Shown here: positions 1-64,000 of the stretch, piece after piece
Layout of the letters: the number at the start of each line of letters is the position of its first letter
How positions within the stretch are numbered: the first letter of the stretch is position 1
NCBI RefSeq assembly: GCF_000307105.1
Contig: NC_018645.1
Coordinates: 2,751,501 to 2,815,500 of the forward strand
DNA: 64,000 nucleotides
Direction: 5' to 3'
Source: Desulfobacula toluolica Tol2
GTDB lineage: Bacteria > Desulfobacterota > Desulfobacteria > Desulfobacterales > Desulfobacteraceae
Notes under the pieces: generated by a model
Seen by the model: only the letters and a program-made list of their open reading frames with translations
Told to the model about the DNA's origin: nothing
Database searches by the model: none
Position numbers and translations under genes: made by a program

Positions 1-12
1 ATACTAAATTAA

Positions 13-404
<392 letters not shown>

Positions 405-417
405 ATATATTTATAAT

Positions 418-1137
418 TTATGTATTCATATGATATAAAATCCTACTGCATTGCGGACATGAAATCAATGAGTTCCCACGCTGCACTTCAATATATAATT
501 GAGGCGGTACATTCATAAAACACCCCATGCACACTTCGTTTTCCACATTGACTACAGCAAGCCCCCCATTCATTTTTGATATCTTTGCAAACCGGTTCAT
601 CAAAGATGGATCAAGACTTTTACCTATTTCTTCCTGTCTGTCAAGATATTCATCAAGCAACTCTCGATCATCTATTGATTTTTTATCAATATCATTTTGT
701 TCAGCATCTATTTGGTCCTTGAGAAGTTTATATTCATTCTCATTTTCCTGAACAATTTTTTCCATTTTTTCTTTTTCATCCAGATGTTCGAGTAATTCAG
801 TTTCCAGAGCGTCTTTGCGTTTTTTGTTATCATCCACTTCTCTTAAAAAAAGCTGATACTCCTTATTGGTCTTCACCATCCTTAATTTTTCATTGCTTTT
901 AACAATACGCTCATCAATGATTTGAATTTCCATTTCAATATCCCGGCAAGCTTTAACAGCACTTGAAAGATTTTCTTTATGATCTTCCAAGGCATTTCCA
1001 AACTGTTTTAACCTGATACTTAAATTTTCTTTTTCCTTTTCAACTTTTTCCAGAACAGTTTTCAGCCTGAAAATTTGAGTTTCAGCTTCCTGGAGTTTGA
1101 CAAGGGTTTCTATATCCGGTTTGGAAATATCATTCAT
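418..1137 (-). CDS. Zinc-ribbon coiled-coil protein (COG1579 type)
   Basis: 239 residues. Residues about 10-175 are a long heptad-rich, highly charged coiled coil. The C-terminus carries a four-cysteine zinc ribbon, C203-x2-C206 and C227-x2-C230, followed by a short basic tail. This architecture matches the COG1579 / C4-type zinc-ribbon family, whose molecular role is poorly defined (nucleic-acid or scaffold functions have been proposed). The gene begins 10 nt after the nif3-like gene, so the two are very probably cotranscribed, with rnpB just beyond. This pairing of Nif3 with the zinc-ribbon protein recurs in many bacteria. Family assignment is firm; function is unknown. Confidence 0.85.
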   Translation of the reverse strand: MNDISKPDIETLVKLQEAETQIFRLKTVLEKVEKEKENLSIRLKQFGNALEDHKENLSSAVKACRDIEMEIQIIDERIVKSNEKLRMVKTNKEYQLFLREVDDNKKRKDALETELLEHLDEKEKMEKIVQENENEYKLLKDQIDAEQNDIDKKSIDDRELLDEYLDRQEEIGKSLDPSLMNRFAKISKMNGGLAVVNVENEVCMGCFMNVPPQLYIEVQRGNSLISCPQCSRILYHMNT

Positions 1138-1147
1138 AACAATATCC

Positions 1148-1963
1148 TTAAACTATAATAAATGGATCTTTCTCTTTTTTGAACTTTTTTATTTGTATAT
1201 TCAGCCCGGCCATTTGAATAGCATGGTCTAATTTATCGGCAAGCAAATCTACTGCCATATGTTCAGAACCAAAATGCCCCACATCAACCAGTCCTTTTGA
1301 ATATTCTTCAACACGTCTTGCTTCATGATATTTTATATCTCCGGTGATATAAAGGTCTGCTCCAGATATCAAGAACTCATCAATCAGTGAGCCACCACTG
1401 CCTGTACAAACAGCAACAGTTGTTACGGGCATATCCATATTGCCTGTTACACGCAGATGTTTTAAATCAAGTTTTTCTTTTATTTGATGAACAAAATGTT
1501 TAAGCATAATCGGAGATTCCAGATATCCAATTCTGCCGATACCTGTCATTTCATCCTTTTGCATAGATGATGACGGATCAACAAGAAAAGCACCGGTTGT
1601 CTTGATACCAATCTTTGATGCAAAATAATCATTTAATCCGTCTTGTGCCTTATCAAGATTAGTATGTGCTGATATTATACTGATTTTTTTTCTTGCAGCA
1701 ATTTCAATCGCTTTGCCCGGCATTCTATTGAAATCAATTGATTTTTCAGGGGAAATCATAAGAGGGTGATGGGTGAGTACAAGGTCTGAATTCCATTTTT
1801 CCGCAGCATTCATTAATGGCAGGGACACATCAAGACCGATCATTATTTTTTTTACTTCCCAAATCAAATTTCCCGCCTGAAGCCCTGAATTATCCCAACC
1901 TTCAGCAATATCAAAAGGAGCTATGATATTGAGAAATCCCAATATATCCTTTGTTTTAACCAT
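1148..1963 (-). CDS. Nif3-like dinuclear metal centre protein (DUF34, YbgI family)
   Basis: 271 residues, a normal length for the short bacterial form without the inserted CutA-like domain. The expected metal ligands are all visible: H65-H66 in LTHHPL, D104 in AHTNLD, and H230/E234 in GHFGSEH. The CTGSGGS loop (about 187-193) is also conserved. Family members form hexameric toroids with a two-metal site. They are often mislabelled as GTP cyclohydrolase I type 2, for which evidence is weak. The gene sits 10 nt upstream of the zinc-ribbon gene in the same direction. A strong hairpin separates it from the tRNA and rpoD upstream, so it probably has its own promoter. Confidence 0.9.
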   Translation of the reverse strand: MVKTKDILGFLNIIAPFDIAEGWDNSGLQAGNLIWEVKKIMIGLDVSLPLMNAAEKWNSDLVLTHHPLMISPEKSIDFNRMPGKAIEIAARKKISIISAHTNLDKAQDGLNDYFASKIGIKTTGAFLVDPSSSMQKDEMTGIGRIGYLESPIMLKHFVHQIKEKLDLKHLRVTGNMDMPVTTVAVCTGSGGSLIDEFLISGADLYITGDIKYHEARRVEEYSKGLVDVGHFGSEHMAVDLLADKLDHAIQMAGLNIQIKKFKKEKDPFIIV

Positions 1964-1983
1964 AAACGACCTACTGACAAATA

Positions 1984-2017
1984 AAAAAAGCGTGGTAGAT
2001 TACCACGCTTTTTTTTA
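1984..2017. terminator. Rho-independent terminator, bidirectional
   Basis: A perfect 12-13 bp stem (AAAAGCGTGGTA / TACCACGCTTTT) with a 3-nt loop is flanked by A and T tracts, so it can act in either direction. On the minus strand it lies about 115 nt downstream of the tRNA and would end the dnaG-rpoD-tRNA transcript before the nif3-like gene. Confidence 0.85.
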
Positions 2018-2129
2018 TATCCGGTTGATATTCTTCAGACACATTCATATGCGAACAATATGTCCTTTACAATGTTTTATTACAATCATGCTTTTATTAC
2101 ATCCATAAAATATACCAGTAACATTTCAT

Positions 2130-2206
2130 TGGTGGGCCCACCTGGAATCGAACCAGGGACCGACCGGTTATGAGCCGGTGGCTCTGCCAAACTGAGCTAT
2201 AGGCCC
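2130..2206 (-). tRNA. tRNA with CAU anticodon (Met elongator or Ile2)
   Basis: A complete 77-nt cloverleaf. The acceptor stem is GGGCCUA/UGGGCCC, the D-arm GCUC/GAGC, the anticodon stem ACCGG/CCGGU with loop CUCAUAA (anticodon CAU), and the T-arm CCUGG/CCAGG with TTCGATT. CCA is encoded. CAU can be elongator methionine or, after lysidine modification, AUA-reading isoleucine. The discriminator A and acceptor do not settle this by eye. It lies 54 nt downstream of rpoD on the same strand. Confidence 0.93.
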
Positions 2207-2260
2207 TTTCATTCGCACAAACTTGGACTATATATACGACTAAGCATTTTATGTCAAGAT

Positions 2261-4168
2261 TTAATTCTCAATAAAGGTCTTAAGTTTTTTACTTCTGGTT
2301 GGGTGTCTCAGTTTTCTCAAAGCCTTTGCCTCAATTTGACGAATACGTTCTCTTGTCACGGTAAAATCCTTGCCAACTTCTTCCAGAGTATGATCAGATT
2401 TTTCACCAATACCAAACCGCATTCGAAGTACCTTTTCCTCTCGTGGTGTCAAAGTCGCAAGAATTTTCCGGGTCTGCTCTGCAAGGCTGAAATCAATGGC
2501 TGCATCCGAAGGAATGGAAAATTTCTTATCTTCTATAAAATCACCCAGATGACTGTCTTCTTCCTCTCCAATGGGAGTCTCAAGAGAAATCGGTTCTTTG
2601 GCAATTTTTAATACCCGTCGAACCTTTTCAATGGGGATTTCCATTTTTTCCGCAATTTCTTCCGGCGACGGCTCTTTGCCCATTTCCTGCACAAGGTATC
2701 GTGATGTCCGAATAAGTTTATTTATGGTCTCAATCATGTGAACCGGAATCCTGATTGTCCTTGCCTGGTCTGCAATAGCACGGGTAATGGCTTGCCTTAT
2801 CCACCAGGTGGCATAAGTTGAAAATTTATACCCCCTTCTGTATTCAAATTTATCGACCGCCTTCATCAAACCGATATTACCTTCCTGAATCAAATCAAGG
2901 AATTGCAATCCTCTGTTTGTATATTTTTTTGCAATACTGACAACCAGTCTTAAATTTGCTCTCACCAATTCTCTTTTTGAAAAATCGGCATCTCTGCGAC
3001 CCTTGTCCACACAATCGACAATCTGCTTTAGACTTTTAGAATCACCCTTAACCTCATTTTTCCTCAAAGCAACCTGGGTTAAAATTGAGCATATATCCTG
3101 ATATAAAATAACAGCTCTATCCTTGGTTATATCAGAATTGGATATGGATGTGGCCCACTGCACAAAGCTTGTTTCATCAGACACCTGATCCAGCATTTTT
3201 CGGGTTTTTACATTAAATGTTTTGGCACATTTTTCCAAAAGATCGTCAACTTTATCAAACCATGTAATTGTATTTCTTATACTTTTTTCTATATTATCAA
3301 TAACATTGGATTCAAACCGCCATTTTTTCAATTCTTCAAATATGATTTCCGTATTGGAGTAAATTTCCTTTGAAACAGTATCGTATTTCTTTGATCTTTT
3401 GTTCTCCTGGAGTAAGATATCTCTTTTTTCTTGATTTTCCCTGTGAAGCTCTTTAATTACATTTAAGGAACTTAAAAATTTTTCCTGTTTGGAAACTTCA
3501 TCTACCACCCCATCCCCTTCATCCACATCTCTTAAAACATGCTTGGGACGCATTGATTTTTTTTCCATTTTTTCACCATACATGAAAATCGTGGACAATG
3601 CGATGGGGCAATCCAGCATGGCTCTCAAGACATCACGTTCACCACGCTCAATCTTTTTTGCAATTTCAATCTCTCCCTCGCGACTGAGCAAAGTAACCAT
3701 CCCCATCTCTTTGAGATACATTTTCACAGGGTCGGTAACAGCACCAAACTCCATATCCGAGCGATCTTTTTTAGCAGAAAACAGGTCTTTATTGGCTTTT
3801 TTTCCCCTTTTCTCATCTTTTTCATCATCATCTTTTTCATCATAGTCATCATCATCTTTTTCAGACGTTTTTTTAACTTTATCATTAACAATCTTTCTGG
3901 ATGATGACTTGACTTTTATTTTTGCAGTGCTTTTTTTTGCGGCCTTTTTTATTGTTTCTTTTTCCGTATCCACAAGCTTGATTCCAAGCTCTTTAAATTG
4001 CATTACAATATCTTCAATATGATCCAATGATTTCAAATCATGGGATATTGCATCATTAATTTCGGCAAAAGAGAGAGAACCGGTTTTTTCTCCTTTTTTA
4101 ATAAGCTTTTGTAATTCTTTCTTAGTCATTATTAAATTCTCTCCAGACTTATTTGTCTTACCTGCCAT
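2261..4168 (-). CDS. rpoD: RNA polymerase primary sigma factor (sigma-70)
   Basis: 635 residues. Region 1.1-like sequence lies near residues 14-75. A very acidic/lysine-rich low-complexity linker (about 85-135) follows, then region 1.2 ([11 protein letters not shown]). After a non-conserved insert come regions 2.1-2.4 ([27 protein letters not shown]), region 3 and region 4 ([31 protein letters not shown]). The start has a GGGAGG ribosome site 7 nt upstream. It follows dnaG by 24 nt, the classic macromolecular-synthesis arrangement (here without rpsU), with a tRNA and terminator downstream. This is the housekeeping sigma factor. The charged linker is longer than in E. coli-type proteins. Confidence 0.97.
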
Positions 4169-4192
4169 AAAATGCCTCCCAAAGGCTTAAAG

Positions 4193-5965
4193 TTATAACC
4201 GATTTTGTAATTGCTGAATTTCTGCCTGTTTTTGCTTTAACAAGTCCATCAATTCAGAATCACAGCCCTTTTCCGCACTTATAATTTTACTTGTCAAAGT
4301 GTTTTCCTGCTTTTTTCTTACACGAATAATTCGGTTTATTATAAACAGAGCTGTTTGATTGACATCTTGTTCTGAAAACATGTCATTCATAGCATAAGAA
4401 GCAATAAGCGATTGATCCTCATCATTTTCCATTTTTGCCATAACATTTGTAATGAAGGCTTTTTTATTCGAATCCACACTTATAATTTTCTTTCCAATGT
4501 ACTTTAATTTTTCAGAATAAAAATACTCCAACACATCAGTATTTTTAATTTCCTCTATGATTTCGGGATAATTGAGCATCATTGAAATCATTTGTTCTTC
4601 TCTTCGATCAGATTCCAGCTTATCTTCATTGTTTTTTTTATTCATCAAAAATGAATCTTTCGTATTCTGTTTCAAATACTGTTCCCTGACTTTTTCCAAA
4701 ACAGCTTTTTCATCGATATTTAATGTTTCAGCAAGCTCTTTAACATATAAAGATCTCAATGCACTATCCTGAATCAAACTCAAATGCTGTTTCATATCAT
4801 CTAAAATCCTGATCCGGCCTTCCACGGAAAGCCCATGTGTATCAATGGAAACCTTCAAAAGAAATTGCATAACTGTTTTGGCTTTTAACGCAAGATCATT
4901 GAATGCGTCTTGTCCATGCTTTACAATATAAGAATCAGGGTCATTTCCTTCCGGAAGAACAAGCACTCTTGTATCAACACCTTCTTTCATAAAAATTTCA
5001 ATGCTTCTTTTTGCAGCATTGATGCCGGCTGCATCAGAGTCAAAAACAAGAACCATTTTGGACGCATATCCTTTCAGAATTCTCACATGATCAGAAGTTA
5101 ATGCAGTACCAAGACTGGCTACCGTATTTTTAATACCGTGTTGATAAAGGGATAAAAAATCAAAATACCCCTCCACAATATAAACAAACCCTTCCTGTCG
5201 GCAAAATTGTTTTGCTGCATGCAAGCCATATAGAATACGGCTCTTGATGTAAACAGGTGTTTCAGGGGAATTCATATATTTGGGCATGGCATCATCCATC
5301 ACCCTGCCCCCGAAACCAGCGACCTGCATATTCACATCAAAAATAGGGAACATGATCCGGTTTCTAAACCGGTCATAATACCCATTATTTTGTTTTCTTT
5401 CCAAAACCAAGCCGCATTGGACGGCAACCTTTTTGGGAATTTTCCGTTTTTTTAAAAGATTAACTATCGATTCCCAGTTATCAGGCGAAAACCCAAGTTT
5501 GAACTGCTGAATGATATCTTTGGAAATTCCTCTTTTTTCAAGGTATATCCTTGCTTTTTCGCCTTGTTTTGATTGTTTAAGCTCATCAAAATAAAAGCCC
5601 ATAACAGCTTTGTTTAATCTAAACAGACTCTCTTTAAGGTTGAGTTCATTTCTTGTTACAGGATCAATTTCTTTGGTTTCAATGATAATATTATACTTGC
5701 GAGCCAACATTTTTGCAGCTTCTGGAAAAGTGATGCCATGATATTTCATAATAAAAGACAATACATTTCCGCCCGCACTGCAACCAAAACAATGAAAGAT
5801 CTGTTTACTTGGATTTACAGAAAAAGAGGGAGTTTTTTCAGAATGAAAAGGACATAAACCAAAAAAATTTCTTCCGCTCTTTTTTAAAATAACGGACTCT
5901 GAAATAACATCAACAATATCTGAAGTATTTAAAATGTCTGAAATTTTTTCTTCAGGAATATACAT
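4193..5965 (-). CDS. dnaG: DNA primase
   Basis: 590 residues, the usual length. The N-terminal CHC2 zinc finger is complete: C38, H41, C59, C62 (LCPFHSEKTPSF ... FHCFGC). The catalytic core follows. The TOPRIM domain (about 259-340) has the acidic residue in YIVEGYFD (E265) and the D309-x-D311 pair in FDSDAAG. The C-terminal 130 residues form the helicase-interaction region. It synthesises RNA primers at the replication fork with DnaB. The gene heads the operon with rpoD. No strong Shine-Dalgarno is seen before the ATG, so translation may be modest, as is common for primases. Confidence 0.97.
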   Translation of the reverse strand: MYIPEEKISDILNTSDIVDVISESVILKKSGRNFFGLCPFHSEKTPSFSVNPSKQIFHCFGCSAGGNVLSFIMKYHGITFPEAAKMLARKYNIIIETKEIDPVTRNELNLKESLFRLNKAVMGFYFDELKQSKQGEKARIYLEKRGISKDIIQQFKLGFSPDNWESIVNLLKKRKIPKKVAVQCGLVLERKQNNGYYDRFRNRIMFPIFDVNMQVAGFGGRVMDDAMPKYMNSPETPVYIKSRILYGLHAAKQFCRQEGFVYIVEGYFDFLSLYQHGIKNTVASLGTALTSDHVRILKGYASKMVLVFDSDAAGINAAKRSIEIFMKEGVDTRVLVLPEGNDPDSYIVKHGQDAFNDLALKAKTVMQFLLKVSIDTHGLSVEGRIRILDDMKQHLSLIQDSALRSLYVKELAETLNIDEKAVLEKVREQYLKQNTKDSFLMNKKNNEDKLESDRREEQMISMMLNYPEIIEEIKNTDVLEYFYSEKLKYIGKKIISVDSNKKAFITNVMAKMENDEDQSLIASYAMNDMFSEQDVNQTALFIINRIIRVRKKQENTLTSKIISAEKGCDSELMDLLKQKQAEIQQLQNRL

Positions 5966-6131
5966 CTTTACGACACTGACTCCAAAATTTAACGGTTATG
6001 CAAGTAAAATAAGCTAAGTATTTAAAATCACATGTCAATAATTATCTTTACGGATAATTGTTATTTTGAAATCATTTACTTTCACTATATATGTAAAAAA
6101 GCTTTTGATCATCTGGTTTGTTTAACAATTT

Positions 6132-6719
6132 CTATAGCGTTCCCTTGCTGGAAAGGGCACCCAAAATTTTTTCATCAATTCTGGTAGCCATATGCAACGA
6201 TCGTCCAAACGCCTTAAAAATTGATTCAAGGACATGGTGTTCGTTTACACCATAATAAGAATTAATGTGAAGATTAAAAGCCCCTTGAACGCAAACAGCC
6301 TGAAAAAATTCTTTGGCAAGATACGCATCAAATTCACCTTTTGACCTTAGCGTATCCGGGAAATTATAGACAAGATACGGCCTGTTTGACAGGTCTATTG
6401 TAACCTTTGACAGGGCTTCATCCATTGGGATACTGGCATCTCCAAACCTGACAATTCGCTGTTTTTTTGCGAGTGCTTTCGAAAGCGCTTGACCAAGAAC
6501 CAGGCCGACATCCTCAATTGTATGATGAAAATCAACTTCAAGATCTCCTTTGGCATTGATTTCAAGATCAAAAAAACCATGAACGGTAAAAGCGGTAAGC
6601 ATATGATCAAAAAAAGGAATTCCGGTTAAAACATCAACCTTGCCGGAACCGTCTAAATCAAAACAAATACTAATCTCAGTCTCATTTGTTTTTCGGACAA
6701 CACTTGCCTTTCGACCCAT
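6132..6719 (-). CDS. hisB: Imidazoleglycerol-phosphate dehydratase
   Basis: 195 residues, the monofunctional dehydratase length with no phosphatase domain. The two metal-binding repeats are visible: GIPFFDHML (H39) with HHTIEDVG (H65, H66, E69), and the second NEHHVLESIFKAFGRSLH near the C-terminus. It catalyses the sixth step of histidine biosynthesis, IGP to imidazole-acetol phosphate, using Mn(II). No other his genes are adjacent, so the pathway is dispersed here or the gene was relocated. It is separated from dnaG by 166 nt and is divergent from the SprA-like gene. Confidence 0.96.
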   Translation of the reverse strand: MGRKASVVRKTNETEISICFDLDGSGKVDVLTGIPFFDHMLTAFTVHGFFDLEINAKGDLEVDFHHTIEDVGLVLGQALSKALAKKQRIVRFGDASIPMDEALSKVTIDLSNRPYLVYNFPDTLRSKGEFDAYLAKEFFQAVCVQGAFNLHINSYYGVNEHHVLESIFKAFGRSLHMATRIDEKILGALSSKGTL

Positions 6720-6950
6720 AAATAACCTTTAAATTGCAGTAACACCAGCAAAAATCAACTCATACACGAGCAAAACTCAACAAAAATGAATCTTTTAATT
6801 TACCTAAATCAAAGTTTTTTGTCAAATAATTTTTATTTCGGTAAACTTTCTCTTGCAATGATATTCTTTTTATAAATATACTTTGAATAATGTCAATTTA
6901 AGGAACTGGATATCATTCCACCCTGAAGAATAAAACTGAAACAATAAAAA

Positions 6951-7691
6951 ATGAATATCTCAACCAACACATATGATAATTATCAATCCGGTTTCAGCTA
7001 CCCCTCTGTTCCACACTCAAAAACCTTAAACATTAAACCCCTTGCCGAAAACAACCAGACATTTAATACAGTTTCAAATTCAAATAACAGCACACAAAAA
7101 ACGATTAACCAAACTTCGGAAACAAATAGCCCCAAACAAGAACACACCGGCCTGAGATCACAAGAAACTGAAGAAACTCAAACAATTGCCAAACCCAAAA
7201 CAATGAGTGGAGAGGAACAGACATTAACCCGGGCAGAAATCCAACTTGTTGAAGAACTCAAACAAACTGACATCGAGGTAAGACAACATGAAATGGCACA
7301 CATTGCAGCCGGCGGGAGATATATCACCTCAGGAGCGAATCTCACCTACAAACGTGGGCCGGACGGAAAAGAATATGCTGTTGCAGGTGAAGTCAGCATT
7401 GACACGTCTCCTGTACCTGGAAACCCCCAGGCCACAATCCGAAAAATGCGCCAAATCAAAAACGCTGCACTTGCACCTGCAAATCCATCTTCTCAAGACC
7501 TGAAAGTGGCATCAAACGCAACATCAACAGCATCCAAAGCCCTTTCAGAGTTAGTGACATTACAGGCAAAAGAACAGGCAATTGCCAATGAAAACAAGGC
7601 CTTTGGATCCCCTAAAAAAGCTGCACAGTCATATGAAAAAATAAGCCGCCTGCCTGAAGAAAACAGATCAACCTTCCAAATTGCTGTTTAA
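6951..7691 (+). CDS. SprA-related putative metalloprotease
   Basis: 246 residues. The first 90 are low-complexity, polar and Asn/Gln/Thr-rich, with no signal peptide. The remainder matches the SprA-related / CJM1_0395 family. It has a zinc-protease-like motif HEMAH (H113, E114, H117), then GGRYITSGANLTY, GPDGKEYAVAGEV, a PGNPQATIRKMRQI block and an Ala-rich helix. The biochemical role of the family is not established; gliding or surface roles are suggested only by the name. No clear ribosome site precedes the ATG. Stand-alone, divergent from hisB. Family identification is good, function inferred. Confidence 0.75.
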   Translation: MNISTNTYDNYQSGFSYPSVPHSKTLNIKPLAENNQTFNTVSNSNNSTQKTINQTSETNSPKQEHTGLRSQETEETQTIAKPKTMSGEEQTLTRAEIQLVEELKQTDIEVRQHEMAHIAAGGRYITSGANLTYKRGPDGKEYAVAGEVSIDTSPVPGNPQATIRKMRQIKNAALAPANPSSQDLKVASNATSTASKALSELVTLQAKEQAIANENKAFGSPKKAAQSYEKISRLPEENRSTFQIAV

Positions 7692-7786
7692 TCCTCTTCT
7701 AAGTGTAATATCAATCCTATGCACTGTAAATAATTAATATTATGAATGAATTCCTTTTACTCGGTGATCAAATTTTATATTCACCC

Positions 7787-8326
7787 TTATTTGATAAGTT
7801 TAACAATCTGCTTAAACTGATCACCCTGTGCCGCCCGCATCAATTCAAAAAATATCATTTCAACACAAGTCACCCGGCAGCCTGACTGAACAAGCCTTTG
7901 AATACCAACTTCCTTATTTTCTTTGATTCTGGAAGAAACGCAATCCGAAACGACCTGAACCTCGCAACCTTGATTAATCAAGTCGTATCCTGTCTGAAAA
8001 ACGCAGATATGAGTTTCAATTCCGGTCAAAAGCACTTGATTTCTTCCGGCTTTTTTGAACTTTTCCATAAATTGCGGTTCCCCACAACAAGAGAATGAGA
8101 ATTTCTCAATGGGTGTCTCGCCCACCATACATTTTGAAACCGCTTCAGCTGTCGGACCTAAATTCTTTGGGATCTGTTCCATCCAGATAACCGGCACTCC
8201 AAGAATTTTCATGCCCTGAATCATAACCTCAAGTGATTTAAACAATTTTTCTTTTTCATGCATTAGCTGAGACAGCTGACCCTGAACATCAATCAACAAC
8301 ATAATGGTGTTATCAATGGTAAACAT
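7787..8326 (-). CDS. Isochorismatase-family cysteine hydrolase
   Basis: 179 residues from the second in-frame ATG, chosen because AGGAGG lies 6 nt before it and abuts the first one. The cysteine hydrolase triad is visible: D13 in LLIDVQ, K75 in PIEKFSFSC and C108 in GIETHICV. The non-prolyl cis-peptide region (LTGIETH) is typical. Family members cleave amides or vinyl ethers (nicotinamidase, isochorismatase, YcaC types). The short length and lack of extensions resemble the YcaC-like subgroup. The substrate cannot be told from sequence. Single gene, convergent with the SprA-like gene. Confidence 0.85.
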   Translation of the reverse strand: MFTIDNTIMLLIDVQGQLSQLMHEKEKLFKSLEVMIQGMKILGVPVIWMEQIPKNLGPTAEAVSKCMVGETPIEKFSFSCCGEPQFMEKFKKAGRNQVLLTGIETHICVFQTGYDLINQGCEVQVVSDCVSSRIKENKEVGIQRLVQSGCRVTCVEMIFFELMRAAQGDQFKQIVKLIK

Positions 8327-8579
8327 TATCATCCTCCTTTAGCTATCCATCATTATAAAACACAATTTGTAATCCATGCCGTTTTTTGTTAACCTGATTA
8401 CAGTAAACAAACAATTCAATCGAATTTAATTGAGGCATTATTTTTAATAAAAATTAATACCCCCTTCAAAAATAAGGGAATTTATTGAGCATTTTGTTCT
8501 AAATACTTTTTTAGCACAATTATTGCAATCAACTCTTTAAAAGAATATTTTAAAAAATATTTTTTCAGGAGTCAATTCA

Positions 8580-8933
8580 ATGGTGACATCAATTCAAAGT
8601 AACATATCAGCCTTACAGGCATTTTCCAAGCAAATGGCGGTCAGTGCCAATAATGTTGCAAATACCCTTTCCGATGATTTCAAAAAAAGCCGGGCAATAA
8701 ACACTGAAGGAGAAAACGACCAGGTTAAAACAATCATCACAAAAATAGATACCCCGGGTCCGCTTGTGGTAGATCATTTAAGCGATACCGGAAAATTAAA
8801 AGAACTGTCCAACACCGACATAGCAGAAGAACTGTCCAACCAGATAATTATCAAACAAGAATTTGCAGCAAATACAAAAGTTATTCAAACAAACGAAAAA
8901 ACCACTGGAACTCTTCTCGACCTGATAGGATAA
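8580..8933 (+). CDS. Short flagellar basal-body rod-like protein (orphan)
   Basis: 117 residues, preceded by CAGGAG 9 nt upstream. The N-terminus has the rod-family signature (SNISALQAFSKQMAVSANNVAN) and the C-terminus the matching amphipathic segment (NTDIAEELSNQIIIKQEFAANTKVIQT...LLDLIG), as in FlgB/FlgC/FlgE/FlgG proteins. Both halves needed for the terminal coiled coil are therefore present, but the central domain is only about 45 residues, shorter than FlgC. No other flagellar gene lies in the window. It could be a minimal FlgC paralogue or a stand-alone relic. Confidence 0.7.
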   Translation: MVTSIQSNISALQAFSKQMAVSANNVANTLSDDFKKSRAINTEGENDQVKTIITKIDTPGPLVVDHLSDTGKLKELSNTDIAEELSNQIIIKQEFAANTKVIQTNEKTTGTLLDLIG

Positions 8934-9256
8934 TCTTATGATCATAAAAAAATCAAATATCTTACAATATCAACCTTAAACTTGATACAGGCAGTTTACA
9001 CCCATTAATCAGAGTAACCCAAAGAGGACAGATTTATCTAACAGCTGCCGAGTAATTTTCCGGCATCAGCCATGTTAAGATCGAACCATCATAGACTAAG
9101 GATGCAACCAAAAAACCGAAAATCATCTTTATCGACAGTTAACCTGACGCCTTTCTTCATTTAGATGTACTTAAAGCATAATTTATGCCATACTATGGAA
9201 AATTTAAATTATAGGCTGTTAAAACGTAAAAATTGAAAGAATATTCAGGATATTAT
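8934..9256. other. Intergenic stretch with one hairpin
   Basis: No open frame with coding character was seen. One imperfect hairpin (9038-9078, CTGCCG paired with CGGCA around an AT-rich loop) is present without a T-tract, so terminator function is doubtful. The promoter for the helicase gene should be in the last 100 nt, but no box is convincing. Confidence 0.4.
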
Positions 9257-10576
9257 ATGTCATTTGATGAACTTGGCCTTCGGGTCGAATTGCTTAAAGC
9301 CTCAAAATCCAAGGGTTATACCGCCCCCACACCCATTCAGACCCGGGCCATTCCGGCGATTCTCAACGGACGGGACATTCTTGCACGCGCTCAGACAGGA
9401 ACGGGAAAAACAGACGCATTTGCCCTCCCACTGATTGAAATCCTGAGCCGTAAAAAAGTCAAACGGCGATACCCAAGGGCCCTTGTCCTGACACCAACCA
9501 GAGAGCTTGCACTACAGGTGGGAGAAAGCATCAAGGCCTATGCCAGACGAGTATCCATTCGATGCACCGTGGTTTACGGCGGGGTTAACATAACGCCACA
9601 GATTGATCGACTGAAGCGCGGCATTGATATCCTTGTGGCCACACCAGGACGTCTTCTGGATCTTGCCAGCCACAGAGACCTGGATCTTTCCAGAATAGAA
9701 TTTCTGGTGTTTGACGAGGCCGACAGAATGCTGGATCTTGGATTCAGTGAAGAGATTTCCGAAATCCTTGAGTTTGTTCCGACTGAACGCAGGACCATGC
9801 TGTTTTCAGCCACCTATACACAACAGATCCGAAATCTTGCCCAAATAATGCTTCAGGAACCAGACTATATAGAGGTGACACCCAGCAATACCGCAGCAGA
9901 ATCAATTGTTCAGAAGGTTCACCTGGTGGACAAACCCAATAAACGCGCACTGCTCATACATCTGATCACCACTGGACACTGGACCCAAATACTGGTCTTT
10001 GTCCGCACAAAACACGGGGCAAACAAACTCACGGAGAAACTTGTCGCAAAAGGGATCAGTGCTGCTGCCCTGCACGGCAACAAGAGCCAGTCTTTCAGGA
10101 CACGCACCCTCAAAGAATTCAAAAACGGTGTAATCCGCACCCTCGTGGCAACGGATGTGGCTGCAAGAGGTCTTGACATCAGCAATCTACCCTATGTTGT
10201 CAATTACGATATACCGAGTGTACCAGAGGATTATATTCACCGCATCGGACGCACCGGTCGCGCAGGCGTAAGCGGTATTGCTGTCTCACTGGTCAGTCCT
10301 GATGAGAGACCTCATCTTAAAGCTATTGAAAAACTGCTGAAGCAAAAGATCCCAAAGGAACCGATTGACCACTACACCATGGATGGCACAGTTCCGGATT
10401 TTGTCCTATTGCGCCCCAACAACCCGTCCAGCGAAAAAAAGGCAGACAAACAAATAAAAGAGATTGTCAACAAAAGAAAAGCCTCAAAACAGCGTTCTCA
10501 AACACCTGCCGGGAAAGCAAGATCAAAATCCCGATCCGGCAGAAAAAAACACATCACAAAAAAAAGCGGTTTCTAA
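9257..10576 (+). CDS. rhlE: DEAD-box ATP-dependent RNA helicase, RhlE type
   Basis: 439 residues from the ATG preceded by CAGGA at 7 nt; a TTG 24 nt further upstream is less likely. All motifs are present: Q motif (PTPIQ, about 24-28), Walker A AQTGTGKT (45-52), TPTREL, TPGR (129-132), DEAD (153-156), SAT (184-186), then the second RecA domain with ARGLDI and HRIGRTGRAG. The last 60 residues are a Lys/Arg/Ser-rich tail, typical of RhlE, that binds RNA non-specifically. It probably acts in ribosome assembly or RNA decay, especially in the cold. It stands alone and marks the left edge of the IS-rich island. Confidence 0.92.
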   Translation: MSFDELGLRVELLKASKSKGYTAPTPIQTRAIPAILNGRDILARAQTGTGKTDAFALPLIEILSRKKVKRRYPRALVLTPTRELALQVGESIKAYARRVSIRCTVVYGGVNITPQIDRLKRGIDILVATPGRLLDLASHRDLDLSRIEFLVFDEADRMLDLGFSEEISEILEFVPTERRTMLFSATYTQQIRNLAQIMLQEPDYIEVTPSNTAAESIVQKVHLVDKPNKRALLIHLITTGHWTQILVFVRTKHGANKLTEKLVAKGISAAALHGNKSQSFRTRTLKEFKNGVIRTLVATDVAARGLDISNLPYVVNYDIPSVPEDYIHRIGRTGRAGVSGIAVSLVSPDERPHLKAIEKLLKQKIPKEPIDHYTMDGTVPDFVLLRPNNPSSEKKADKQIKEIVNKRKASKQRSQTPAGKARSKSRSGRKKHITKKSGF

Positions 10577-10714
10577 GACTTTGTATTAACCCAACCATGA
10601 ACCATAAAGTTGTGGATTACTGTTCTGCAAAGCTGAAGAACCGATTGTTGATCACTTTAGTGCCTGGGAAATAAATAAGGGCACCATATTATGCCCAATG
10701 GCACTTGATGGGAT

Positions 10715-11019
10715 TCAAATAGTGTAACTGTTTCTTAACTTCTCAAGCGGAGGCAGCTCAAATATGAATTCCATGACAAGGTTGAGGTCAACAAATTTAT
10801 AATTTAGTTCCTTCTGAACCAGGTCAAATACTGATTCCGACTTAAAAACGTATTTTTTTGGAACATCAACTTCAAAATCCGATTTTTCAAGATAAAATTT
10901 CAGATCTTCCCGTTTGGCAAAACGCCTGAGTGCAGCAAGGCTGATGAATCAGCCCAGTTCCTTTTCAAGCCAGTAGTGGTAATTTTTAATGCTGATTATA
11001 AGGGATTTGGGTAACCAGC
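10715..11019 (-). pseudogene. Gene remnant of unknown family
   Basis: On the minus strand one frame reads coherent, protein-like sequence for about 100 codons (ending LVMEFIFELPPLEKLRNSYTI then stop). It is interrupted by a TGA after WLEKELG and lacks any start. The conserved-looking residues on both sides of the stop suggest a decayed gene rather than chance. I do not recognise the family. Its 5' part stops at the left end of the IS21-family element, about 10 nt away, but the other flank does not continue the frame. Confidence 0.45.
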
Positions 11020-11058
11020 TCTATTGCCCTGATCAACGACAAATATTTTTTTCCTTCA

Positions 11059-11075
11059 ACGACAATTAAAATTCC
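11059..11075. repeat. IS21 subterminal inverted repeat, left copy
   Basis: ACGACAATTAAAATTCC, identical to the inverse copy at 14184-14200. IS21-family elements carry multiple subterminal repeats that bind IstA, so this pair is probably a transposase site. Confidence 0.85.
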
Positions 11076-11126
11076 CGTTTCTCATTCCTTTATAACCTGC
11101 TGATTTTATATTTTTTTTCATTATTG

Positions 11127-11345
11127 ACTTGATATTTTTTGTAACATTGATAATATCCCTCACGCCGGTCTGGAGGATAGGGCAACTGCTGGGAAGCAAC
11201 CCGAGCGCCGTGACTGGTGACGAAGACATGGGGGGCAGTATGCTGTCCAATGTATTCTGCCCTTCCCCCCATGTTTTTGTCCTTCATGCGTTAAATCCCC
11301 GCGCCTTAGCGCGGAACAAATACCCCGTAGGGCCGCCGGAGGCAT
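11127..11345 (+). ncRNA. Structured RNA candidate, copy 1 (HEARO/omega-RNA-like?)
   Basis: Homologous to the segment at 17525-17707 on the other strand, from TTGATATTTT at the 5' side to TAAATCCC near 11299. A nested helix GGG..[TGCT-GGGA-AGCA]..ACCC is capped by a GNRA-class loop. Copy 2 has CGCT/AGCG at the same place, a compensating change. A long hairpin ACATGGGGGG/CCCCCCATGT carries a 5-nt 3' bulge below a CAG/CTG upper stem; copy 2 has GCATG/CATGC, again compensating. Conserved unpaired blocks include GGAGGATAGGGCAAC, CCCGAGCGCCG, GGTGACGA and TTTTGTCC. The 3' limit is uncertain (a further GC hairpin ends near 11315). Structured RNA is well supported; the HEARO-family idea is only a guess. 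Confidence 0.65.
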
Positions 11346-11356
11346 ATTGTTTTTCT

Positions 11357-11536
11357 TCATTTTTCTGCTTGATACTTGAAACCCGCTTTAATCAATATAT
11401 CCTCCAAAATTATCCCAACCTCACCTCTTTTTTTGAGCTCATCAAGCATCCACCGCTGGATGCGGGCATTCACATGAACACGCTTTAGATGTGACGGCAA
11501 TTTCGGTTTTGGTTTTCCTCTATATCCTCCACGCAT
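11357..11536 (-). CDS. Small ribbon-helix-helix-like protein (IS passenger)
   Basis: 59 residues, preceded by AAAGGAGATGGT immediately before the ATG, a strong ribosome site. The basic N-terminus (MRGGYRGKPKPKLPSHLKR) is followed by VHVNARIQRWMLDELKKRGEVGIILEDILIKAG. That gives a beta-strand, helix A, turn, helix B pattern as in CopG/Arc-type DNA-binding proteins. It lies inside the IS21-family element and is convergent with structured RNA copy 1, whose 3' side is about 10-50 nt away. It may regulate the element or be an antitoxin-like passenger. Fold assignment is inferred from pattern only. Confidence 0.6.
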   Translation of the reverse strand: MRGGYRGKPKPKLPSHLKRVHVNARIQRWMLDELKKRGEVGIILEDILIKAGFKYQAEK

Positions 11537-11666
11537 ACCATCTCCTTTTTAAATAAAAAAACCCGAAAGCCTTGCCATTCAAAGATTATAGATAACCGTA
11601 CAACGCTTTACAAAAAAAATATGTGATTTTCGCATAAAAAAATGGCCGTTTATTATTCATCTGTTT

Positions 11667-11900
11667 TTAAACAGGATTATTATAAAAACCGGTTCTGCCA
11701 TGTGTTAGGCCATGTCGTGATAATATACGCCCAATAGTTCTCACAGAAGGTATTGGCTGGATATTCTCATTCTCCATTTCCTCCCTTATAACCCTGGCGC
11801 CACAGTGCAGGCCTCTATTGTATAAATGCAGCCGTATCATTTTGACAATTTCTACGAGTTCTTCCCTGGTATATGCTGTTTCCATATCGTGTTCGAACAT
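11667..11900 (-). CDS. HTH protein, truncated integrase N-terminus, coupled to istB
   Basis: 77 residues. The sequence (EELVEIVKMIRLHLYNRG, SVRTIGRILSRHGLTHGRTG) resembles the N-terminal helix-turn-helix part of DDE integrase/IS481-like transposases, which normally continue for about 300 residues with a catalytic domain. Here it stops just after that domain. Its ATG overlaps the istB stop as TAATG, so translation is coupled. Either the catalytic part was lost, or a short accessory DNA-binding protein has become a third IS21 gene. Confidence 0.6.
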   Translation of the reverse strand: MFEHDMETAYTREELVEIVKMIRLHLYNRGLHCGARVIREEMENENIQPIPSVRTIGRILSRHGLTHGRTGFYNNPV

Positions 11901-12649
11901 TATCTTGCCTCCTTTTTGGCCTGCTCCATGCGATAGCTCTCAACATTCAATTCAAAGATAATGCTGTGATGAACAAGCCTGTCGATAGCCGCAGCCGTCG
12001 TCATCGGATCTTTAAAAATCTGTTCCCACTTGGAAAAGGGAAGATTGCTGGTGATCATCAGACTGCCTTGCTCATACCGGTCTGCCAGGAAGGTGAACAG
12101 CACCTCCATCTCTTCCCGGCTTTGCTGGACATATCCGATATCATCGATAATCACGGCATCAAACCTGGAGAGGCTTTTGAGCTTTTTTGTCAACTCAAGC
12201 TCCCTTTTGGCGATCAGCAGCTCCTGAACAAGCTGGCTGCATGAGATGAAAAGGACCTGCTTTCCTTTTGCAATCAATTCATGGCCAATGGCACACAACA
12301 GATGGGTTTTCCCGCTTCCCGGATTCCCAAAGGCCAAAATATTTTCAGATCGGCTTAAAAAAGAGCCGTCGATCAGTACATTCAAATGATTAGCGACCTT
12401 TATGGGAAGGCGTTTTTTATCAAAATTTTCAAAGGTCTTTGACGGTGGCAGCTTGGATGCCCTCAGGTTCCGTGCTATCCGGTTTTGCCACCGCACTTCA
12501 CATTCAAGATTCAGCAGCTGTAAAAGATACTGTTCATACCCCCATGACTCCGCCCGGGCCTGATCTGCCATTTCTTCATAGCTGCGGCGCATGGTCGGCA
12601 TGTGGAGACTCTTGAGATGGTTCATGATCTGGTCATGATCACTCATCAT
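11900..12649 (-). CDS. istB: IS21-family helper ATPase IstB
   Basis: 249 residues, normal for IstB. AAA+ ATPase related to DnaA/DnaC: Walker A GNPGSGKT (108-115), Walker B AVIIDDIG, sensor region TSNLPFSKW. IstB assembles on target DNA, bends it and activates IstA. Its start overlaps the istA stop by 4 nt (ATGA). No damage is visible, so the element may still be active. Confidence 0.95.
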   Translation of the reverse strand: MMSDHDQIMNHLKSLHMPTMRRSYEEMADQARAESWGYEQYLLQLLNLECEVRWQNRIARNLRASKLPPSKTFENFDKKRLPIKVANHLNVLIDGSFLSRSENILAFGNPGSGKTHLLCAIGHELIAKGKQVLFISCSQLVQELLIAKRELELTKKLKSLSRFDAVIIDDIGYVQQSREEMEVLFTFLADRYEQGSLMITSNLPFSKWEQIFKDPMTTAAAIDRLVHHSIIFELNVESYRMEQAKKEAR

Positions 12650-14124
12650 GCTGCCACCTCCTTGAGAAGTTTGTCATAAAGGGTTAAATCAACTGCCGGA
12701 ATATGGATATCATCTGGTCCGGCAACAGGGGCATTGGATTCCATAAGGCGCTGAACCGCATCTTTGCTGATTTCATGGCTTTCGTTTATTAAAACCGTCA
12801 GAGCACTGTCTACAGCCACTTCACTGTCTTTTGCGGCAAGGTATAGAATCTTCAAATATCTTGAGGCAGCGCTTTGAACAGTATAGCGTTCTTTTAAATA
12901 GTCATAGGCAATCCGGAAACGGCTGGTGGGAAACATGGCATCACGATAGCGGTAGTTTTCAAACGCCCTCGGCTTTTTGACCAGGCTGTCAATGATATGC
13001 CGGTAATTGATTTTGTGCTTCCCCTCACCCCGTAACCGTGGCAAGGTGTCGATCTTTTTCTGTCCGTACCAGATTTCCAGACATTCCATGTAAAGACGAA
13101 CCTGTATTTTTTCTCCTATGAGCCTGCTGTTCACTGAGTAGACATTGTGATTGACTCGTATGGTACTGCTGGGACCGACTTTTAAATCCAGTTTTTTACA
13201 TGAGTCGATCCGGCGTTTGGGGAGCCGATGCAGGAGTTCCACTTCTTCTGCAAGGCGGCCTTTTCGGCCGGCATTCAGTTGCCCAAACAACCTGGACAGA
13301 AAACTCTCATACTCTTCCCGGTCTTTAAAATCCCGGTGACCTCTCAATAACAGGGCTTGTTCAACGGCTTTTTTGAACCGGTAATTGCGCTGCTCCACAT
13401 CACCATTTTCATTGGGGCTGGACGGGTTCGTTTTAGAAGGAGTCAGACCGTAATGGTCGACAAGATCCTGATATCTGCGGGTGAACTCTTCCGGGTGGGT
13501 CTCCTTGTTGACAGCGGCAGCCAAGCGATCTGTGCGGTGATGATACGGTACACCGCCCAATTCCCATAAAGCATTTTGCAGGCCCTGGCTCAGGCTTTCA
13601 AAACTCTCGGAGAAACATATGGTACCGGTTTCCCAGTTGGAATAGGTTAAAACAAAATGATAAATCATGTGATCAAAAGGAACGCCGGATATGGTGATGC
13701 CCAGCTCATCCATATGGGTGAAGTCAGACTGGCATAATTCGCCCGGCTTATGAATTTGAGCGAAGAAAATTTCTTTACCCGGTCCTTCTGTTGCCCTCCA
13801 ATGTTTTATCCTCCGTTGCAAGGTCCTCAACTGCCCATCGGCAAATCGGCTTGGCTGGTTTCTTTGAAGATCCTCAAAAATGGTTTTGGCTTCCAACCCC
13901 GGATTTATTGATAACATTCCTTTGATACCATCCCATACGTCTTCAAACGGGTCCTTACGTGTTCTCCAGTTATGCTCCTGTTTAAGTTCGCTTGGCAATT
14001 TGCCCATTTTACGGTACTTTCGAGCCGTTTTTTCATCCATACCTGCTTTCATTGCTGCTATCCCGAAATTTTTTTCAGTTTGAATCAACTTGAATAACCT
14101 CCTCACTTGCTGGTCCGTTACCAT
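12646..14124 (-). CDS. istA: IS21-family transposase IstA
   Basis: 492 residues from the ATG that has AAAGGAG 8 nt upstream; an earlier ATG overlaps that ribosome site and is unlikely. N-terminal HTH (about 4-45) and a second DNA-binding region are followed by the RNase H-fold catalytic domain with the DDE triad D134 (CQSDFTHMDE), D199 (HHRTDRLAAA) and E244 (NENGDVEQRN). The C-terminal beta-barrel follows (about 320-400). It cuts and joins the element ends together with IstB. The reading frame is intact. Confidence 0.95.
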   Translation of the reverse strand: MVTDQQVRRLFKLIQTEKNFGIAAMKAGMDEKTARKYRKMGKLPSELKQEHNWRTRKDPFEDVWDGIKGMLSINPGLEAKTIFEDLQRNQPSRFADGQLRTLQRRIKHWRATEGPGKEIFFAQIHKPGELCQSDFTHMDELGITISGVPFDHMIYHFVLTYSNWETGTICFSESFESLSQGLQNALWELGGVPYHHRTDRLAAAVNKETHPEEFTRRYQDLVDHYGLTPSKTNPSSPNENGDVEQRNYRFKKAVEQALLLRGHRDFKDREEYESFLSRLFGQLNAGRKGRLAEEVELLHRLPKRRIDSCKKLDLKVGPSSTIRVNHNVYSVNSRLIGEKIQVRLYMECLEIWYGQKKIDTLPRLRGEGKHKINYRHIIDSLVKKPRAFENYRYRDAMFPTSRFRIAYDYLKERYTVQSAASRYLKILYLAAKDSEVAVDSALTVLINESHEISKDAVQRLMESNAPVAGPDDIHIPAVDLTLYDKLLKEVAA

Positions 14125-14183
14125 CCAAATCTCTCCTTTCATAAGATTTGGCGGCTTTTACCATTTTTTTGATTTATATTTCA

Positions 14184-14200
14184 GGAATTTTAATTGTCGT
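14184..14200. repeat. IS21 subterminal inverted repeat, right copy
   Basis: GGAATTTTAATTGTCGT, the exact reverse complement of 11059-11075, located between the istA promoter region and the right tip of the element. Confidence 0.85.
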
Positions 14201-14229
14201 TCGGCGGGTATTATATATGACGCTGATCA

Positions 14230-14625
14230 TTGCCCCCCAATGAACCCGATATTAAATGCGGCAACAACTTCGGTTAAAGTGCCTTTGTTTCCTATGGGTC
14301 ATTCTGGATAGCCCTGGGAATAATTTTCATGATGAATTATTTTAAAATTTATCATTCCAGCACGACGGATGTAGGATGGTTCCTGGTCGTCTGGACCCTT
14401 TACACCTTCATCATGTGGTTTACCGGAATGACCAAAGTCGCAGGTTATGAACTGATGCTGTGTGCCATCTCAGCCTGGTACATGATGGCACATGTCATCT
14501 TTGCCCAGTTTTTCGGAAAAGATCAGTTATATCTACAGAGTTCCCAATCAGGATCTTTTCGTAGGAGCAGGTGTCTATGTAAGTGGCATGATGTACTAAC
14601 CCTCGGGAAACTGTTGTGTAATTAA
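14230..14625 (+). pseudogene. Acetate/succinate transporter remnant (GPR1/FUN34/YaaH family)
   Basis: One plus frame reads DIKCGNNFG, a TAA stop, then SAFVSYGSFWIALGIIF and FMMNYF...LYTFIMWFTGMTKVAGYELMLCAISAWYMMAHVIFAQFFGKD. These are the conserved membrane segments of AceTr/SatP proteins (GNTFGA..AFSSYGGFWIALG type). The N-terminal half is missing, an in-frame stop lies after NNFG, and the C-terminus diverges after FFGKD. The frame starts exactly at the right edge of the IS21-family element, but the left flank does not hold the missing part. Confidence 0.7.
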
Positions 14626-14634
14626 AAATATCAA

Positions 14635-14671
14635 ACAAGGGAGTGCAAAGCTTAATTTGCACTCCTTTGTT
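14635..14671. terminator. Rho-independent terminator
   Basis: The stem GGAGTGCAAA/TTTGCACTCC is extended by AACAAG/CTTTGTT, with a 5-6 nt loop, 54 nt downstream of the thiolase-like gene on the minus strand. It is symmetric enough to serve both strands. Confidence 0.75.
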
Positions 14672-14724
14672 ATTTAATAGTGCTTCTAATAAAAACAATT
14701 ATCGAGAATCGGTCTATTAAATGT

Positions 14725-15768
14725 TTAGGCTTTTAAGATAACTACCCCCTGCTTGTAACCCAATCCCCCGTTGCCGTGAACGGCCCCATACTGGAAAGGT
14801 CCATTTTGAAGCTCCCTGTACATTTGGACTAGGGCATTTAAAGACGGGTTGTTCCATGGCGCTTTGCAAAGGTTCATTCCTCCGGTTACTGTGATTTCGT
14901 ATTGATTGAGAAGGGCGGGTATATGCTTGTATGAATCGGCAATACCTGTTTTTAAAAGAAAGGCCAGCGGAACCACCGGGTAGCAGGTATAAATTTCAAG
15001 CAGTGCGTTTTTATTAAGAAATTCAGCTCCAATATCAACCCCGGCAGCTTTACAGGCGCTCTCATAGGCTTGAACAAGGTGGGCATACTCTGCAATTTTG
15101 TGTATGTTTTCCGGCCCATCTTCAGTTGAGGATATTCCCGTTCCTGCTATTTCAATCAAATCCCTCTCCTCAATTCCGCATGCAAAGGCCGTTTTTTTGT
15201 TGCAGACAATCAGTTTGCCTTTAAAGTCAATCATAGGATTGGCGCAATCTACCCCCCGAAAAAGATCTGTTATGTACTCAAACCATTTCGCATCCGGGTT
15301 GCAGTCACTGTTTTTTCTTGAATAAGTTCTTCTATAATTTTCAAAAAGCTCTCCTGCTATCTGTTTGAAATCATCTTTCGAGGTCTGGTGGGCCTGAATG
15401 AATGTTTCTGCCAGTCTGTTATAAAGGTCCACAATGGAAAGACCGTCACCGTAGATCGCCATCATTTTTTGCCTGGTCTCTCTGGGATATGAGGATCGCA
15501 AATTGTCTTCCCCTGAAATAACAACGACTTGAGCCGTTTTGTCGATAATCTGCTCAGCGGCTTCATGAACAGCTTCCACCGGGGCGCAACCGCTTCTAAA
15601 ATGATTTTTCAAAGGTTTAGAATGCCATCCTGCCTTTAAGGGATCAATATAAAAATGAGTTGCAGGTATGTTGTTTTCTTTAAAAGAAAGTTCAATTGAT
15701 TCATAGTTATCAAACGAACCGTTGCCGTCAATTGAACTCTCAGCCGCTATGATATATGCTTTTTCCAT
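14725..15768 (-). CDS. Thiolase-fold protein, degenerate
   Basis: 347 residues, slightly short for thiolases (about 390). Thiolase-like features are FRSGCAPVEAVHEAAEQI, aligning with the nucleophile loop (C61), then VVISGEDNLRSSYP, the central EIYTCYPVVPL segment, VTGGMNLCKAPW and a C-terminal HGNGGLGYKQGVVIL. The GHP motif that supplies a catalytic histidine is replaced by KAPWNNP, so classic acetyl-CoA C-acyltransferase chemistry is questionable. SCP2-thiolase-like proteins in anaerobic fatty- or aromatic-acid degraders look similar. It has its own predicted promoter and terminator. A GGGGGGATTCCCCC dyad sits just upstream of the ATG and may affect initiation. Confidence 0.65.
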   Translation of the reverse strand: MEKAYIIAAESSIDGNGSFDNYESIELSFKENNIPATHFYIDPLKAGWHSKPLKNHFRSGCAPVEAVHEAAEQIIDKTAQVVVISGEDNLRSSYPRETRQKMMAIYGDGLSIVDLYNRLAETFIQAHQTSKDDFKQIAGELFENYRRTYSRKNSDCNPDAKWFEYITDLFRGVDCANPMIDFKGKLIVCNKKTAFACGIEERDLIEIAGTGISSTEDGPENIHKIAEYAHLVQAYESACKAAGVDIGAEFLNKNALLEIYTCYPVVPLAFLLKTGIADSYKHIPALLNQYEITVTGGMNLCKAPWNNPSLNALVQMYRELQNGPFQYGAVHGNGGLGYKQGVVILKA

Positions 15769-15799
15769 TTCCAGGGGGAATCCCCCCTTTCTCCTTTTT

Positions 15800-15829
15800 A
15801 TTAAAATTTCAGCACAATCTGTTTGTCAA
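15800..15829 (-). promoter_or_regulatory. Predicted sigma-70 promoter for the thiolase-like gene
   Basis: On the minus strand TTGACA (15829-15824) and TTTAAT (15805-15800) are separated by 18 nt, ending about 30 nt before the start codon. Confidence 0.45.
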
Positions 15830-16161
15830 ATCCTTCCAAGGAAGGGGGGAACAGGTTACTTTAAATTCAACGGAACTTTTCAGCCACAAACTTTTTTTAA
15901 GATCAAATAAAGACTTGATTATTGATACCATATTCCTGGCGCTTCCCAAGCTATAAAAACATCATATGATTTTAATATTATAGTATTTTCAAAAAATAAA
16001 CTTACATCATATTGTGGTGCAAGGCAATTTTATTTTAGGCCGAACTCTCAACAATATAGGCGAAGATATAAAATCAAATTTCCATTACACCCTATACAAA
16101 AAATTTATCTAATGTATGGGAAAGGGATTTCTTGAAATAAGGTTATTTTCCAAATAAGAGC
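15830..16161. other. Non-coding stretch upstream of the IS110 element
   Basis: AT-rich, no coding frame recognised. A small CTTCC/GGAAG dyad near 15831-15845 lies next to the thiolase promoter. Nothing else is supported. Confidence 0.4.
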
Positions 16162-16295
16162 CTGTTTAAAAAATACCACAGAGTAGCATGCTGTGAGTTT
16201 GAATTTGATAAGAAATGCTAAAAATTCACTGTACAGCAGTGAAAATTAAGAGATAAAAAATGCCAAACTACAATAATGTAATAATTTTTAAACAG
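16162..16295. other. Structured non-coding region (MITE-like or IS110 guide-RNA region)
   Basis: Bounded by CTGTTTAAAAA (16162-16172) and its inverse TTTTTAAACAG (16285-16295). Inside are two hairpins, CACAG/CTGTG (16177-16195) and a perfect 7-bp TTCACTG/CAGTGAA with a 5-nt loop (16225-16243). It lies directly left of the IS110-family transposase, where IS110-group elements encode their bridge RNA. A small non-autonomous inverted-repeat element is equally possible. Confidence 0.4.
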
Positions 16296-16307
16296 ATAAT
16301 ATGAGAA

Positions 16308-16396
16308 GGCTGGTCCCTCCAACGAGCTATGATATAATCACGCTCAATTAGTAACGCAGTCACCCAAGGGGCTGCAAAAAAAGGAGGGGACCAGCC
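16308..16396 (+). promoter_or_regulatory. Long-range hairpin masking the transposase ribosome site
   Basis: GGCTGGTCCC-TCC (16308-16320) is complementary to GGA-GGGGACCAGCC (16383-16396), which contains the transposase Shine-Dalgarno and ends right at the ATG. A TATAAT box (16333-16338) lies between the arms, so transcripts from it would lack the left arm and leave the site free. Read-through transcripts from outside would fold and be silenced. Confidence 0.5.
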
Positions 16397-17443
16397 ATGA
16401 ATAACAATATCACAATAGGAATGGATTTGGGAGACAAGTTTCACATAGCGGTTGTATTTGACAGTGATGGCACTGAATTAGAGATTGCCAAGGTGATTAA
16501 TACTAAAACCGGTATACGCACGTTCTTCAAACAGTACAAATCCGCCACAGTGGCTATAGAGGCAGGCACTCACTCTCCATGGATCAGCCGGTTGTTGACT
16601 GAAATGGAGCAGACCGTGTACGTCGGGAACCCTCGTAAATTAAGGTATATCTGGGACAGTATTGATAAATCAGATGCCCGGGACGCACGGATGCTTGGTA
16701 TGGTTTGCCGATTGGAACCAAGACTTCTGCAACCAATACACCATCGCAGCAGCCAGGCCCAAGTTGATCTGACAACAATCAAATCCCGTGATATGCTGGT
16801 TAAGAGCCGCACACAGCTGATCAACCACGTAAGGGGAATCGTCAAAGCCAATGGGGAGCGTCTGCCCAAATGCAGTGCAGCAAGCTTTGCCAATAAATGT
16901 AGTTCCGATATCCCAAAAGAGCTTTGGCCTGCTATAGCGCCTTTGTTTGAAGTTATCACGGAGTTGAATTGCCAGATAAAAGAGCTTGAGAGCAAAATTG
17001 AACAACTCAGCATAGAAAAGTACCCTGAAACCAGGTTTTTGAGGCAGGTTCCTGGAGTTGGTCCCATAACTGCATTGTCATATATCCTTTACATTGAAGA
17101 TCCTGCCCGTTTTTCCAAAAGTCGTCAAGTCGGTCCTTTCTTAGGGTTAACACCCAGGAGGGACCAATCGGGTGAAATGGACAAGCAACTTCCCATTACT
17201 AAAGCAGGGAATACTTATCTGCGCCAGTTGCTGGTGGGATGTGCCCATTATATTATGGGGCCATTTGGCCCAGAAAATTCCCTGCGCCTCCACGGCCTGG
17301 CTATCGCTGCAAGAGGAGGTAAAAATGCCAAGAAACGAGCCGTTGTCGCTGTCGCCCGGAAATTGGCAGTGCTACTGCATCGACTATGGGTGAGCGAAGA
17401 CACATACCAGCCATTTTATTGCAGAGACAAAAAAGTTGCCTGA
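16397..17443 (+). CDS. IS110-family transposase (DEDD, Tnp20)
   Basis: 348 residues. The N-terminal RuvC-like domain has GMDLGDKFH (D10 region), AIEAGTHS and the KSDARDARML acidic cluster. The C-terminal Transposase_20 domain has the helix-hairpin-helix QVPGVGPITAL and the serine-containing LTPRRDQSGE followed by ITKAGNTYLRQLLV. Such enzymes are RNA-guided recombinases acting through a bridge RNA. A strong GGAGGGG ribosome site lies just upstream, within the masking hairpin. Complete frame, probably active. Confidence 0.93.
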   Translation: MNNNITIGMDLGDKFHIAVVFDSDGTELEIAKVINTKTGIRTFFKQYKSATVAIEAGTHSPWISRLLTEMEQTVYVGNPRKLRYIWDSIDKSDARDARMLGMVCRLEPRLLQPIHHRSSQAQVDLTTIKSRDMLVKSRTQLINHVRGIVKANGERLPKCSAASFANKCSSDIPKELWPAIAPLFEVITELNCQIKELESKIEQLSIEKYPETRFLRQVPGVGPITALSYILYIEDPARFSKSRQVGPFLGLTPRRDQSGEMDKQLPITKAGNTYLRQLLVGCAHYIMGPFGPENSLRLHGLAIAARGGKNAKKRAVVAVARKLAVLLHRLWVSEDTYQPFYCRDKKVA

Positions 17444-17524
17444 AGATGAACCTCATCAATATAAAACAGGATTTATGAGTTGAAGATTTTTAAGGAAGAT
17501 GACCCGATTTTAAGGGGGCCAGCC

Positions 17525-17707
17525 GCCCCCTATCCCCCCCCGGGATTTATCGCGCTAGGGACAAAAGCATGAGGGAGGAACAGGTACAGTTGCGGTGTAC
17601 CTGCCCCCATGCTCTCGTCACCGGCTGCGGCGCTCGGGTCGCTTCCCAGCGTTGCCCTATCCTCCGAGCCGGCAGTAAGATAATATCACTGCCATACAAA
17701 ATATCAA
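17525..17707 (-). ncRNA. Structured RNA candidate, copy 2 (HEARO/omega-RNA-like?)
   Basis: The minus strand shares with copy 1 the order TTGATATTTT, GCCGG, GGAGGATAGGGCAAC, a GGGA-capped helix (CGCT/AGCG), CCCGAGCGCCG, CCGGTGACGA, a long hairpin and TTTTGTCC...TAAATCCC. The long hairpin here is GCATGGGGG/CCCTCATGC plus an 8-bp upper stem CAGGTACA/TGTACCTG with a 5-nt 3' bulge, the same architecture as copy 1 with different bases. Its 3' end abuts the right repeat of the IS110-family element. No IscB, IsrB or TnpB-like gene follows it. Confidence 0.65.
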
Positions 17708-17957
17708 CAGGATGGTGCAGCATGATACAAGTTTCCAACGTCTCATCCAGGAGACTGCGATAAGAGCCTTGCAACAGTCGGTTGCCGCTGACATTAAATG
17801 GTTGCGTTAAACAGATAGCAGCTCCTGCCACCGGATATTAACATGCACCGGGACAAATGGCAGTCCCATAAAAGAGTGCGAATGGAAGCGTGATGGTCCG
17901 AGACTTGTTGGATTGGGAAAAGGATAATTCGTGAACGAATTTCCTCTTGACATAAGC
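17708..17957. other. Non-coding or decayed sequence between the RNA and transposase remnants
   Basis: Short protein-like stretches (for example MVQHDTSFQRLIQETAIRAL from 17713 on the plus strand, stopped after about 32 codons) suggest debris of another gene. Nothing is identifiable. Confidence 0.35.
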
Positions 17958-18780
17958 CTTCTCATGGAAGGCTCTAAGAGATTACTATTACAGACATGGC
18001 TTTGCCAGTGGCTTACAACGTTACCGGTGCATGTCCTGCAAAAGAACTTTTAATGCCGTGACGGGTACTCCGCTTGCACGGCTCCGTCATAGAGACAAAT
18101 GGTTAAGTTACCTCAAGGCTATCAGAGAATACTTAACAGTCAGAAAAGCAGGCACTCTGGTAGGTATCAACCGTAAAACATCTTTTCGTTGGCGACATCG
18201 TTTTTTGACATTGATAGCCAGTGATCGTCCCGATTCACTACATGGAATCACAGAAGCAGATGAAACGTATCTTCTTGAATCACATAAAGGATCTTGCCAT
18301 CTTGTTCGAAAGCCGCGTAAGCGAGGAGGAAAGGCCTCCAGGCGAGGAATTTCGAGAGAACAGGTTTGCATTCTCATTGCACGGGATCGGGCTGGTTGCA
18401 CCGTTGATTTTGTAACTGGCTTAGGGCCGGTTAGAGCCGCCAGTCTAAAAAGCAATTTAAAGCCTGTGCTTGATATAGATGCTCTGCTTGTAAGCGATGG
18501 CCACATTGCCTATAAAACATTTTGCCAAGCTGAAAATATCTCTCATGAGGTCATAAATTTGAGCAAAGGAGAGAGGGTTAGGGGCGCCTTCCACATCCAA
18601 AATGCCAATGCCTATCACAGCAGGTTTAAAGTCTGGCTGAAACGGTTTTATGGTGTTGCAACAAAGTATCTATCAAATTATCTTGGGTGGCGGCGTTTAT
18701 TTGAACAGCACACAAAGATATCACCAGAATTTTTGCTTGGCATTGCGCTGGGACAATTTCAACAATTAAAGGGAACATAG
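17958..18780 (+). pseudogene. IS1595-type transposase with degraded N-terminus
   Basis: The frame from 17958 reads RDYYYRHGFASGLQRYRC-MSCKRTFN, the second half of the IS1595 N-terminal zinc ribbon, then an HTH and the ISXO2-like DDE domain (ITEADETYLLESHKG, LLVSDGHIAYKTF, HIQNANAYHSRFKVWL). The first cysteine pair and a start codon are missing. The preceding bases in another frame read HKPSHGRL, suggesting a mutated CPxC and a frameshift. An internal ATG at 18031 would give a 249-residue product lacking the zinc ribbon. No terminal repeats were recognised. Confidence 0.7.
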
Positions 18781-19043
18781 CCTAAAATTATGAAAAATAT
18801 GCTTTAACAACACTTCCGGTTTTTGGGGGAAGGTGCGCCTTATATTACCCTGAATGTCTTTCAGGCGGCATTTTTGTTTTGATAGCCTTAATTTTAAAGA
18901 AAACTGGCCGTTACTATTGCAACCTATTAGTCATTCCCCATAATATTTGCGTTGACAATTAATTGTTATTATAAGAGCAATGCTCTACCAAGTTTAATTA
19001 ATAATAAAAATTCATTTTCCATTTATTTAGGAGGTATTATCTT

Positions 19044-19313
19044 ATGCCCAGCAACAAGTTTACCCTTTTTTCATGTGCCCTGATGTTTTTTGCCACAACC
19101 CTATTCCCTTCCACAACTTTGGCTGCTGAACTAACAGCATTACGTGTTGGAGAACGAACCAAATCCGCATTGCAGGATGAAACAGCGTCAATTTGTAAAG
19201 ATTGGGAAGAAAACATGGTAAAACAGGGCAAGGGGACAGCACAGCAAGAAATGTCTTCTATGACCAGGCAGAAGGAAAAAGTAAATGGGCACATATCTAT
19301 TTTAATTTTTTAA
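19044..19313 (+). CDS. Small secreted hypothetical protein
   Basis: 89 residues with a strong TAGGAGG ribosome site 9 nt before the ATG. A clear signal peptide covers residues 1-28 (hydrophobic LFSCALMFFATTLF, cleavage after LAA). The mature part is charged, with one cysteine, and matches no family I know. The 3' end overlaps the end of the convergent sigma-54 regulator by 17 nt. The last residues (HISILIF) look unlike the rest, so the original stop may have been lost by a local mutation. Confidence 0.5.
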   Translation: MPSNKFTLFSCALMFFATTLFPSTTLAAELTALRVGERTKSALQDETASICKDWEENMVKQGKGTAQQEMSSMTRQKEKVNGHISILIF

Positions 19314-20631
19314 GCAACGTTTTCCGGTCGATTTTTAAAATTTCAAGGGCTTTGGCTTTGTTGCCGCCGGTCTGTTCCACCACATCCCTGACATATTTTT
19401 TTGACATATCTTCCAGGCTAAGATTGAGGCATTGATCACAGGGTACATTAAACTTCATGATGTCGGGAAAATTGACACTGTCGATAAAATTCGTATCATT
19501 CATGATCAGGTTTCGATGAATCAGGTTTTCAAGTTCTCTGACATTGCCGGGCCAGAAATATGTTTTCAAAGCATTGACAGCCTTATCCGTAAATGCGGGT
19601 TCTTCTTTTCCCAGCTCTTTGGCATATTTTAAGGCAAAATGCCGGGCCAACAGAAGAATGTCATCCCCACGTCCCCGGAGAGGGGGAATTTCAATATTGA
19701 TAACATTTAACCGAAAAAACAGATCCTGGCGAAACAGACCCTTTTTAACCAGATCTTCCAAATTTTTATTGGTGGCTGCAATAACTCTGACGTCAATTTT
19801 CTTGAGTTTGGTTTCCCCAACCCTGGCAACTTCTTTTTCCTGTAACACCCTGAGAAGTTTTGCCTGAAGTTCAAAAGGCAGTTCACTGATTTCATCTAAA
19901 AAAAGACATCCTTTTTCAGCAGCCTGAAAAAAACCTTTCCTGTGTTGCACAGCGCCCGTAAATGCCCCCTTTACATGTCCGAACAATTCACTTTCAAACA
20001 AAGTCGCGGGTATGCCCGGACAATTGATGGGAATAAACGGATACACGGATCTGGCCTTGTGATGATAATGAATCGCCCGGGCCACAAGTTCTTTTCCCGT
20101 ACCGTTTTCTCCGGTTATCAAAACAATTGCATCGCTTTTACAGGCTTTTTCAATCTTTGAATACACCTTGAGCATACTTTTGGATTGACCAATAATACCA
20201 AACCTGGACCAGGTATCCGTATAGATTGCTGCCGGATCTATTTTTTTTTCTTTCTGTTTTTGGAGGGTTCTTTGAACGGTATCCAGAAGTTCCTGATCTG
20301 TGAACGGTTTGGTAATGTACTCATCTGCTCCTTCTTTCATGGCAGCCACGGCACTGTTAATAGAACCGTATCCGGTCAACATGATGACACCAATATCCTT
20401 CAAATGGTCACATACATACCGTATCAATTCAAGGCCAGTATGTTTGGGCATTTTATAATCAGTGATGAGAAGATCAACTTTCCGATGTTTAAGGACCTGG
20501 ATGGCATCTGGTACACTATGGGTTGCAAACACCTGATAACCGGACATTTTAAGGTTTCGTTGTATCACTTCACATGTAATGATATTATCATCAACAATGA
20601 GAATCGCTTCCTTTTCGACTGGATCAGGCAT
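19297..20631 (-). CDS. Sigma-54-dependent response regulator (NtrC/AtoC type)
   Basis: 444 residues from the ATG that overlaps the kinase stop (TAATG) with GGAGG upstream. Receiver domain with phospho-acceptor D58 (LLITDYKMP). AAA+ domain with Walker A GENGTGKE (174-181), the sigma-54 contact loop GAFTGA (222-227) and Walker B CLFLDE. Fis-type HTH at the C-terminus (GGNKAKALEILKIDRKTL). It activates sigma-54 promoters when phosphorylated by its partner kinase, the coupled upstream gene. Target genes are unknown. Confidence 0.95.
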   Translation of the reverse strand: MPDPVEKEAILIVDDNIITCEVIQRNLKMSGYQVFATHSVPDAIQVLKHRKVDLLITDYKMPKHTGLELIRYVCDHLKDIGVIMLTGYGSINSAVAAMKEGADEYITKPFTDQELLDTVQRTLQKQKEKKIDPAAIYTDTWSRFGIIGQSKSMLKVYSKIEKACKSDAIVLITGENGTGKELVARAIHYHHKARSVYPFIPINCPGIPATLFESELFGHVKGAFTGAVQHRKGFFQAAEKGCLFLDEISELPFELQAKLLRVLQEKEVARVGETKLKKIDVRVIAATNKNLEDLVKKGLFRQDLFFRLNVINIEIPPLRGRGDDILLLARHFALKYAKELGKEEPAFTDKAVNALKTYFWPGNVRELENLIHRNLIMNDTNFIDSVNFPDIMKFNVPCDQCLNLSLEDMSKKYVRDVVEQTGGNKAKALEILKIDRKTLLKKLK

Positions 20632-21818
20632 TATTTTTCCTCCAGAGGTAAACAAACTTCGAAAATAGTTCCTTTGCCAGGTTCGCTGCTGACTTTAATG
20701 TCCCCATTATGGTTTCTGACAATGCCGTACACAACGGAAAGGCCTAACCCCGTGCCTTCACCAACATCTTTTGTCGTAAAAAAAGGCATGAATGTTTTGC
20801 TGATATTTTCACCGGATATCCCGATCCCGGTATCTTCAACAGAAAGAATTACATTTTCATTGTTTTTTCTTGTGGTGAATGTTAATTTCCCGCCATTTTT
20901 CATTGCCTGGATGGCATTGATTGTTAAATTCGTTATCACCTGTTTGATCTGGTTGGGATCAGCGGTAATGGTTATGGCTTTTGCATAGTGTTTTACAATT
21001 TTTATGCCTTCTTTAACACATCTTGCTTCTAAAAATATGATGCTGCTGTCAATGGCTTCATTGAGATTGATTGTTTTTTTGCACAAGGATGTCTGACGGG
21101 AAAATTCCATTAATTTTTTTATGATTTCCCGGGAATATATGACACATTCTTCAATTTTTCCAAGGTCTTTTTTCGCCTGATCCGGCATGTCAGGCAGTTT
21201 CAGTGCCAATTGCGCCAGCCCCAGTATATTACCCAATGGTTCGTTGAGTTCATGGGCAACCCCTGCGGAAAGCTGACCTATTGTTGCCAGCCTATCGGCA
21301 TGAAGAAGTTGATGCTGAATGAGCTTTCTGTTTTCATCATCACGCTGCTTTATCACATAAAAGCTGATGATATTGGCAATCGCCTTGAGCAGGTTTCTTT
21401 CTTCAATCAAAAAAGGAATCTTTGATTCCAGACCCAGTCCAGGAGGGTAAAAAACTTCTATTGATCCTACAGCCTTGTTTTCAATTAAAATTTTTTCAGT
21501 CTGAAACACACTGGATTCAAAAAAATCCGGGGAAAGATATGTAGTGTCCTTAAAAGTGATACGGGCACAGGATTCTTTTGAATATTGCCATCCATGGGGG
21601 ATTATACAAACGATTTTATCCAGTGCAACATCCATGTCGGTTTCCGACACCACACACTGGGCAACCCGGCACAGACAATTGAGTTCTCTTATTCTTTCTC
21701 CCTCACAACGGTGGCGTTTTTTATAAGCACAATAAAACTGTTCTAATTTTTCATTGCGTTGTTTGAGTTCTTTAATCTGCTGCTGCTGTTTTTCGAACCG
21801 AATATCAATGGGTTCCAT
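20631..21818 (-). CDS. Cytoplasmic sensor histidine kinase
   Basis: 395 residues, no membrane segment. The N-terminal coiled coil (1-45) is followed by a GAF-like sensory domain (about 45-155), HisKA with phospho-acceptor H189 (GVAHELNEPLGN) and HATPase (NLTINAIQAMKNGG, DTGIGI, GEGTGLGLSVVYGIV). Translationally coupled to the NtrC-type regulator downstream, forming one two-component system. Several cysteines (C30, C38, C48, C50, C55) in and near the GAF-like part could sense redox or bind metal, but this is inference. Confidence 0.92.
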   Translation of the reverse strand: MEPIDIRFEKQQQQIKELKQRNEKLEQFYCAYKKRHRCEGERIRELNCLCRVAQCVVSETDMDVALDKIVCIIPHGWQYSKESCARITFKDTTYLSPDFFESSVFQTEKILIENKAVGSIEVFYPPGLGLESKIPFLIEERNLLKAIANIISFYVIKQRDDENRKLIQHQLLHADRLATIGQLSAGVAHELNEPLGNILGLAQLALKLPDMPDQAKKDLGKIEECVIYSREIIKKLMEFSRQTSLCKKTINLNEAIDSSIIFLEARCVKEGIKIVKHYAKAITITADPNQIKQVITNLTINAIQAMKNGGKLTFTTRKNNENVILSVEDTGIGISGENISKTFMPFFTTKDVGEGTGLGLSVVYGIVRNHNGDIKVSSEPGKGTIFEVCLPLEEK

Positions 21819-21917
21819 TTAATTTTTCCCACTTATGATGTCGCTTCCACAGGTTCCATACCGGGAATTCCGGCATGGAACGTTAAGTGAAAAATAATCT
21901 ATATTCGATAAAAGTCA

Positions 21918-22014
21918 ATAACTGCAACGGGCAGACCTGGTCTTTCGCTCAGATTTGCCCGCAACAAAAAATGAAAGTCACTGTCTGGATTTTTGAAGAC
22001 TTTCATATAAAAAA
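21918..22014 (+). repeat. Two-hairpin dispersed repeat, copy alpha
   Basis: ATAACTGCAACGGGCAGACCTG...CAGATTTGCCC forms hairpin A; TGAAAGTC...GACTTTCATATAAAAAA forms hairpin B. Related copies lie at 61387-61498 and 63217-63330 in the same orientation. Here it immediately follows gdhA on the opposite strand. Hairpin B with its T6 on the minus strand can act as the gdhA terminator. Confidence 0.65.
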
Positions 22015-23355
22015 TCAGGATAATCCCTGATCAAGAATAGCATCTGCCACACGCCGGAACCCGGCAACATTTGCACCAAATATATAATTGCCTTTTTTGT
22101 TGAATTCGCAGGATGTTTCATAACACTGGTCATGGATATGCTTCATTACCTGATGAAGTCGATTATCAACTTCCTCTTCCGTCCAATTCATAAAAGTGGC
22201 ATTCTGTGCCATTTCAAAGCAGGAACAGGCCACCCCTCCTGCATTACATGCCTTTGCAGGTGCATACATGATATCTGATTTTTCCAAAAATTCCATACCC
22301 TCCAGGGTCACGGGCAGGTTGGCACCTTCTACAAGGCATTTTACATTGTTTTTAACCAGGGCCTTTGCATCATCAAGATCAAGTTCATTTTGTGTTGCAC
22401 AGGGAAATGCAATATCACAAGGAATTACCCAGGGCCGCTGATCTTTATAAAAATCCACGTTAAACTTATCTGCATAATCTTTTACAACATCATTTCCGCT
22501 CAACCTCAGTTTCAGCATATAATCGACTTTTTCGCCGGTAATACCCTCGGGATCATGGATAAATCCGTCCGGTCCGGAAAGAGTAACCACTTTGCCGCCA
22601 AGCTCATTAACCTTTTTAACAACCCCCCACGCAACATTTCCAAAACCGGAAACCGTAACAGTCTTACCCTCAATATCATCTTCTACATTTTTCAGCAGTT
22701 CCTCGGCAAAATAAACTATGCCATACCCTGTAGCCTCGGGCCTTAAATAACTGCCGCCCCATGTAATGCCTTTGCCTGTCAAAACACCTTTAAAAGATTT
22801 GGTTATCCTGCGGTACATGCCGAAAAGATACCCGATTTCCCGTGTTCCCACACCGATATCACCGGCCGGGACATCAGTTGATGCACCAATATGCCGTGAA
22901 AGTTCCAACATGAAACTTTGGCAAAAATTCATGATTTCATTATCTGATTTGCCCCTTGGATTAAAATCAGATCCGCCTTTTCCACCGCCCAATAAAAGAC
23001 CTGTTAATGCGTTTTTAAAAATCTGCTCAAATCCGAGACATTTGATAATGCTTTGGGTAACGGATGCATGGAATCTAAGGCCCCCCTTATAGGGCCCCAG
23101 TACATTGCTAAACTCGACACGATACCCGGTATTGACCTGAATCCGACCCTGGTCATCTTTCCATGGTACTCTGAAACTGATTGTCCGGTCCGGTTCGACC
23201 AGTTGTTCAAGAATCCGGTTGTTTTGATACTCCGGATTAGAGTCCAGCACCGGTGCAATGGATTTAAAAACTTCAGCCACAGATTGAATATATTCTTTTT
23301 CCCAGGGATATTTTTCCGTAAGCATTGCTAAAACAGACTTTGTATATGCATTCAT
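22015..23355 (-). CDS. gdhA: NADP-type glutamate dehydrogenase
   Basis: 446 residues, the hexameric class I length. Substrate-binding and catalytic lysines lie in GPYKGGLRFH (K90) and LLGGGKGGSDFNP (K126), with PAGDIGVGTREIGYL and the Rossmann motif VSGFGNVAWG. It converts 2-oxoglutarate and ammonium to glutamate, normally the assimilatory direction. Start has a GGAAAAATTC leader. It is 10 nt downstream of the cysteine-rich gene and most likely cotranscribed. Operator-like dyads at 23781-23816 lie upstream of the pair. Confidence 0.96.
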   Translation of the reverse strand: MNAYTKSVLAMLTEKYPWEKEYIQSVAEVFKSIAPVLDSNPEYQNNRILEQLVEPDRTISFRVPWKDDQGRIQVNTGYRVEFSNVLGPYKGGLRFHASVTQSIIKCLGFEQIFKNALTGLLLGGGKGGSDFNPRGKSDNEIMNFCQSFMLELSRHIGASTDVPAGDIGVGTREIGYLFGMYRRITKSFKGVLTGKGITWGGSYLRPEATGYGIVYFAEELLKNVEDDIEGKTVTVSGFGNVAWGVVKKVNELGGKVVTLSGPDGFIHDPEGITGEKVDYMLKLRLSGNDVVKDYADKFNVDFYKDQRPWVIPCDIAFPCATQNELDLDDAKALVKNNVKCLVEGANLPVTLEGMEFLEKSDIMYAPAKACNAGGVACSCFEMAQNATFMNWTEEEVDNRLHQVMKHIHDQCYETSCEFNKKGNYIFGANVAGFRRVADAILDQGLS

Positions 23356-23364
23356 GAATTTTTC

Positions 23365-23652
23365 CTATTTGTCTTTTTTAAAATTAATTACATGGTCATC
23401 TGTTTTTTTCAGACAACGGGTTTCACCATTTTTACAATATTTATTGCAATTGCAAATTCCATTCCAAACCGGTTTTATTGGATAATCAAACTTTTGAGTA
23501 TCCTTGTCAATATCGGTTTTTGACTCCAACGGATCAAGACAGGAAAACTCCTCACAAAAAATAACAGGTCTTTTGTGATTCATGCAATAATTGCATTTTT
23601 CTGCATTTGAACAATTAATGCAAAGACCTGACAGTTGATTTTTCTCTGTCAT
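23365..23652 (-). CDS. Small cysteine-rich protein upstream of gdhA
   Basis: 95 residues with ten cysteines in CxxC-like pairs (LCINC, KCNYC, FCEEFSC, GICNCNKYC, RC), a composition suited to zinc or iron-sulfur binding, and no signal peptide. Preceded by AGGGAGGTGTT and followed by gdhA after 10 nt. The N-terminal block (CINCxxxxxCxxC...FCEEF) resembles short hypothetical proteins common in sulfate reducers. Function unknown; a redox or metal role linked to glutamate synthesis is speculative. Confidence 0.7.
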   Translation of the reverse strand: MTEKNQLSGLCINCSNAEKCNYCMNHKRPVIFCEEFSCLDPLESKTDIDKDTQKFDYPIKPVWNGICNCNKYCKNGETRCLKKTDDHVINFKKDK

Positions 23653-23780
23653 AACACCTCCCTAATTTATCTTTAACATAAAAATAGCAATTAATATGCC
23701 AGACTCTGAAAAAATCATCAAAACCTCTAATATTACAAACAATTAATCTATAAACAAATCACAATCAATCCCTTTTAATG

Positions 23781-23816
23781 TATGGAAATTTTCCATAACC
23801 GGGAAATTTTCCATAC
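23781..23816. promoter_or_regulatory. Tandem operator-like dyads between gdhA and trkA operons
   Basis: GGAAATTTTCC occurs twice (23784-23794 and 23802-23812), 18 bp apart centre to centre. The first is embedded in an 8-bp-arm palindrome TATGGAAA-T-TTTCCATA. It sits in the divergent intergenic region, about 130 nt from each start. A TTGACA at 23855-23860 on the plus strand could be a trkA -35 box. Confidence 0.45.
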
Positions 23817-23921
23817 TTTTCTGGCTTGAGGCAATGCTTCATATTTGCATATCATTGACACCCTTTTCCTGATTTAGTAAGTTAGCTGCCAAGTTTCTGG
23901 GAATGATACAGGAGATAAAAT

Positions 23922-25286
23922 TTGAAGATTATTATCGTTGGTGCAGGGGAAGTCGGATATAACATTGCCGGCCGGCTTGCGTCTGAAAACAAGCAGGTTA
24001 TTGTCATTGACAAGAACCCGGACGCTGTTCGGCGACTTTCCGAAAACCTTGATATACAGGTCATAACAGCATCAGGCAGCAATCCCAAAGTTCTCATTGA
24101 TGCCGGTATCAATGAAACTGATATCCTTCTTGCGGTAACAGACCAGGATGAAACAAACCTTGTGGCCTGTCTGATAACCGACCTGATATCACCCACAACT
24201 AAAAAACTGGTAAGGCTCAGGGATGCTGATTTTGATTCCTATCATGAGCGCTTCAAAAAAGAGGCCCCCCATATTGATACTGTGATCAATCCTGAAATTG
24301 AGGTGGTCAATACCATCAGAAAGCTGATGGAAGTACCCGGCGCTGTTGATGTTGGTGATTTTGTTGACGGTCAGGTAAAATATATAGGGATCAGACTGGA
24401 CAAAAATTCTCCTATGGCAGGAATCCGACTGATTGATTTTCCTGCTGAATTTGGTGAAGAAAGACCGTTGATTGCAGCCATCATAAGAGGCAACAAAGTT
24501 ATCGTACCCAGAGGCGGAAACAAATTAGAACCCGGCGATCTTGTCTATTTTGTCTGTGAGACAATAAAGCTTGAAAAAACACTCAAGCTTTTTGGAAAAA
24601 AAATACAGCCCATTCAAAACGCCTTGATTATCGGTGGCGGACGAATCGGTGAACGACTTGCCAAACGTCTTGAACAAGACAATATTAAAACAAAAATCAT
24701 TGAATCCGATATTAACCGGTGTCATTATCTGTCCGAACAAATGGATAAAACCGTTGTTCTGCATGGGGATGGGTCTGACCAGAAACTCTTTCTTGAAGAA
24801 AATGCAGGCCAAAGCGATGTAGTGGTATCTGTTACAGATGATGATGAAACCAATATACTTGTTTCCCTGCTGGCAAAAAACTTAGGTGTTCAAAATACGA
24901 TCACCAGGATCGGAAAATCAAGTTATTCTCCCCTGCTTGCCACCATTGGCCTGGAAAAAGTTGTCAACCCGAGACTTTCAGCTGTCAGTTCCATCCTGCA
25001 GAATGTGAGAAAAGGAAAAGTTTTGTCTGATATTTCCATTTTTGGGGAACGAGGTGAATTTATCGAAGCCATTGCCCTTGAAACCTCGGATATCACGAAC
25101 AAACCTTTAAAAAAAATATCCTTTCCCAAAGGTGCGCTTCTGGTATGTATCATCAGGGAAGGACAAATCATGATTCCGGCGGGAGACAGTTCTGTCAAGC
25201 CTGGCGACCGGATCATCATGTTTGCCGTAAAACATGCCGTAAAAAAACTTGAAAAACTTTTGACTGTTAAACTGGATTTCTTCTGA
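23922..25286 (+). CDS. trkA: Trk potassium uptake regulator TrkA
   Basis: 454 residues, TTG start supported by CAGGAG 9 nt upstream and by the family N-terminus MKIIIVGAGEVGYNIAG. Two tandem units each contain an NAD-binding RCK-N Rossmann fold (GAGEVG at 7-12; GGGRIGERLAKRL near 237) and a TrkA-C domain (about 140-220 and 365-450). It is the cytosolic gating ring that binds NAD(H)/ATP and opens TrkH. Its TGA overlaps the trkH ATG (TGATG), so they are coupled. Confidence 0.95.
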   Translation: MKIIIVGAGEVGYNIAGRLASENKQVIVIDKNPDAVRRLSENLDIQVITASGSNPKVLIDAGINETDILLAVTDQDETNLVACLITDLISPTTKKLVRLRDADFDSYHERFKKEAPHIDTVINPEIEVVNTIRKLMEVPGAVDVGDFVDGQVKYIGIRLDKNSPMAGIRLIDFPAEFGEERPLIAAIIRGNKVIVPRGGNKLEPGDLVYFVCETIKLEKTLKLFGKKIQPIQNALIIGGGRIGERLAKRLEQDNIKTKIIESDINRCHYLSEQMDKTVVLHGDGSDQKLFLEENAGQSDVVVSVTDDDETNILVSLLAKNLGVQNTITRIGKSSYSPLLATIGLEKVVNPRLSAVSSILQNVRKGKVLSDISIFGERGEFIEAIALETSDITNKPLKKISFPKGALLVCIIREGQIMIPAGDSSVKPGDRIIMFAVKHAVKKLEKLLTVKLDFF

Positions 25287-26737
25287 TGCGCTGGCAGTTT
25301 ATCGCAAGAATTATAGGTATTCTTCTTTTATTTTTGGGATTTTCCATGATCGTCCCGTTACTGGTGAGTTTGTATTATCATGACCTTGCCTTGAACGGTT
25401 TTCTTCGATCTATTGCTATTACCGTGGTGGCTGGACTTTTACTGATCCTTCTGTCAAAAAGCCATGCAACCGAGGATTATATAAACCAGAAAGAAGGAAT
25501 GACCACCGTTGCCCTGGCCTGGACTGCCATCGGCCTTTTCGGTGCCCTGCCCTTTTATTTTAGCCCTGACTTTACAAATTTTACCGATGCCTTTTTCGAA
25601 TCGGTTTCCGGGTTTACAACAACCGGATCATCGGTCATGATAAATATTGAAGGGGCAACTCAAAGCCTTCTTTTCTGGAGAAGTTTTATTCAATGGCTTG
25701 GCGGCATGGGAATTATTGTCCTATCTCTGGCCATACTCCCGTTCCTGGGGGTTGGGGGAATTCAATTGTACAAAGCGGAAGTCCCAAGTCCCGTACCTGA
25801 CAAACTCACCCCGAGACTGAGTGACTCTGCAAAAATCTTATGGATCGTATATGCAGTCTTCACCTTGATTGAAATTATTTTTCTGCTGGGTGGCGGCATG
25901 TCGTTATTCGAGGCTTCCTGCCATGCGTTCACAACCCTTCCGACCGGCGGGTTTTCTCCTAAAAATGCATCCATTGCCCATTATGACAGTGCTTTTTTTG
26001 ATTATGTCATTGTCATATTTATGGTGCTGGCAGGTATTAATTTTTCTCTTCATTATCAGATGCTCAGGGGTAAAACACTTGCTTTCTGGGAAGATACGGA
26101 ATGCAGGTTTTTTCTTGGACTCACATTACTGTTAACCCTTTTAATAACCTGGGATATCTACGGCTCCGTCTATACATCCGTTAAAGATGCATTTCGGTTT
26201 TCAAGCTTTCAGGTGGTCTCCATCATTACAACAACAGGATTTGCAACAGCGGATTATGAAAAATTCCCGGGATTGAGCCAGGTGCTTTTATTTGTCTGCA
26301 TGTTTATTGGTGCGTCTGCAGGCTCAACCGGCGGCGGTATGAAGTGCGCCAGGATTATTGCCTGTTTTAAATATTGTTACAGGGAATTGTTCAAGATTAT
26401 ACACCCGCGAAGCATCAGCCATGTAAAAATCAATAATACGGTTATCCCGGATGAAGTGATTCGAAGCATCATGGGATTTTTAGCTCTTTATATCGGTCTT
26501 TTTATTTTGTCCAGCATACTTCTTGCCTGCATGGGGATTGACATGATGACAGCATTTGGTGCGGTTGCCGCCTGCATAGGCAATATCGGCCCCGGCTTTG
26601 GAACCGTGGGACCAACTGAAAATTTTGCCCACCTGCCGGTAATGGGAAAATGGCTGCTTGCCTGGTGCATGCTGCTGGGCAGGCTGGAAATTTATACCGT
26701 TATCATCCTGTTTGTTCCCGAGTTCTGGAGAAAATAA
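25286..26737 (+). CDS. trkH: Trk potassium channel/transporter TrkH
   Basis: 483 residues, about ten membrane helices. The four P-loop segments are visible: SVSGFTTTGSSV, TTLPTGGFSP, STITTTGFATADY and CIGNIGPGFGTVGP, each giving one Gly/Thr contribution to the selectivity filter. It forms the K+ pore (K+ uptake) with TrkA. The SAGSTGGGMK intramembrane-loop motif is present. Coupled to trkA. With the NhaD and Mrp-like systems nearby it points to active Na+/K+ homeostasis. Confidence 0.95.
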   Translation: MRWQFIARIIGILLLFLGFSMIVPLLVSLYYHDLALNGFLRSIAITVVAGLLLILLSKSHATEDYINQKEGMTTVALAWTAIGLFGALPFYFSPDFTNFTDAFFESVSGFTTTGSSVMINIEGATQSLLFWRSFIQWLGGMGIIVLSLAILPFLGVGGIQLYKAEVPSPVPDKLTPRLSDSAKILWIVYAVFTLIEIIFLLGGGMSLFEASCHAFTTLPTGGFSPKNASIAHYDSAFFDYVIVIFMVLAGINFSLHYQMLRGKTLAFWEDTECRFFLGLTLLLTLLITWDIYGSVYTSVKDAFRFSSFQVVSIITTTGFATADYEKFPGLSQVLLFVCMFIGASAGSTGGGMKCARIIACFKYCYRELFKIIHPRSISHVKINNTVIPDEVIRSIMGFLALYIGLFILSSILLACMGIDMMTAFGAVAACIGNIGPGFGTVGPTENFAHLPVMGKWLLAWCMLLGRLEIYTVIILFVPEFWRK

Positions 26738-26882
26738 CCGAACAAATTCAAAATTATCTTTTTTTACATTTTTTTTACAACTTGTTTACACCACCGTGAC
26801 AAATGAATAACTCAATGGGGGTATGGTGAACTTAACTCAAAGTTTGAGTGTCAAAATTCACCCGTTAAACAAGGAGAAACCC

Positions 26883-28238
26883 ATGAAACAGATTATCAAT
26901 AATTATTCCAAATGCATTATTATTGTAGCCATTATGCTCATAGGTTCCATGGCATGGGCAGGCTCACTGAAAAAAACAGAATTGGTTTGCCGCTTGAAAA
27001 CAGACCGGGATATTTTTATTGCAGGAGAACCCCAGAATATTGTTTTAAAGGTCAGCCTGGATGCCCCGGCTGCACCGGCAGACATTTCGCGTCCTGCAGT
27101 GAATCTTGCCCTGGTGCTGGACAGGTCCGGCTCCATGAACGGCACAAAAATCGACCAGGCAAAAGCGGCTGCACTGGAGACCCTTAACCGGCTCGGCATG
27201 CAGGATATTTTTTCCCTGGTGACATACGACACCACCATCCAGACCATTGTACCGGCCCGTCATCCAAGCAGTGTGCAGGAAATCATCCATACCATCCGAC
27301 AAATCAGGACAGGTGGCAGCACAGCCCTTTTTGGCGGCGTCAGCCAGGGAGCTGCGGAAATCCGAAAAAACCTTGAAAATGAATATGTCCACCGCATTGT
27401 CCTTTTATCCGACGGGCTTGCCAATGTGGGCCCAAGCACACCCGAGGATCTGGGCCGGATGGGAGCTGCCCTGATCAAGGAAAACATCTCCGTCACCACT
27501 GTTGGTGTTGGAGTGGACTACAATGAAGATCTCATGGCACGGCTCTCCCAGAAAAGTGACGGCAACACCTATTTTGTTGAGTCAGAATATGATCTGCCTG
27601 CCATCTTTGCAGCGGAGCTGGGAGATGTACTCAATGTGGTGGCGAAAAATGTAAAAGTCATTATCACCCTGTCCGATAATATTACGCCTGTGGGCATCAT
27701 CGGTCGGGAAGGCAGGATAAGAGGCAACCGGATAGAGCTGTCCATGAACCAGCTCTATGGAGGCCAGGAAAAATATGCCCTGGTGGAAGTGAGACTGCCG
27801 GCATCCAAGTCTGGATCAAAACAAACTATTGCCAGGGCTGATGTATATTATGAAAATCCGTTCACCCAAAAACAGGCTCAATCCACAGGCACCAGCCAGG
27901 TCAAATTCAGCAACAACCCCAAACAAGTGGCTGAATCCGCGAATATTGATGTGGTTAGGGAGTATGAGCGTAACCTCAATGCCATGGCCCAGGAGAAAGC
28001 CATTGAGTTCTCCGACAAAGGACAAAAAAAAGAGGCTGTTGCAGAACTGAAAAAATCTGCAGTCAAGCTCAAAGCTGCTGGTGCAAGATACCAGGATGAA
28101 GAACTGCTTGAAGAAGCAAAAGCAATTGAAAACCAGGCCCGGCAAATAGAAGCCGAAGGAATGAGCAAAAAAAGCCGCAAGGTTCTGCGAACCCAATCCT
28201 TTCAAATGAAGAATCAACAGCTTTTAAAAAAAGAATAA
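26883..28238 (+). CDS. Secreted VWA-domain protein
   Basis: 451 residues from the ATG with AAGGAGAAACCC before it; an in-frame ATG 60 nt upstream has no ribosome site. The signal peptide covers residues 1-26 (AWA). VWA domain about 73-250 with the MIDAS motif DRSGS (80-84) and LLSDGLANVG. A beta-rich region follows, then a C-terminal Lys/Glu/Gln-rich coiled coil (about 365-450). It probably binds a protein partner through a divalent metal in the periplasm. It is followed after 18 nt by a membrane kinase and its regulator, so it may feed their signalling. Confidence 0.85.
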   Translation: MKQIINNYSKCIIIVAIMLIGSMAWAGSLKKTELVCRLKTDRDIFIAGEPQNIVLKVSLDAPAAPADISRPAVNLALVLDRSGSMNGTKIDQAKAAALETLNRLGMQDIFSLVTYDTTIQTIVPARHPSSVQEIIHTIRQIRTGGSTALFGGVSQGAAEIRKNLENEYVHRIVLLSDGLANVGPSTPEDLGRMGAALIKENISVTTVGVGVDYNEDLMARLSQKSDGNTYFVESEYDLPAIFAAELGDVLNVVAKNVKVIITLSDNITPVGIIGREGRIRGNRIELSMNQLYGGQEKYALVEVRLPASKSGSKQTIARADVYYENPFTQKQAQSTGTSQVKFSNNPKQVAESANIDVVREYERNLNAMAQEKAIEFSDKGQKKEAVAELKKSAVKLKAAGARYQDEELLEEAKAIENQARQIEAEGMSKKSRKVLRTQSFQMKNQQLLKKE

Positions 28239-28256
28239 ACATGGTACTGGATTAAC

Positions 28257-30089
28257 ATGACAAGCAAACGGACCATTCTCTTCTTCTGGGCACTGTTTTT
28301 AGTGCCCACTTTGATTGTGGCCGGCCTGGCCTTCAAACTGCTGTTCCATGAACAAGAACGCCTTAACCGATTGGCTCTGAACACATTATCCAGTCAGGCG
28401 CAAACCATTGCCGACACCATTCATATAACAGCCCAGGCCGTTCAGGACAACATGGGACTGTCCCTGCTACAACTTGCCCCTGACCGGCTGTCAATGCAGC
28501 TCAAATTCTGGGAAGCCTCCAACCCTCTGGTTCGCAACTTTTTTGTGCTGCAAAATGACAAGGGGCTGGCATACCCTGTTCCTGGTATGGGGTCAACCCC
28601 GGAGGAGAGGCGGTTCATAGACAGATATGAGGCGCTGTTTTCCGGCAGACTTGCCTTTGATTATAATGATATGCCGTCCAAAGATGAGGCCGGGTTTTTT
28701 TTTGAAAAACCACTGGCACCTGTCCATAACGATCTTTACTCTGGAAAAACACCTCTTGTATCTGCTGCATCAAAGAATACTGCTGAACAGCAAAGCCCCT
28801 CTGCAAGACAAAACCTTGTGACCCTGTCAAGATCCCCTCTGCGGGAAGTGCCTCGGCAGGAAGATGAAAAATCCCTGAATAAAAACAATACAGACAAAAA
28901 AAACTTGTTCGAAAAAGACCGGATTGAAAAAACCGGTTGGATTCCCTGGTTCAGTGAAAACCGCCTGTTTATTCTGGTGTGGGCACAGCAACAGAAAAAT
29001 GATGACGTATACGGTGTGGAACTTGAATTAATGACCCTTTTATCACGGCTGGTGGTGGATTTTCCCCCTCTGCCCCAGGAGAATGCAGCACTGGTACTCA
29101 TGGATGGCAACGGCAATGCCCTTCATCAATCCGGAAATTTCCAGATACCGGCAATTAAAAAACCAGATATTTCCCTTGCAGTATCACCTCTGTTGCCCCA
29201 CTGGAAAATCACGGTATTCATGAATGACAAAAAAATGGGGAACACCCTGGGATTTTTTTATCTCTCCTGCGTTCTTCTGGGTATTTTTCTTGTTGCCATC
29301 ATCTCCGGCGGTGCCCTACTCACACATATGACCCTGAAAAACATGAAAGATGCCCGTCAAAAAACCTCATTTGTTTCATCAGTGTCCCACGAGCTGAAAA
29401 CCCCTCTGACCAGTATCCGCATGTATGCTGAACTGCTCCGGTCCGGACGGATTACTGCTCCTGAAAAAACAGACCGCTACCTGTCGGTGATGGTGACAGA
29501 GACCCTTCGCCTAACACGGCTGATCAACAATGTACTGGATTTTGGAAGGCTGGAACAGGGAAAAAAACAATATCACAAAACAACCTTTGATCTTGGGATG
29601 CTTCTAAAGCATATCATTGATGACCACAGTATCAGGATACAAAAGCACGGCCTTGAAATAATCCGCCAGTTCCCAGCCTGCACTGCCGACGATTTCATGA
29701 TCTTTTCCGATGCAGATGCACTCAAACAGGTTATTCTCAACCTCATTGACAATGCAATAAAATATGCAAGACAGGGTGGATTCATCCGGTTTGTTCTGGA
29801 AAAAGCGCGTACTAAAACAACGGGTATAGCTGGAACAACTGGTATAAAAGAGAAGATGATTTTATTAAAAGTTTGTGACAATGGTCCGGGAATTCCAAAA
29901 AAACACCACAACACCATATTTGAAAAATTTCACAGGGTGGACAACTCATTAACTGCAACTCATCCGGGTTCTGGTCTGGGTTTGAGCATTTCCAGACAAA
30001 TCATGCACAGCCTTGGAGGAGATCTGGTGCTTGAACAAAACCAAACCGGTACAGGATGCTGTTTTACAGCAAGGATAAAACCCGCATGA
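28257..30089 (+). CDS. Membrane sensor histidine kinase
   Basis: 610 residues. TM1 about 7-28; a large periplasmic sensor region (29-330) with a polar, low-complexity insert near 170-225; TM2 about 331-355. HisKA with H378 (VSHELKTPLTSIRMY) and HATPase (NLIDNAIKYARQGG, DNGPGI, GSGLGLSISRQI). No HAMP is obvious. The stop overlaps the start of the OmpR-type regulator (ATGA), so the two form a pair. The VWA protein gene 18 nt upstream makes a three-gene operon. Confidence 0.93.
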   Translation: MTSKRTILFFWALFLVPTLIVAGLAFKLLFHEQERLNRLALNTLSSQAQTIADTIHITAQAVQDNMGLSLLQLAPDRLSMQLKFWEASNPLVRNFFVLQNDKGLAYPVPGMGSTPEERRFIDRYEALFSGRLAFDYNDMPSKDEAGFFFEKPLAPVHNDLYSGKTPLVSAASKNTAEQQSPSARQNLVTLSRSPLREVPRQEDEKSLNKNNTDKKNLFEKDRIEKTGWIPWFSENRLFILVWAQQQKNDDVYGVELELMTLLSRLVVDFPPLPQENAALVLMDGNGNALHQSGNFQIPAIKKPDISLAVSPLLPHWKITVFMNDKKMGNTLGFFYLSCVLLGIFLVAIISGGALLTHMTLKNMKDARQKTSFVSSVSHELKTPLTSIRMYAELLRSGRITAPEKTDRYLSVMVTETLRLTRLINNVLDFGRLEQGKKQYHKTTFDLGMLLKHIIDDHSIRIQKHGLEIIRQFPACTADDFMIFSDADALKQVILNLIDNAIKYARQGGFIRFVLEKARTKTTGIAGTTGIKEKMILLKVCDNGPGIPKKHHNTIFEKFHRVDNSLTATHPGSGLGLSISRQIMHSLGGDLVLEQNQTGTGCCFTARIKPA

Positions 30090-30895
30090 CAACCATACAC
30101 ATACTTGTGGCAGAAGATGACGACAATATCCGCATGGGACTTGTGGATATTCTGGAAAGTGAATCCTATCAGGTGACCCAGGCACAAAACGGTGAAAAAG
30201 CTCTGGCACTATTCCGGAACAATACCGTGGATCTGGTACTTCTGGACATCATGATGCCTGAAAAAAACGGTTATGATGTTTGCCGTGATATCAGGGCCAT
30301 GGATAAGCAGGTCCCCATCATAATGCTCACGGCAAAAGGCGAAGAGATGGACAAGGTAATCGGACTTCACTCCGGGGCTGATGACTACATCACAAAACCA
30401 TTCGGTATCCATGAGCTTCTGGCGAGGATCACTGCGGTCTTAAGACGCGCCGGGCTTCAAAAGAACGCTGTAGCCCATGCTGAGACCACAAAAGATGCGA
30501 CCACAAAAAATTTTGATGCCTGCAAAGAAATCTTTATGTTTGGCGGATACCGGGTAAATCCCAAAACATTCAAGCTGACTACAAGATATTCAGAAGAACC
30601 TCTATCTTCATCACATGACGGTAAATTGGACATGAAAGCCCCTGTTGAAATTGTTGAAATTGAAATTTCCAAGCGGGAATTGAAATTAATTCAATTTTTT
30701 TATCAACACACAGGACAGGTTTTAAGCCGGGACACCCTGTTGAATGAAATATGGGGGATCAACTATCTGGGCACCACCCGGACTCTTGATCAGCACATTG
30801 CCAAACTGAGAAAAAAGATAGAAAACACACCGTCCTCCCCGAAATTTATCACCACCGTCCACGGGGTCGGATACCGATATTCAGAACAATCTTGA
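30086..30895 (+). CDS. OmpR-family response regulator
   Basis: 269 residues from the ATG overlapping the kinase stop. Receiver domain with D54 (LVLLDIMMPEKNG) and K near 104 (YITKPF). The winged-helix domain at the C-terminus (IEISKRELKLIQFF...LNEIWG...RTLDQHIAKLRKKI) is typical. The linker between the domains (about 125-180) is unusually long and polar for this family (most are about 225-235 residues in total). It transmits the signal of the preceding kinase to DNA. Confidence 0.93.
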   Translation: MTTIHILVAEDDDNIRMGLVDILESESYQVTQAQNGEKALALFRNNTVDLVLLDIMMPEKNGYDVCRDIRAMDKQVPIIMLTAKGEEMDKVIGLHSGADDYITKPFGIHELLARITAVLRRAGLQKNAVAHAETTKDATTKNFDACKEIFMFGGYRVNPKTFKLTTRYSEEPLSSSHDGKLDMKAPVEIVEIEISKRELKLIQFFYQHTGQVLSRDTLLNEIWGINYLGTTRTLDQHIAKLRKKIENTPSSPKFITTVHGVGYRYSEQS

Positions 30896-30912
30896 CACAT
30901 TTTAAATCATTT

Positions 30913-32982
30913 TCAATCCAAAATATTTCGAATTGCCTGTGCAAGATCTTTCATGCCTACAGGCTTCATCAATAATCCTTTGCCACCCAACTCTTCCACA
31001 TTTTTTTGTGTTATGGTTTCACTGAATCCAGTACAAATCAAAATGGGTATATCAGGCCTTATCTTTATCAATTCAGAAGCAAGTCTATCTCCGCTGAGTA
31101 TAGGCATCGCCACATCTGAAATCACAAGATCAAACTCATTAGGCGCGGCCCGAAACACTTCAAGAGCCTCAACACTGCTGGTCAAAGAGGTGACTTGATA
31201 CCCCATCCGGGTCAATACTTTTTTTTCAAATGCAATAATGGCAGCCTCATCATCAACAAGCAAAATTCGTTCAGTTCCGCCTTGAATGCTTGACAATGGA
31301 ATCTGAATTCTTCTATTTTCAAATATTTTTTTTTCTTCCGGAAAAAAGGCCTTAAACTCCGTACCTTTACCGGGTTCACTATATACTTTAACTGTACCCC
31401 CCATTTCCGTAACAATGCCATGTACAATCGCCAACCCTAATCCAGTGCCTTTTCCCTTTTTCTTGGTGGTAAAAAAAGGATCAAAAATTTTTTCAATGAT
31501 ATTTTGTTGAATACCCACACCGGTATCCTTTATTGTTAAACAGACATAGCTACCGGATTTTATTTCCGAATTTTCCTGTTTTCCTGAATTTATCGGGCCA
31601 GCATCTTCAGATTCAATCCTTTTGAGACTTATTGTTAACACTCCGCCTGTCTTTTCCATAGCATGATATGCATTGGTTGTAAGGTTCATGATAATCTGAT
31701 GCAGTTGTGTAGGGTCGGCTTTTACAGCCCCACACATATTGTCAATATTTTGTCTTATTTCAATGGTAGACGGTATTATGGATCTTAAAAGCTTTAAAAC
31801 TTCCTTTACTATATGTTGTATTTTAATGCTTTTTAATTCAGCTGATTCCTGGCGGGAAAAAGTAAGAATCTGTTTCACAAGATCTGCAGCCCGTTTTGCA
31901 CTATCATGAATTTCATTAATACTTTCTCTAAACTGGCTGTTTTCCGGCATATCCGTCAATAAGATTTCCGCATGACCCAGGATTGGGAAAAGAATATTGT
32001 TAAAATCATGGGCAATTCCTCCGGCAAGCGTGCCAATGGCCTCCATCTTCTGTGACTGTCTCAGCTGGGCTTGAAGGCGTTCTCTTTCCGCCTCGGATTG
32101 CTTTACCGCAGTCAGATCAATATCTATGCAGAACATTTCTTTTCCAGCTTGAGTGCTGTTCATCACATGAGAAGAAAAAACAGGAACGTCATTTCCAAAC
32201 TTATCCACAAGCACCAGTTCCCCTGCCGGTATTTTTTCGTCTTTTTCAATCCAGAGTCCATGCAGCCGCTTGACCTCATTTTTCATTGCAGGCGGTATGA
32301 CAAGGTCTTCAAGCTTTTTTCCCAAAGCTTCTTCTTTGGTATAGCCATATAATTTTTCGCTGAACCTGTTCCAGAATGTAACCCGTCGTTTTTCATCATA
32401 TCCCTGGATGGATATTTCTGATACTTCTTCAATAATCTTACGAAATCGTCTTTCACTGTTTTTTAATGCATTGTTGACTTCAATGTCTTTTGTGACATCA
32501 CGACCACATCCAACCGTACCGATCATTTCTCCGGATTTACTGTAAAACGGAGCTTTATGAACATCAAGAACTATATATTTTCCTCTTACCCGGCCGTCTT
32601 CCAGAAAACGTCCGGGCTTATTGCTCTTTTTCACCACTGCATCCGAATCCAAACAAATTTTACCAAAGGTATGGTCAAAGCCATTTTCTTTTTCACGGTG
32701 AGCAAAAAACAGATCGGTTTTTCCCAGGGGCTCACTGGTTGATTTTCCATGCAGCAGGTTATCGCAAATTGACTGGTTCGCAAAAAGATATCTGTCTTCC
32801 ATATCTTTTGCCCAGATCATATCAGGAACATTATCCGTCATAAGTCGCAAAAGTGCGTGAAGCTCCTGAAACTTTTCTTTATCCTTAACCAGACTCTTTA
32901 TTTGATTTTTCTGATCAGAGACTTCACGTTTCAAAAGAAACAAGTGTTGTTCCAATTCTTCATAGGTTGGTTTTTTTATCAT
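30913..32982 (-). CDS. Hybrid PAS histidine kinase
   Basis: 689 residues, starting at the ATG preceded by AAAGGGTGAATTCC. An N-terminal coiled coil is followed by two PAS/PAC units (about 45-170 and 178-295), HisKA with H325 (AGGIAHDFNNILFPILGHAEIL), HATPase (NLTTNAYHAMEKTGG, DTGVGI, GTGLGLAIVHGIV) and a C-terminal receiver (LVISDVAMP). No membrane segment, so cytosolic sensing. No cognate output protein is adjacent; it is convergent with the OmpR gene and probably phosphorelays to an unlinked partner. Confidence 0.93.
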   Translation of the reverse strand: MIKKPTYEELEQHLFLLKREVSDQKNQIKSLVKDKEKFQELHALLRLMTDNVPDMIWAKDMEDRYLFANQSICDNLLHGKSTSEPLGKTDLFFAHREKENGFDHTFGKICLDSDAVVKKSNKPGRFLEDGRVRGKYIVLDVHKAPFYSKSGEMIGTVGCGRDVTKDIEVNNALKNSERRFRKIIEEVSEISIQGYDEKRRVTFWNRFSEKLYGYTKEEALGKKLEDLVIPPAMKNEVKRLHGLWIEKDEKIPAGELVLVDKFGNDVPVFSSHVMNSTQAGKEMFCIDIDLTAVKQSEAERERLQAQLRQSQKMEAIGTLAGGIAHDFNNILFPILGHAEILLTDMPENSQFRESINEIHDSAKRAADLVKQILTFSRQESAELKSIKIQHIVKEVLKLLRSIIPSTIEIRQNIDNMCGAVKADPTQLHQIIMNLTTNAYHAMEKTGGVLTISLKRIESEDAGPINSGKQENSEIKSGSYVCLTIKDTGVGIQQNIIEKIFDPFFTTKKKGKGTGLGLAIVHGIVTEMGGTVKVYSEPGKGTEFKAFFPEEKKIFENRRIQIPLSSIQGGTERILLVDDEAAIIAFEKKVLTRMGYQVTSLTSSVEALEVFRAAPNEFDLVISDVAMPILSGDRLASELIKIRPDIPILICTGFSETITQKNVEELGGKGLLMKPVGMKDLAQAIRNILD

Positions 32983-33135
32983 GGAATTCACCCTTTCGTA
33001 TTTTCCCGTCAAAAATGCGTCAAGAGTATTATCCGTTTATAAAAAATTTAAACGAAATTACTTGTCTTTTGGTCCGTCCACTGCGTTGCAGCAAAAATCG
33101 AATAGTCAAAGACTGTTAATTAAATTAACTATCAG

Positions 33136-33609
33136 TTATAATTGTTTAATTTCAGGATACGATGCCAGGGTTTTTAAAAACTGGCGGGTATGCCGTTCAA
33201 TTCTTAACTTAAAAAGCTGAGCTACCTTAAACATCAAGGTGTGCCCGATTTTAAAATCTTCCACAAACAATTTATGCAGTTGGTCAGACGGAATGGTAAC
33301 AATCGAACATTTTTCAGCACAAACTGCAGCAAAAGAACTGGAAGGATCCTCAGTTAAAGCAGCCACCCCAAAGGTTCTTCCAGGCATTACTTTGTCCAGG
33401 GTCAAGGTTTTTCCTGAAGCGGTTTTAATGCTTAAATAAACCTTGCCGGAAACCAGCATATATAAATGCGTCAGTTTATGATTCTCGTCAAACAGGACTG
33501 TGTGTTCATCAAATGTTTCAAGATTTGCAATCATTCCTACTTTTTCAAATACAATATCAGGCAGATCCTTAAAGAAAAGTATTTTTTTCAATACGTCTTT
33601 TTCAACCAT
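33136..33609 (-). CDS. Cyclic-nucleotide-binding-fold protein, degenerate (second)
   Basis: 157 residues, a single CAP_ED beta-roll without any DNA-binding domain. The phosphate-binding cassette reads FGVAALTEDPSSSFAAVC, so the Glu and Arg that normally hold cAMP are absent and nucleotide binding is doubtful. It is paralogous to the next gene upstream (shared length, KDVLKKILFFKDL / LKRINIFKNV starts). It closes the antiporter gene block and could be a regulatory or scaffold subunit. Confidence 0.8.
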   Translation of the reverse strand: MVEKDVLKKILFFKDLPDIVFEKVGMIANLETFDEHTVLFDENHKLTHLYMLVSGKVYLSIKTASGKTLTLDKVMPGRTFGVAALTEDPSSSFAAVCAEKCSIVTIPSDQLHKLFVEDFKIGHTLMFKVAQLFKLRIERHTRQFLKTLASYPEIKQL

Positions 33610-33642
33610 TTTAAAGGCCCCAGCTAAAAATATGTTGTTCTA

Positions 33643-34128
33643 TTAACTATCGGAGATATCATCTTCTATATCCCGGTGTTTACCAAGCGTCTTCAGGATC
33701 ATCCCGGCCCGCACGTCCATGTATCGTTTGTATTGTTCTGAAACTTCCAGCATCATATAATATGCCAGTTCATGATTTTCTTCAAACAATTGAATCATCC
33801 TCGGCCCGGAAATGGTAATCAGTTCGCAGGGTTCCTGGCAAACCGCAGTATAAAAGGCATTTGATCCTTCAATGATTGAATACACACCAAAGCAGGCTCC
33901 GGCCTGGATATAATCAATAATAACATCTATCTCGGGCGTGAGTTCTTTTTTGACCGCCACCTGTCCCATAAGCAGCATATAAAATGTATCAACTTTCTCG
34001 TGTATGGTTATCAGCTGGGTATCGGTCCCGAAAATACTCAATTGCGCCTCTTTTGCAATAATCTCAAGTAATTTTTCAGACACATTCTTGAATATGTTAA
34101 TGCGTTTCAAATCTTCTATTTTTACCAT
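33643..34128 (-). CDS. Cyclic-nucleotide-binding-fold protein, degenerate (first)
   Basis: 161 residues, CAP_ED fold only. Its cassette is FGVYSIIEGSNAFYTAVC, again lacking the canonical Glu and Arg. It follows the last antiporter subunit by 40 nt and precedes its paralogue by 33 nt. The pair suggests duplication and possibly a heterodimer that senses something other than cAMP. Confidence 0.8.
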   Translation of the reverse strand: MVKIEDLKRINIFKNVSEKLLEIIAKEAQLSIFGTDTQLITIHEKVDTFYMLLMGQVAVKKELTPEIDVIIDYIQAGACFGVYSIIEGSNAFYTAVCQEPCELITISGPRMIQLFEENHELAYYMMLEVSEQYKRYMDVRAGMILKTLGKHRDIEDDISDS

Positions 34129-34168
34129 TTAAAGCCTCGGTTCTTATATTAATTAATACTGAAAACAC

Positions 34169-35959
34169 CTAAATTAACACATAAAGAAAAAGAATAAACG
34201 TAACGGTCACGGCAGCACCAATACCAATGGGCAATGTCCCCTGAAGCACATCATTATACAGCCTGTACTTTTTTATCTCCAGCCGCTTATCACGATAACC
34301 GATGAGCAGCCAGAAATTCACGGCAACAAATAAAGACACATTTGCACCGGCTCCCCCGAAAAAACGGGCAACCCCTGATGCACTGCTTCTGACAATGGCT
34401 TCACACCAAGCATTTAATGGATTTAGCCACTTGTCAAGGGTAGCATAAATTGATCTTCCCAATTTTCGGTAAATCCAGTCTGAATCCACATTTATTGCCC
34501 GCATTTCTGCGGGATAAATTCCGGAAAGAAGCAGCAGCGTAAAAGCAAGTGCCGAGAAAAAAAGCAATTGTGTCTGGGATAAAACGTGAGAAATGGTATA
34601 AGGATGGTAATCCACGGGAAAGGGCAGAATATCATACAAAGGTTTGGGATATGTTCCTATGCCCACGCACAAAACAGCTGCAATCCCCATTGCAATCAAC
34701 ATGTTTTTGGGCGCTTCTTTTACCCGGTGCCCGGCATCATGGCCGAAAAAAGCAAAAAACGGTATTTTTATTCCTGCATGGTGAAACACACCTGCCGACG
34801 CAAACAAAAGAACCAGCCAGACAAAAACATAAGCACCCTGCCCTGCAATGTGCGACCCGCTTGCAGCAGCTTCCATAACCATTGATTTACTTACAAATCC
34901 TGAAAAAAGCGGAAACGCTGAAATGGACGCAGCCCCTACACAACAAAAAAGACAGGTCCAAGGCATGCTCTTGTAAAGCCCTCCAAGATCCGTGGCATTG
35001 ATCTTGCCTGTGCGGTACATCACAGCGCCCATGGACATGAACAAGAGCCCTTTAAACAAAACATCATTGAAAACATGGGCACAGGCCCCGTTAATGGCCA
35101 ACTCCGTGCCTATACCGATCCCCACTACCATAAAACCGACCTGGTTGATCAGGCTGTAGGCCAGAACCCGCCTTAAATCATTTTCAATCACCGCATAAAA
35201 AATCGGGAATGCCGCCATGCCCACACCGATCCAGATCAACGCCTCTGTACCTGGAAAGAGTCTTGCCAAGGCATAAACAGCGGTTTTTGTTGTAAATGCA
35301 CTTAAAAAGACTGTTCCGCCAATGGTGGCTTCGGGATAGGCATCCGTTAACCATGGATGAAGAACAGGCCAGGCACAGTTAATGCCAATGCCAAAAAAAA
35401 TCATATAGGATGCCGGGCTGGACAAGGTCAATTTTAACATTTCAAGAGAGCCTGTTTGTGTCACATGAAATACAATGCCGGCAAGCAGAACAAGACCGCC
35501 AAAGGCATGAACCAGAAGATATCTGAAGCCTGCGGCCTGGGCAGATGGTGTCTTTCTGGCCCAGATCAGCAGAACCGATCCTATGGTCAGCATTTCCCAG
35601 AAAACAAAAAACGAAAACAGATCACCGCTGAAAACAGCGCCAAGAGCTGCTCCTGCATAAAAAAAACCAGCCACATACTCCACGTTATTTTTAAAATTGA
35701 GAATATAAATAACCGTGATAAATGAAATAATATGGAAAATATAGCCAAACAACAGGTTCAGCCGGTCAATATGCAGCAAAACAAGCTTAAACTCACCAAA
35801 ACCGATCAGGTGCATATCACCCATGGGAAGATAAAGAAGGTTGATAAACCCGGCAACAGGTAGCAGCAACATATATATGGATTTTGCCTTGCCCCTGAAC
35901 AAAGGAATAAAAAAACCGCCGATCATAAAAATAAAGGCCGGGAGAATGCTATTTGTCAT
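34169..35959 (-). CDS. MnhD/NuoL-like antiporter subunit (atypical)
   Basis: 596 residues, about 14-16 membrane helices, AAAGGAGG before the start. Proton_antipo_M family. The conserved TM5 glutamate is present (E122, FVFWEML) and the helix-8 lysine too (K225, FTTKTAVYAL). The TM7 lysine position in the GxxxKxAxxPxHxWL motif is N194, so its proton path may be altered. Longer C-terminus than the two other D-like subunits, as in NuoL/MrpA-type proteins. Starts 11 nt inside the preceding small gene. Confidence 0.85.
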   Translation of the reverse strand: MTNSILPAFIFMIGGFFIPLFRGKAKSIYMLLLPVAGFINLLYLPMGDMHLIGFGEFKLVLLHIDRLNLLFGYIFHIISFITVIYILNFKNNVEYVAGFFYAGAALGAVFSGDLFSFFVFWEMLTIGSVLLIWARKTPSAQAAGFRYLLVHAFGGLVLLAGIVFHVTQTGSLEMLKLTLSSPASYMIFFGIGINCAWPVLHPWLTDAYPEATIGGTVFLSAFTTKTAVYALARLFPGTEALIWIGVGMAAFPIFYAVIENDLRRVLAYSLINQVGFMVVGIGIGTELAINGACAHVFNDVLFKGLLFMSMGAVMYRTGKINATDLGGLYKSMPWTCLFCCVGAASISAFPLFSGFVSKSMVMEAAASGSHIAGQGAYVFVWLVLLFASAGVFHHAGIKIPFFAFFGHDAGHRVKEAPKNMLIAMGIAAVLCVGIGTYPKPLYDILPFPVDYHPYTISHVLSQTQLLFFSALAFTLLLLSGIYPAEMRAINVDSDWIYRKLGRSIYATLDKWLNPLNAWCEAIVRSSASGVARFFGGAGANVSLFVAVNFWLLIGYRDKRLEIKKYRLYNDVLQGTLPIGIGAAVTVTFILFLYVLI

Positions 35960-36221
35960 AATAATCCTCCTTTCTTTTTACCAGGGGTCTTAACACATAT
36001 TTTGACACCAGTACCAGTATCACACAGGCCACAAATCCGTAAAATGCATAAAAGCCCCAGAATTCCTCCCATTTATAATTCACATGCCGGTGAATCACAT
36101 GAGCCTTGGCAAGGAAAATATAAAAAACATCCAGAATCAGAAGAATGACCACAAAACTGAAAAAAAATGTTAACAGTCTTTTCACGTTCCGAGGATTATC
36201 AAACAGATGCTTTTTTTCCAT
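35949..36221 (-). CDS. Small membrane subunit, two helices
   Basis: 90 residues from the ATG with GGGGG 9 nt upstream. Two hydrophobic helices (LLTFFFSFVVILLILDVFYI and FYGFVACVILVLVSKYV) separated by a charged His/Trp-rich loop, with a basic C-terminus. Overlaps the next subunit by 11 nt. No family recognised; likely an accessory subunit of the antiporter complex. Confidence 0.65.
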   Translation of the reverse strand: MEKKHLFDNPRNVKRLLTFFFSFVVILLILDVFYIFLAKAHVIHRHVNYKWEEFWGFYAFYGFVACVILVLVSKYVLRPLVKRKEDYYDK

Positions 36222-36240
36222 GAGCAATACCCCCGATTCT

Positions 36241-36378
36241 TTAGAAGCAAGGTTGAAATAAAATATAGGCCATATATAAAAGGCTTACGCCAAACACAAC
36301 TCTGAACACGCTTTTATAGCCGGGTACAGGGTCATGTTTAAGTTCCATGAGTTCTTTTTTGTCTTTGAGGTTTGTCAT
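36241..36378 (-). CDS. Tiny single-span membrane protein
   Basis: 45 residues. The start is chosen at the ATG preceded by TAGGAGG, 8 nt after the stop of the upstream subunit; a longer reading would run backwards into that gene. A charged N-terminus (MTNLKDKKELMELKHD) precedes one helix (VFRVVFGVSLLYMAYILF). Its place inside the operon suggests a small accessory subunit. Confidence 0.6.
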   Translation of the reverse strand: MTNLKDKKELMELKHDPVPGYKSVFRVVFGVSLLYMAYILFQPCF

Positions 36379-36386
36379 AAACGAAA

Positions 36387-37868
36387 TCAGCCTCCTAAAA
36401 ATCCTTTGACGGCAAGTTGTGCCAGGTTTAAAAACGGTTGAGGAGCAAAAAAGAGAACAAATGAAATAAGTGCTGTAATCACAAGTGGCACCACACACAT
36501 CATGGGTGCTTCATCCATCTTATCCTCAAACATTGATTCCTCTTTTGTGCAGAAAAACGCTTTATAAAAAACAGGCATAAAATATGCTGCATTCAACAAT
36601 GAACTGGACAGAAGAACAAACAGCATTATCATCTGATCTCCCTCCAGGGTTCCTAAAACCAGATACCATTTACTGATAAACCCACCTGTGGGCGGCAGCC
36701 CGATAATGCTTAATGATCCGATAAAAAATGCGGTCATTGTAATCGGCATTCTTTTGCCCACCCCCACCAGCTGACTGATATACTTTTTTCCCGTGGCCAC
36801 AAAAATCGCACCAGCACAAAAAAACAGGGTGATTTTCCCAAAGGCATGCATGGCAATATGCAGCATGCCGCCGGTCATTCCCTTGGGTGATAACAATGTC
36901 ACCCCCAGGATAATGTAGGATAATTGCCCAATGGTGGAATAGGCCAGCCTACGTTTAAATTCATCCTGGGTCAGTGCAATGCAGGAACTTACCAGAATTG
37001 TAATGGAAGCAACGGCCGCCACCACAGCGCCCAAATTAAAGGATAAAAGAAAATCAATACCAAAAATGCCCGTGATTACCCTGACAATTGAAAAGGCACC
37101 AACCTTGACAACTGCCACTGCATGCAAAAGCGCACTCACGGGTGTGGGTGCAACCATGGCAGCCGGGAGCCATGAATGAAACGGCATGATACCGGCCTTG
37201 GCAAAGCCGAAAACAAACATCAGCAGCAAAACTGTTGCCGAAGGTTTGCTGATCTGGTCCGTAAAAATTCCTCCGGCAGCAAATTCAAGGGTTCCTGTCA
37301 CATGATAACAATAAATCATGGCTGGCAGAACAAGGCCGATGGAGGTTCCTAAAATAAAAATCAAATACTTGCGGCCCGATATTTTTGACTTGGCATCCTG
37401 GTGATGGGTCACCAAAGGATAGGTCGCAAGGGACAGCATTTCATAAAAAAGATACAATGTCAGCAGATTTGCGGAAAAAGCCGCACCAATTGTAGCCGAT
37501 ATTGCCAGGGCAAAAAAGGACACAAACCGGGTTTGCCCATGTTCATTAAGACCTCTCATATATCCTATGGAGTATATGGAGGTGATAATATATAAAGATG
37601 AGGCCACCAGGGCAAACAGCATTCCCAGGGCATCGACCCGAAAAGCAATATCCGCACCAGGTGCAATTTCAAACAAAGTCAATACAATCTGCTTTCCTTG
37701 TAAAATCTGGGGAAGCATGGAAATGACAATCAAAAATTTTATGGTTCCTGCAATAAATATCCATGATTCCCTTACATTGGGTTTTTCCGAAGAAGAGAGC
37801 AAAAGGGGTATGACGCAAAGAGAAACTAAAACTGCCAACAGGGGTTTAATTGAGATAATGGTTTCCAT
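36387..37868 (-). CDS. MnhD/NuoN-like antiporter subunit
   Basis: 493 residues, about 14 membrane helices. Proton-translocation residues are in place: TM5 E143 (LYLFYEMLSL) and TM7 K224 (FAKAGIMPFHSWLP), with APTPVSALLHA after it. One of three D-like paralogues in the operon. It follows the second paralogue by 38 nt and is followed by the tiny subunit after 8 nt. Confidence 0.9.
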   Translation of the reverse strand: METIISIKPLLAVLVSLCVIPLLLSSSEKPNVRESWIFIAGTIKFLIVISMLPQILQGKQIVLTLFEIAPGADIAFRVDALGMLFALVASSLYIITSIYSIGYMRGLNEHGQTRFVSFFALAISATIGAAFSANLLTLYLFYEMLSLATYPLVTHHQDAKSKISGRKYLIFILGTSIGLVLPAMIYCYHVTGTLEFAAGGIFTDQISKPSATVLLLMFVFGFAKAGIMPFHSWLPAAMVAPTPVSALLHAVAVVKVGAFSIVRVITGIFGIDFLLSFNLGAVVAAVASITILVSSCIALTQDEFKRRLAYSTIGQLSYIILGVTLLSPKGMTGGMLHIAMHAFGKITLFFCAGAIFVATGKKYISQLVGVGKRMPITMTAFFIGSLSIIGLPPTGGFISKWYLVLGTLEGDQMIMLFVLLSSSLLNAAYFMPVFYKAFFCTKEESMFEDKMDEAPMMCVVPLVITALISFVLFFAPQPFLNLAQLAVKGFLGG

Positions 37869-37906
37869 TTATTGATTTGCCTTTTTTATAATCATTTCAT
37901 TTAACT

Positions 37907-39391
37907 TTATTTTAGAAAAGGGAGGATAACCGTATTTACAATTGTTCCTGAAAAGAGTCCGACCACAATCAGGGAAAGACTGACAAGACCGGATACAATC
38001 AGCATGGATACAGGTGCTTCTTCAAGTGTGACTTCGCCATAAGAGTCACCATGTCCATGTTCTTCAGACATGGACTCAAAAAAGCAGATTTCAAAAACCT
38101 TAAAAAACAGGACAGCACAGATCAGGCTGGATATGATCAGGGCGGCGGCAAAATGATACGCGCCCGACTCAAATGCGCCCAAAATCAAATACCATTTGCT
38201 GAAAAATCCACAGGTTGGCGGCACTCCTATGATACTGAATGCTGCCAGAACAAATCCTGCCATGGTCCACGGCATTTTTCCGAACAGACCCTTTAAATCA
38301 ACCAGATCAACGGTTTTTAACCGACAAACCATATTGCCTACAGCAAGAAAAAGGGCAAAGGTCATCAGGGCATCATTTAATATGTGCAAAACAGCACCGG
38401 TCATACCAAGCTGGTTCCCCATCCATGCCCCGCCAACCATGTAACCGATTTCACATACAATGATATAGGTGAGCATTTTTTTTAAATTTGTCTGGGCAAG
38501 TGCCATTACACCACCTGCCAGGACTGCCAGAGTAGCAAGCCACACAACGGCATCGGCAAGGTTCAGGGTTTTAAAAATATAATCAAGACCGAATACCGTT
38601 ATCATCAGACGTATCATCACATAGACCATGACCTTTGTCATCAAAGGCGCCACCACCCTTGAAAAGGCAACGGGTGAATAGGCATAAGCATTGGGCAGCC
38701 ACACATGCATGGGGAAAAGTGCCATTTTGATCCAGACACCGATCATGCACAAAATAAAGGCAACCAGTACCGTGGATGATCCATTAATACCTGTAAGGAT
38801 ATTGGCAACGTCCGCCATGTTCAAAGACCCGGTTTTAAGATACAGGTATCCCACTCCCAAAAGATAGAAGCTGGCACCAATAACCCCGATAAAAACATAG
38901 TTCAAACTTGCCAGAGGCCCTCTGTCCCTATCTCCAAGGGCAACCATGGCGTAACTGGTTAATGAAGTGATTTCTATGAGAACATAAAGGTTGAACAGAT
39001 CCCCTGTGGCGCTTACGCCTAAAAGTCCTGTAACAAACAAGAGATAAATGGTGTAAAATGATCCGGTCCTGTCCGATGTTTCCTGTTTCACGCTTTGATA
39101 GCTTGCCACCATATTTAAAAAAGCTATGCCGGATACCAGCAGCAGCACCATGGCATTCAACAGGTCAATTGAGTATTCAATCCCCATGGGAGGTGCCCAG
39201 CCGGCCATCCTGTAATGGATGGGTCCAAAAGCAATGATTTGCATCAACACCTTGAATGCAAAAAACATTGAAAGGGCAAGTCCTGCAAGGGCAATGGGGT
39301 ATGATAACCGTTCTTCGATCCAGACCGCAAGCCCGGCTAAAAGGGCGGCTAAAAGCGGCGTAATAACAATGAGTGCTGGGTAATTATCCAT
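37907..39391 (-). CDS. mnhD: MnhD-type Na+/H+ antiporter subunit D
   Basis: 494 residues, about 14 membrane helices. TM5 E140 (LYVLIEITSL) and TM7 K222 (WIKMALFPMHVWLPNAY) are present. It begins 3 nt after the MnhC-like gene, the usual C-D order of mrp operons, so it is the canonical D subunit here. The His/Asp/Glu-rich loop near residue 445 (EEHGHGDSYGE) faces the solvent. Confidence 0.92.
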   Translation of the reverse strand: MDNYPALIVITPLLAALLAGLAVWIEERLSYPIALAGLALSMFFAFKVLMQIIAFGPIHYRMAGWAPPMGIEYSIDLLNAMVLLLVSGIAFLNMVASYQSVKQETSDRTGSFYTIYLLFVTGLLGVSATGDLFNLYVLIEITSLTSYAMVALGDRDRGPLASLNYVFIGVIGASFYLLGVGYLYLKTGSLNMADVANILTGINGSSTVLVAFILCMIGVWIKMALFPMHVWLPNAYAYSPVAFSRVVAPLMTKVMVYVMIRLMITVFGLDYIFKTLNLADAVVWLATLAVLAGGVMALAQTNLKKMLTYIIVCEIGYMVGGAWMGNQLGMTGAVLHILNDALMTFALFLAVGNMVCRLKTVDLVDLKGLFGKMPWTMAGFVLAAFSIIGVPPTCGFFSKWYLILGAFESGAYHFAAALIISSLICAVLFFKVFEICFFESMSEEHGHGDSYGEVTLEEAPVSMLIVSGLVSLSLIVVGLFSGTIVNTVILPFLK

Positions 39392-39394
39392 AGT

Positions 39395-39790
39395 TTATTC
39401 TTCCGATATGCGCATCCTGAGTTCATCTTCTTCCAGAGTCTGATACCGCTGGTATATTCTGACAGCCAATGCCATGGCAACGCCAAATGTCGCCACAGAA
39501 ACAACAATGGCAGTCAGCATGAGAACATGGGGCAAGGGATTTATATAATCCGCCGCATGGATGGCCGCCCCGTGTCCGCCATGAGCATTTTGAATAATCG
39601 GTATGGTGGCATCTGTCTTGAATCCTATGGAAACATAAAAAAGGATAATGGCAGTTTGAAAAATATTCATACCCACCAGTTTCTTGATCAGATTGTTTTT
39701 TGCAATCATGGCATAAAGGCCGATCATCATTAAAATCACATACAGCCAATAGTTGTATTTTGCCACGATAAGGGGAAGTAAATCCGTCAT
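39395..39790 (-). CDS. mnhC: MnhC/NuoK-like antiporter subunit C
   Basis: 131 residues with three membrane helices, the MnhC/NuoK fold: NLIKKLVGMNIFQTAIILFYVSIG and the HVLMLTAIVVSVATFGVAMALAV segment. It carries an inserted His/Gly/Ala-rich loop (about 66-82) typical of the MbhG/MnhC branch. It sits between the MnhB-fusion gene (8-nt gap) and mnhD (3-nt gap). Confidence 0.92.
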   Translation of the reverse strand: MTDLLPLIVAKYNYWLYVILMMIGLYAMIAKNNLIKKLVGMNIFQTAIILFYVSIGFKTDATIPIIQNAHGGHGAAIHAADYINPLPHVLMLTAIVVSVATFGVAMALAVRIYQRYQTLEEDELRMRISEE

Positions 39791-39798
39791 AGCCTAAC

Positions 39799-40623
39799 CT
39801 ATAATCCTTCCTCAAGCCTGCCTTCGGAGACGATATTAATATAAATAATTGCCATGACTGCTGTCACAGCAATCCCCACACCGATTTCAACCCCAAGCAT
39901 ACCCAGGGCCCTTACATGATGGGGATCTCCCGGCAACAAAGGTGCAAGACTTGAATAATCCAGAAAATTGCCCCCCATGAGCATGCAGAGAGAGGCAATC
40001 CCCACATAGATTAAGACACCGACAGCAGCAAAAATCCCAAGGACTTTTTCTTTAATTCTTTTCACAAGAATTTTAAGGTCATAGGAAATGGCTAAAAGAA
40101 TAAGGCTGGAACCGAAGATGACCCCGCCCTGAAATCCACCGCCAGGAGAAAAATCGCCATGGGCCACCACATACATGGCATAAATCTGGATAAAGGGAAT
40201 GAGTATCCGGCAGACCGTTTTAATAATCAGATCCGAAGGTACCCAGTCTCTATCCATATGTTCAAATTCCTTTCCCACCGGTAAAACCTTTTTGCTGTCT
40301 TTCACATGCAGGATAACCCCTGTGGGGACGTGGCGGTAAAACCGTTGTTTTTTCTCCCGAAAATCCCTTAGCAAAAGAAAGCAGGCTAATCCGGCACAAA
40401 AAATAACAGCTGTCTCAAACATGGTGTCAAACCCACGGTAATCGGCCAGTACAGCTGTTACCAGGTTGGGAACCTGTGTTTGCTCAACCGCGTTTTCAAT
40501 ATAATAGTTTGAAAGGTGAAGCGAAGCCGGGGATTGAGGGTCTCCCCAATCGGGAAAATCTGCTGTCCCATACAGCAAAAAACCGCCTGTCAGACAAACA
40601 ACAATAAATCCTGTAAATTTCAA
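39799..40623 (-). CDS. MbhE-MnhB fusion antiporter subunit
   Basis: 274 residues. The first 90 (signal-like helix, GTADFPDWGDPQSPASLHLSNYYIENAVEQTQVPNLVTAVLADYRGFDTMFETAVIF) match the MbhE / MrpA-C-terminal segment with its conserved NxVTxVLxDYRGxDTxxE motif. The rest (SDLIIKTVCRILIPFIQIYAMYVVAHGDFSPGGGFQGGVIFGSSLILLAIS) is a MnhB domain. Joining them in one chain links what MrpA and MrpB supply separately in typical Mrp systems. Overlaps the MbhD-like gene by 4 nt. Confidence 0.85.
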   Translation of the reverse strand: MKFTGFIVVCLTGGFLLYGTADFPDWGDPQSPASLHLSNYYIENAVEQTQVPNLVTAVLADYRGFDTMFETAVIFCAGLACFLLLRDFREKKQRFYRHVPTGVILHVKDSKKVLPVGKEFEHMDRDWVPSDLIIKTVCRILIPFIQIYAMYVVAHGDFSPGGGFQGGVIFGSSLILLAISYDLKILVKRIKEKVLGIFAAVGVLIYVGIASLCMLMGGNFLDYSSLAPLLPGDPHHVRALGMLGVEIGVGIAVTAVMAIIYINIVSEGRLEEGL

Positions 40624-40865
40624 TCTTTTGTCCTCCTGCTAGTCCTGAAAACAGCTGCAACAAAAAAAACCGTGCTGACACCGGCACCAACAGATGCTTC
40701 TGTAAAGGCAACATCCACTGCCCCCATAACAGCCCAGAGCAGGCACATCATAAATGAATATGCACCAAATAAAATGGCTGTTCCCAACAGATCTTTGACG
40801 GAGATGGCAGCAATGGCACAAAAAATCACAAAGGTTAACACGATCAAATCAATCAGCCAGTACAT
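40620..40865 (-). CDS. MbhD-like subunit (DUF4040)
   Basis: 81 residues with three helices. Conserved pattern AAISVKDLLGTAILFGAYSFMMCLLWAVMGAVDVAFTEASVGAGVSTVFF corresponds to the DUF4040/MbhD segment, found near the C-terminus of MrpA in canonical Mrp. It ends with a 4-nt overlap into the fusion gene and starts 2 nt after mnhG. Confidence 0.88.
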   Translation of the reverse strand: MYWLIDLIVLTFVIFCAIAAISVKDLLGTAILFGAYSFMMCLLWAVMGAVDVAFTEASVGAGVSTVFFVAAVFRTSRRTKD

Positions 40866-40867
40866 GA

Positions 40868-41191
40868 TTAACCCTTTCCTTTCTTCCTGGTCCAGTGTCG
40901 TAACCCTGCCCGCATTCCGGCATCAACAATGGAATGTGTTGCAGTGGGACTGGAAAGAAACACAAAAAATACAATTAAAAAGATTTTAATGGAAAGCAGG
41001 AGGGATTCAAAGGAAAAATGGTGCAGGTTATACAGGGCAAGCCCCATGACCATTACAAGGATTCCCATGGTATCCAGTATGCCAGCCGGATGAAGTCTGG
41101 TGTAAAACCCGGGCATTCTGACAATTCCAACAGCGCCTCCCAGAAAAAAGAACAAACCGATAAGCAAAAACAAAACAACAAGTAGGTTCAT
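40868..41191 (-). CDS. mnhG: MnhG-type antiporter subunit G
   Basis: 107 residues from the ATG preceded by TTTGGAGAGACC; an upstream in-frame start has no ribosome site. MnhG/PhaG motif GIVRMPGFYTRLHPAGILDTMGILVMVMGLAL is conserved, three helices. Small structural subunit of the Mrp complex. Confidence 0.92.
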   Translation of the reverse strand: MNLLVVLFLLIGLFFFLGGAVGIVRMPGFYTRLHPAGILDTMGILVMVMGLALYNLHHFSFESLLLSIKIFLIVFFVFLSSPTATHSIVDAGMRAGLRHWTRKKGKG

Positions 41192-41255
41192 GGTCTCTCC
41201 AAATTTAACAGTCAATATAACATTCAGTCAGTATATAACATTCAGTATATAATAA

Positions 41256-41543
41256 TCAGTCCAGAAAGGATTCTTCGTATAATCCTTTTCTTTTATGGAA
41301 ATAGCGTGATGCTGCAAGCACAGCCACAAAATTCAAAAAAGCATAGGCAAGAGCAATATCCACAAACATATCAACGCGTTCATAGAGAAAACCAATAAGC
41401 AGTAAAAGAACAACCGTTTTACTTCCAATGGCATTAACACCAACGAGTCGGTCCAGAACCGTGGGACCGAACAATACCCTGTACAAAGAAAAAAGCATCA
41501 GAAAACATAATCCCAATGCAACGCTTAGAAAGAAAGTATTCAT
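41256..41543 (-). CDS. mnhF: MnhF-type antiporter subunit F
   Basis: 95 residues, three helices, MnhF/PhaF pattern (LYRVLFGPTVLDRLVGVNAIGSKTVVLLLLIG, DIALAYAFLNFVAVLAASRYF). Overlaps mnhE by 4 nt, the usual E-F-G order. A 64-nt spacer with a short ATATAACATTCAGT repeat separates it from mnhG. Confidence 0.92.
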   Translation of the reverse strand: MNTFFLSVALGLCFLMLFSLYRVLFGPTVLDRLVGVNAIGSKTVVLLLLIGFLYERVDMFVDIALAYAFLNFVAVLAASRYFHKRKGLYEESFLD

Positions 41544-42091
41544 ATTTCTTCTCCAAAAACTTCTGCAACTTTTTTGAGCATAATGCCGGGTAAGCCTTCG
41601 GCAGATTTTTTGTCGATGGCATGAACTTTGAACACACCGTCACTGTTTGCCGATACCGTAATGGTTCCGGGGGTCAGTGTGATGGAATTGGCCAGGGTGG
41701 CTATGGCGATATCGGATTTTAAATTCGTTTTAAAAGTGATAATTTTGGGATCTATCAGATCTTTGAGCCTCGGGTGAAAGGCCAAGTACAGCAAATGGAA
41801 ATTAGCTTTAATGATTTCCCAAATTACCCAGGGAATATATTTCGTAAATTTTAAAAAAATAATAACATATCGTGGTTCCAATAAGGGAAACAAAAGATCA
41901 TAAAAATAGTATGACACAAAAAAACTTGAAATTCCCCCCAGCCATAACAGCAGTGGATCAAATTTGCCGGATAGCACAATCCAGGATAAAAACATTAAAA
42001 CGAATGTAATCAGAAAAGAAAAGAATACCTTAAAAAAAATATTTGTCGATTTAGCATAACTTTTGGCAACCCCATTGCTGGAAACAGTCAA
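41540..42091 (-). CDS. mnhE: MnhE-type antiporter subunit E
   Basis: 183 residues. I prefer the TTG start because AAAGGAGGT, a near-perfect ribosome site, lies 9 nt before it; an ATG 21 nt upstream would put that site inside the gene. Two helices near the N-terminus, then the MnhE soluble part (LIDPKIITFKTNLKSDIAIATLANSITLTPGT). First gene of the antiporter operon proper. Needed for assembly of Mrp complexes. Confidence 0.88.
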   Translation of the reverse strand: MTVSSNGVAKSYAKSTNIFFKVFFSFLITFVLMFLSWIVLSGKFDPLLLWLGGISSFFVSYYFYDLLFPLLEPRYVIIFLKFTKYIPWVIWEIIKANFHLLYLAFHPRLKDLIDPKIITFKTNLKSDIAIATLANSITLTPGTITVSANSDGVFKVHAIDKKSAEGLPGIMLKKVAEVFGEEI

Positions 42092-42142
42092 AGAAACAAC
42101 CTCCTTTCCCAAAAAAATGAAAATAAAAAGGTTTAAAACAAG

Positions 42143-42613
42143 CTATTTTTCAACGCCGTACAGCTTGCGAAATTTGCCATACAACTTGCCTAATACGCCT
42201 TGTTGTTTTATCCCTTGAGAACCGTCAGATCCAGAGGACAGTTTTTCCTGCTGCATTCTGAAATCATAAGCCGCGTTTATGGTTTTGATAAGCGTATCCA
42301 TATCCACAGGCTTTGATAAAAATTTAAACGCATTGTATTTGCCGCTTTCCAGGGCATTTTCAACACTCCCATGCCCGGTGAGAACGATGCAGGGCAAATT
42401 CGGCTGAAGATCCTTGAGTTGTTTCTGGACTTCAATACCATCAATCCCCGGCATCTGCAAATCCACGACAGCGACGTCGAAATCCTCTTTTGAAGCGACT
42501 TCAACACCTTCTTCCCCTGAAAAAGTGGTTTTAACCGTAAATCCGTCAAGAATAAGCCGTTTGGCAAGATAATTCAAAAAGGTCTGTTCATCGTCTATGA
42601 ATAGGAGTTTCAT
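42143..42613 (-). CDS. Single-domain receiver protein
   Basis: 156 residues: one receiver domain with phospho-acceptor D51 (VAVVDLQMPG), T near 79 and K102-type lysine (LSKPVDMDTL), plus a basic 35-residue tail without any DNA-binding motif. Located 51 nt before mnhE in the same direction, so it probably relays a signal from the kinases upstream to a protein target, possibly the antiporter machinery. Confidence 0.88.
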   Translation of the reverse strand: MKLLFIDDEQTFLNYLAKRLILDGFTVKTTFSGEEGVEVASKEDFDVAVVDLQMPGIDGIEVQKQLKDLQPNLPCIVLTGHGSVENALESGKYNAFKFLSKPVDMDTLIKTINAAYDFRMQQEKLSSGSDGSQGIKQQGVLGKLYGKFRKLYGVEK

Positions 42614-42775
42614 AATTTATCCTTATTTATCCTTAAATAAGCTATGCTTCTGTTACCAACTCAAGTTGAGCAATACCAAAACCATGATTTGGAGTCAACA
42701 AATAATTCAAATTCAGTATTGCCGTTATAATAAAGTTATTTTCGACTAAACCCTATCACTGATAGAAGGCAATTA

Positions 42776-43657
42776 TCAAAAATCTTTTTCACCTGGAATA
42801 AGAAGACAGGGGAAAATGGATTTGTCGGCGATATTTTTTGAAATAGATCCTACCCATCGCTCCAAAATAGCCGCTTTTTCACTTGAACCTAAAATAATCA
42901 TACTGGCCTGGTATTCTTTTGCCGCTTTTTCAATCTCTTTTTGAGGATCTCCCACATATACATGGCCCCTGGCATTGATTCCATCTTGTTCAAGTTCATC
43001 ACAAAGCTCATCTAATTTTTTTCGTTCCACCTTTCTGACTTTCTGAACTTCATGAGTATCCGGACTTTTCAAAGCACTGTCTTTTACCACATGCATGATA
43101 TGAAGTTCACCAATGACATTTTTCATGCCCTTGATATATTCAACCGTCTTTTTACCGGTTTCTGACCAGTTTGTAGCAAACAAAGGCCGTTCAAACAATT
43201 TTTCAGGGACAATATTATCTTCCATCATGTGTTTGAATACCAGGATAGGAACTTTTGTGCGCCTGATCAACTCAGTAACATCAGATCCGGCATAAAGCTG
43301 TTCTAAAGGCCCTTTATGGGAACGACCGATCACAATCAGATCCGGCGACTCTTTTTTAACAACTCTGAGAATCTCAGGAATCAGACTGGAAACTTCCATG
43401 TAAGCACCGACTTCCATACCCATTTCAAATAAATTTTCCGCCCAGTCAATAAACCTGATATTTGCTATTTCTTTTAACTTGACTTCTTCTTCCTTAAGAT
43501 AGCCAACCCCTCTTTTCATTGCCACCTTGTCTCTTTCAATTACTGTCAGAAAAACGACATGCTCCAGTGCTGCGCGCCGTAACGCCAATAAAGACTTCAG
43601 CGCATCATAACAAAGGTCCTCAAACTTTGTTACAAAGAGTAATTTTCTTATTTCCAT
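42776..43657 (-). CDS. Tandem universal stress protein (UspA x2)
   Basis: 293 residues from the ATG preceded by TTGGAGGCATT. Two Usp domains in tandem. The first has the ATP-binding loop VIGRSHKGPLEQLYAGSDV, the second ILGSSEKAAILERWVGSI. The G-2x-G-9x-G(S/T) pattern is present in the first and modified in the second (no second Gly). It lies between a receiver gene and a further receiver gene, consistent with stress or energy-state signalling. Confidence 0.9.
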   Translation of the reverse strand: MEIRKLLFVTKFEDLCYDALKSLLALRRAALEHVVFLTVIERDKVAMKRGVGYLKEEEVKLKEIANIRFIDWAENLFEMGMEVGAYMEVSSLIPEILRVVKKESPDLIVIGRSHKGPLEQLYAGSDVTELIRRTKVPILVFKHMMEDNIVPEKLFERPLFATNWSETGKKTVEYIKGMKNVIGELHIMHVVKDSALKSPDTHEVQKVRKVERKKLDELCDELEQDGINARGHVYVGDPQKEIEKAAKEYQASMIILGSSEKAAILERWVGSISKNIADKSIFPCLLIPGEKDF

Positions 43658-43691
43658 AATGCCTCCAATCTCATCAGCTATAATCAATTAA

Positions 43692-44084
43692 TCAACCAAG
43701 TTTTTTTTTGATTGCCGCAGCCAGCTCTTCCGGTTCAACCGGCTTTTCCAGATAAATGGCAGGTTTGGGAACTTCACCGCCCTTGAATTCATCAAGTACT
43801 TTTTGAGACTTCAAAAAAGATCGAAGTGTAATCCCAGTAAACATGATAATGGGTATTTGGCTGAGATCTTCATCTGTTTTTAATTTACGATACAATCGAA
43901 TCCCGCTTCCCCTCGGCATCAGCACATCAAGAATTACCAGATCAGGATGTTCTTTTTTTATCACTTCCAAACCTTCCACACCATCTTGAGCAACCAAAGG
44001 CATATACTGGTTTTCTTCCAGAACTGTGACAACAAATGACCTGACATCCGGATCATCATCTACCACAAGAACCTTTTTACTCAT
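43692..44084 (-). CDS. Single-domain response regulator
   Basis: 130 residues from the ATG preceded by AAGGAGGATGGATT; longer readings overlap the kinase gene. Receiver only, D53 (LVILDVLMPRGSG), T and K (LEKPVEPEEL) at expected spacing. Adjacent to the kinase that ends 17 nt upstream, its likely phosphodonor. Confidence 0.9.
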   Translation of the reverse strand: MSKKVLVVDDDPDVRSFVVTVLEENQYMPLVAQDGVEGLEVIKKEHPDLVILDVLMPRGSGIRLYRKLKTDEDLSQIPIIMFTGITLRSFLKSQKVLDEFKGGEVPKPAIYLEKPVEPEELAAAIKKKLG

Positions 44085-44100
44085 AATCCATCCTCCTTGG

Positions 44101-45636
44101 TCAATTGATATCAACCCCATTTTCTTTTTCATAGGGAAGTTTAATCGTAAATGTGCTTCCATCTCCCAGGCTGGTTTCAGTTTTAATAACTCCATTGTGT
44201 TCTTCTATAAGCTTTCCTGTAACCAGTAATCCCAGCCCTGTGCCCTTCCCCCCTTTTGTACTGAACATGGGGTTAAACAACTGTTTTTGAGTATTTTCAT
44301 CCATTCCACAACCATTGTCTTTAACTTCAAAACACAAGTAATTGTCTCTATCTTTATACGTTTTAATCTTTATTTCATGAATTTTGGACGTATCTTCATC
44401 TTCAAGACAGGCATCAATAGCATTGTTAACAAGGTTAAGCAATGATCTATGAATGGTTTTCGGGTCTGCTATCACCTCGCCTATTCCTGTGTCAAGTTCT
44501 TTTAAAATGAGAACACCCTTTAATTCTGCAACAGCAACTACCAGCTCAATAACATCATTGGCAATAGCATTGGGATCGCACACTTCAAATTCCGGCTCCC
44601 GCTGCTTGGAATAAGTTAAAAGATCCTGAGTCAGATCCCCGACTCTTTTGATATTTTTTTTTATGGTTTCCCAACCGGTTTTGAGTTTCTCTGTATTATT
44701 TTTTTTAATCCCCACATCAACAACATAGCTGCCTCCTTTAAGCCCGATTAGGATATTTTTCACATAATGGGCAAGGCCGCTTACTGTCTGCCCTACCGCA
44801 GCCAGCCGTTCCGACTGGACCAGCTCTTTTTCAAGCCGTTTGATCTCCGTTAAATCCTGGAAAAAAGTAACTGTTCCAACGAACTCTCCTTTTTCATGGA
44901 GTACATTGCTGGTATATCGAATCGGAATCTGCCTGCCGTTTTTTGTGTTGATCGTATAATCCTTCCATGGCCGTGTTTTCCGGCTTTTATCCGTTTGGGC
45001 CTGGAGTTTAAAAATTTTTGCTATTTTAGGCATATAAAGATCGTCAATAGTCATTTTATTTCTGACATCCTTTGCAGGGCGACCAAACATCTTTGCCGCC
45101 TGAGGATTGTAAACTACGACAAGCCAGTCATGATCAAATGCCACAATGGCATCATTGGAGCTTTTGATCAACAGCCTCTGAAAATTTGATTTACGTCGAA
45201 TTTCTTCGGTTGCTTCTGCAATTTTAATTTCAAGATTTTCAGTATATTCCGCCAGTTTTTCCCTGATAGCAATCTTTGTTTTTGCTCTTTCAAGGGCAAT
45301 GGCCAGAGCCTCGTCCCTAACCGGTTTATTGATAAAATCACTGGCTCCAAGCTGAAGTGCCTTGATGGTTGAATCAATATCACCATGCCCTGTGACAATG
45401 ATCACTTCTTTTTCAGGATCAATATCCTTGATCTTTTTTAACAGTTCAAGCCCGTCCATTCCCGGCATTTTTATATCCGTGACCACGATATCGGGCCGTT
45501 GGGATTCAAACACCTCAAGTCCCTGCTCACCATTATAGGCAGTAAATGTTTCATACCCGTCACTTCGAAGAGAAATGGAAAGCAGCCTGACAATAATTTC
45601 TTCATCATCAACAATTAATATCTTATTGGCCGACAT
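44101..45636 (-). CDS. Receiver-PAS histidine kinase
   Basis: 511 residues: N-terminal receiver (D54, VVTDIKMPGM), coiled linker, PAS (about 155-268), HisKA with H290 in GLAHYVKNILIGLKGG, an atypical H-box lacking the usual E/D after His, and HATPase (NLVNNAIDACLEDED, DNGCGM, GTGLGLLVTGKLI). The receiver-first layout indicates it is itself a target of another kinase, probably the gene 12 nt upstream. Cytosolic. Confidence 0.92.
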   Translation of the reverse strand: MSANKILIVDDEEIIVRLLSISLRSDGYETFTAYNGEQGLEVFESQRPDIVVTDIKMPGMDGLELLKKIKDIDPEKEVIIVTGHGDIDSTIKALQLGASDFINKPVRDEALAIALERAKTKIAIREKLAEYTENLEIKIAEATEEIRRKSNFQRLLIKSSNDAIVAFDHDWLVVVYNPQAAKMFGRPAKDVRNKMTIDDLYMPKIAKIFKLQAQTDKSRKTRPWKDYTINTKNGRQIPIRYTSNVLHEKGEFVGTVTFFQDLTEIKRLEKELVQSERLAAVGQTVSGLAHYVKNILIGLKGGSYVVDVGIKKNNTEKLKTGWETIKKNIKRVGDLTQDLLTYSKQREPEFEVCDPNAIANDVIELVVAVAELKGVLILKELDTGIGEVIADPKTIHRSLLNLVNNAIDACLEDEDTSKIHEIKIKTYKDRDNYLCFEVKDNGCGMDENTQKQLFNPMFSTKGGKGTGLGLLVTGKLIEEHNGVIKTETSLGDGSTFTIKLPYEKENGVDIN

Positions 45637-45647
45637 AGTTTATTTCC

Positions 45648-47729
45648 TTATTCAATTGCTGGAAATTTGATTATAAAAGTCGCACCATTGCCATATACAC
45701 TCTTGATATCAATGGTTCCCCCATAATCTTTTATGATTCCAAAACTGATACTGGTGCCAAGACCAGTCCCTTTACCTGTCTCTTTTGTAGTAAAAAAGGG
45801 TTCAAATATTTTTCTTTTAACCTCATCTGTCATGCCAAGTCCGGTATCAGACACCTTAGTTACAACCCAATCTTCTTGAACATATGTTTTGATTTGCAGT
45901 ATTTTTTCCACAGGTACATCACCATTCTCAGTTGTTTTAGCTTTTTCAGCTTTTTCATCCATGGAATCAATGGCATTGGTCACAAGGTTTATAAACACCT
46001 GCTCCAGACGATTATGCTCTGCACGAATTTGAGGAATATCAGGATCAAGGTCAAGATCGACTTTAATGGAATGAACCATCAGCTGATGTCCCAAAACCTT
46101 GAACACGTCATTTATGGGGTCATTAATCACAAGTTTTTTCAAATCTCTTTCAGATTGCCTTGCAAAATCCCTGACATGCTTGATTACACCGGCTGCCCTG
46201 GCAACATTCTCAATAATATCATTGGCCATCATCACCATTTCATCGTCAGGAATTTTAAGTCCCTTTTTAATCATTTTCAAAATCAGGTCGGCACAGATCT
46301 GTATGACATTTAACGGCTGATTGATTTCATGGGCCATACCGGCTGCCATGGTTCCCAGGGTGGCCAGTTTCCCTGCCTGGATCAACTGGGTTTCTTTTTC
46401 AACACTCTCGGTGATATCAGTTGCTGATGCAATCAGCACATCCCGGTGACTATAGGTGGCAGTCACAACCTTGACATTAACAAAAAATGATTGTTTGTTT
46501 TTCTTAAAATGCTTTTTCTTTGTGAACAAAATGGAGTTTTTTTGGACAAGCCCCTCAAGGCCTTCTTTAATGGTTTCATCGGATTTATCCCCTATATCAA
46601 GAAAATCCATTCCTAAAAGTTCTGTTTTTGAGTACCCATACTCTTCTTCCACACGGTGATTCACATCCAGAATCTCAAGAGTTTGCCGATCTATGATAAA
46701 TATTGGGTTGGGGTTGTTGTTAAACAGGGACCTGTATTTTACTTCTGATTTTTTATATTTTTCATAGAGCCTGGACAATTCCTTGTCCTGCAACTCCAGT
46801 TCTTCCTGGGTTTTTTTGTCTTCTGTCAAATCTTTTAAGGTCTCAATAGCCCCCATCACCTTTCCGTCCGGCGATTTTATAGGGGCTGCGGTAAAAAAAA
46901 TCCATTTTCCATTTTCTCCGAGATGAGGAAAAAACTCTTCGGCTTCATACGCTTCTTTTATCAGTGCCGATTTTCTCCAGGCAGACCCATAATATTTTGT
47001 CACCTCTTGTTCCGACATTCCGCCTACTATCACATCAGCCATGGTGGGTCTCTTGGCCGACCTGAAAGGAACCCACTGCCGGTCTGTTCCCACAAGTTCA
47101 TAGGCATTGTGTCCGGTCAGTTCTTCACAGGCCCTGTTCCAGTGGGTAAGGATGTGTTCATTATTGATGATAAAGGTCGGAATCATGCTGCCCTGAATGA
47201 TCTGGGACATCTCTTTTTCCATCTCCAGAAGCCCTTCTCTTTCAACCTTAAGGTATTGGTTTTCTTGTTCAGCATTTTTTTGAACTTGAGTTAAAAACTG
47301 ATCCAGCAGTTCTAAAATTTCATTCTTGTCTATTTTATTCGCCTGAATTCTTCTTTTAATCTTAATCTTGTCTTCTTCTGCTTTTAAAAAATTCAAAAAG
47401 GACATGGCCCGGTAGGAAGTAAGATCAAAAATGCTGACGCATTCAGTATTCACTTTTTCCAGCATGCAGCCCAAAATTTCATCATTCTTTAGTTTTAAAA
47501 TAACATCAATACCTGAAAGGCTGCACACTTCATTATAATCCGTGGTTGTCAATATCCCTTTTTTTTGGGCATATTTTATTCCTTCAGCCTGTTTCAAAGT
47601 ATCTGCAACCACAATAACTTCAGGGGACAATTCTTTTAATCCAGGTCCCAGCAATATTTCAAGAATTTGTTTGCACGGACTGTTTCCACCTATTATTGCT
47701 AATTTTAATCTTTTAAGATCAATATTCAT
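45648..47729 (-). CDS. PAS histidine kinase with Rossmann-like N-terminus
   Basis: 693 residues. Residues 1-115 read like a nucleotide-binding fold (KLAIIGGNSPCKQILEILLG, EVIVVADTLKQAEGIKYAQKKGI, YNEVCSLSGIDVILKLKND), resembling CoA- or NAD-binding Rossmann domains. This is followed by a coiled coil, PAS (about 175-300), PAS (about 330-445), HisKA with H468 (AAGMAHEINQPLN) and HATPase (NLVTNAIDSMDEKA, DTGLGM, GTGLGTSISFGII). No membrane segment. Starts about 50 nt after the NhaD-like gene. Confidence 0.9.
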   Translation of the reverse strand: MNIDLKRLKLAIIGGNSPCKQILEILLGPGLKELSPEVIVVADTLKQAEGIKYAQKKGILTTTDYNEVCSLSGIDVILKLKNDEILGCMLEKVNTECVSIFDLTSYRAMSFLNFLKAEEDKIKIKRRIQANKIDKNEILELLDQFLTQVQKNAEQENQYLKVEREGLLEMEKEMSQIIQGSMIPTFIINNEHILTHWNRACEELTGHNAYELVGTDRQWVPFRSAKRPTMADVIVGGMSEQEVTKYYGSAWRKSALIKEAYEAEEFFPHLGENGKWIFFTAAPIKSPDGKVMGAIETLKDLTEDKKTQEELELQDKELSRLYEKYKKSEVKYRSLFNNNPNPIFIIDRQTLEILDVNHRVEEEYGYSKTELLGMDFLDIGDKSDETIKEGLEGLVQKNSILFTKKKHFKKNKQSFFVNVKVVTATYSHRDVLIASATDITESVEKETQLIQAGKLATLGTMAAGMAHEINQPLNVIQICADLILKMIKKGLKIPDDEMVMMANDIIENVARAAGVIKHVRDFARQSERDLKKLVINDPINDVFKVLGHQLMVHSIKVDLDLDPDIPQIRAEHNRLEQVFINLVTNAIDSMDEKAEKAKTTENGDVPVEKILQIKTYVQEDWVVTKVSDTGLGMTDEVKRKIFEPFFTTKETGKGTGLGTSISFGIIKDYGGTIDIKSVYGNGATFIIKFPAIE

Positions 47730-47778
47730 TGGCTGTCTTACTCCTTTTCAAGCTATCAGGTACTGTATCACCAGTATA

Positions 47779-49290
47779 TTAAAAGAAAATAAAGGTTACA
47801 ATAACAAAGGTTGGGATTAAAAAAATTAAAGAATACTTCAGGATATATCCGAAAAAACTGGGCATTTGTGTCCCAGCCTCGGTTGCTATGGATCGAACCA
47901 TAAAATTGGGGGCATTGCCTATATAACTGCATGCACCAAAAAAAACAGCACCGGATGAAATTGCCTTAAGATAAATTGCATTTTCAGTCATCAGCAGAGG
48001 AACAGCAGTGCTTTCTGTCAGTCCTGAATAAAAACTGCCAAGGGCTGTATTAAAAAAGGTCAGATAAGTTGGTGCATTATCCAGAAATGCCGATAACATA
48101 CCTGTAACCCAAAAATAGTGAACCGGTTTTTTTACAGCATTGATCAAAAATGCAAATTCTCCATTTGGCCCCGCTTTCAACAATAAAAGGCATGGAATCA
48201 TAGTAATAAAAATACCGATAAACAGATAGGCAACTTCTATTATCGGGAACCATGAAAATTCGTTTTCCTCCCTGAGAACCGTGGGTGTCGCCAGAAGTGA
48301 ACCAATTCCCAGAGCAATGAGAAGCCCATCCCTTACCCAATCTTGTATTGCCCTGTGAACCCCAAGAGTTGACACTTCTCCCAAATCCAGGATACCACTC
48401 ATCAAAACAGAGCCAACAATTCCACCCAGAAAAATAAAATTATAGGTTCCAACCAGTCTTAACGGTTTTTTCTCACCATCATCAGGCGTAGAAGCACCCT
48501 CCTTTTTGTAATAATATGTGTCAATCACAAAATAGATGATAAGGAGGATAATGGTGGCTAAAATCATATGGGGTAAAATTTTAAAGGTCCAGAAAAAACT
48601 GACTCCATGAAGAAATCCCAAAAACAACGGCGGATCACCAAGCGGTGTCAATGCGCCCCCGATATTGGCAACCAGGAAAATAAAAAATACGACCATAAAA
48701 GTTTTATTTTTTCGATAGTCATTTGCCCGTAAAAAAGGCCTGATCATGAGCATGGCAGCCCCGGTTGTACCCATCCATGAGGCTAAAATCGTACCGATCA
48801 GTATAATGCCTGTATTCACAATGGGCGTCCCCCTCAATGTTCCCCGAAGCAAAATACCGCCGGAAACAGTAAACAAAGCCCATAACAGGATAATAAAAGG
48901 GACATAGTCTGCCAGAAAAATGTGAAGGATTTCATAAACGGCAAGACCTTTATAGGCATTGATAAACGGCAGTGCAAGACTGGCCGCCCAGAATGCGGAA
49001 ATCTTACCAAAATGATGGTGCCAGATATTGCCGGCAATCAGCGGCAACAAGGCAATGGACAACAGCATACCGGCAAAGGGAATGCAGCTGTAAAGCGGCA
49101 GTGTCTCCCCCAGATTAACATGACCGTGTCCACCCTTATCCTGTGCGTGATCTGAAACATCTGCAAAAGGATGTGAAACTTCGGGTATATCATTATTTTT
49201 TTCGTCAGGATGGTCTTTTGCAGCCGCAGGTGTAAAAAAAAAGAAGAAAATAAAAATGAATATTAATACTGCCAACCTATCCAATTTCAT
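47779..49290 (-). CDS. NhaD-type Na+/H+ antiporter
   Basis: 503 residues from the ATG with AGGAGG upstream; a TTG one codon earlier is also possible. A signal-anchor helix is followed by a His/Asp-rich segment (HPFADVSDHAQDKGGHGH) and about 12 membrane helices of the ion-transporter superfamily, with TGAAMLMIRPFLRAN, GGALTPLGDPPLFLGFLHG and SFLDNAPTYLTFFN-like motifs typical of NhaD/citrate-transporter-type antiporters. Likely exports Na+ in exchange for H+. It heads the minus-strand block. Confidence 0.85.
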   Translation of the reverse strand: MKLDRLAVLIFIFIFFFFFTPAAAKDHPDEKNNDIPEVSHPFADVSDHAQDKGGHGHVNLGETLPLYSCIPFAGMLLSIALLPLIAGNIWHHHFGKISAFWAASLALPFINAYKGLAVYEILHIFLADYVPFIILLWALFTVSGGILLRGTLRGTPIVNTGIILIGTILASWMGTTGAAMLMIRPFLRANDYRKNKTFMVVFFIFLVANIGGALTPLGDPPLFLGFLHGVSFFWTFKILPHMILATIILLIIYFVIDTYYYKKEGASTPDDGEKKPLRLVGTYNFIFLGGIVGSVLMSGILDLGEVSTLGVHRAIQDWVRDGLLIALGIGSLLATPTVLREENEFSWFPIIEVAYLFIGIFITMIPCLLLLKAGPNGEFAFLINAVKKPVHYFWVTGMLSAFLDNAPTYLTFFNTALGSFYSGLTESTAVPLLMTENAIYLKAISSGAVFFGACSYIGNAPNFMVRSIATEAGTQMPSFFGYILKYSLIFLIPTFVIVTFIFF

Positions 49291-49557
49291 CAATACGTTT
49301 CCTCCTGGTTATTTTTGGGTGTAACGCAACCTTTGAGTCTTTGAGTCTTTGTTTGGTCAATACCATGCTAATTTATTATTATAATTTTGAACCAGTTTTC
49401 CTCATAAAATATCGCAAGTTTATAAAATAAGATGTATTCATTTGACTATTTGATTTAAAGGATAATGTCAAGACGAAAGAAAAAATTTGAAATGTTACAG
49501 ACACATAAATAAAACAACACAACGCTTAGAAACTAACAAAGAGCTTTCAGAGAACTC

Positions 49558-49646
49558 GGCACTGGTTCAGTTGGATAGACAATCTATCTTATTGAAAATA
49601 TTAAACGAATTGCTTTGACACATCCTATTTCAACTAAACCAGTGCC
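49558..49646. repeat. Long inverted repeat in a 460-nt intergenic region
   Basis: Arms GGCACTGGTT-x-AGTTG (49558 on) and CAACT-x-AACCAGTGCC (to 49646) match at 19-20 of about 22 positions around a 46-nt AT-rich loop. Too long for an ordinary terminator and without a T-tract. It could be a small non-autonomous element, an RNA hairpin, or a transcription barrier after the SEL1 gene. The rest of 49291-49753 shows no gene. Confidence 0.5.
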
Positions 49647-49753
49647 TATTCCATTTTTAATATTTCTTACCCGTCCTGTTCAGTTCAGTTTAAATTTTGT
49701 TTCAACTTGAGTCGACATCTATACAGACACATAGGTACCCTATGAGGTCAAAA

Positions 49754-51112
49754 TCAAAGACTTTTTTTTGAGAGAAGCTTTTTAGCAGAAGAAAGTTGTT
49801 CTGGTGATAATATTTTTGCGATTTTATCTCGTGCGGTGATCGCCTCTTTTAATCCTTGAGAGGCTGCCAGGCTCTCCAAAACATATGCCATTTCATAATT
49901 CTGCAAGACACCTTGACCTTTTAAATACATTCCGCCAAGTGAGTACTGCGCATAAACATTATTCTGATCGGCGGCTTTTTTTGCCCAGAAAAAAGATGCT
50001 TTATGATCTATTTCAACCCCCTGTCCCAAAAAATACATTATGCCAAGTTTGTATTGAGCCATGTGATCGTTTTGTGCGGCAGCCTTTTCGAACCAATCCA
50101 CGGCTTTTTTGTAATCCTTTGAAATATACTGACCATCAACGTATAGCTCTCCAAGGGCTCTTTGCGCCTGGCTATATCCTTGCTCGGCAGCTTTTCCAAT
50201 CCAAAAAACAAACTTCTCGTTGTCTTGTGGAACGCCTATCCCTTTGAAGTACAACTTTCCAAGAACAAATTGAGACAATGCATGACCACCCTCAGCTGCT
50301 TTCTTAATCCAGAAAGCTCCTTTTTCAGCATCCTTTTCAACACCTTTACCTTCAATGTAATTTGCACCAAGAGTATACTGAGCTTTTGAAACACCATCTA
50401 TGGCAGCCGATTTAAAATAAGAACAGGCTATCTCCTCACTTTTTTCGACCCCCAATCCTTGAGCGTAGAGTATGCCAAGTTCATATTGCGCCTTTCCATA
50501 ATGGGTAACCTTGATCTCACGAGCATCAATAATACAATAATTTAGAGGCTTACCAATGCGATAAGATCGGTCGGTTTTTTTAAACCAATCACGCGCCTGT
50601 TTATAATCCTGAGGAACCCCCATCCCTTTGGCGTAAAACAATCCAAGATTGTACTGAGCTACGACGTGATCTCCCTCCGCAGCTAGTTTGGTCCAATATA
50701 CTGCTTTTTTGAAATCTTTTTTAACTCCCTGCCCCTTAACATACATATTCCCGAGCAAATATTGATACTTTGTCCGGTTGTCTTTTGCAGATTTTGCACC
50801 ATGTTCAATCCAATGAGCTGCCATTTCATAGTCAGGAGTGTCCCCATCATGCAAATAGTGGCTTATCATGGCGGCGATAGCCTTTTCGTATCCTTGTGAA
50901 GCAGCTTTTTCGATCCAATTCCATCCATCAATATTGTAATTTTCTTTTAAACGTAGCAATCCATATCTGTACTGATCAACATCTAATCCGTTTAAAGCAG
51001 AAGGATGAATAAGCTTTTTTGTTAGCTCTAAATCCTGGCCTGATATTGCCGATTCTGGAATTAAAAAAAATGTGGCAATCATAACAAATACAACCATTAA
51101 AAGCTTTTTCAT
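49754..51112 (-). CDS. Secreted SEL1-repeat protein
   Basis: 452 residues from the ATG next to GGGAAAAACT; an ATG 12 nt upstream lacks a ribosome site. Signal peptide 1-25 (LLMVVFVMIATFFLIPESAIS). About ten SEL1/TPR-like repeats follow, each with A-Q-Y-x-L-G-x-M/L-Y-x-x-G-x-G-V (for example AQYNLGLFYAKGMGVPQDY, AQYKLGIMYFLGQGVEIDH). One repeat is interrupted near 180-205 by an insert (TDRSYRIGKPLNYCIIDAREIKVTHYG). Solenoid for protein-protein contacts in the periplasm; partner unknown. Confidence 0.9.
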   Translation of the reverse strand: MKKLLMVVFVMIATFFLIPESAISGQDLELTKKLIHPSALNGLDVDQYRYGLLRLKENYNIDGWNWIEKAASQGYEKAIAAMISHYLHDGDTPDYEMAAHWIEHGAKSAKDNRTKYQYLLGNMYVKGQGVKKDFKKAVYWTKLAAEGDHVVAQYNLGLFYAKGMGVPQDYKQARDWFKKTDRSYRIGKPLNYCIIDAREIKVTHYGKAQYELGILYAQGLGVEKSEEIACSYFKSAAIDGVSKAQYTLGANYIEGKGVEKDAEKGAFWIKKAAEGGHALSQFVLGKLYFKGIGVPQDNEKFVFWIGKAAEQGYSQAQRALGELYVDGQYISKDYKKAVDWFEKAAAQNDHMAQYKLGIMYFLGQGVEIDHKASFFWAKKAADQNNVYAQYSLGGMYLKGQGVLQNYEMAYVLESLAASQGLKEAITARDKIAKILSPEQLSSAKKLLSKKSL

Positions 51113-51261
51113 AGTTTTTCCCAATGACTGGCAGTGTCTATTTTTTGTGTGTGGCTATCCATAACCAACGCGCAAAAACCATATCAAATTAAAGATAAAG
51201 CTGGCCCCGTGTCAAGACTTATTTGTAAGCGATGTTTTAACCCCACTCAGGGGGCGGAAGG

Positions 51262-52794
51262 TCAAGCCAACTGTTTTTTATCGACATTGTATGGAAGCAA
51301 CGCCTTAAAATCATCTTCCGTCATAGCCTCAGGCAAGTGTTCAAACAGATATTTGAGATACCAATATGGCTCCAGCCCATTTGATTTGGCTGTTTCAATC
51401 AAGCTGTAAATCAGTGCACTGGCCCGGGCACCCTTAACGGTGTCCGAGAAAAGCCAATTCTTTCGTCCGACCACAAAAGGTCGGATGGCATTTTCAACCA
51501 GATTGTTATCAGGCCTGATGATTCCGTCGGTCGTGTATTGGATGAGCCTGTGCCATTGGTTGAGAGTATAATGGATCGCCTTGCCAAGCAGACTTTTGGG
51601 AGGAACTTTTTCCACTCTTGCATCAAGCCATTTCTTGAACTCTTCTAAAATTGGAACCGCTTCTTTTTGCCTCCGAGCATATAATTGGTCAGGCGTTAAT
51701 TCCTGCACCCGGGCTTCTTTTTCAATTTTATAAAGCAGACTGATATACTTTAAAGCGGTGCCGGCATTGCCCGATGAACTCTTTTTATTCCCTGCAGCTT
51801 TTGTTACATTTTTAAATCCCCTGCGGGCGTGAGTCCAGCATGCCACATGAATGATATCTGTTATTTTGTCCAGAAAATCATATCCTTTATAGCCATCCGT
51901 CTGAACAATGCCTTTGTATCCATTCAAAAATGATGCGGCAACATCTCCGGATCGTGTCGGATGATATTGGAATTGAATAATTGGCATATCAGGCGGACCA
52001 CCTCTAAAAATCCACATATATGATTTTGATTTCCGGGGGCCCTTTAAGACCAGAAGAGGTGTTTCATCAGCACCAATCATCGGGCTTGCCAGTATGTCCT
52101 TTTGCATCATGTCGATTAGAATATCACAGGCGTCAGCGACTTTCATGGCCCATGTACACATGGTCGACCGGCCAAGTTCAATACCGATCCTGGTAAATTG
52201 CTTTTCCTGACGGTAAAACGGCAGGGCATCTGCAAATTTTGCGGTCAGAATATGTGCCAGAAGGCCCGGGGTAGCAATGCTTTTGGGGATAATCTGTTCA
52301 GGCATCCTGGCAATTGACACGGTGGGGCCGTCGTCTTCCACACCTTCACAATTTTTGCAGGCGTATTTATACCGGATGTTTCGAAGTACCCTTACTTTGG
52401 CAGGGATATAGTCCAGTTGTTCTGACTCTTCCTGGCCGATGCGTTCCTTAAGGCAACCGCAGTTGCACTGTCTTTCATCCTCGCTGAGTTCATGTATAAC
52501 ATCTATACGGGGAAGATCGGCGGGTAAAGGCTTGCGGCCACGTTTTTTACGGGTATGTTCACCAATCGTTACGTCTTCCTCCTCTTTTTCCAGGATAGGA
52601 AGTTCGGGTTCAGGCATATCGAACAGAGACATTTGCCCGTCATCTTTAGGCGTTTTCTCTGATTTGCGACCAAAGATCATATTCTGAAGTGATTTAACCT
52701 GCTCTTTAAGGATTTGATTCTCATCAATCAAATCACAAGTAATTTTCTTCACTTCATCCAGATTCCGATTACCTTTTACCTTGCCTTTAGTCAT
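51262..52794 (-). CDS. tnpC: IS66 transposase TnpC
   Basis: 510 residues. N-terminal leucine-zipper-like segment, then a zinc-ribbon region (CNCGCLKERI, YACKNCEG) and the DDE domain: D in MIGADETPLLVL, D in IVQTDGYKGYD and E in NLVENAIRPFVVGRKNWLF. The C-terminal tail (WYLKYLFEHLP) is the IS66 C-terminal motif. Full length. Confidence 0.96.
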   Translation of the reverse strand: MTKGKVKGNRNLDEVKKITCDLIDENQILKEQVKSLQNMIFGRKSEKTPKDDGQMSLFDMPEPELPILEKEEEDVTIGEHTRKKRGRKPLPADLPRIDVIHELSEDERQCNCGCLKERIGQEESEQLDYIPAKVRVLRNIRYKYACKNCEGVEDDGPTVSIARMPEQIIPKSIATPGLLAHILTAKFADALPFYRQEKQFTRIGIELGRSTMCTWAMKVADACDILIDMMQKDILASPMIGADETPLLVLKGPRKSKSYMWIFRGGPPDMPIIQFQYHPTRSGDVAASFLNGYKGIVQTDGYKGYDFLDKITDIIHVACWTHARRGFKNVTKAAGNKKSSSGNAGTALKYISLLYKIEKEARVQELTPDQLYARRQKEAVPILEEFKKWLDARVEKVPPKSLLGKAIHYTLNQWHRLIQYTTDGIIRPDNNLVENAIRPFVVGRKNWLFSDTVKGARASALIYSLIETAKSNGLEPYWYLKYLFEHLPEAMTEDDFKALLPYNVDKKQLA

Positions 52795-52838
52795 GGACTG
52801 TATATACCATAACCACGGGCTTTTTCATAGTTTTAACA

Positions 52839-53186
52839 TCAATAAATCATGGAATATTTCAAGGGTTTATGTGCCTGATTTATATTCAGGCCGTCAACTA
52901 ACCAGGACAACTCTCGACTGGTAATATTCATGACATCGTCAGATGTTTTCGGCCACTTGAAACGGTCTTTTTCAAGACGTTTCTGCCACATACAGAAGCC
53001 ATTTTTATCCCAGTATAAAATTTTTAAAATGGTCTGCGTCCGGTTGCAGAATACAAACAAGTTGGAGGAAAATATGTCAAGTTGCATCTGTTCACTGACA
53101 ATGACGGACAATCCGTTAATAGCTTTGCGCATATCCGTTGCGCCTAAGAATAGATAGACCTTGGTGTCTGACGGAAAATTCATCAT
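52839..53186 (-). CDS. tnpB: IS66 accessory protein TnpB
   Basis: 115 residues of the IS66 Orf2 family: YLFLGATDMRKAINGLSVIV, NLFVFCNRTQTILKILYWDKNGFCMWQKRLEKDRFKWP. Required with TnpA for IS66 transposition although its activity is unknown. Overlaps tnpA by 4 nt. It is not the TnpB nuclease of IS605. Confidence 0.95.
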   Translation of the reverse strand: MMNFPSDTKVYLFLGATDMRKAINGLSVIVSEQMQLDIFSSNLFVFCNRTQTILKILYWDKNGFCMWQKRLEKDRFKWPKTSDDVMNITSRELSWLVDGLNINQAHKPLKYSMIY

Positions 53187-53503
53187 TGGACAGCCTTCAA
53201 TACAGAAAGCACCTGCTCAAGGGTTTCTTTCTTAAAACCGTCAGGGATTTCCACTTGCAGTTCCCGGCCTATATTCAGTTTTAGCCCTGCTTGACAAAAG
53301 TGAGTCGGCACAGGAACCTGAACCAGTCCTGTGGGCTGATTTGGTTTACCGAATTTAATCTTCCAATAGGTGAACCTGTTCGGCCTCAGGCCATTCTGGC
53401 GGCAGTACTCTATTTGGGACAGGCGGGATTCAGTCCATTGATCGATATGTGTTTTCCAGAATATTGCCTTTTCTTCGTTTATTTTCTTCCACGATTTGCT
53501 CAA
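53183..53503 (-). CDS. tnpA: IS66 accessory protein TnpA
   Basis: 106 residues, IS66 Orf1 family (WKTHIDQWTESRLSQIEYCRQNGLRPNRFTYWKIKFG), a small HTH-like DNA-binding protein. First gene of the element, with AAAGGAGGT just upstream. Confidence 0.93.
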   Translation of the reverse strand: MSKSWKKINEEKAIFWKTHIDQWTESRLSQIEYCRQNGLRPNRFTYWKIKFGKPNQPTGLVQVPVPTHFCQAGLKLNIGRELQVEIPDGFKKETLEQVLSVLKAVQ

Positions 53504-53587
53504 TACACACCTCCTTTTTGAGAAGAGATATTAAGCGAAATCTGGAGGCCTTAGTAGATGGGGTTTAATTACCGCTTACACTTATTT

Positions 53588-53970
53588 TGGCCTGATCCAT
53601 ATTTGGTGTGTTTTAAAATTTCTACGCCCCTTACCCCAAAAATCAGGGAGGTATCAGTTCAACAGCATGTGAGCAAAAGCTTACTGAGTATATTATCTTT
53701 GGGGCGCTAAATTGTCCGCTCTGTAACGTCATGAGAATAAACTGAGGCTTCTTTCTCGTGAAGATCCTGCATATTTCAGCTGGGAGTCGCTTTAAGTTTA
53801 TCCAGAGCTAATGATAAGATCGGCATAAGATAATGAATCCAAGAATTTGCCTTCGGCAGGGAAATTCCAAACAATTGCCCTTGCATAGTTTGGGTTGCAT
53901 ATTGCTTTGTGTAGATCAGGATAAAAAGAAGCTGAGCCGCAATACTTGAAAATATCTAATTTTTGTAAAT
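53588..53970. other. Non-coding stretch right of IS66
   Basis: No coding frame recognised. It continues the sequence that was interrupted at the ACTTATTT target. Probably decayed intergenic DNA. Confidence 0.4.
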
Positions 53971-54126
53971 GGTTGGTTTCTTTTCCTTCTCTATCGGGGC
54001 ATTGACGGGAACCACATCTGGTCTGTTTTATGTCAAACTGCGTATAATTTGAAAAAATTTCTTCAGCTTTATAATGATGAAACTATCAGCGAAGAAAGCC
54101 TTATGGAACTTGGCTTGTTTGGCTGA
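53971..54126 (+). pseudogene. Possible transposase C-terminal fragment
   Basis: A plus frame reads GWFLFLLYRGIDGNHIWSVL, CQTAYNLKKFLQLYNDETIS and EESLMELGLFG then stop. The AYNLKK segment near the end resembles C-termini of IS1182/IS4-type transposases. There is no start and nothing recognisable upstream. Weak call. Confidence 0.3.
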
Positions 54127-54399
54127 TCTGTCTTTATTGTGTTTGTCTGCTAGCTGGCCGTTGGCCGGAAGTGGACAGGTGTGTACAAAATACGATAAAT
54201 TTAACCCCAAAAACAATCCGAACATCTGACTGGACTTTTTTCAAGCATTATTTTAACAAAAGTATTTAAGGAGTCGATAAGCATATTATCTTCATATGAA
54301 AAAAATCAGCAGATACTTTGTATGGGGTACCTCAGATCCTGGCAGAAGCTATTGAGGAAACACAGAACACTAAACCTGTAGCCAGTTGCGTTTTGCCAT

Positions 54400-54436
54400 A
54401 AAAAAGAGCTTTCATAAAACTCTGAAACCCCTCTTT
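54400..54436 (-). terminator. Terminator after tRNA-Pro
   Basis: On the minus strand AGAG-ggg-TTTCA pairs with TGAAA-g-CTCT, followed by T6, just 7 nt downstream of the tRNA. Confidence 0.65.
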
Positions 54437-54442
54437 AATACT

Positions 54443-54519
54443 TGGTCGGGACGGCTGGATTTGAACCAGCGACCACTTGTCCCCCAGACAAGTGCGCTAC
54501 CAGACTGCGCTACGCCCCG
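54443..54519 (-). tRNA. tRNA-Pro (GGG)
   Basis: 77-nt cloverleaf. Acceptor CGGGGCG ... CGUCCCG, D-arm GCGC/GCGC with GCAGUCUGGUA, anticodon stem CUUGU/ACAAG with loop CUGGGGG (anticodon GGG), T-arm with GGTTCAAATCC. CCA encoded. The first pair C1-G72 is typical of bacterial proline tRNAs. It lies at the right edge of the IS debris. Confidence 0.95.
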
Positions 54520-54620
54520 AGCATTTTTGCTGAACAAGGCGACTTTTACCACCCTTTAAAAAATGTGTCAAGAACTAATGTGTCAGTTTGCCAAATTAAA
54601 ATCAACAAATATCAACATAA

Positions 54621-55277
54621 TCATATCAAAGAAGAGGTCACACCCTCTATAATGGCAAACTTTGTCAACTCAGGCACGCTGTGGATATTGAGTTTGGCTT
54701 TCAAATGTGTTCGATGGATATCTGCTGTTTTGATACTGATTTTTAATTTTTTTGCAATTTCTTTTCTCTTGTGCCCTTCTGCAATCAATTGTAACACCTC
54801 TCTTTCTCTTCTGGACAACGATGAAAAGGCTGAAACTCGTTTATGCTTAAAAAGATTTCCATCATTACCTTTAACCAAGTGTCTTATCTCGTGGTACAAA
54901 AAAATCTTTCCAGACAAAACAATTTGAATACATTTAAGCAGTTCTTTAAAAGAACAAACTTTTAAAATATACCCTGAAGCCCCGGCATTCATCATTCCGG
55001 TAATATAAATTTTTTCCATGTGCATGGAAAGTGCAATAACTTTTATTTCAGGATGCTTGGCAAGAATTTGTCTTGTTGCTTCCATTCCGTTAAGCCCCGG
55101 CATACTAACATCCATAATGATAACATCAGGCTGGTAAAGAGTTGCAAGTTCAATGGCCTTGTAACCTGAATCCGCCATTGCAACGACTTCAAAGCTTTTT
55201 TCCCTTTCCAGGGAAATGCATAGCCCCTCCTGTAAGATACTATGGTCATCCGCTAAAATAATCTTAATTTTTTTCAT
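54621..55277 (-). CDS. NarL/FixJ-family response regulator
   Basis: 218 residues from the ATG (a GTG two codons earlier is possible). Receiver with D56 (VIIMDVSMPGLNG) and K near 107 (YILKVCSF, where the usual K-P is K-V). LuxR-type HTH at the C-terminus (LSRREREVLQLIAEGHKRKEIAKKLKISIKTADIHRTHLKAKL). The gene starts 14 nt inside the preceding kinase gene, so they form a coupled pair. Confidence 0.94.
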   Translation of the reverse strand: MKKIKIILADDHSILQEGLCISLEREKSFEVVAMADSGYKAIELATLYQPDVIIMDVSMPGLNGMEATRQILAKHPEIKVIALSMHMEKIYITGMMNAGASGYILKVCSFKELLKCIQIVLSGKIFLYHEIRHLVKGNDGNLFKHKRVSAFSSLSRREREVLQLIAEGHKRKEIAKKLKISIKTADIHRTHLKAKLNIHSVPELTKFAIIEGVTSSLI

Positions 55278-57468
55278 ATTCACTGTCTTTGTTATAAGAA
55301 ACGGGTACGATCAAATAAATTCTTGTTCCTTTTCCAGGTTTTGAATCCAGTTGAATTTTACCCCCGAAATTTTCCATTCGCTCTGCGAGGCTATGTAATC
55401 CAAAACCATGAGAGTCCTTTGACATTACCATATCCACATCAAAACCGACCCCCTTGTCTTCAACCCTTACTTGGATTGCATCCTGTGTATTTAATATTTC
55501 AATTTCAGCATTTTTAGAACCCGAGTGCTTCAAAACATTTGAAATCAGCTCATTTACGGCCCTGTATAAAGTAATCTTAACAGCCTGATCCAGACTCACC
55601 TGATCTTCAATATTATTTATATAATAGATATGACTGTGGTGCTTTGCATTTATTTCTTCTATTAAAAACCCCAAAGCAAGTTCAATATCAAAATCATCCA
55701 AGATCGGAGGGCTGAGCTGATAAATCAAGGAACGGATTTCTTTGATAGCCTGCTCAAGATACGCCTGAAGTTCTGAAAAATCCATTTCATCCATGCCTGT
55801 GCCGGATTCCCGAATATTCTTTAATTTAAAAATACTAATTGCAAGGGTTTGAGTCACACTGTCATGAAGATCTGACGCAATAGCCTTTCTTTCCCTCTCT
55901 TCAGTATAAACAAGATACTCATTCAATCTTTTAAGTTGACCGGTTCGTTTTGCAACTGTTTTCTCAAGATCATTTTTAATTTTACTGAGTTGTTCATTAC
56001 TCTTTTCAAGTTCATTCGTTCTTAATCTGATCCGATGTTTCAGTTCGAGAGCATGTTCATTTTCTATTTTTCCTGAAATCCTTAATTTTTCCGCCATCAA
56101 ATTAAATGACTTGAAAAGCTTTCCTACCTCATCTTCTCTGCCGGTTTGAGGGATTAAAGTGAAATCACCGCTCGCAACTCTGTGGGTGGCTGCGATAAAT
56201 TGTTCTATAGGAGATATGAATATCCGTATGGCAAAACATACCAGCATCACAGAAATAACAATAATCAATAAACAATAACGAATAAAATCTGTCCATATTG
56301 CAGAAAGGCTGTTTTTCAGAGCAAATTCTGTTTTATTAACTGATGTAATAAGATCGGCTTCCCTTGTCACCAGGACAAGATACCATTCAACTGATTCCAG
56401 ACAGCCAATGGCCAAAAGATATTTTTCATTATTTATCACCAGTTCAACAACTCCCCTGTGGAAATCAGGCTCACCTGGAGAAATCCTTTGAATTGCCTCA
56501 ATTGAAGAATCCTTTAAATTGTAGTTGAAAATATCACTTGAATTCTTATCATGACGCAAATCAATATCCAATCCAAAGAGATCAAAAAACTCACTGGGAA
56601 ATGCAATAATTTTACCTTCCCTGTTCTGGAGAAATGCAAAAAGAATATTCATATCGGCAATAACTGCACCTTCCGTTAAGTCACGGACAATATGTTCTAC
56701 CGGGATATCAATACCGGTGGCACCTTTTAATTCACCAGTTTGATCATAAATAGGTGTTGAGGCTGTCAGCAACAATCCATCAATTACGTTACTTTTATAA
56801 ATATTTGTCCATTGGGTATCACGATATTTGATCTCCTGTTTTGTAAAAACAGTTACCGGCTCACTATCTCTTAGATCAAATTCATTTGAAACCAGAAAAT
56901 TATAACATGCATTTTTCGATTTTGCGTCCAAGGCATAATAACACCCTATGCCTGAAATTGTAACAATATGAGTTGCAAAACTTTCACGAACCAGTTCCTT
57001 TGTTTTCATCAAGATGGGCTCAAAATGGGACAATGCATTCAGCTCATTTTTTATTTCATCGCCAATAGCGTCTTTTCCCCAGTAACAAATAACAACAGGC
57101 TCCTGTTGAGGATTTAAAAAAATCCGGCTCTCTTGAGTCTTTTGAAGATTTAGCGTCTCTTTTATCGGCACTTTGCATAACACATCAATGTTATGGTAAA
57201 CACTTGTGGCATTACTGCCTAGCAAGGCAGATGCTGTTTTTATCCTTTTAAAAATCTCATCATAGGTATCAGCCTGCTCAGCTGCTATTCTTGACAAATA
57301 AGAATTGGACATATCTTTTATTTGTTTTTTATTTACAGCATAGGCATAGGTTCCAAACTCGGTGAGAGATAATTTGGCGATATAAAAAAAAGGAACTATG
57401 ATTAAAAATAAAATCAGGCAGATAAAAACAAATAATTTCCTGGACAATGAAAAGCCGAATCCGAACAC
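55264..57468 (-). CDS. NarX/DegS-type membrane histidine kinase with Cache sensor
   Basis: 734 residues. TM1 about 11-33; a large periplasmic dCache-like sensor (about 35-390; GLLLTASTPIYDQTGELKGATGIDIPVEHI); TM2 about 397-417; HAMP (418-470, REDEVGKLFKSFNLMAEKL); coiled coil; HisKA_3 with H535 (ERERKAIASDLHDSVTQTL); HATPase (NELISNVLKHSGSKNAEI, GFGLHSLAERMENFGG). It would sense a small extracellular ligand and phosphorylate the coupled NarL-type regulator. Confidence 0.94.
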   Translation of the reverse strand: MFGFGFSLSRKLFVFICLILFLIIVPFFYIAKLSLTEFGTYAYAVNKKQIKDMSNSYLSRIAAEQADTYDEIFKRIKTASALLGSNATSVYHNIDVLCKVPIKETLNLQKTQESRIFLNPQQEPVVICYWGKDAIGDEIKNELNALSHFEPILMKTKELVRESFATHIVTISGIGCYYALDAKSKNACYNFLVSNEFDLRDSEPVTVFTKQEIKYRDTQWTNIYKSNVIDGLLLTASTPIYDQTGELKGATGIDIPVEHIVRDLTEGAVIADMNILFAFLQNREGKIIAFPSEFFDLFGLDIDLRHDKNSSDIFNYNLKDSSIEAIQRISPGEPDFHRGVVELVINNEKYLLAIGCLESVEWYLVLVTREADLITSVNKTEFALKNSLSAIWTDFIRYCLLIIVISVMLVCFAIRIFISPIEQFIAATHRVASGDFTLIPQTGREDEVGKLFKSFNLMAEKLRISGKIENEHALELKHRIRLRTNELEKSNEQLSKIKNDLEKTVAKRTGQLKRLNEYLVYTEERERKAIASDLHDSVTQTLAISIFKLKNIRESGTGMDEMDFSELQAYLEQAIKEIRSLIYQLSPPILDDFDIELALGFLIEEINAKHHSHIYYINNIEDQVSLDQAVKITLYRAVNELISNVLKHSGSKNAEIEILNTQDAIQVRVEDKGVGFDVDMVMSKDSHGFGLHSLAERMENFGGKIQLDSKPGKGTRIYLIVPVSYNKDSEYEKN

Positions 57469-57729
57469 ATTACACCTTTACATGATTTACCATTCAATCG
57501 AATTAATACACTTATCGCAAGTTTCGGGTTTCAACAAGGAAAATTTAAACTGTCAATTCATTAACTCCTCTTCAATTAAACCTGAAGTTCTCCAATTTAT
57601 TTTTAAAGGATTGATAATATATTGTTTTATGATTGCAATACATATTTTTCACAAATACAGGCCTTAAATCCCCAAAAAAAAATCACTAATATTATTGCAC
57701 TATTCAGTATTTTGCGCTAACATCCGGCC

Positions 57730-58116
57730 ATGTTTAATCAAACTCAATTATACGCTATTGATAATGTAATCCATACCAACCTTATAGAGTCTGGACTGGA
57801 TCATGTTATCTTTATGGATATGGCCGGAAATACCATTGCCAAGCATGATAATGGAAAAAGCCATTTGGATTCCACTGCCTTTGCCGCTCTTGCTGCCGGT
57901 AATTTTGCAGCGGTTGATGCAATGGCAAAGCTGGTGGGTGAATCCGAATTTTCATTATTGTTTCACAGGGGAGAGAAATCAAGTATTCATTTCAGCAAAG
58001 TCAATGATGAAACCCTTTTGATTACAATGTTCAACAAAGACATATCATTGGGACTGGTGAGATTAAAAGTGACTGAAACCATCAAAAAAATCAATACTAT
58101 ATTGGCCAATGACTGA
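57730..58116 (+). CDS. Roadblock/LC7-domain protein (MglB-like)
   Basis: 128 residues. Pattern ESGLDHVIFMDMAGNTIAKHDNG, ALAAGNFAAVDAMAKLVGESEFSLLFHRGEKSSIHFSKVNDETLLITMF follows the roadblock/LC7 alpha-beta fold. Such proteins dimerise and act as GAPs or partners of Ras-like MglA GTPases; the GTPase gene begins 61 nt downstream. No signal peptide, so cytosolic. Confidence 0.82.
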   Translation: MFNQTQLYAIDNVIHTNLIESGLDHVIFMDMAGNTIAKHDNGKSHLDSTAFAALAAGNFAAVDAMAKLVGESEFSLLFHRGEKSSIHFSKVNDETLLITMFNKDISLGLVRLKVTETIKKINTILAND

Positions 58117-58177
58117 TCACTCATCAAAACACGATAAAATTATCTTACCATTTGGTTTTATTTAAGAGGGATAAGGT

Positions 58178-58783
58178 TTGGCGCTGATCAACTTAAAAAC
58201 CAGGGAAGTTCAGATTAAAATTGTTTATTATGGTCCCGGCAGAGGTGGAAAAACAACCAATCTTGAATATATCAACAAAACTTACCGAAATCAGATAAAA
58301 ACCGAAATGGTCAGCCTGAAAACACAGGATGACCGAACTCTGTTTTTTGATTTTTTACCTTTTGACGTGGGTCAAATAAAAGGATTTGACGTTACCATTC
58401 AATTATACACAGTTCCCGGACAGGTGAAATATAATGCCACCAGAAAGCTTGTATTACGGGGTGTTGACGGCGTCACCTTTGTTGCAGATGTTCAAAAAGA
58501 GCAGCGAAAAAAAAATATTGAATCTCTCAATCAATTATATGAAAACCTTAACACCCACAATATTGATCTGTTTAAAATTCCCCTTGTCATGCAATACAAT
58601 AAAACAGATCTGAAAAAGTCAAATATTCCGATAATATCCTCCCAAACCATGCAAAAAGATCTGAACAGCGTTTTACGAGCCCCTGCCTATGAGGCCAGCG
58701 CCTTAAAAGGGGGTAACGTTATTTTGACCTTGAAAAAGATCATATCAATAACTTTGGCATCAATTCAAGACCAGCTTTTTTAA
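58178..58783 (+). CDS. MglA-like small GTPase
   Basis: 201 residues, TTG start with AGAGGG upstream, giving MALINLKTREVQIKIVYYGPG. P-loop GPGRGGKT (19-26), switch II TVPGQ (78-82) replacing the Ras DxxGQ, and NKTD (141-144). The TVPGQ and GRGGKTTNLEYI signatures are those of bacterial MglA-type GTPases. With the neighbouring roadblock proteins it forms a GTPase module that may control polarity, surface motility or another spatial process. Target unknown. Confidence 0.92.
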   Translation: MALINLKTREVQIKIVYYGPGRGGKTTNLEYINKTYRNQIKTEMVSLKTQDDRTLFFDFLPFDVGQIKGFDVTIQLYTVPGQVKYNATRKLVLRGVDGVTFVADVQKEQRKKNIESLNQLYENLNTHNIDLFKIPLVMQYNKTDLKKSNIPIISSQTMQKDLNSVLRAPAYEASALKGGNVILTLKKIISITLASIQDQLF

Positions 58784-58793
58784 GGAGGTTTTT

Positions 58794-60434
58794 TTGAATT
58801 CTCTAACTGAGCTTAAAAAAATCATACAGTCCCTGAATGAAAACATTACAGATGAGGATATCGGCGCATTTCAAAAACAGATTTTACAACTTGAACTGCA
58901 ACAAGGAAAGCCACCGATTGTCAACTCTTTTTTAAAGATGATGCGATCGTTGGGAAAATATCTGGGGTCAAAAAAAAACAATGCGCATGCGGATTCTATA
59001 CCGGTATTGAATTCAATTGTAGAAAAGCTTGATAAAATAACAAATAACTCGAATCTTGAAAAAGATGAAATCAACCAAATATTATCCAAAGAGCTTCAGA
59101 AGTACAAATCTCTACAAAACAAAATTGCATCAGGCTCAGTATTTACGGATAATGAATTGAACGATCTGAAAGAAGCCATTTTAGCAATTGACTGGGAAAT
59201 TTCCGAAATCAACTTGAAAAATTTCGAAAAAATTGTCACACACTTATTGTCAAAATCAAAAAATTATAAAATCCAGCGGGCTTTTTTAAAGATCATCCAC
59301 ACTGCCGGACTATATATCGGCATCCTTAAAGCAGATGCCCCAACAGACTCAATATCTTTTTTACGCTCTGTTTTTGAAAATCTTGAAAAAATTGTTCATA
59401 CGCCCGACATGGCATTAACGGATAAAAAGCACCTCCTGGAAACCGATATCCAACGGTTTTATGAAATCAAACAAAAATTTTCCAACAAAAAAAATCAGCT
59501 ATATGTAAGAGCAGATAATTCCGATGATGACTCTATACAACCGGCTCTCTCCCATATTAAGCAGACAGGTATATCTGCTTTAGATGATGACATCATACCT
59601 TTAATCACGCTTCCCGAACAAGACGATAACCTGCTGCCAGGAAACAGACCTGATCCTGATCCCCTGGCACCGCCGGCATCAACAAACAAAAAAATATCAG
59701 TGGCAGGTCCAAGAAATGTCATGGATGATCTTTTTGCTACAAAAGAGTCTCCGGCAGATGAATTATTAGATGCCATTCATCTGCTTGACGTTAATAAATC
59801 AAACCCGGATCATGCTATGAGAATGATTGAACAGACAAGAGATAATCAATCCAACGGGATAAAAAATTTTACAGCCCGGAAAATAAATACTGAACCGATA
59901 CCTGAAATCGAGAGTCGCTTAGATGAGTTCTTCAGCCTGGACACCCCTGAAGACAATGAGGTCACACCTAACGATCAGGAAGATCAGACTATTGAATTAT
60001 GCACAATTGAAGATAATGATCCGGCAGACGGTATCGTGCCTTTCCAATACGAGGATGATTCCTTTGAAGAATACACGCATAACGCAGATAAAAATAACCC
60101 AGTGAATAATGAGCCTGATTTCAAACTTTTGACCCGACTGAAATCCGTCATTGAAAACCCGGAATGGCTTAAGGATGAATCCGCTATGATGTCAATCAAG
60201 CAAGACCTTTCTTATTTTGAAAGCCGCTGGCAAACTAATCTTGAAAAAACGTGTCTGGTTAAAATCATTGCATCACTTGTTACGCTGTTGAAAAATCAAG
60301 GTGAATCAAATGAGGAAATAGACCAAATGAAAAATGAGGCCAAAACCAATGTATCAAACAAAGACTCTTCAGATTCCCTCCAGAAAAAGACAAAGGGAAT
60401 TTGGAAAAAGTTCAAAGGTATGTTTACCTCTTAA
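58794..60434 (+). CDS. Repeat protein of the GTPase cluster, unknown function
   Basis: 546 residues, TTG start 5 nt after AAGGAGG, starting 10 nt after the GTPase stop. Two clear internal repeats of about 105 residues (about 5-110 and 120-230) share L-x2-LK-x2-I, an FLK(M/I)-x4-G-x-Y(L/I)G core, DS(I/i)-x2-L-x-S-V and a helical tail. A partial third copy lies near 445-525 (LKSVIENPEWLKDE...LVKIIASLV). The middle (230-440) is acidic and disordered-looking. No family recognised. Probably an effector or scaffold of the GTPase. Confidence 0.75.
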   Translation: MNSLTELKKIIQSLNENITDEDIGAFQKQILQLELQQGKPPIVNSFLKMMRSLGKYLGSKKNNAHADSIPVLNSIVEKLDKITNNSNLEKDEINQILSKELQKYKSLQNKIASGSVFTDNELNDLKEAILAIDWEISEINLKNFEKIVTHLLSKSKNYKIQRAFLKIIHTAGLYIGILKADAPTDSISFLRSVFENLEKIVHTPDMALTDKKHLLETDIQRFYEIKQKFSNKKNQLYVRADNSDDDSIQPALSHIKQTGISALDDDIIPLITLPEQDDNLLPGNRPDPDPLAPPASTNKKISVAGPRNVMDDLFATKESPADELLDAIHLLDVNKSNPDHAMRMIEQTRDNQSNGIKNFTARKINTEPIPEIESRLDEFFSLDTPEDNEVTPNDQEDQTIELCTIEDNDPADGIVPFQYEDDSFEEYTHNADKNNPVNNEPDFKLLTRLKSVIENPEWLKDESAMMSIKQDLSYFESRWQTNLEKTCLVKIIASLVTLLKNQGESNEEIDQMKNEAKTNVSNKDSSDSLQKKTKGIWKKFKGMFTS

Positions 60435-60451
60435 AACTGCAATAACGTCAA

Positions 60452-60982
60452 ATGATTTTCTTTTGTGAAGATTGTGGGGAAAAAAATATTTTATCCCCCA
60501 CACAGTTAAAAGACGGACAAGCCGTGTTCAGGTGTAAGTATTGCAGCTATCTGAATTCATACCGCACCAAATCTGCAGGAAAAGTGTATTCAAAACAAAT
60601 AGATGAAGATTTGAATTTGTTTGGAAATTTACCTGAAATTATTGGTTTTTTTTTCTTTCACAGAAAAACCGGGGTTTTAAAAAACAATATGCCCGGTATT
60701 CTAAAAAAAACAGACCTGGATATTCTGGGGAAAATTTTAACAAACAGCTATTGGGTCTGTCACGCTCAATACCAGGATGTTCATGAAATGGTATTAATCA
60801 TATCAAATAAAAATATGATTGTTAAAATAATTGACAGCAATCTGGCTTTTATCATTGCCTGCAAAATTTTTCCGTTATCCAAAAACAGTATGGATCTGTT
60901 AAACCGACTGGTAGACCAACTGGTAAATCAGTTGAATTTATACGTCAGAAAAAAAAAGGACAATCAAAATGTCAACCCTTAA
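60452..60982 (+). CDS. Zinc-ribbon protein of the GTPase cluster
   Basis: 176 residues. N-terminal MJ0042/zinc-ribbon-like finger C5-x2-C8 ... C28-x2-C31 (FFCEDCGEKN, FRCKYCSY) followed by a roughly 120-residue domain of alternating strands and helices that may itself be roadblock-like (LVISNKNMIVKIIDSNLAFIIACKI). Overlaps the next gene by 14 nt, so translation is coupled. Function unknown. Confidence 0.7.
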   Translation: MIFFCEDCGEKNILSPTQLKDGQAVFRCKYCSYLNSYRTKSAGKVYSKQIDEDLNLFGNLPEIIGFFFFHRKTGVLKNNMPGILKKTDLDILGKILTNSYWVCHAQYQDVHEMVLIISNKNMIVKIIDSNLAFIIACKIFPLSKNSMDLLNRLVDQLVNQLNLYVRKKKDNQNVNP

Positions 60983-61310
60983 AGAATTGATACAAATTGC
61001 CAACTTAACAGGTGTGGATCAATATATTTTTGTAGACCAAAAAGGAAAAATTGCAACCCATAATATTCAAGATCCCAAAAAAACGGCTGACATGGTTTTT
61101 TTTTGTGGCAAACATCTACACGCAATTGGTAAAACCCGATTAAGCCATGTTATTTTTTCCAGGAAAAACCAAAAAGATTTTTTTATTTTTCCTTTTGGTG
61201 ATTACTATCTTGGAGTGATAAAAAAAAAATCAATTGACAATTTTGTTCTAACGGAAAATATAATAAAATTCACAAAAGATCTTCTTGAGCTTGAAAAGAA
61301 GACTCAATAA
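60969..61310 (+). CDS. Second roadblock-like small protein
   Basis: 113 residues. Pattern GVDQYIFVDQKGKIATHNI, ADMVFFCGKHLHAIGKTRLSHVIFSRKNQKDFFIFPFGDYYLGVI is consistent with a roadblock/LC7 fold, although divergent. Last gene of the GTPase cluster, starting 14 nt inside the zinc-ribbon gene. Confidence 0.65.
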   Translation: MSTLKELIQIANLTGVDQYIFVDQKGKIATHNIQDPKKTADMVFFCGKHLHAIGKTRLSHVIFSRKNQKDFFIFPFGDYYLGVIKKKSIDNFVLTENIIKFTKDLLELEKKTQ

Positions 61311-61386
61311 CGCCCATGGCAGATTGACGTGCCGCAACAAGAAAGGAAAGAAAACTGATTTTAACAGGTTAAGAGTTCTTTTGTGT

Positions 61387-61498
61387 AAACTGAGACAGGC
61401 AAATCTGGCCATTTTGTACTATAATCTGGTTACCTTGATTTGACCACAAAGAAAAACATGAAAGTCTTTGTTTGTGTTTTTCAAAACTTTTATATAAA
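61387..61498 (+). repeat. Two-hairpin dispersed repeat, copy beta
   Basis: AACTGAGACAGGCAAATCTGG...ATTTGACC (hairpin A, degenerate) and TGAAAGTC...AACTTTTATATAAAG (hairpin B, degenerate). It ends 10 nt before the small membrane-protein gene. Between the hairpin A arms is TACTATAATCTGGTTACCTT, nearly identical to copy gamma. Confidence 0.6.
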
Positions 61499-61508
61499 GA
61501 GGAGTGTT

Positions 61509-61784
61509 ATGACAGCACAAACCATTATTCTGATTTTCACCCTGATAATATATCTCATTATTATATTTGTTTTTAATACGGCCCGAATCAAATATGCCGG
61601 TGGAAAAGTCGGAACCGTCATCAACCTGATCCTGATAACGGTGTGCTTATTGTTTATTGCCGATTATGTTATCATTTTTGATCAATTAGTTGATAATGAT
61701 ATACTTGAAATTATCAAGGCATTGTTCAGAACAGCTGCGCTCTCCTTTTTAGCCTATGGCGGGGCAAAAGTGGCAGCATCTTAG
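61509..61784 (+). CDS. Small membrane protein, three helices
   Basis: 91 residues from the ATG preceded by AGAGGAGTGTT. Three hydrophobic helices (about 3-21, 33-53, 66-86) joined by short polar loops, one containing RIKYAGGKVG. No family recognised. The gene stands immediately after repeat copy beta. Confidence 0.6.
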   Translation: MTAQTIILIFTLIIYLIIIFVFNTARIKYAGGKVGTVINLILITVCLLFIADYVIIFDQLVDNDILEIIKALFRTAALSFLAYGGAKVAAS

Positions 61785-61811
61785 CAATCAACAACCATCA
61801 GGAGGCGGGCA

Positions 61812-63038
61812 TCAGGAAAAAAAGGAAAAGATACCTCTTTTGGAGCCGCTTTTTTTATCTGTTTTAAACTCAGAAGAAAGTTGTACAATAACATTTTTCA
61901 TATTATTGACAATTTTACTTTTTTCTTTTGACCCGGCTTGATATTTTTTTACATATCCAAGTACATTTTCAATATCATTCAGAATTTTTATCAGGGGCTG
62001 TGATCCCAGAATTTGCCCTGCCTTTTTTAATAGCTGGGTACAATATTCAGTAAATCCCAAGATTAAAAATCCTTTTGGATCTTCAATAAATTTCATTTGA
62101 TCCAACGCATTGGTAATGGCCTGAAAATTTGAATTTTTATGTTTATCCGGGTGATATTCTCTGAAGACGTCTTTAAATTCAATAGCAAGTCCAGGCTTGA
62201 TTTCTTCAAACAAAGAATAACTTCTGTCCCCGAGTTCATCAGCAATATTTTTACTGATGGATTGAAGAATATCATTAAAAACCGTCAGTATAGCGGAAAA
62301 ATCTTTTTCCCCGCCCTGATCATCCAGTTGAATCTCTTCTTTTTGTTCAATCAAGCCGGATGAAATCACGGAAAAAAAGATTTTATATACAGCAAATTCA
62401 TCATATCCACTTTCAGTTATGATTTGACGGACCGACCGGGTTCCGTCAATCAAAGAAAGAACCCGCCACTCATTTGCATTGAGCTTTATCTCATCCTTGC
62501 TTTGCACCTTTCCCGACATTTTAAACACCATTTTATCACTAGGGATGAATTCCTTTAGAACTGACAATTCATCAATACGCCGGGATGCTTCAAGAATCAG
62601 TTTCATGGGATTGAGCTGGGTGACAATCATGCCCTTTAAGTTCAACCTAGTATCTTTATATTCAAACCTGCCTTTTTTCCAGAAAAGAAGATTATATAAA
62701 ATAGCTTCAACCTGCCGGGTATTATACTTTTTCAAGGTATCAACCGAAATATATCCTTTTTCTACAAGTATTTTGCCCAGATGCATCTTTTCCTGTCTGG
62801 CAAGGGCAAAACATTTTTGAAGTTGCTTCGCTGAAATGATTCCGTCATTTCGCATCAGAGACCCCAGTCTTGCCTCCTTAAAAGAGGCTGATGCATAAAT
62901 AATTGTTCCCTGCTCAAAAAAAACCCGGCTTTCCTCATCATCACAGGTTACTGTCAGCACTCCTGTTTTCTGATCATTACACAACAGCTGAAGGATACTT
63001 GCCAGAGTTAATCCTTCAAAATCACCCTGAAGATTCAT
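61812..63038 (-). CDS. DUF4388 / PatA-like protein
   Basis: 408 residues from the ATG preceded by AAAGGACATT; 14 further codons upstream are open but less likely. N-terminal DUF4388 domain (MNLQGDFEGLTLASILQLL, TGVLTV, VFFEQGTIIYASA), then a MshEN-like segment (LGKILVEKGYISVDTLKKY) and a winged-helix-like middle (LSLIDGTRSVRQIITESGYDEFAVYKIFFSVISSGLI). The C-terminus includes YHPDKHKNSNFQAI. DUF4388 proteins act in signal transduction, often linked to MglA-like GTPases, which fits the cluster next door. Confidence 0.78.
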   Translation of the reverse strand: MNLQGDFEGLTLASILQLLCNDQKTGVLTVTCDDEESRVFFEQGTIIYASASFKEARLGSLMRNDGIISAKQLQKCFALARQEKMHLGKILVEKGYISVDTLKKYNTRQVEAILYNLLFWKKGRFEYKDTRLNLKGMIVTQLNPMKLILEASRRIDELSVLKEFIPSDKMVFKMSGKVQSKDEIKLNANEWRVLSLIDGTRSVRQIITESGYDEFAVYKIFFSVISSGLIEQKEEIQLDDQGGEKDFSAILTVFNDILQSISKNIADELGDRSYSLFEEIKPGLAIEFKDVFREYHPDKHKNSNFQAITNALDQMKFIEDPKGFLILGFTEYCTQLLKKAGQILGSQPLIKILNDIENVLGYVKKYQAGSKEKSKIVNNMKNVIVQLSSEFKTDKKSGSKRGIFSFFS

Positions 63039-63216
63039 AATGTCCTTTTTGTATCTTTCATTATCCTTTTTCCAGTCCAAAACCTTTTGATATGCTTTAA
63101 AGACCGCCAGTGAAATACTATGCCATAATATTTGGGCGAATACAATATCATCCTCCTTGATGGCATTAGTTCAGACACACCTGATATAATGACTCTTCAG
63201 AATACGACATCCCCAT

Positions 63217-63330
63217 ATAACTGCCACGGGCAAACTTAGCCATTTTATACTATAATCTGGTCACCTTGGTTTGCCCACAACAAAGATTGAAAGTTGCTGT
63301 TTGAATTTTTGAAGACTTTCATATAAAAAA
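63217..63330 (+). repeat. Two-hairpin dispersed repeat, copy gamma
   Basis: ATAACTGCCACGGGCAAAC...GTTTGCCC (perfect 8-bp arms, hairpin A) and TTGAAAGTT...GACTTTCATATAAAAAA (hairpin B). Located 50 nt before truA. Best-preserved copy together with alpha. Confidence 0.65.
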
Positions 63331-63379
63331 AGATTAAAAGAAGTAGTTAAACGATATCATATTTATATAATTGGAAATA

Positions 63380-64000
63380 ATGAAGAAAAATTTTAAAATT
63401 ATTGTTGAATACGATGGTACGGATTTCTTTGGCTGGCAAAGACAAAATGACAAGAAAACCATTCAGGGTGAACTTGAAAAAGCCTTAAGCATGATCCTGA
63501 ACCAGGATGTCAGAATTTCAGGATCAGGACGAACAGATGCAGGTGTTCATGCATTTGGTCAGGTTGCAAATTTTCATGTCAATACCGGTATATTGCCACA
63601 GAATATTAAAAAAGGAGTTAACAGTGTAATCAAGCAACCCATTGTGATCAGGGAATGCCAAATTGTGGATAATGATTTCCATGGCAGGTACAAAGCTGTT
63701 TCCAAGGAATATCATTATTTTATTTTGAACAGGGAAGATCCTTGCGCCATAGGCAGGTCATATCAATGGCATATCCGGCATCCTCTCGATATTGAGGCTA
63801 TGAATCAATGCTGCAATGAGATTACAGGGGTGTTTGATTTTAAATCTTTTGAAAACACAGGAAGTCCAAGATCTTCAACCATCCGGGAAATCTTTTTTTC
63901 ACATATCAGCGTGTTGGATAATAATAGGTTGGTATTTAAAATTTGTGGCAGTGGTTTTTTAAAATATATGGTACGAAATTTAATAGGAACCATTGTTCTT
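63380..64000 (+). CDS. truA: tRNA pseudouridine(38-40) synthase, 5' part (runs off the window)
   Basis: 207 codons are present; the gene continues past the window end. N-terminus MKKNFKIIVEYDGTDFFGWQRQ is the TruA signature. The catalytic aspartate D53 is in GSGRTDAGVHA, then VANFHV and YRYKA-type HGRYKAVSKEYHYFIL. A GGA ribosome site lies 6 nt upstream. Modifies U38-U40 in the anticodon arm of tRNAs. Confidence 0.96.
   Translation, partial: MKKNFKIIVEYDGTDFFGWQRQNDKKTIQGELEKALSMILNQDVRISGSGRTDAGVHAFGQVANFHVNTGILPQNIKKGVNSVIKQPIVIRECQIVDNDFHGRYKAVSKEYHYFILNREDPCAIGRSYQWHIRHPLDIEAMNQCCNEITGVFDFKSFENTGSPRSSTIREIFFSHISVLDNNRLVFKICGSGFLKYMVRNLIGTIVL

Follow-up and report, generated by a model that had tools for sequence, protein, structure and literature searches.

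Group 3 Mrp systems are described as Mrp gene sets that lack mrpA and carry one or more mrpD genes (PMC8415708). The stand-alone Mrp of P. furiosus has one D-type subunit (PMC8415708), and for 'Ca. Nitrospira alkalitolerans' a Mrp locus has already been published in which two NuoM/NuoL-like genes follow mrpD (PMC7784846). Antiporter-like subunits also occur in the redox-linked MBS and MBH complexes of P. furiosus (two and one, respectively, as published) and in the green complex I of rhizobia, in which two MrpD-like subunits replace NuoL and to which Complex_I_3 of 'Ca. Manganitrophaceae' is related (PMC9040806). Here, we describe an operon of Desulfobacula toluolica Tol2 that combines a Mrp gene set with three such subunits. 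It lies on the minus strand, from 42091 to 34169, of the 64,000-nucleotide stretch analysed (the window).

The genes of the operon overlap or sit close together. The first is MnhE/MrpE (41540..42091; MNHE, PF01899, E 8.6e-33), for which a TTG start at 42091 was picked by eye behind AAAGGAGG. It is followed by MnhF/MrpF (41256..41543; MrpF_PhaF, PF04066, E 3.4e-14), MnhG/MrpG (40868..41191; PhaG_MnhG, PF03334, E 7.4e-22; ATG at 41191 picked by eye, the listed ORF starting at 41215), and an MbhD-like protein that corresponds to part of the C-terminal half of MrpA (40620..40865; MbhD, PF13244, E 7.2e-20). MbhE and MnhB are fused in a single protein (39799..40623; PF04039, E 2e-26, and PF20501, E 1.8e-11), after which comes MnhC/MrpC (39395..39790; Oxidored_q2, PF00420, E 4.3e-20; NF005621, 128.1 bits against a cut-off of 126). 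As in the original prediction of three D-type subunits, Proton_antipo_M was found in three proteins. These are the MrpD/MbhH-like D1 (37907..39391; PF00361, E 1.1e-50), D2, which is without a lateral helix (36387..37868; PF00361, E 1.5e-55, and PF00662), and D3, which has one (34169..35959; NF009310, 710 bits against a cut-off of 564); D1 and D2 were also placed by phylogeny. Two small genes separate D2 from D3, namely s45 (36241..36378; 45 aa, probably one membrane helix as judged by eye, no Pfam match) and s90 (35949..36221; 90 aa, two predicted helices). Two candidate identities for s90 were rejected: GOST_TM, which scored about 20.4-20.9 bits and thus under the cut-off of 25.2, and a NuoL relative, which at 5 bits with filters off was regarded as noise. 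Neither a full-length MrpA nor a redox gene is present in the operon according to its ORF list and Pfam scan, in line with the prediction that MrpA is split.

In gene content, the operon therefore agrees with group 3, since it holds a complete Mrp set without MrpA but with mrpD-type subunits. It shares with the P. furiosus and Nitrospira systems the absence of MrpA and of a redox module, as well as the E, F, G, MbhD/E, B, C and D subunits; the likeness to the Nitrospira locus is drawn from its published description and does not extend to s45, s90 or the TM7 residue discussed below. A haloarchaeal Mrp operon on a plasmid of Haloterrigena alkaliphila has the order E-F-G-DUF4040-B-C-D1-D2-D3 and the same TM7 residue (Asn) in D3, but its D2 and D3 genes abut, leaving no space for s45 or s90, and no match to either lies within its D proteins. 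Canonical Mrp operons of groups 1 and 2 have the same small subunits and an MrpD-like protein, whereas a single long MrpA stands in place of MbhD, MbhE, D2 and D3. One such operon, with an MrpA of 757 aa together with B, C, D, E, F and G, is found elsewhere in the same 5,197,905-bp genome. In one relative (L142), a separate canonical Mrp set adjoins the operon.

The resemblance to redox complexes is confined to parts of the operon. MBS and MBH likewise have a split MbhD, and MbsE resembles the MbhE-MnhB fusion (PMC8415708), but redox subunits are absent from the operon. The green complex I has the D2-s90-D3 cassette in common with it: the proteins encoded on Sinorhizobium pM103b are homologous to D2, s90 and D3 (712, 82 and 800 bits), and the pM103b D3 also has Asn in TM7. 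There, however, the cassette adjoins NuoA-E, G, H, J, K, M and N, while that of D. toluolica adjoins the Mrp set.

A total of 115 loci were sorted (67 Mrp-type, 26 complex I-type and 22 left unassigned). One search for relatives covered the best 80 of 236 matches, so that rarer variants are under-represented, and the counts are of loci and not of independent events, because some coincide in part or nearly duplicate one another (L075 and L091 belong to the same contig). Loci were called Mrp-type if D3 was accompanied by one or more of E, F, G, MbhE-B and a strong D1. By this measure the operon set recurs in 67 of the 115 loci, and the D2-s90-D3 cassette also occurs within the 26 complex I operons. 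The two small membrane proteins had been noted in the original prediction and are genuine genes, kept between D2 and D3 in relatives: among visible D2-D3 pairs, s90 is present in 69 of 70 from Mrp-type and 23 of 24 from complex I-type loci, and s45 in 60 of 70 from Mrp-type loci. MrpA or a hydrogenase module in the operons of relatives would have spoken against the predicted stand-alone arrangement. No MrpA was found inside the operon in the 67 Mrp-type loci (57 of which have the MnhE end in view), nor did any of the 67 have a redox module beside the membrane arm, with no matches to NuoCD, NuoH, NuoJ, HyfC, HyfG or HyfI. HyfI, the NuoB homologue, was matched in 22 of the 26 complex I-type loci.

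The three antiporter-like subunits group differently in the tree. D2 is the sister of MrpA/NuoL (support 95/90) and carries the TM8 His that has been reported in NuoL and MrpA only (PMC4938563). D3 is the sister of MbsH' (99/92), and D1 forms a separate clade; complex I-type D2 sequences form a single clade with weak support (62/41). D2 and D3 are parted in the tree, and forcing them together as tandem duplicates costs 15.7 log-likelihood units (p-AU 0.022), a weak rejection. The description of the operon as an Mbh arm expanded with extra pumps thus holds in part. The MbsE-like fusion and the position of D3 agree with it, but D2 belongs with MrpA/NuoL, D1 has a clade of its own, and D3 is doubtful as a pump.

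That doubt comes from TM7. D1 (E140, K222, K253, K399) and D2 (E143, K224, K255, K400) have the TM5 Glu, TM7 Lys, TM8 Lys and TM12 Lys of a proton pump, while D3 (E122, N194, K225, K358) departs at TM7. In the alignment, the TM7 Lys is retained in 69/69 D1 and 110/110 D2 sequences, whereas Asn replaces it in 118 of 121 distinct D3 sequences; Lys was seen in two (L150 and L155). D2, which groups with MrpA/NuoL, stops short of the lateral helix, and it is D3 that has this helix; these two features of the split, the second together with the Asn, are new here. No mention of the TM7 Asn of D3 was found in the literature searched, although Chadwick 2018 and Degli Esposti & Martinez Romero 2016 may contain one. 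As evidence against the reading that follows, NuoL K229A and MrpA K196A still allowed complementation in B. subtilis (PMC4938563).

From its gene content and conservation, the phylogeny and residue pattern of its subunits and the predicted fold of D3, we consider it probable that the operon encodes a stand-alone antiporter of the group 3 Mrp type, exchanging a monovalent cation (most likely Na+) for H+, in which D1 and D2 pump and D3 acts as a strap. MbhD, the MbhE-MnhB fusion, D2 and D3 would share the roles of MrpA between them. D1, as the MrpD equivalent, and D2, as the equivalent of the N-terminal half of MrpA, would conduct H+, while E, F, G, MbhD/MbhE, B and C would form the cation path. 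The subunit order, the ion and the direction of transport are those that we infer for such an antiporter. Residues of the Na+ route proposed in the literature (PMC9568556) are retained in the alignment, namely the membrane Asp of MrpF (in VDIAL) and, in the fusion, PGGGF and the Glu of FDTxxE; the Glu of MrpA TM19 is not at the matching place in MbhD. With its lateral helix and without the TM7 Lys, D3 may hold together the row of antiporter-like subunits without pumping in the usual manner, and s90, perhaps with s45, would be placed with D2 and D3.

It is also conceivable, though we think it rather unlikely, that all three D subunits pump, giving a higher H+:cation ratio than in an ordinary Mrp, which would be useful at small driving force. 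D3 keeps the TM5 Glu, TM8 Lys and TM12 Lys (each in 120/121), MbsH has been proposed to pump with a Glu at the TM7 site (PMC7684303), and a D3-type subunit has been counted as a pump in print (PMC9040806). Set against this is the near-invariant Asn of D3 at a site where 22 of 24 reference proteins have Lys, the other two being D3 themselves. Passage of the cation through D3 seems very improbable: its conserved TM5 Glu, deprived of a Lys partner and facing the Asn, might bind Na+ or K+, much as simulations suggest that Na+ passes by way of the Glu in the Lys/Glu pair of MrpD (PMC9568556), but the same D3 family also serves complex I-type operons, and no cation path is expected there. We give equally little credence to a membrane arm driven by peripheral redox subunits encoded elsewhere, despite the kinship of D3 with MbsH' of the sulfur reductase MBS and the redox modules beside the cassette in complex I-type loci. 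When the genome was searched with PF00361, PF00346 and PF01058 for a module that could be recruited, the only matches to PF00346 (NuoD/hydrogenase large subunit type) were in a Hyf-like cluster (L009), and a second PF01058 match was located at C1:4588543. The Hyf-like cluster was rejected as the source, as it has two antiporter-like subunits of its own and therefore no need of the arm of this operon. The lack of matches to redox genes in the 67 Mrp-type loci likewise speaks against such an arm.

More tentatively, NuoL/MrpA may have been divided into an exchangeable cassette of a D2 pump and a D3 strap, with D3 moving more than once between Mrp and complex I; in that case, one pump fewer than published would be present in the green complex I and its five-subunit relative, and the four or five pumps given for such complexes may be one too many. 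That Mrp-type and complex I-type operons have a cassette in common is relevant to the assembly of complex I from Mrp parts. The number of protons moved per antiporter-like module, and a structural or mechanical role of the lateral helix, are at issue for both complex I and Mrp. Here separate genes encode the pump core and the lateral helix, and a residue usually called conserved is naturally missing from one pump body; stoichiometry and strap function can therefore be tested through one residue or one subunit.

In its predicted fold, D3 has a lateral helix at residues 494-553 and a last membrane helix at 578-595, and the best Foldseek match of this model is MrpA. Published accounts match the length of the lateral helix to module number (PMC7684303) and link an additional module to a 26-residue insertion (PMC9040806). 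D3 of the operon has 98 residues past the DW-YR motif, compared with medians of 99 in 71 Mrp-type and 96 in complex I-type D3 (25 of 26 measured), and about 67, counted by hand, in E. coli NuoL; three Mrp-type D3 (L058, L060 and L063) are short, with 65 to 75. Helix length was rejected as a ruler of module number, as complex I-type D3 fits four modules but Mrp-type D3 exceeds its expected length by one module. The D3 helix of the operon itself matches a four-module complex I in length, yet three modules are encoded.

The original prediction of an Mrp/Mbh-like antiporter operon without a full-length MrpA was confirmed, and the operon is a variant of group 3 Mrp (a gene set with mrpD-type subunits and no mrpA) that has a cassette in common with complex I-type operons and one pump-like subunit missing a hallmark residue. 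Its genes lie on the minus strand of the window (C1:2751501–2815500; the genome is one contig of 5,197,905 bases), running from 42091 to 34169, and are separated by short gaps or overlap. Three subunits are NuoL/M/N-like: D1 (MrpD/MbhH-like), D2 (MrpA/NuoL-like) and D3, which has a lateral helix. All operon subunits were named by Pfam and NCBIfam except s45 and s90, small membrane proteins of 45 and 90 residues encoded between D2 and D3; the cassette is D2-s90-D3. D3 scores 710 bits against NF009310 (“Na(+)/H(+) antiporter subunit D”), above the curated cut-off of 564, and D2 falls slightly below that of NF006236 (658.7 against 663 bits). Seven antiporter-like genes were detected in the genome by PF00361, namely the three in the operon, MrpA and MrpD of a second, ordinary Mrp operon with a canonical full-length MrpA (G000:C1:252000–263000), and two in a Hyf-like cluster, to which matches to PF00346 are confined. 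Complex I was not seen in the genome in searches with PF00361, PF00346 and PF01058, so a spare peripheral module is not evident there. PF01058 (Oxidored_q6) matched the Hyf-like cluster and a second location, G000:C1:4588543–4588992.

The D3 family occurs above cut-off in 111 of 247 genomes sampled from the phylum. Relatives were drawn from a scan of named genomes (best 80 of 236), and 115 loci were sorted with profiles made from the window’s own proteins into 67 Mrp-type (D3 with at least one of E, F, G, MbhE-B or a strong D1), 26 complex I-type (cassette among nuo genes) and 22 undecided loci. Named hosts include Thermodesulfobacteriota, Nitrospirota, Planctomycetota, Deferribacterota, Actinomycetota and Verrucomicrobiota; the host listing reads “Deltaproteobacteria” records as Myxococcota, an assignment that we do not trust. 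The prevailing Mrp-type order, E-F-G-MbhD-(MbhE-B)-C-D1-D2-s45-s90-D3, is exact in 21 loci, and most others deviate by a split MbhE/B, an absent s45 or a contig end. MbhE-B is fused in 36 of the 67 and in pieces in 26. Between paired D2 and D3 genes in view, s90 is found in 69/70 cases and s45 in 60/70, three further Mrp-type D3 genes having no D2 in view. A haloarchaeal plasmid carries the same set as the window operon, but has no room for s45 and s90. Second copies were also observed: D2-s45-s90-D3 in L111, s90-D3 in L048, and D3-s90-s45 on the opposite strand in L080 and L082.

Whether relatives include MrpA or a hydrogenase module in this operon bears directly on the original prediction, which held up across the 67 Mrp-type loci. 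With E. coli NuoCD, F, H, I, J and HyfC, G, I as queries, none of these loci matched NuoCD, NuoH, NuoJ, HyfC, HyfG or HyfI, and MrpA (774 aa) was found only in a separate canonical Mrp set adjoining the operon in L142. L055 and L060 contain NuoI-like ferredoxins, and L148 has a NuoF-like gene ~3.4 kb from D3 on the opposite strand. The queries evidently work, since they match most of the 26 complex I-type loci (NuoH and NuoI in 25, NuoCD and HyfG in 23, HyfI in 22). Weak D2-profile matches were observed near two Mrp-type operons (688 aa in L109, other strand; 508 aa in L128).

In the 26 complex I-type loci, the cassette is accompanied by a NuoK-like gene and two NuoM/NuoN-like genes; five of these loci were also gone through gene by gene, over the stretch listed. 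In the tree, the NuoM/N of six such loci group among NuoM and NuoN. Complex I-type D2-D3 pairs in view enclose s90 in 23/24 cases and s45 in 2/24. Sinorhizobium plasmid pM103b has the same arrangement with annotated nuo genes, and its proteins score 712 (D2), 82 (s90) and 800 bits (D3) against the window’s families. Judged by the sections of PMC9040806 consulted, these loci are its green complex I, in which NuoL is replaced by two MrpD-like subunits, counted as bringing the ion pumps to four. The consulted part of PMC7784846 likewise describes two NuoM/NuoL-like genes following mrpD in the “Ca. Nitrospira alkalitolerans” Mrp locus. Because these passages already print both operon types, neither is new in itself.

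A tree of 92 proteins and 451 columns, built with a careful method, recovered D1 (99/99, haloarchaeal D1 included), D2 (100/100) and D3 (100/100) each as a single clade; E. coli NuoL and HyfD sit on long branches. The sister of D2 comprises MrpA, NuoL, HyfD and a NuoL-like subunit of a hydrogenase-type cluster (95/90), and that of D3 is MbsH' (99/92). Forcing D2 and D3 into one clade was weakly rejected (p-AU 0.022). Locus types had been set by gene order before the tree was made. Since complex I-type D3 do not form one clade (forced clade rejected, p-AU 3.5e-5), D3 appears from the phylogeny to have changed home between Mrp-type and complex I-type operons more than once.

An alignment with E. 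coli NuoL and NuoM shows Asn in D3 where these two have the TM7 lysine. Among distinct sequences from the 115 loci and the window, TM7 is Lys in D1 (69/69) and D2 (110/110), while D3 (n = 121) has Asn in 118, Lys in two and a gap in one. Other D3 residues are retained: TM5 Glu in 120 (one gap), TM8 Lys in 120 (one gap) and TM12 Lys in 120 (one Glu). The two D3 with Lys, from the undecided loci L150 and L155, also have a short helix region of 72 residues. TM7 Lys is present in 12/12 NuoM/NuoN from complex I-type loci and in 22/24 reference proteins, the other two being the Asn-bearing D3 of Sinorhizobium and Haloterrigena. D2 has TM8 His in 31/31 rows, a residue whose conservation is restricted to NuoL and MrpA according to the part of PMC4938563 consulted. 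The D3 Asn should not be over-read: by the available text of PMC7684303, MbsH has Glu at the TM7 site, yet is a proposed pump, and the consulted part of PMC4938563 reports that NuoL K229A and MrpA K196A retained complementation in B. subtilis.

The D3 model (mean pLDDT 82.7; 47 to 81 per ten-residue block in the helix stretch) places TM15 at residues 456–479, the lateral helix at 494–553 and the last membrane helix at 578–595. For this model, Foldseek ranks MrpA of B. pseudofirmus first (E 1.9e-22); by VIA-align, NuoL, MrpD, MrpA and MbsH' are level at Z 42 to 44, and identity is highest for MbsH' (28%) among the matches listed. D2 (493 residues) stops short of any lateral helix, and s90 is modelled as two helices, 10–39 and 57–81 (mean pLDDT 79.3).

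Residues and fold suggest that MrpA/NuoL functions are split over separate genes, with D2 as pump core and D3 as strap, and s90 would be linked to each of them. That would leave D1 and D2 as the competent pumps, the same number as in ordinary Mrp. The D3 helix is at odds with a simple pump-plus-strap picture in its length: it is equally long (median 99 vs 96 residues after the DW-YR motif) in Mrp-type operons, which encode three modules, and complex I-type operons, which encode four. Possible explanations are that one subunit occurs in two copies, that the helix spans MrpC and MbhD/E, or that its length is independent of module number. In L064 (9289–11130), a complex I-type D3 has a helix region of 121 residues after the motif with a repeated VDGxVNG stretch, a pattern that would fit the addition of one module length. 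Along the cation route proposed in PMC9568556, as given in the portion consulted, alignment with canonical subunits shows that MrpF Asp, MrpB PGGGF and the MbhE Glu that follows FDT are conserved. The MrpA TM19 Glu has no counterpart at the equivalent position of MbhD, in which a Glu lies earlier by one turn. Na+ would be the transported cation.

Response regulators, a two-domain Usp protein and histidine kinases are encoded upstream of the operon (42143–47729), and two cyclic-nucleotide-binding proteins downstream (33136–34128). The closest relatives retain high-scoring matches to several of these flanking genes, and the operon may for these reasons be under signal control. The gene ahead of the second, ordinary Mrp operon also looks Usp-like by eye.
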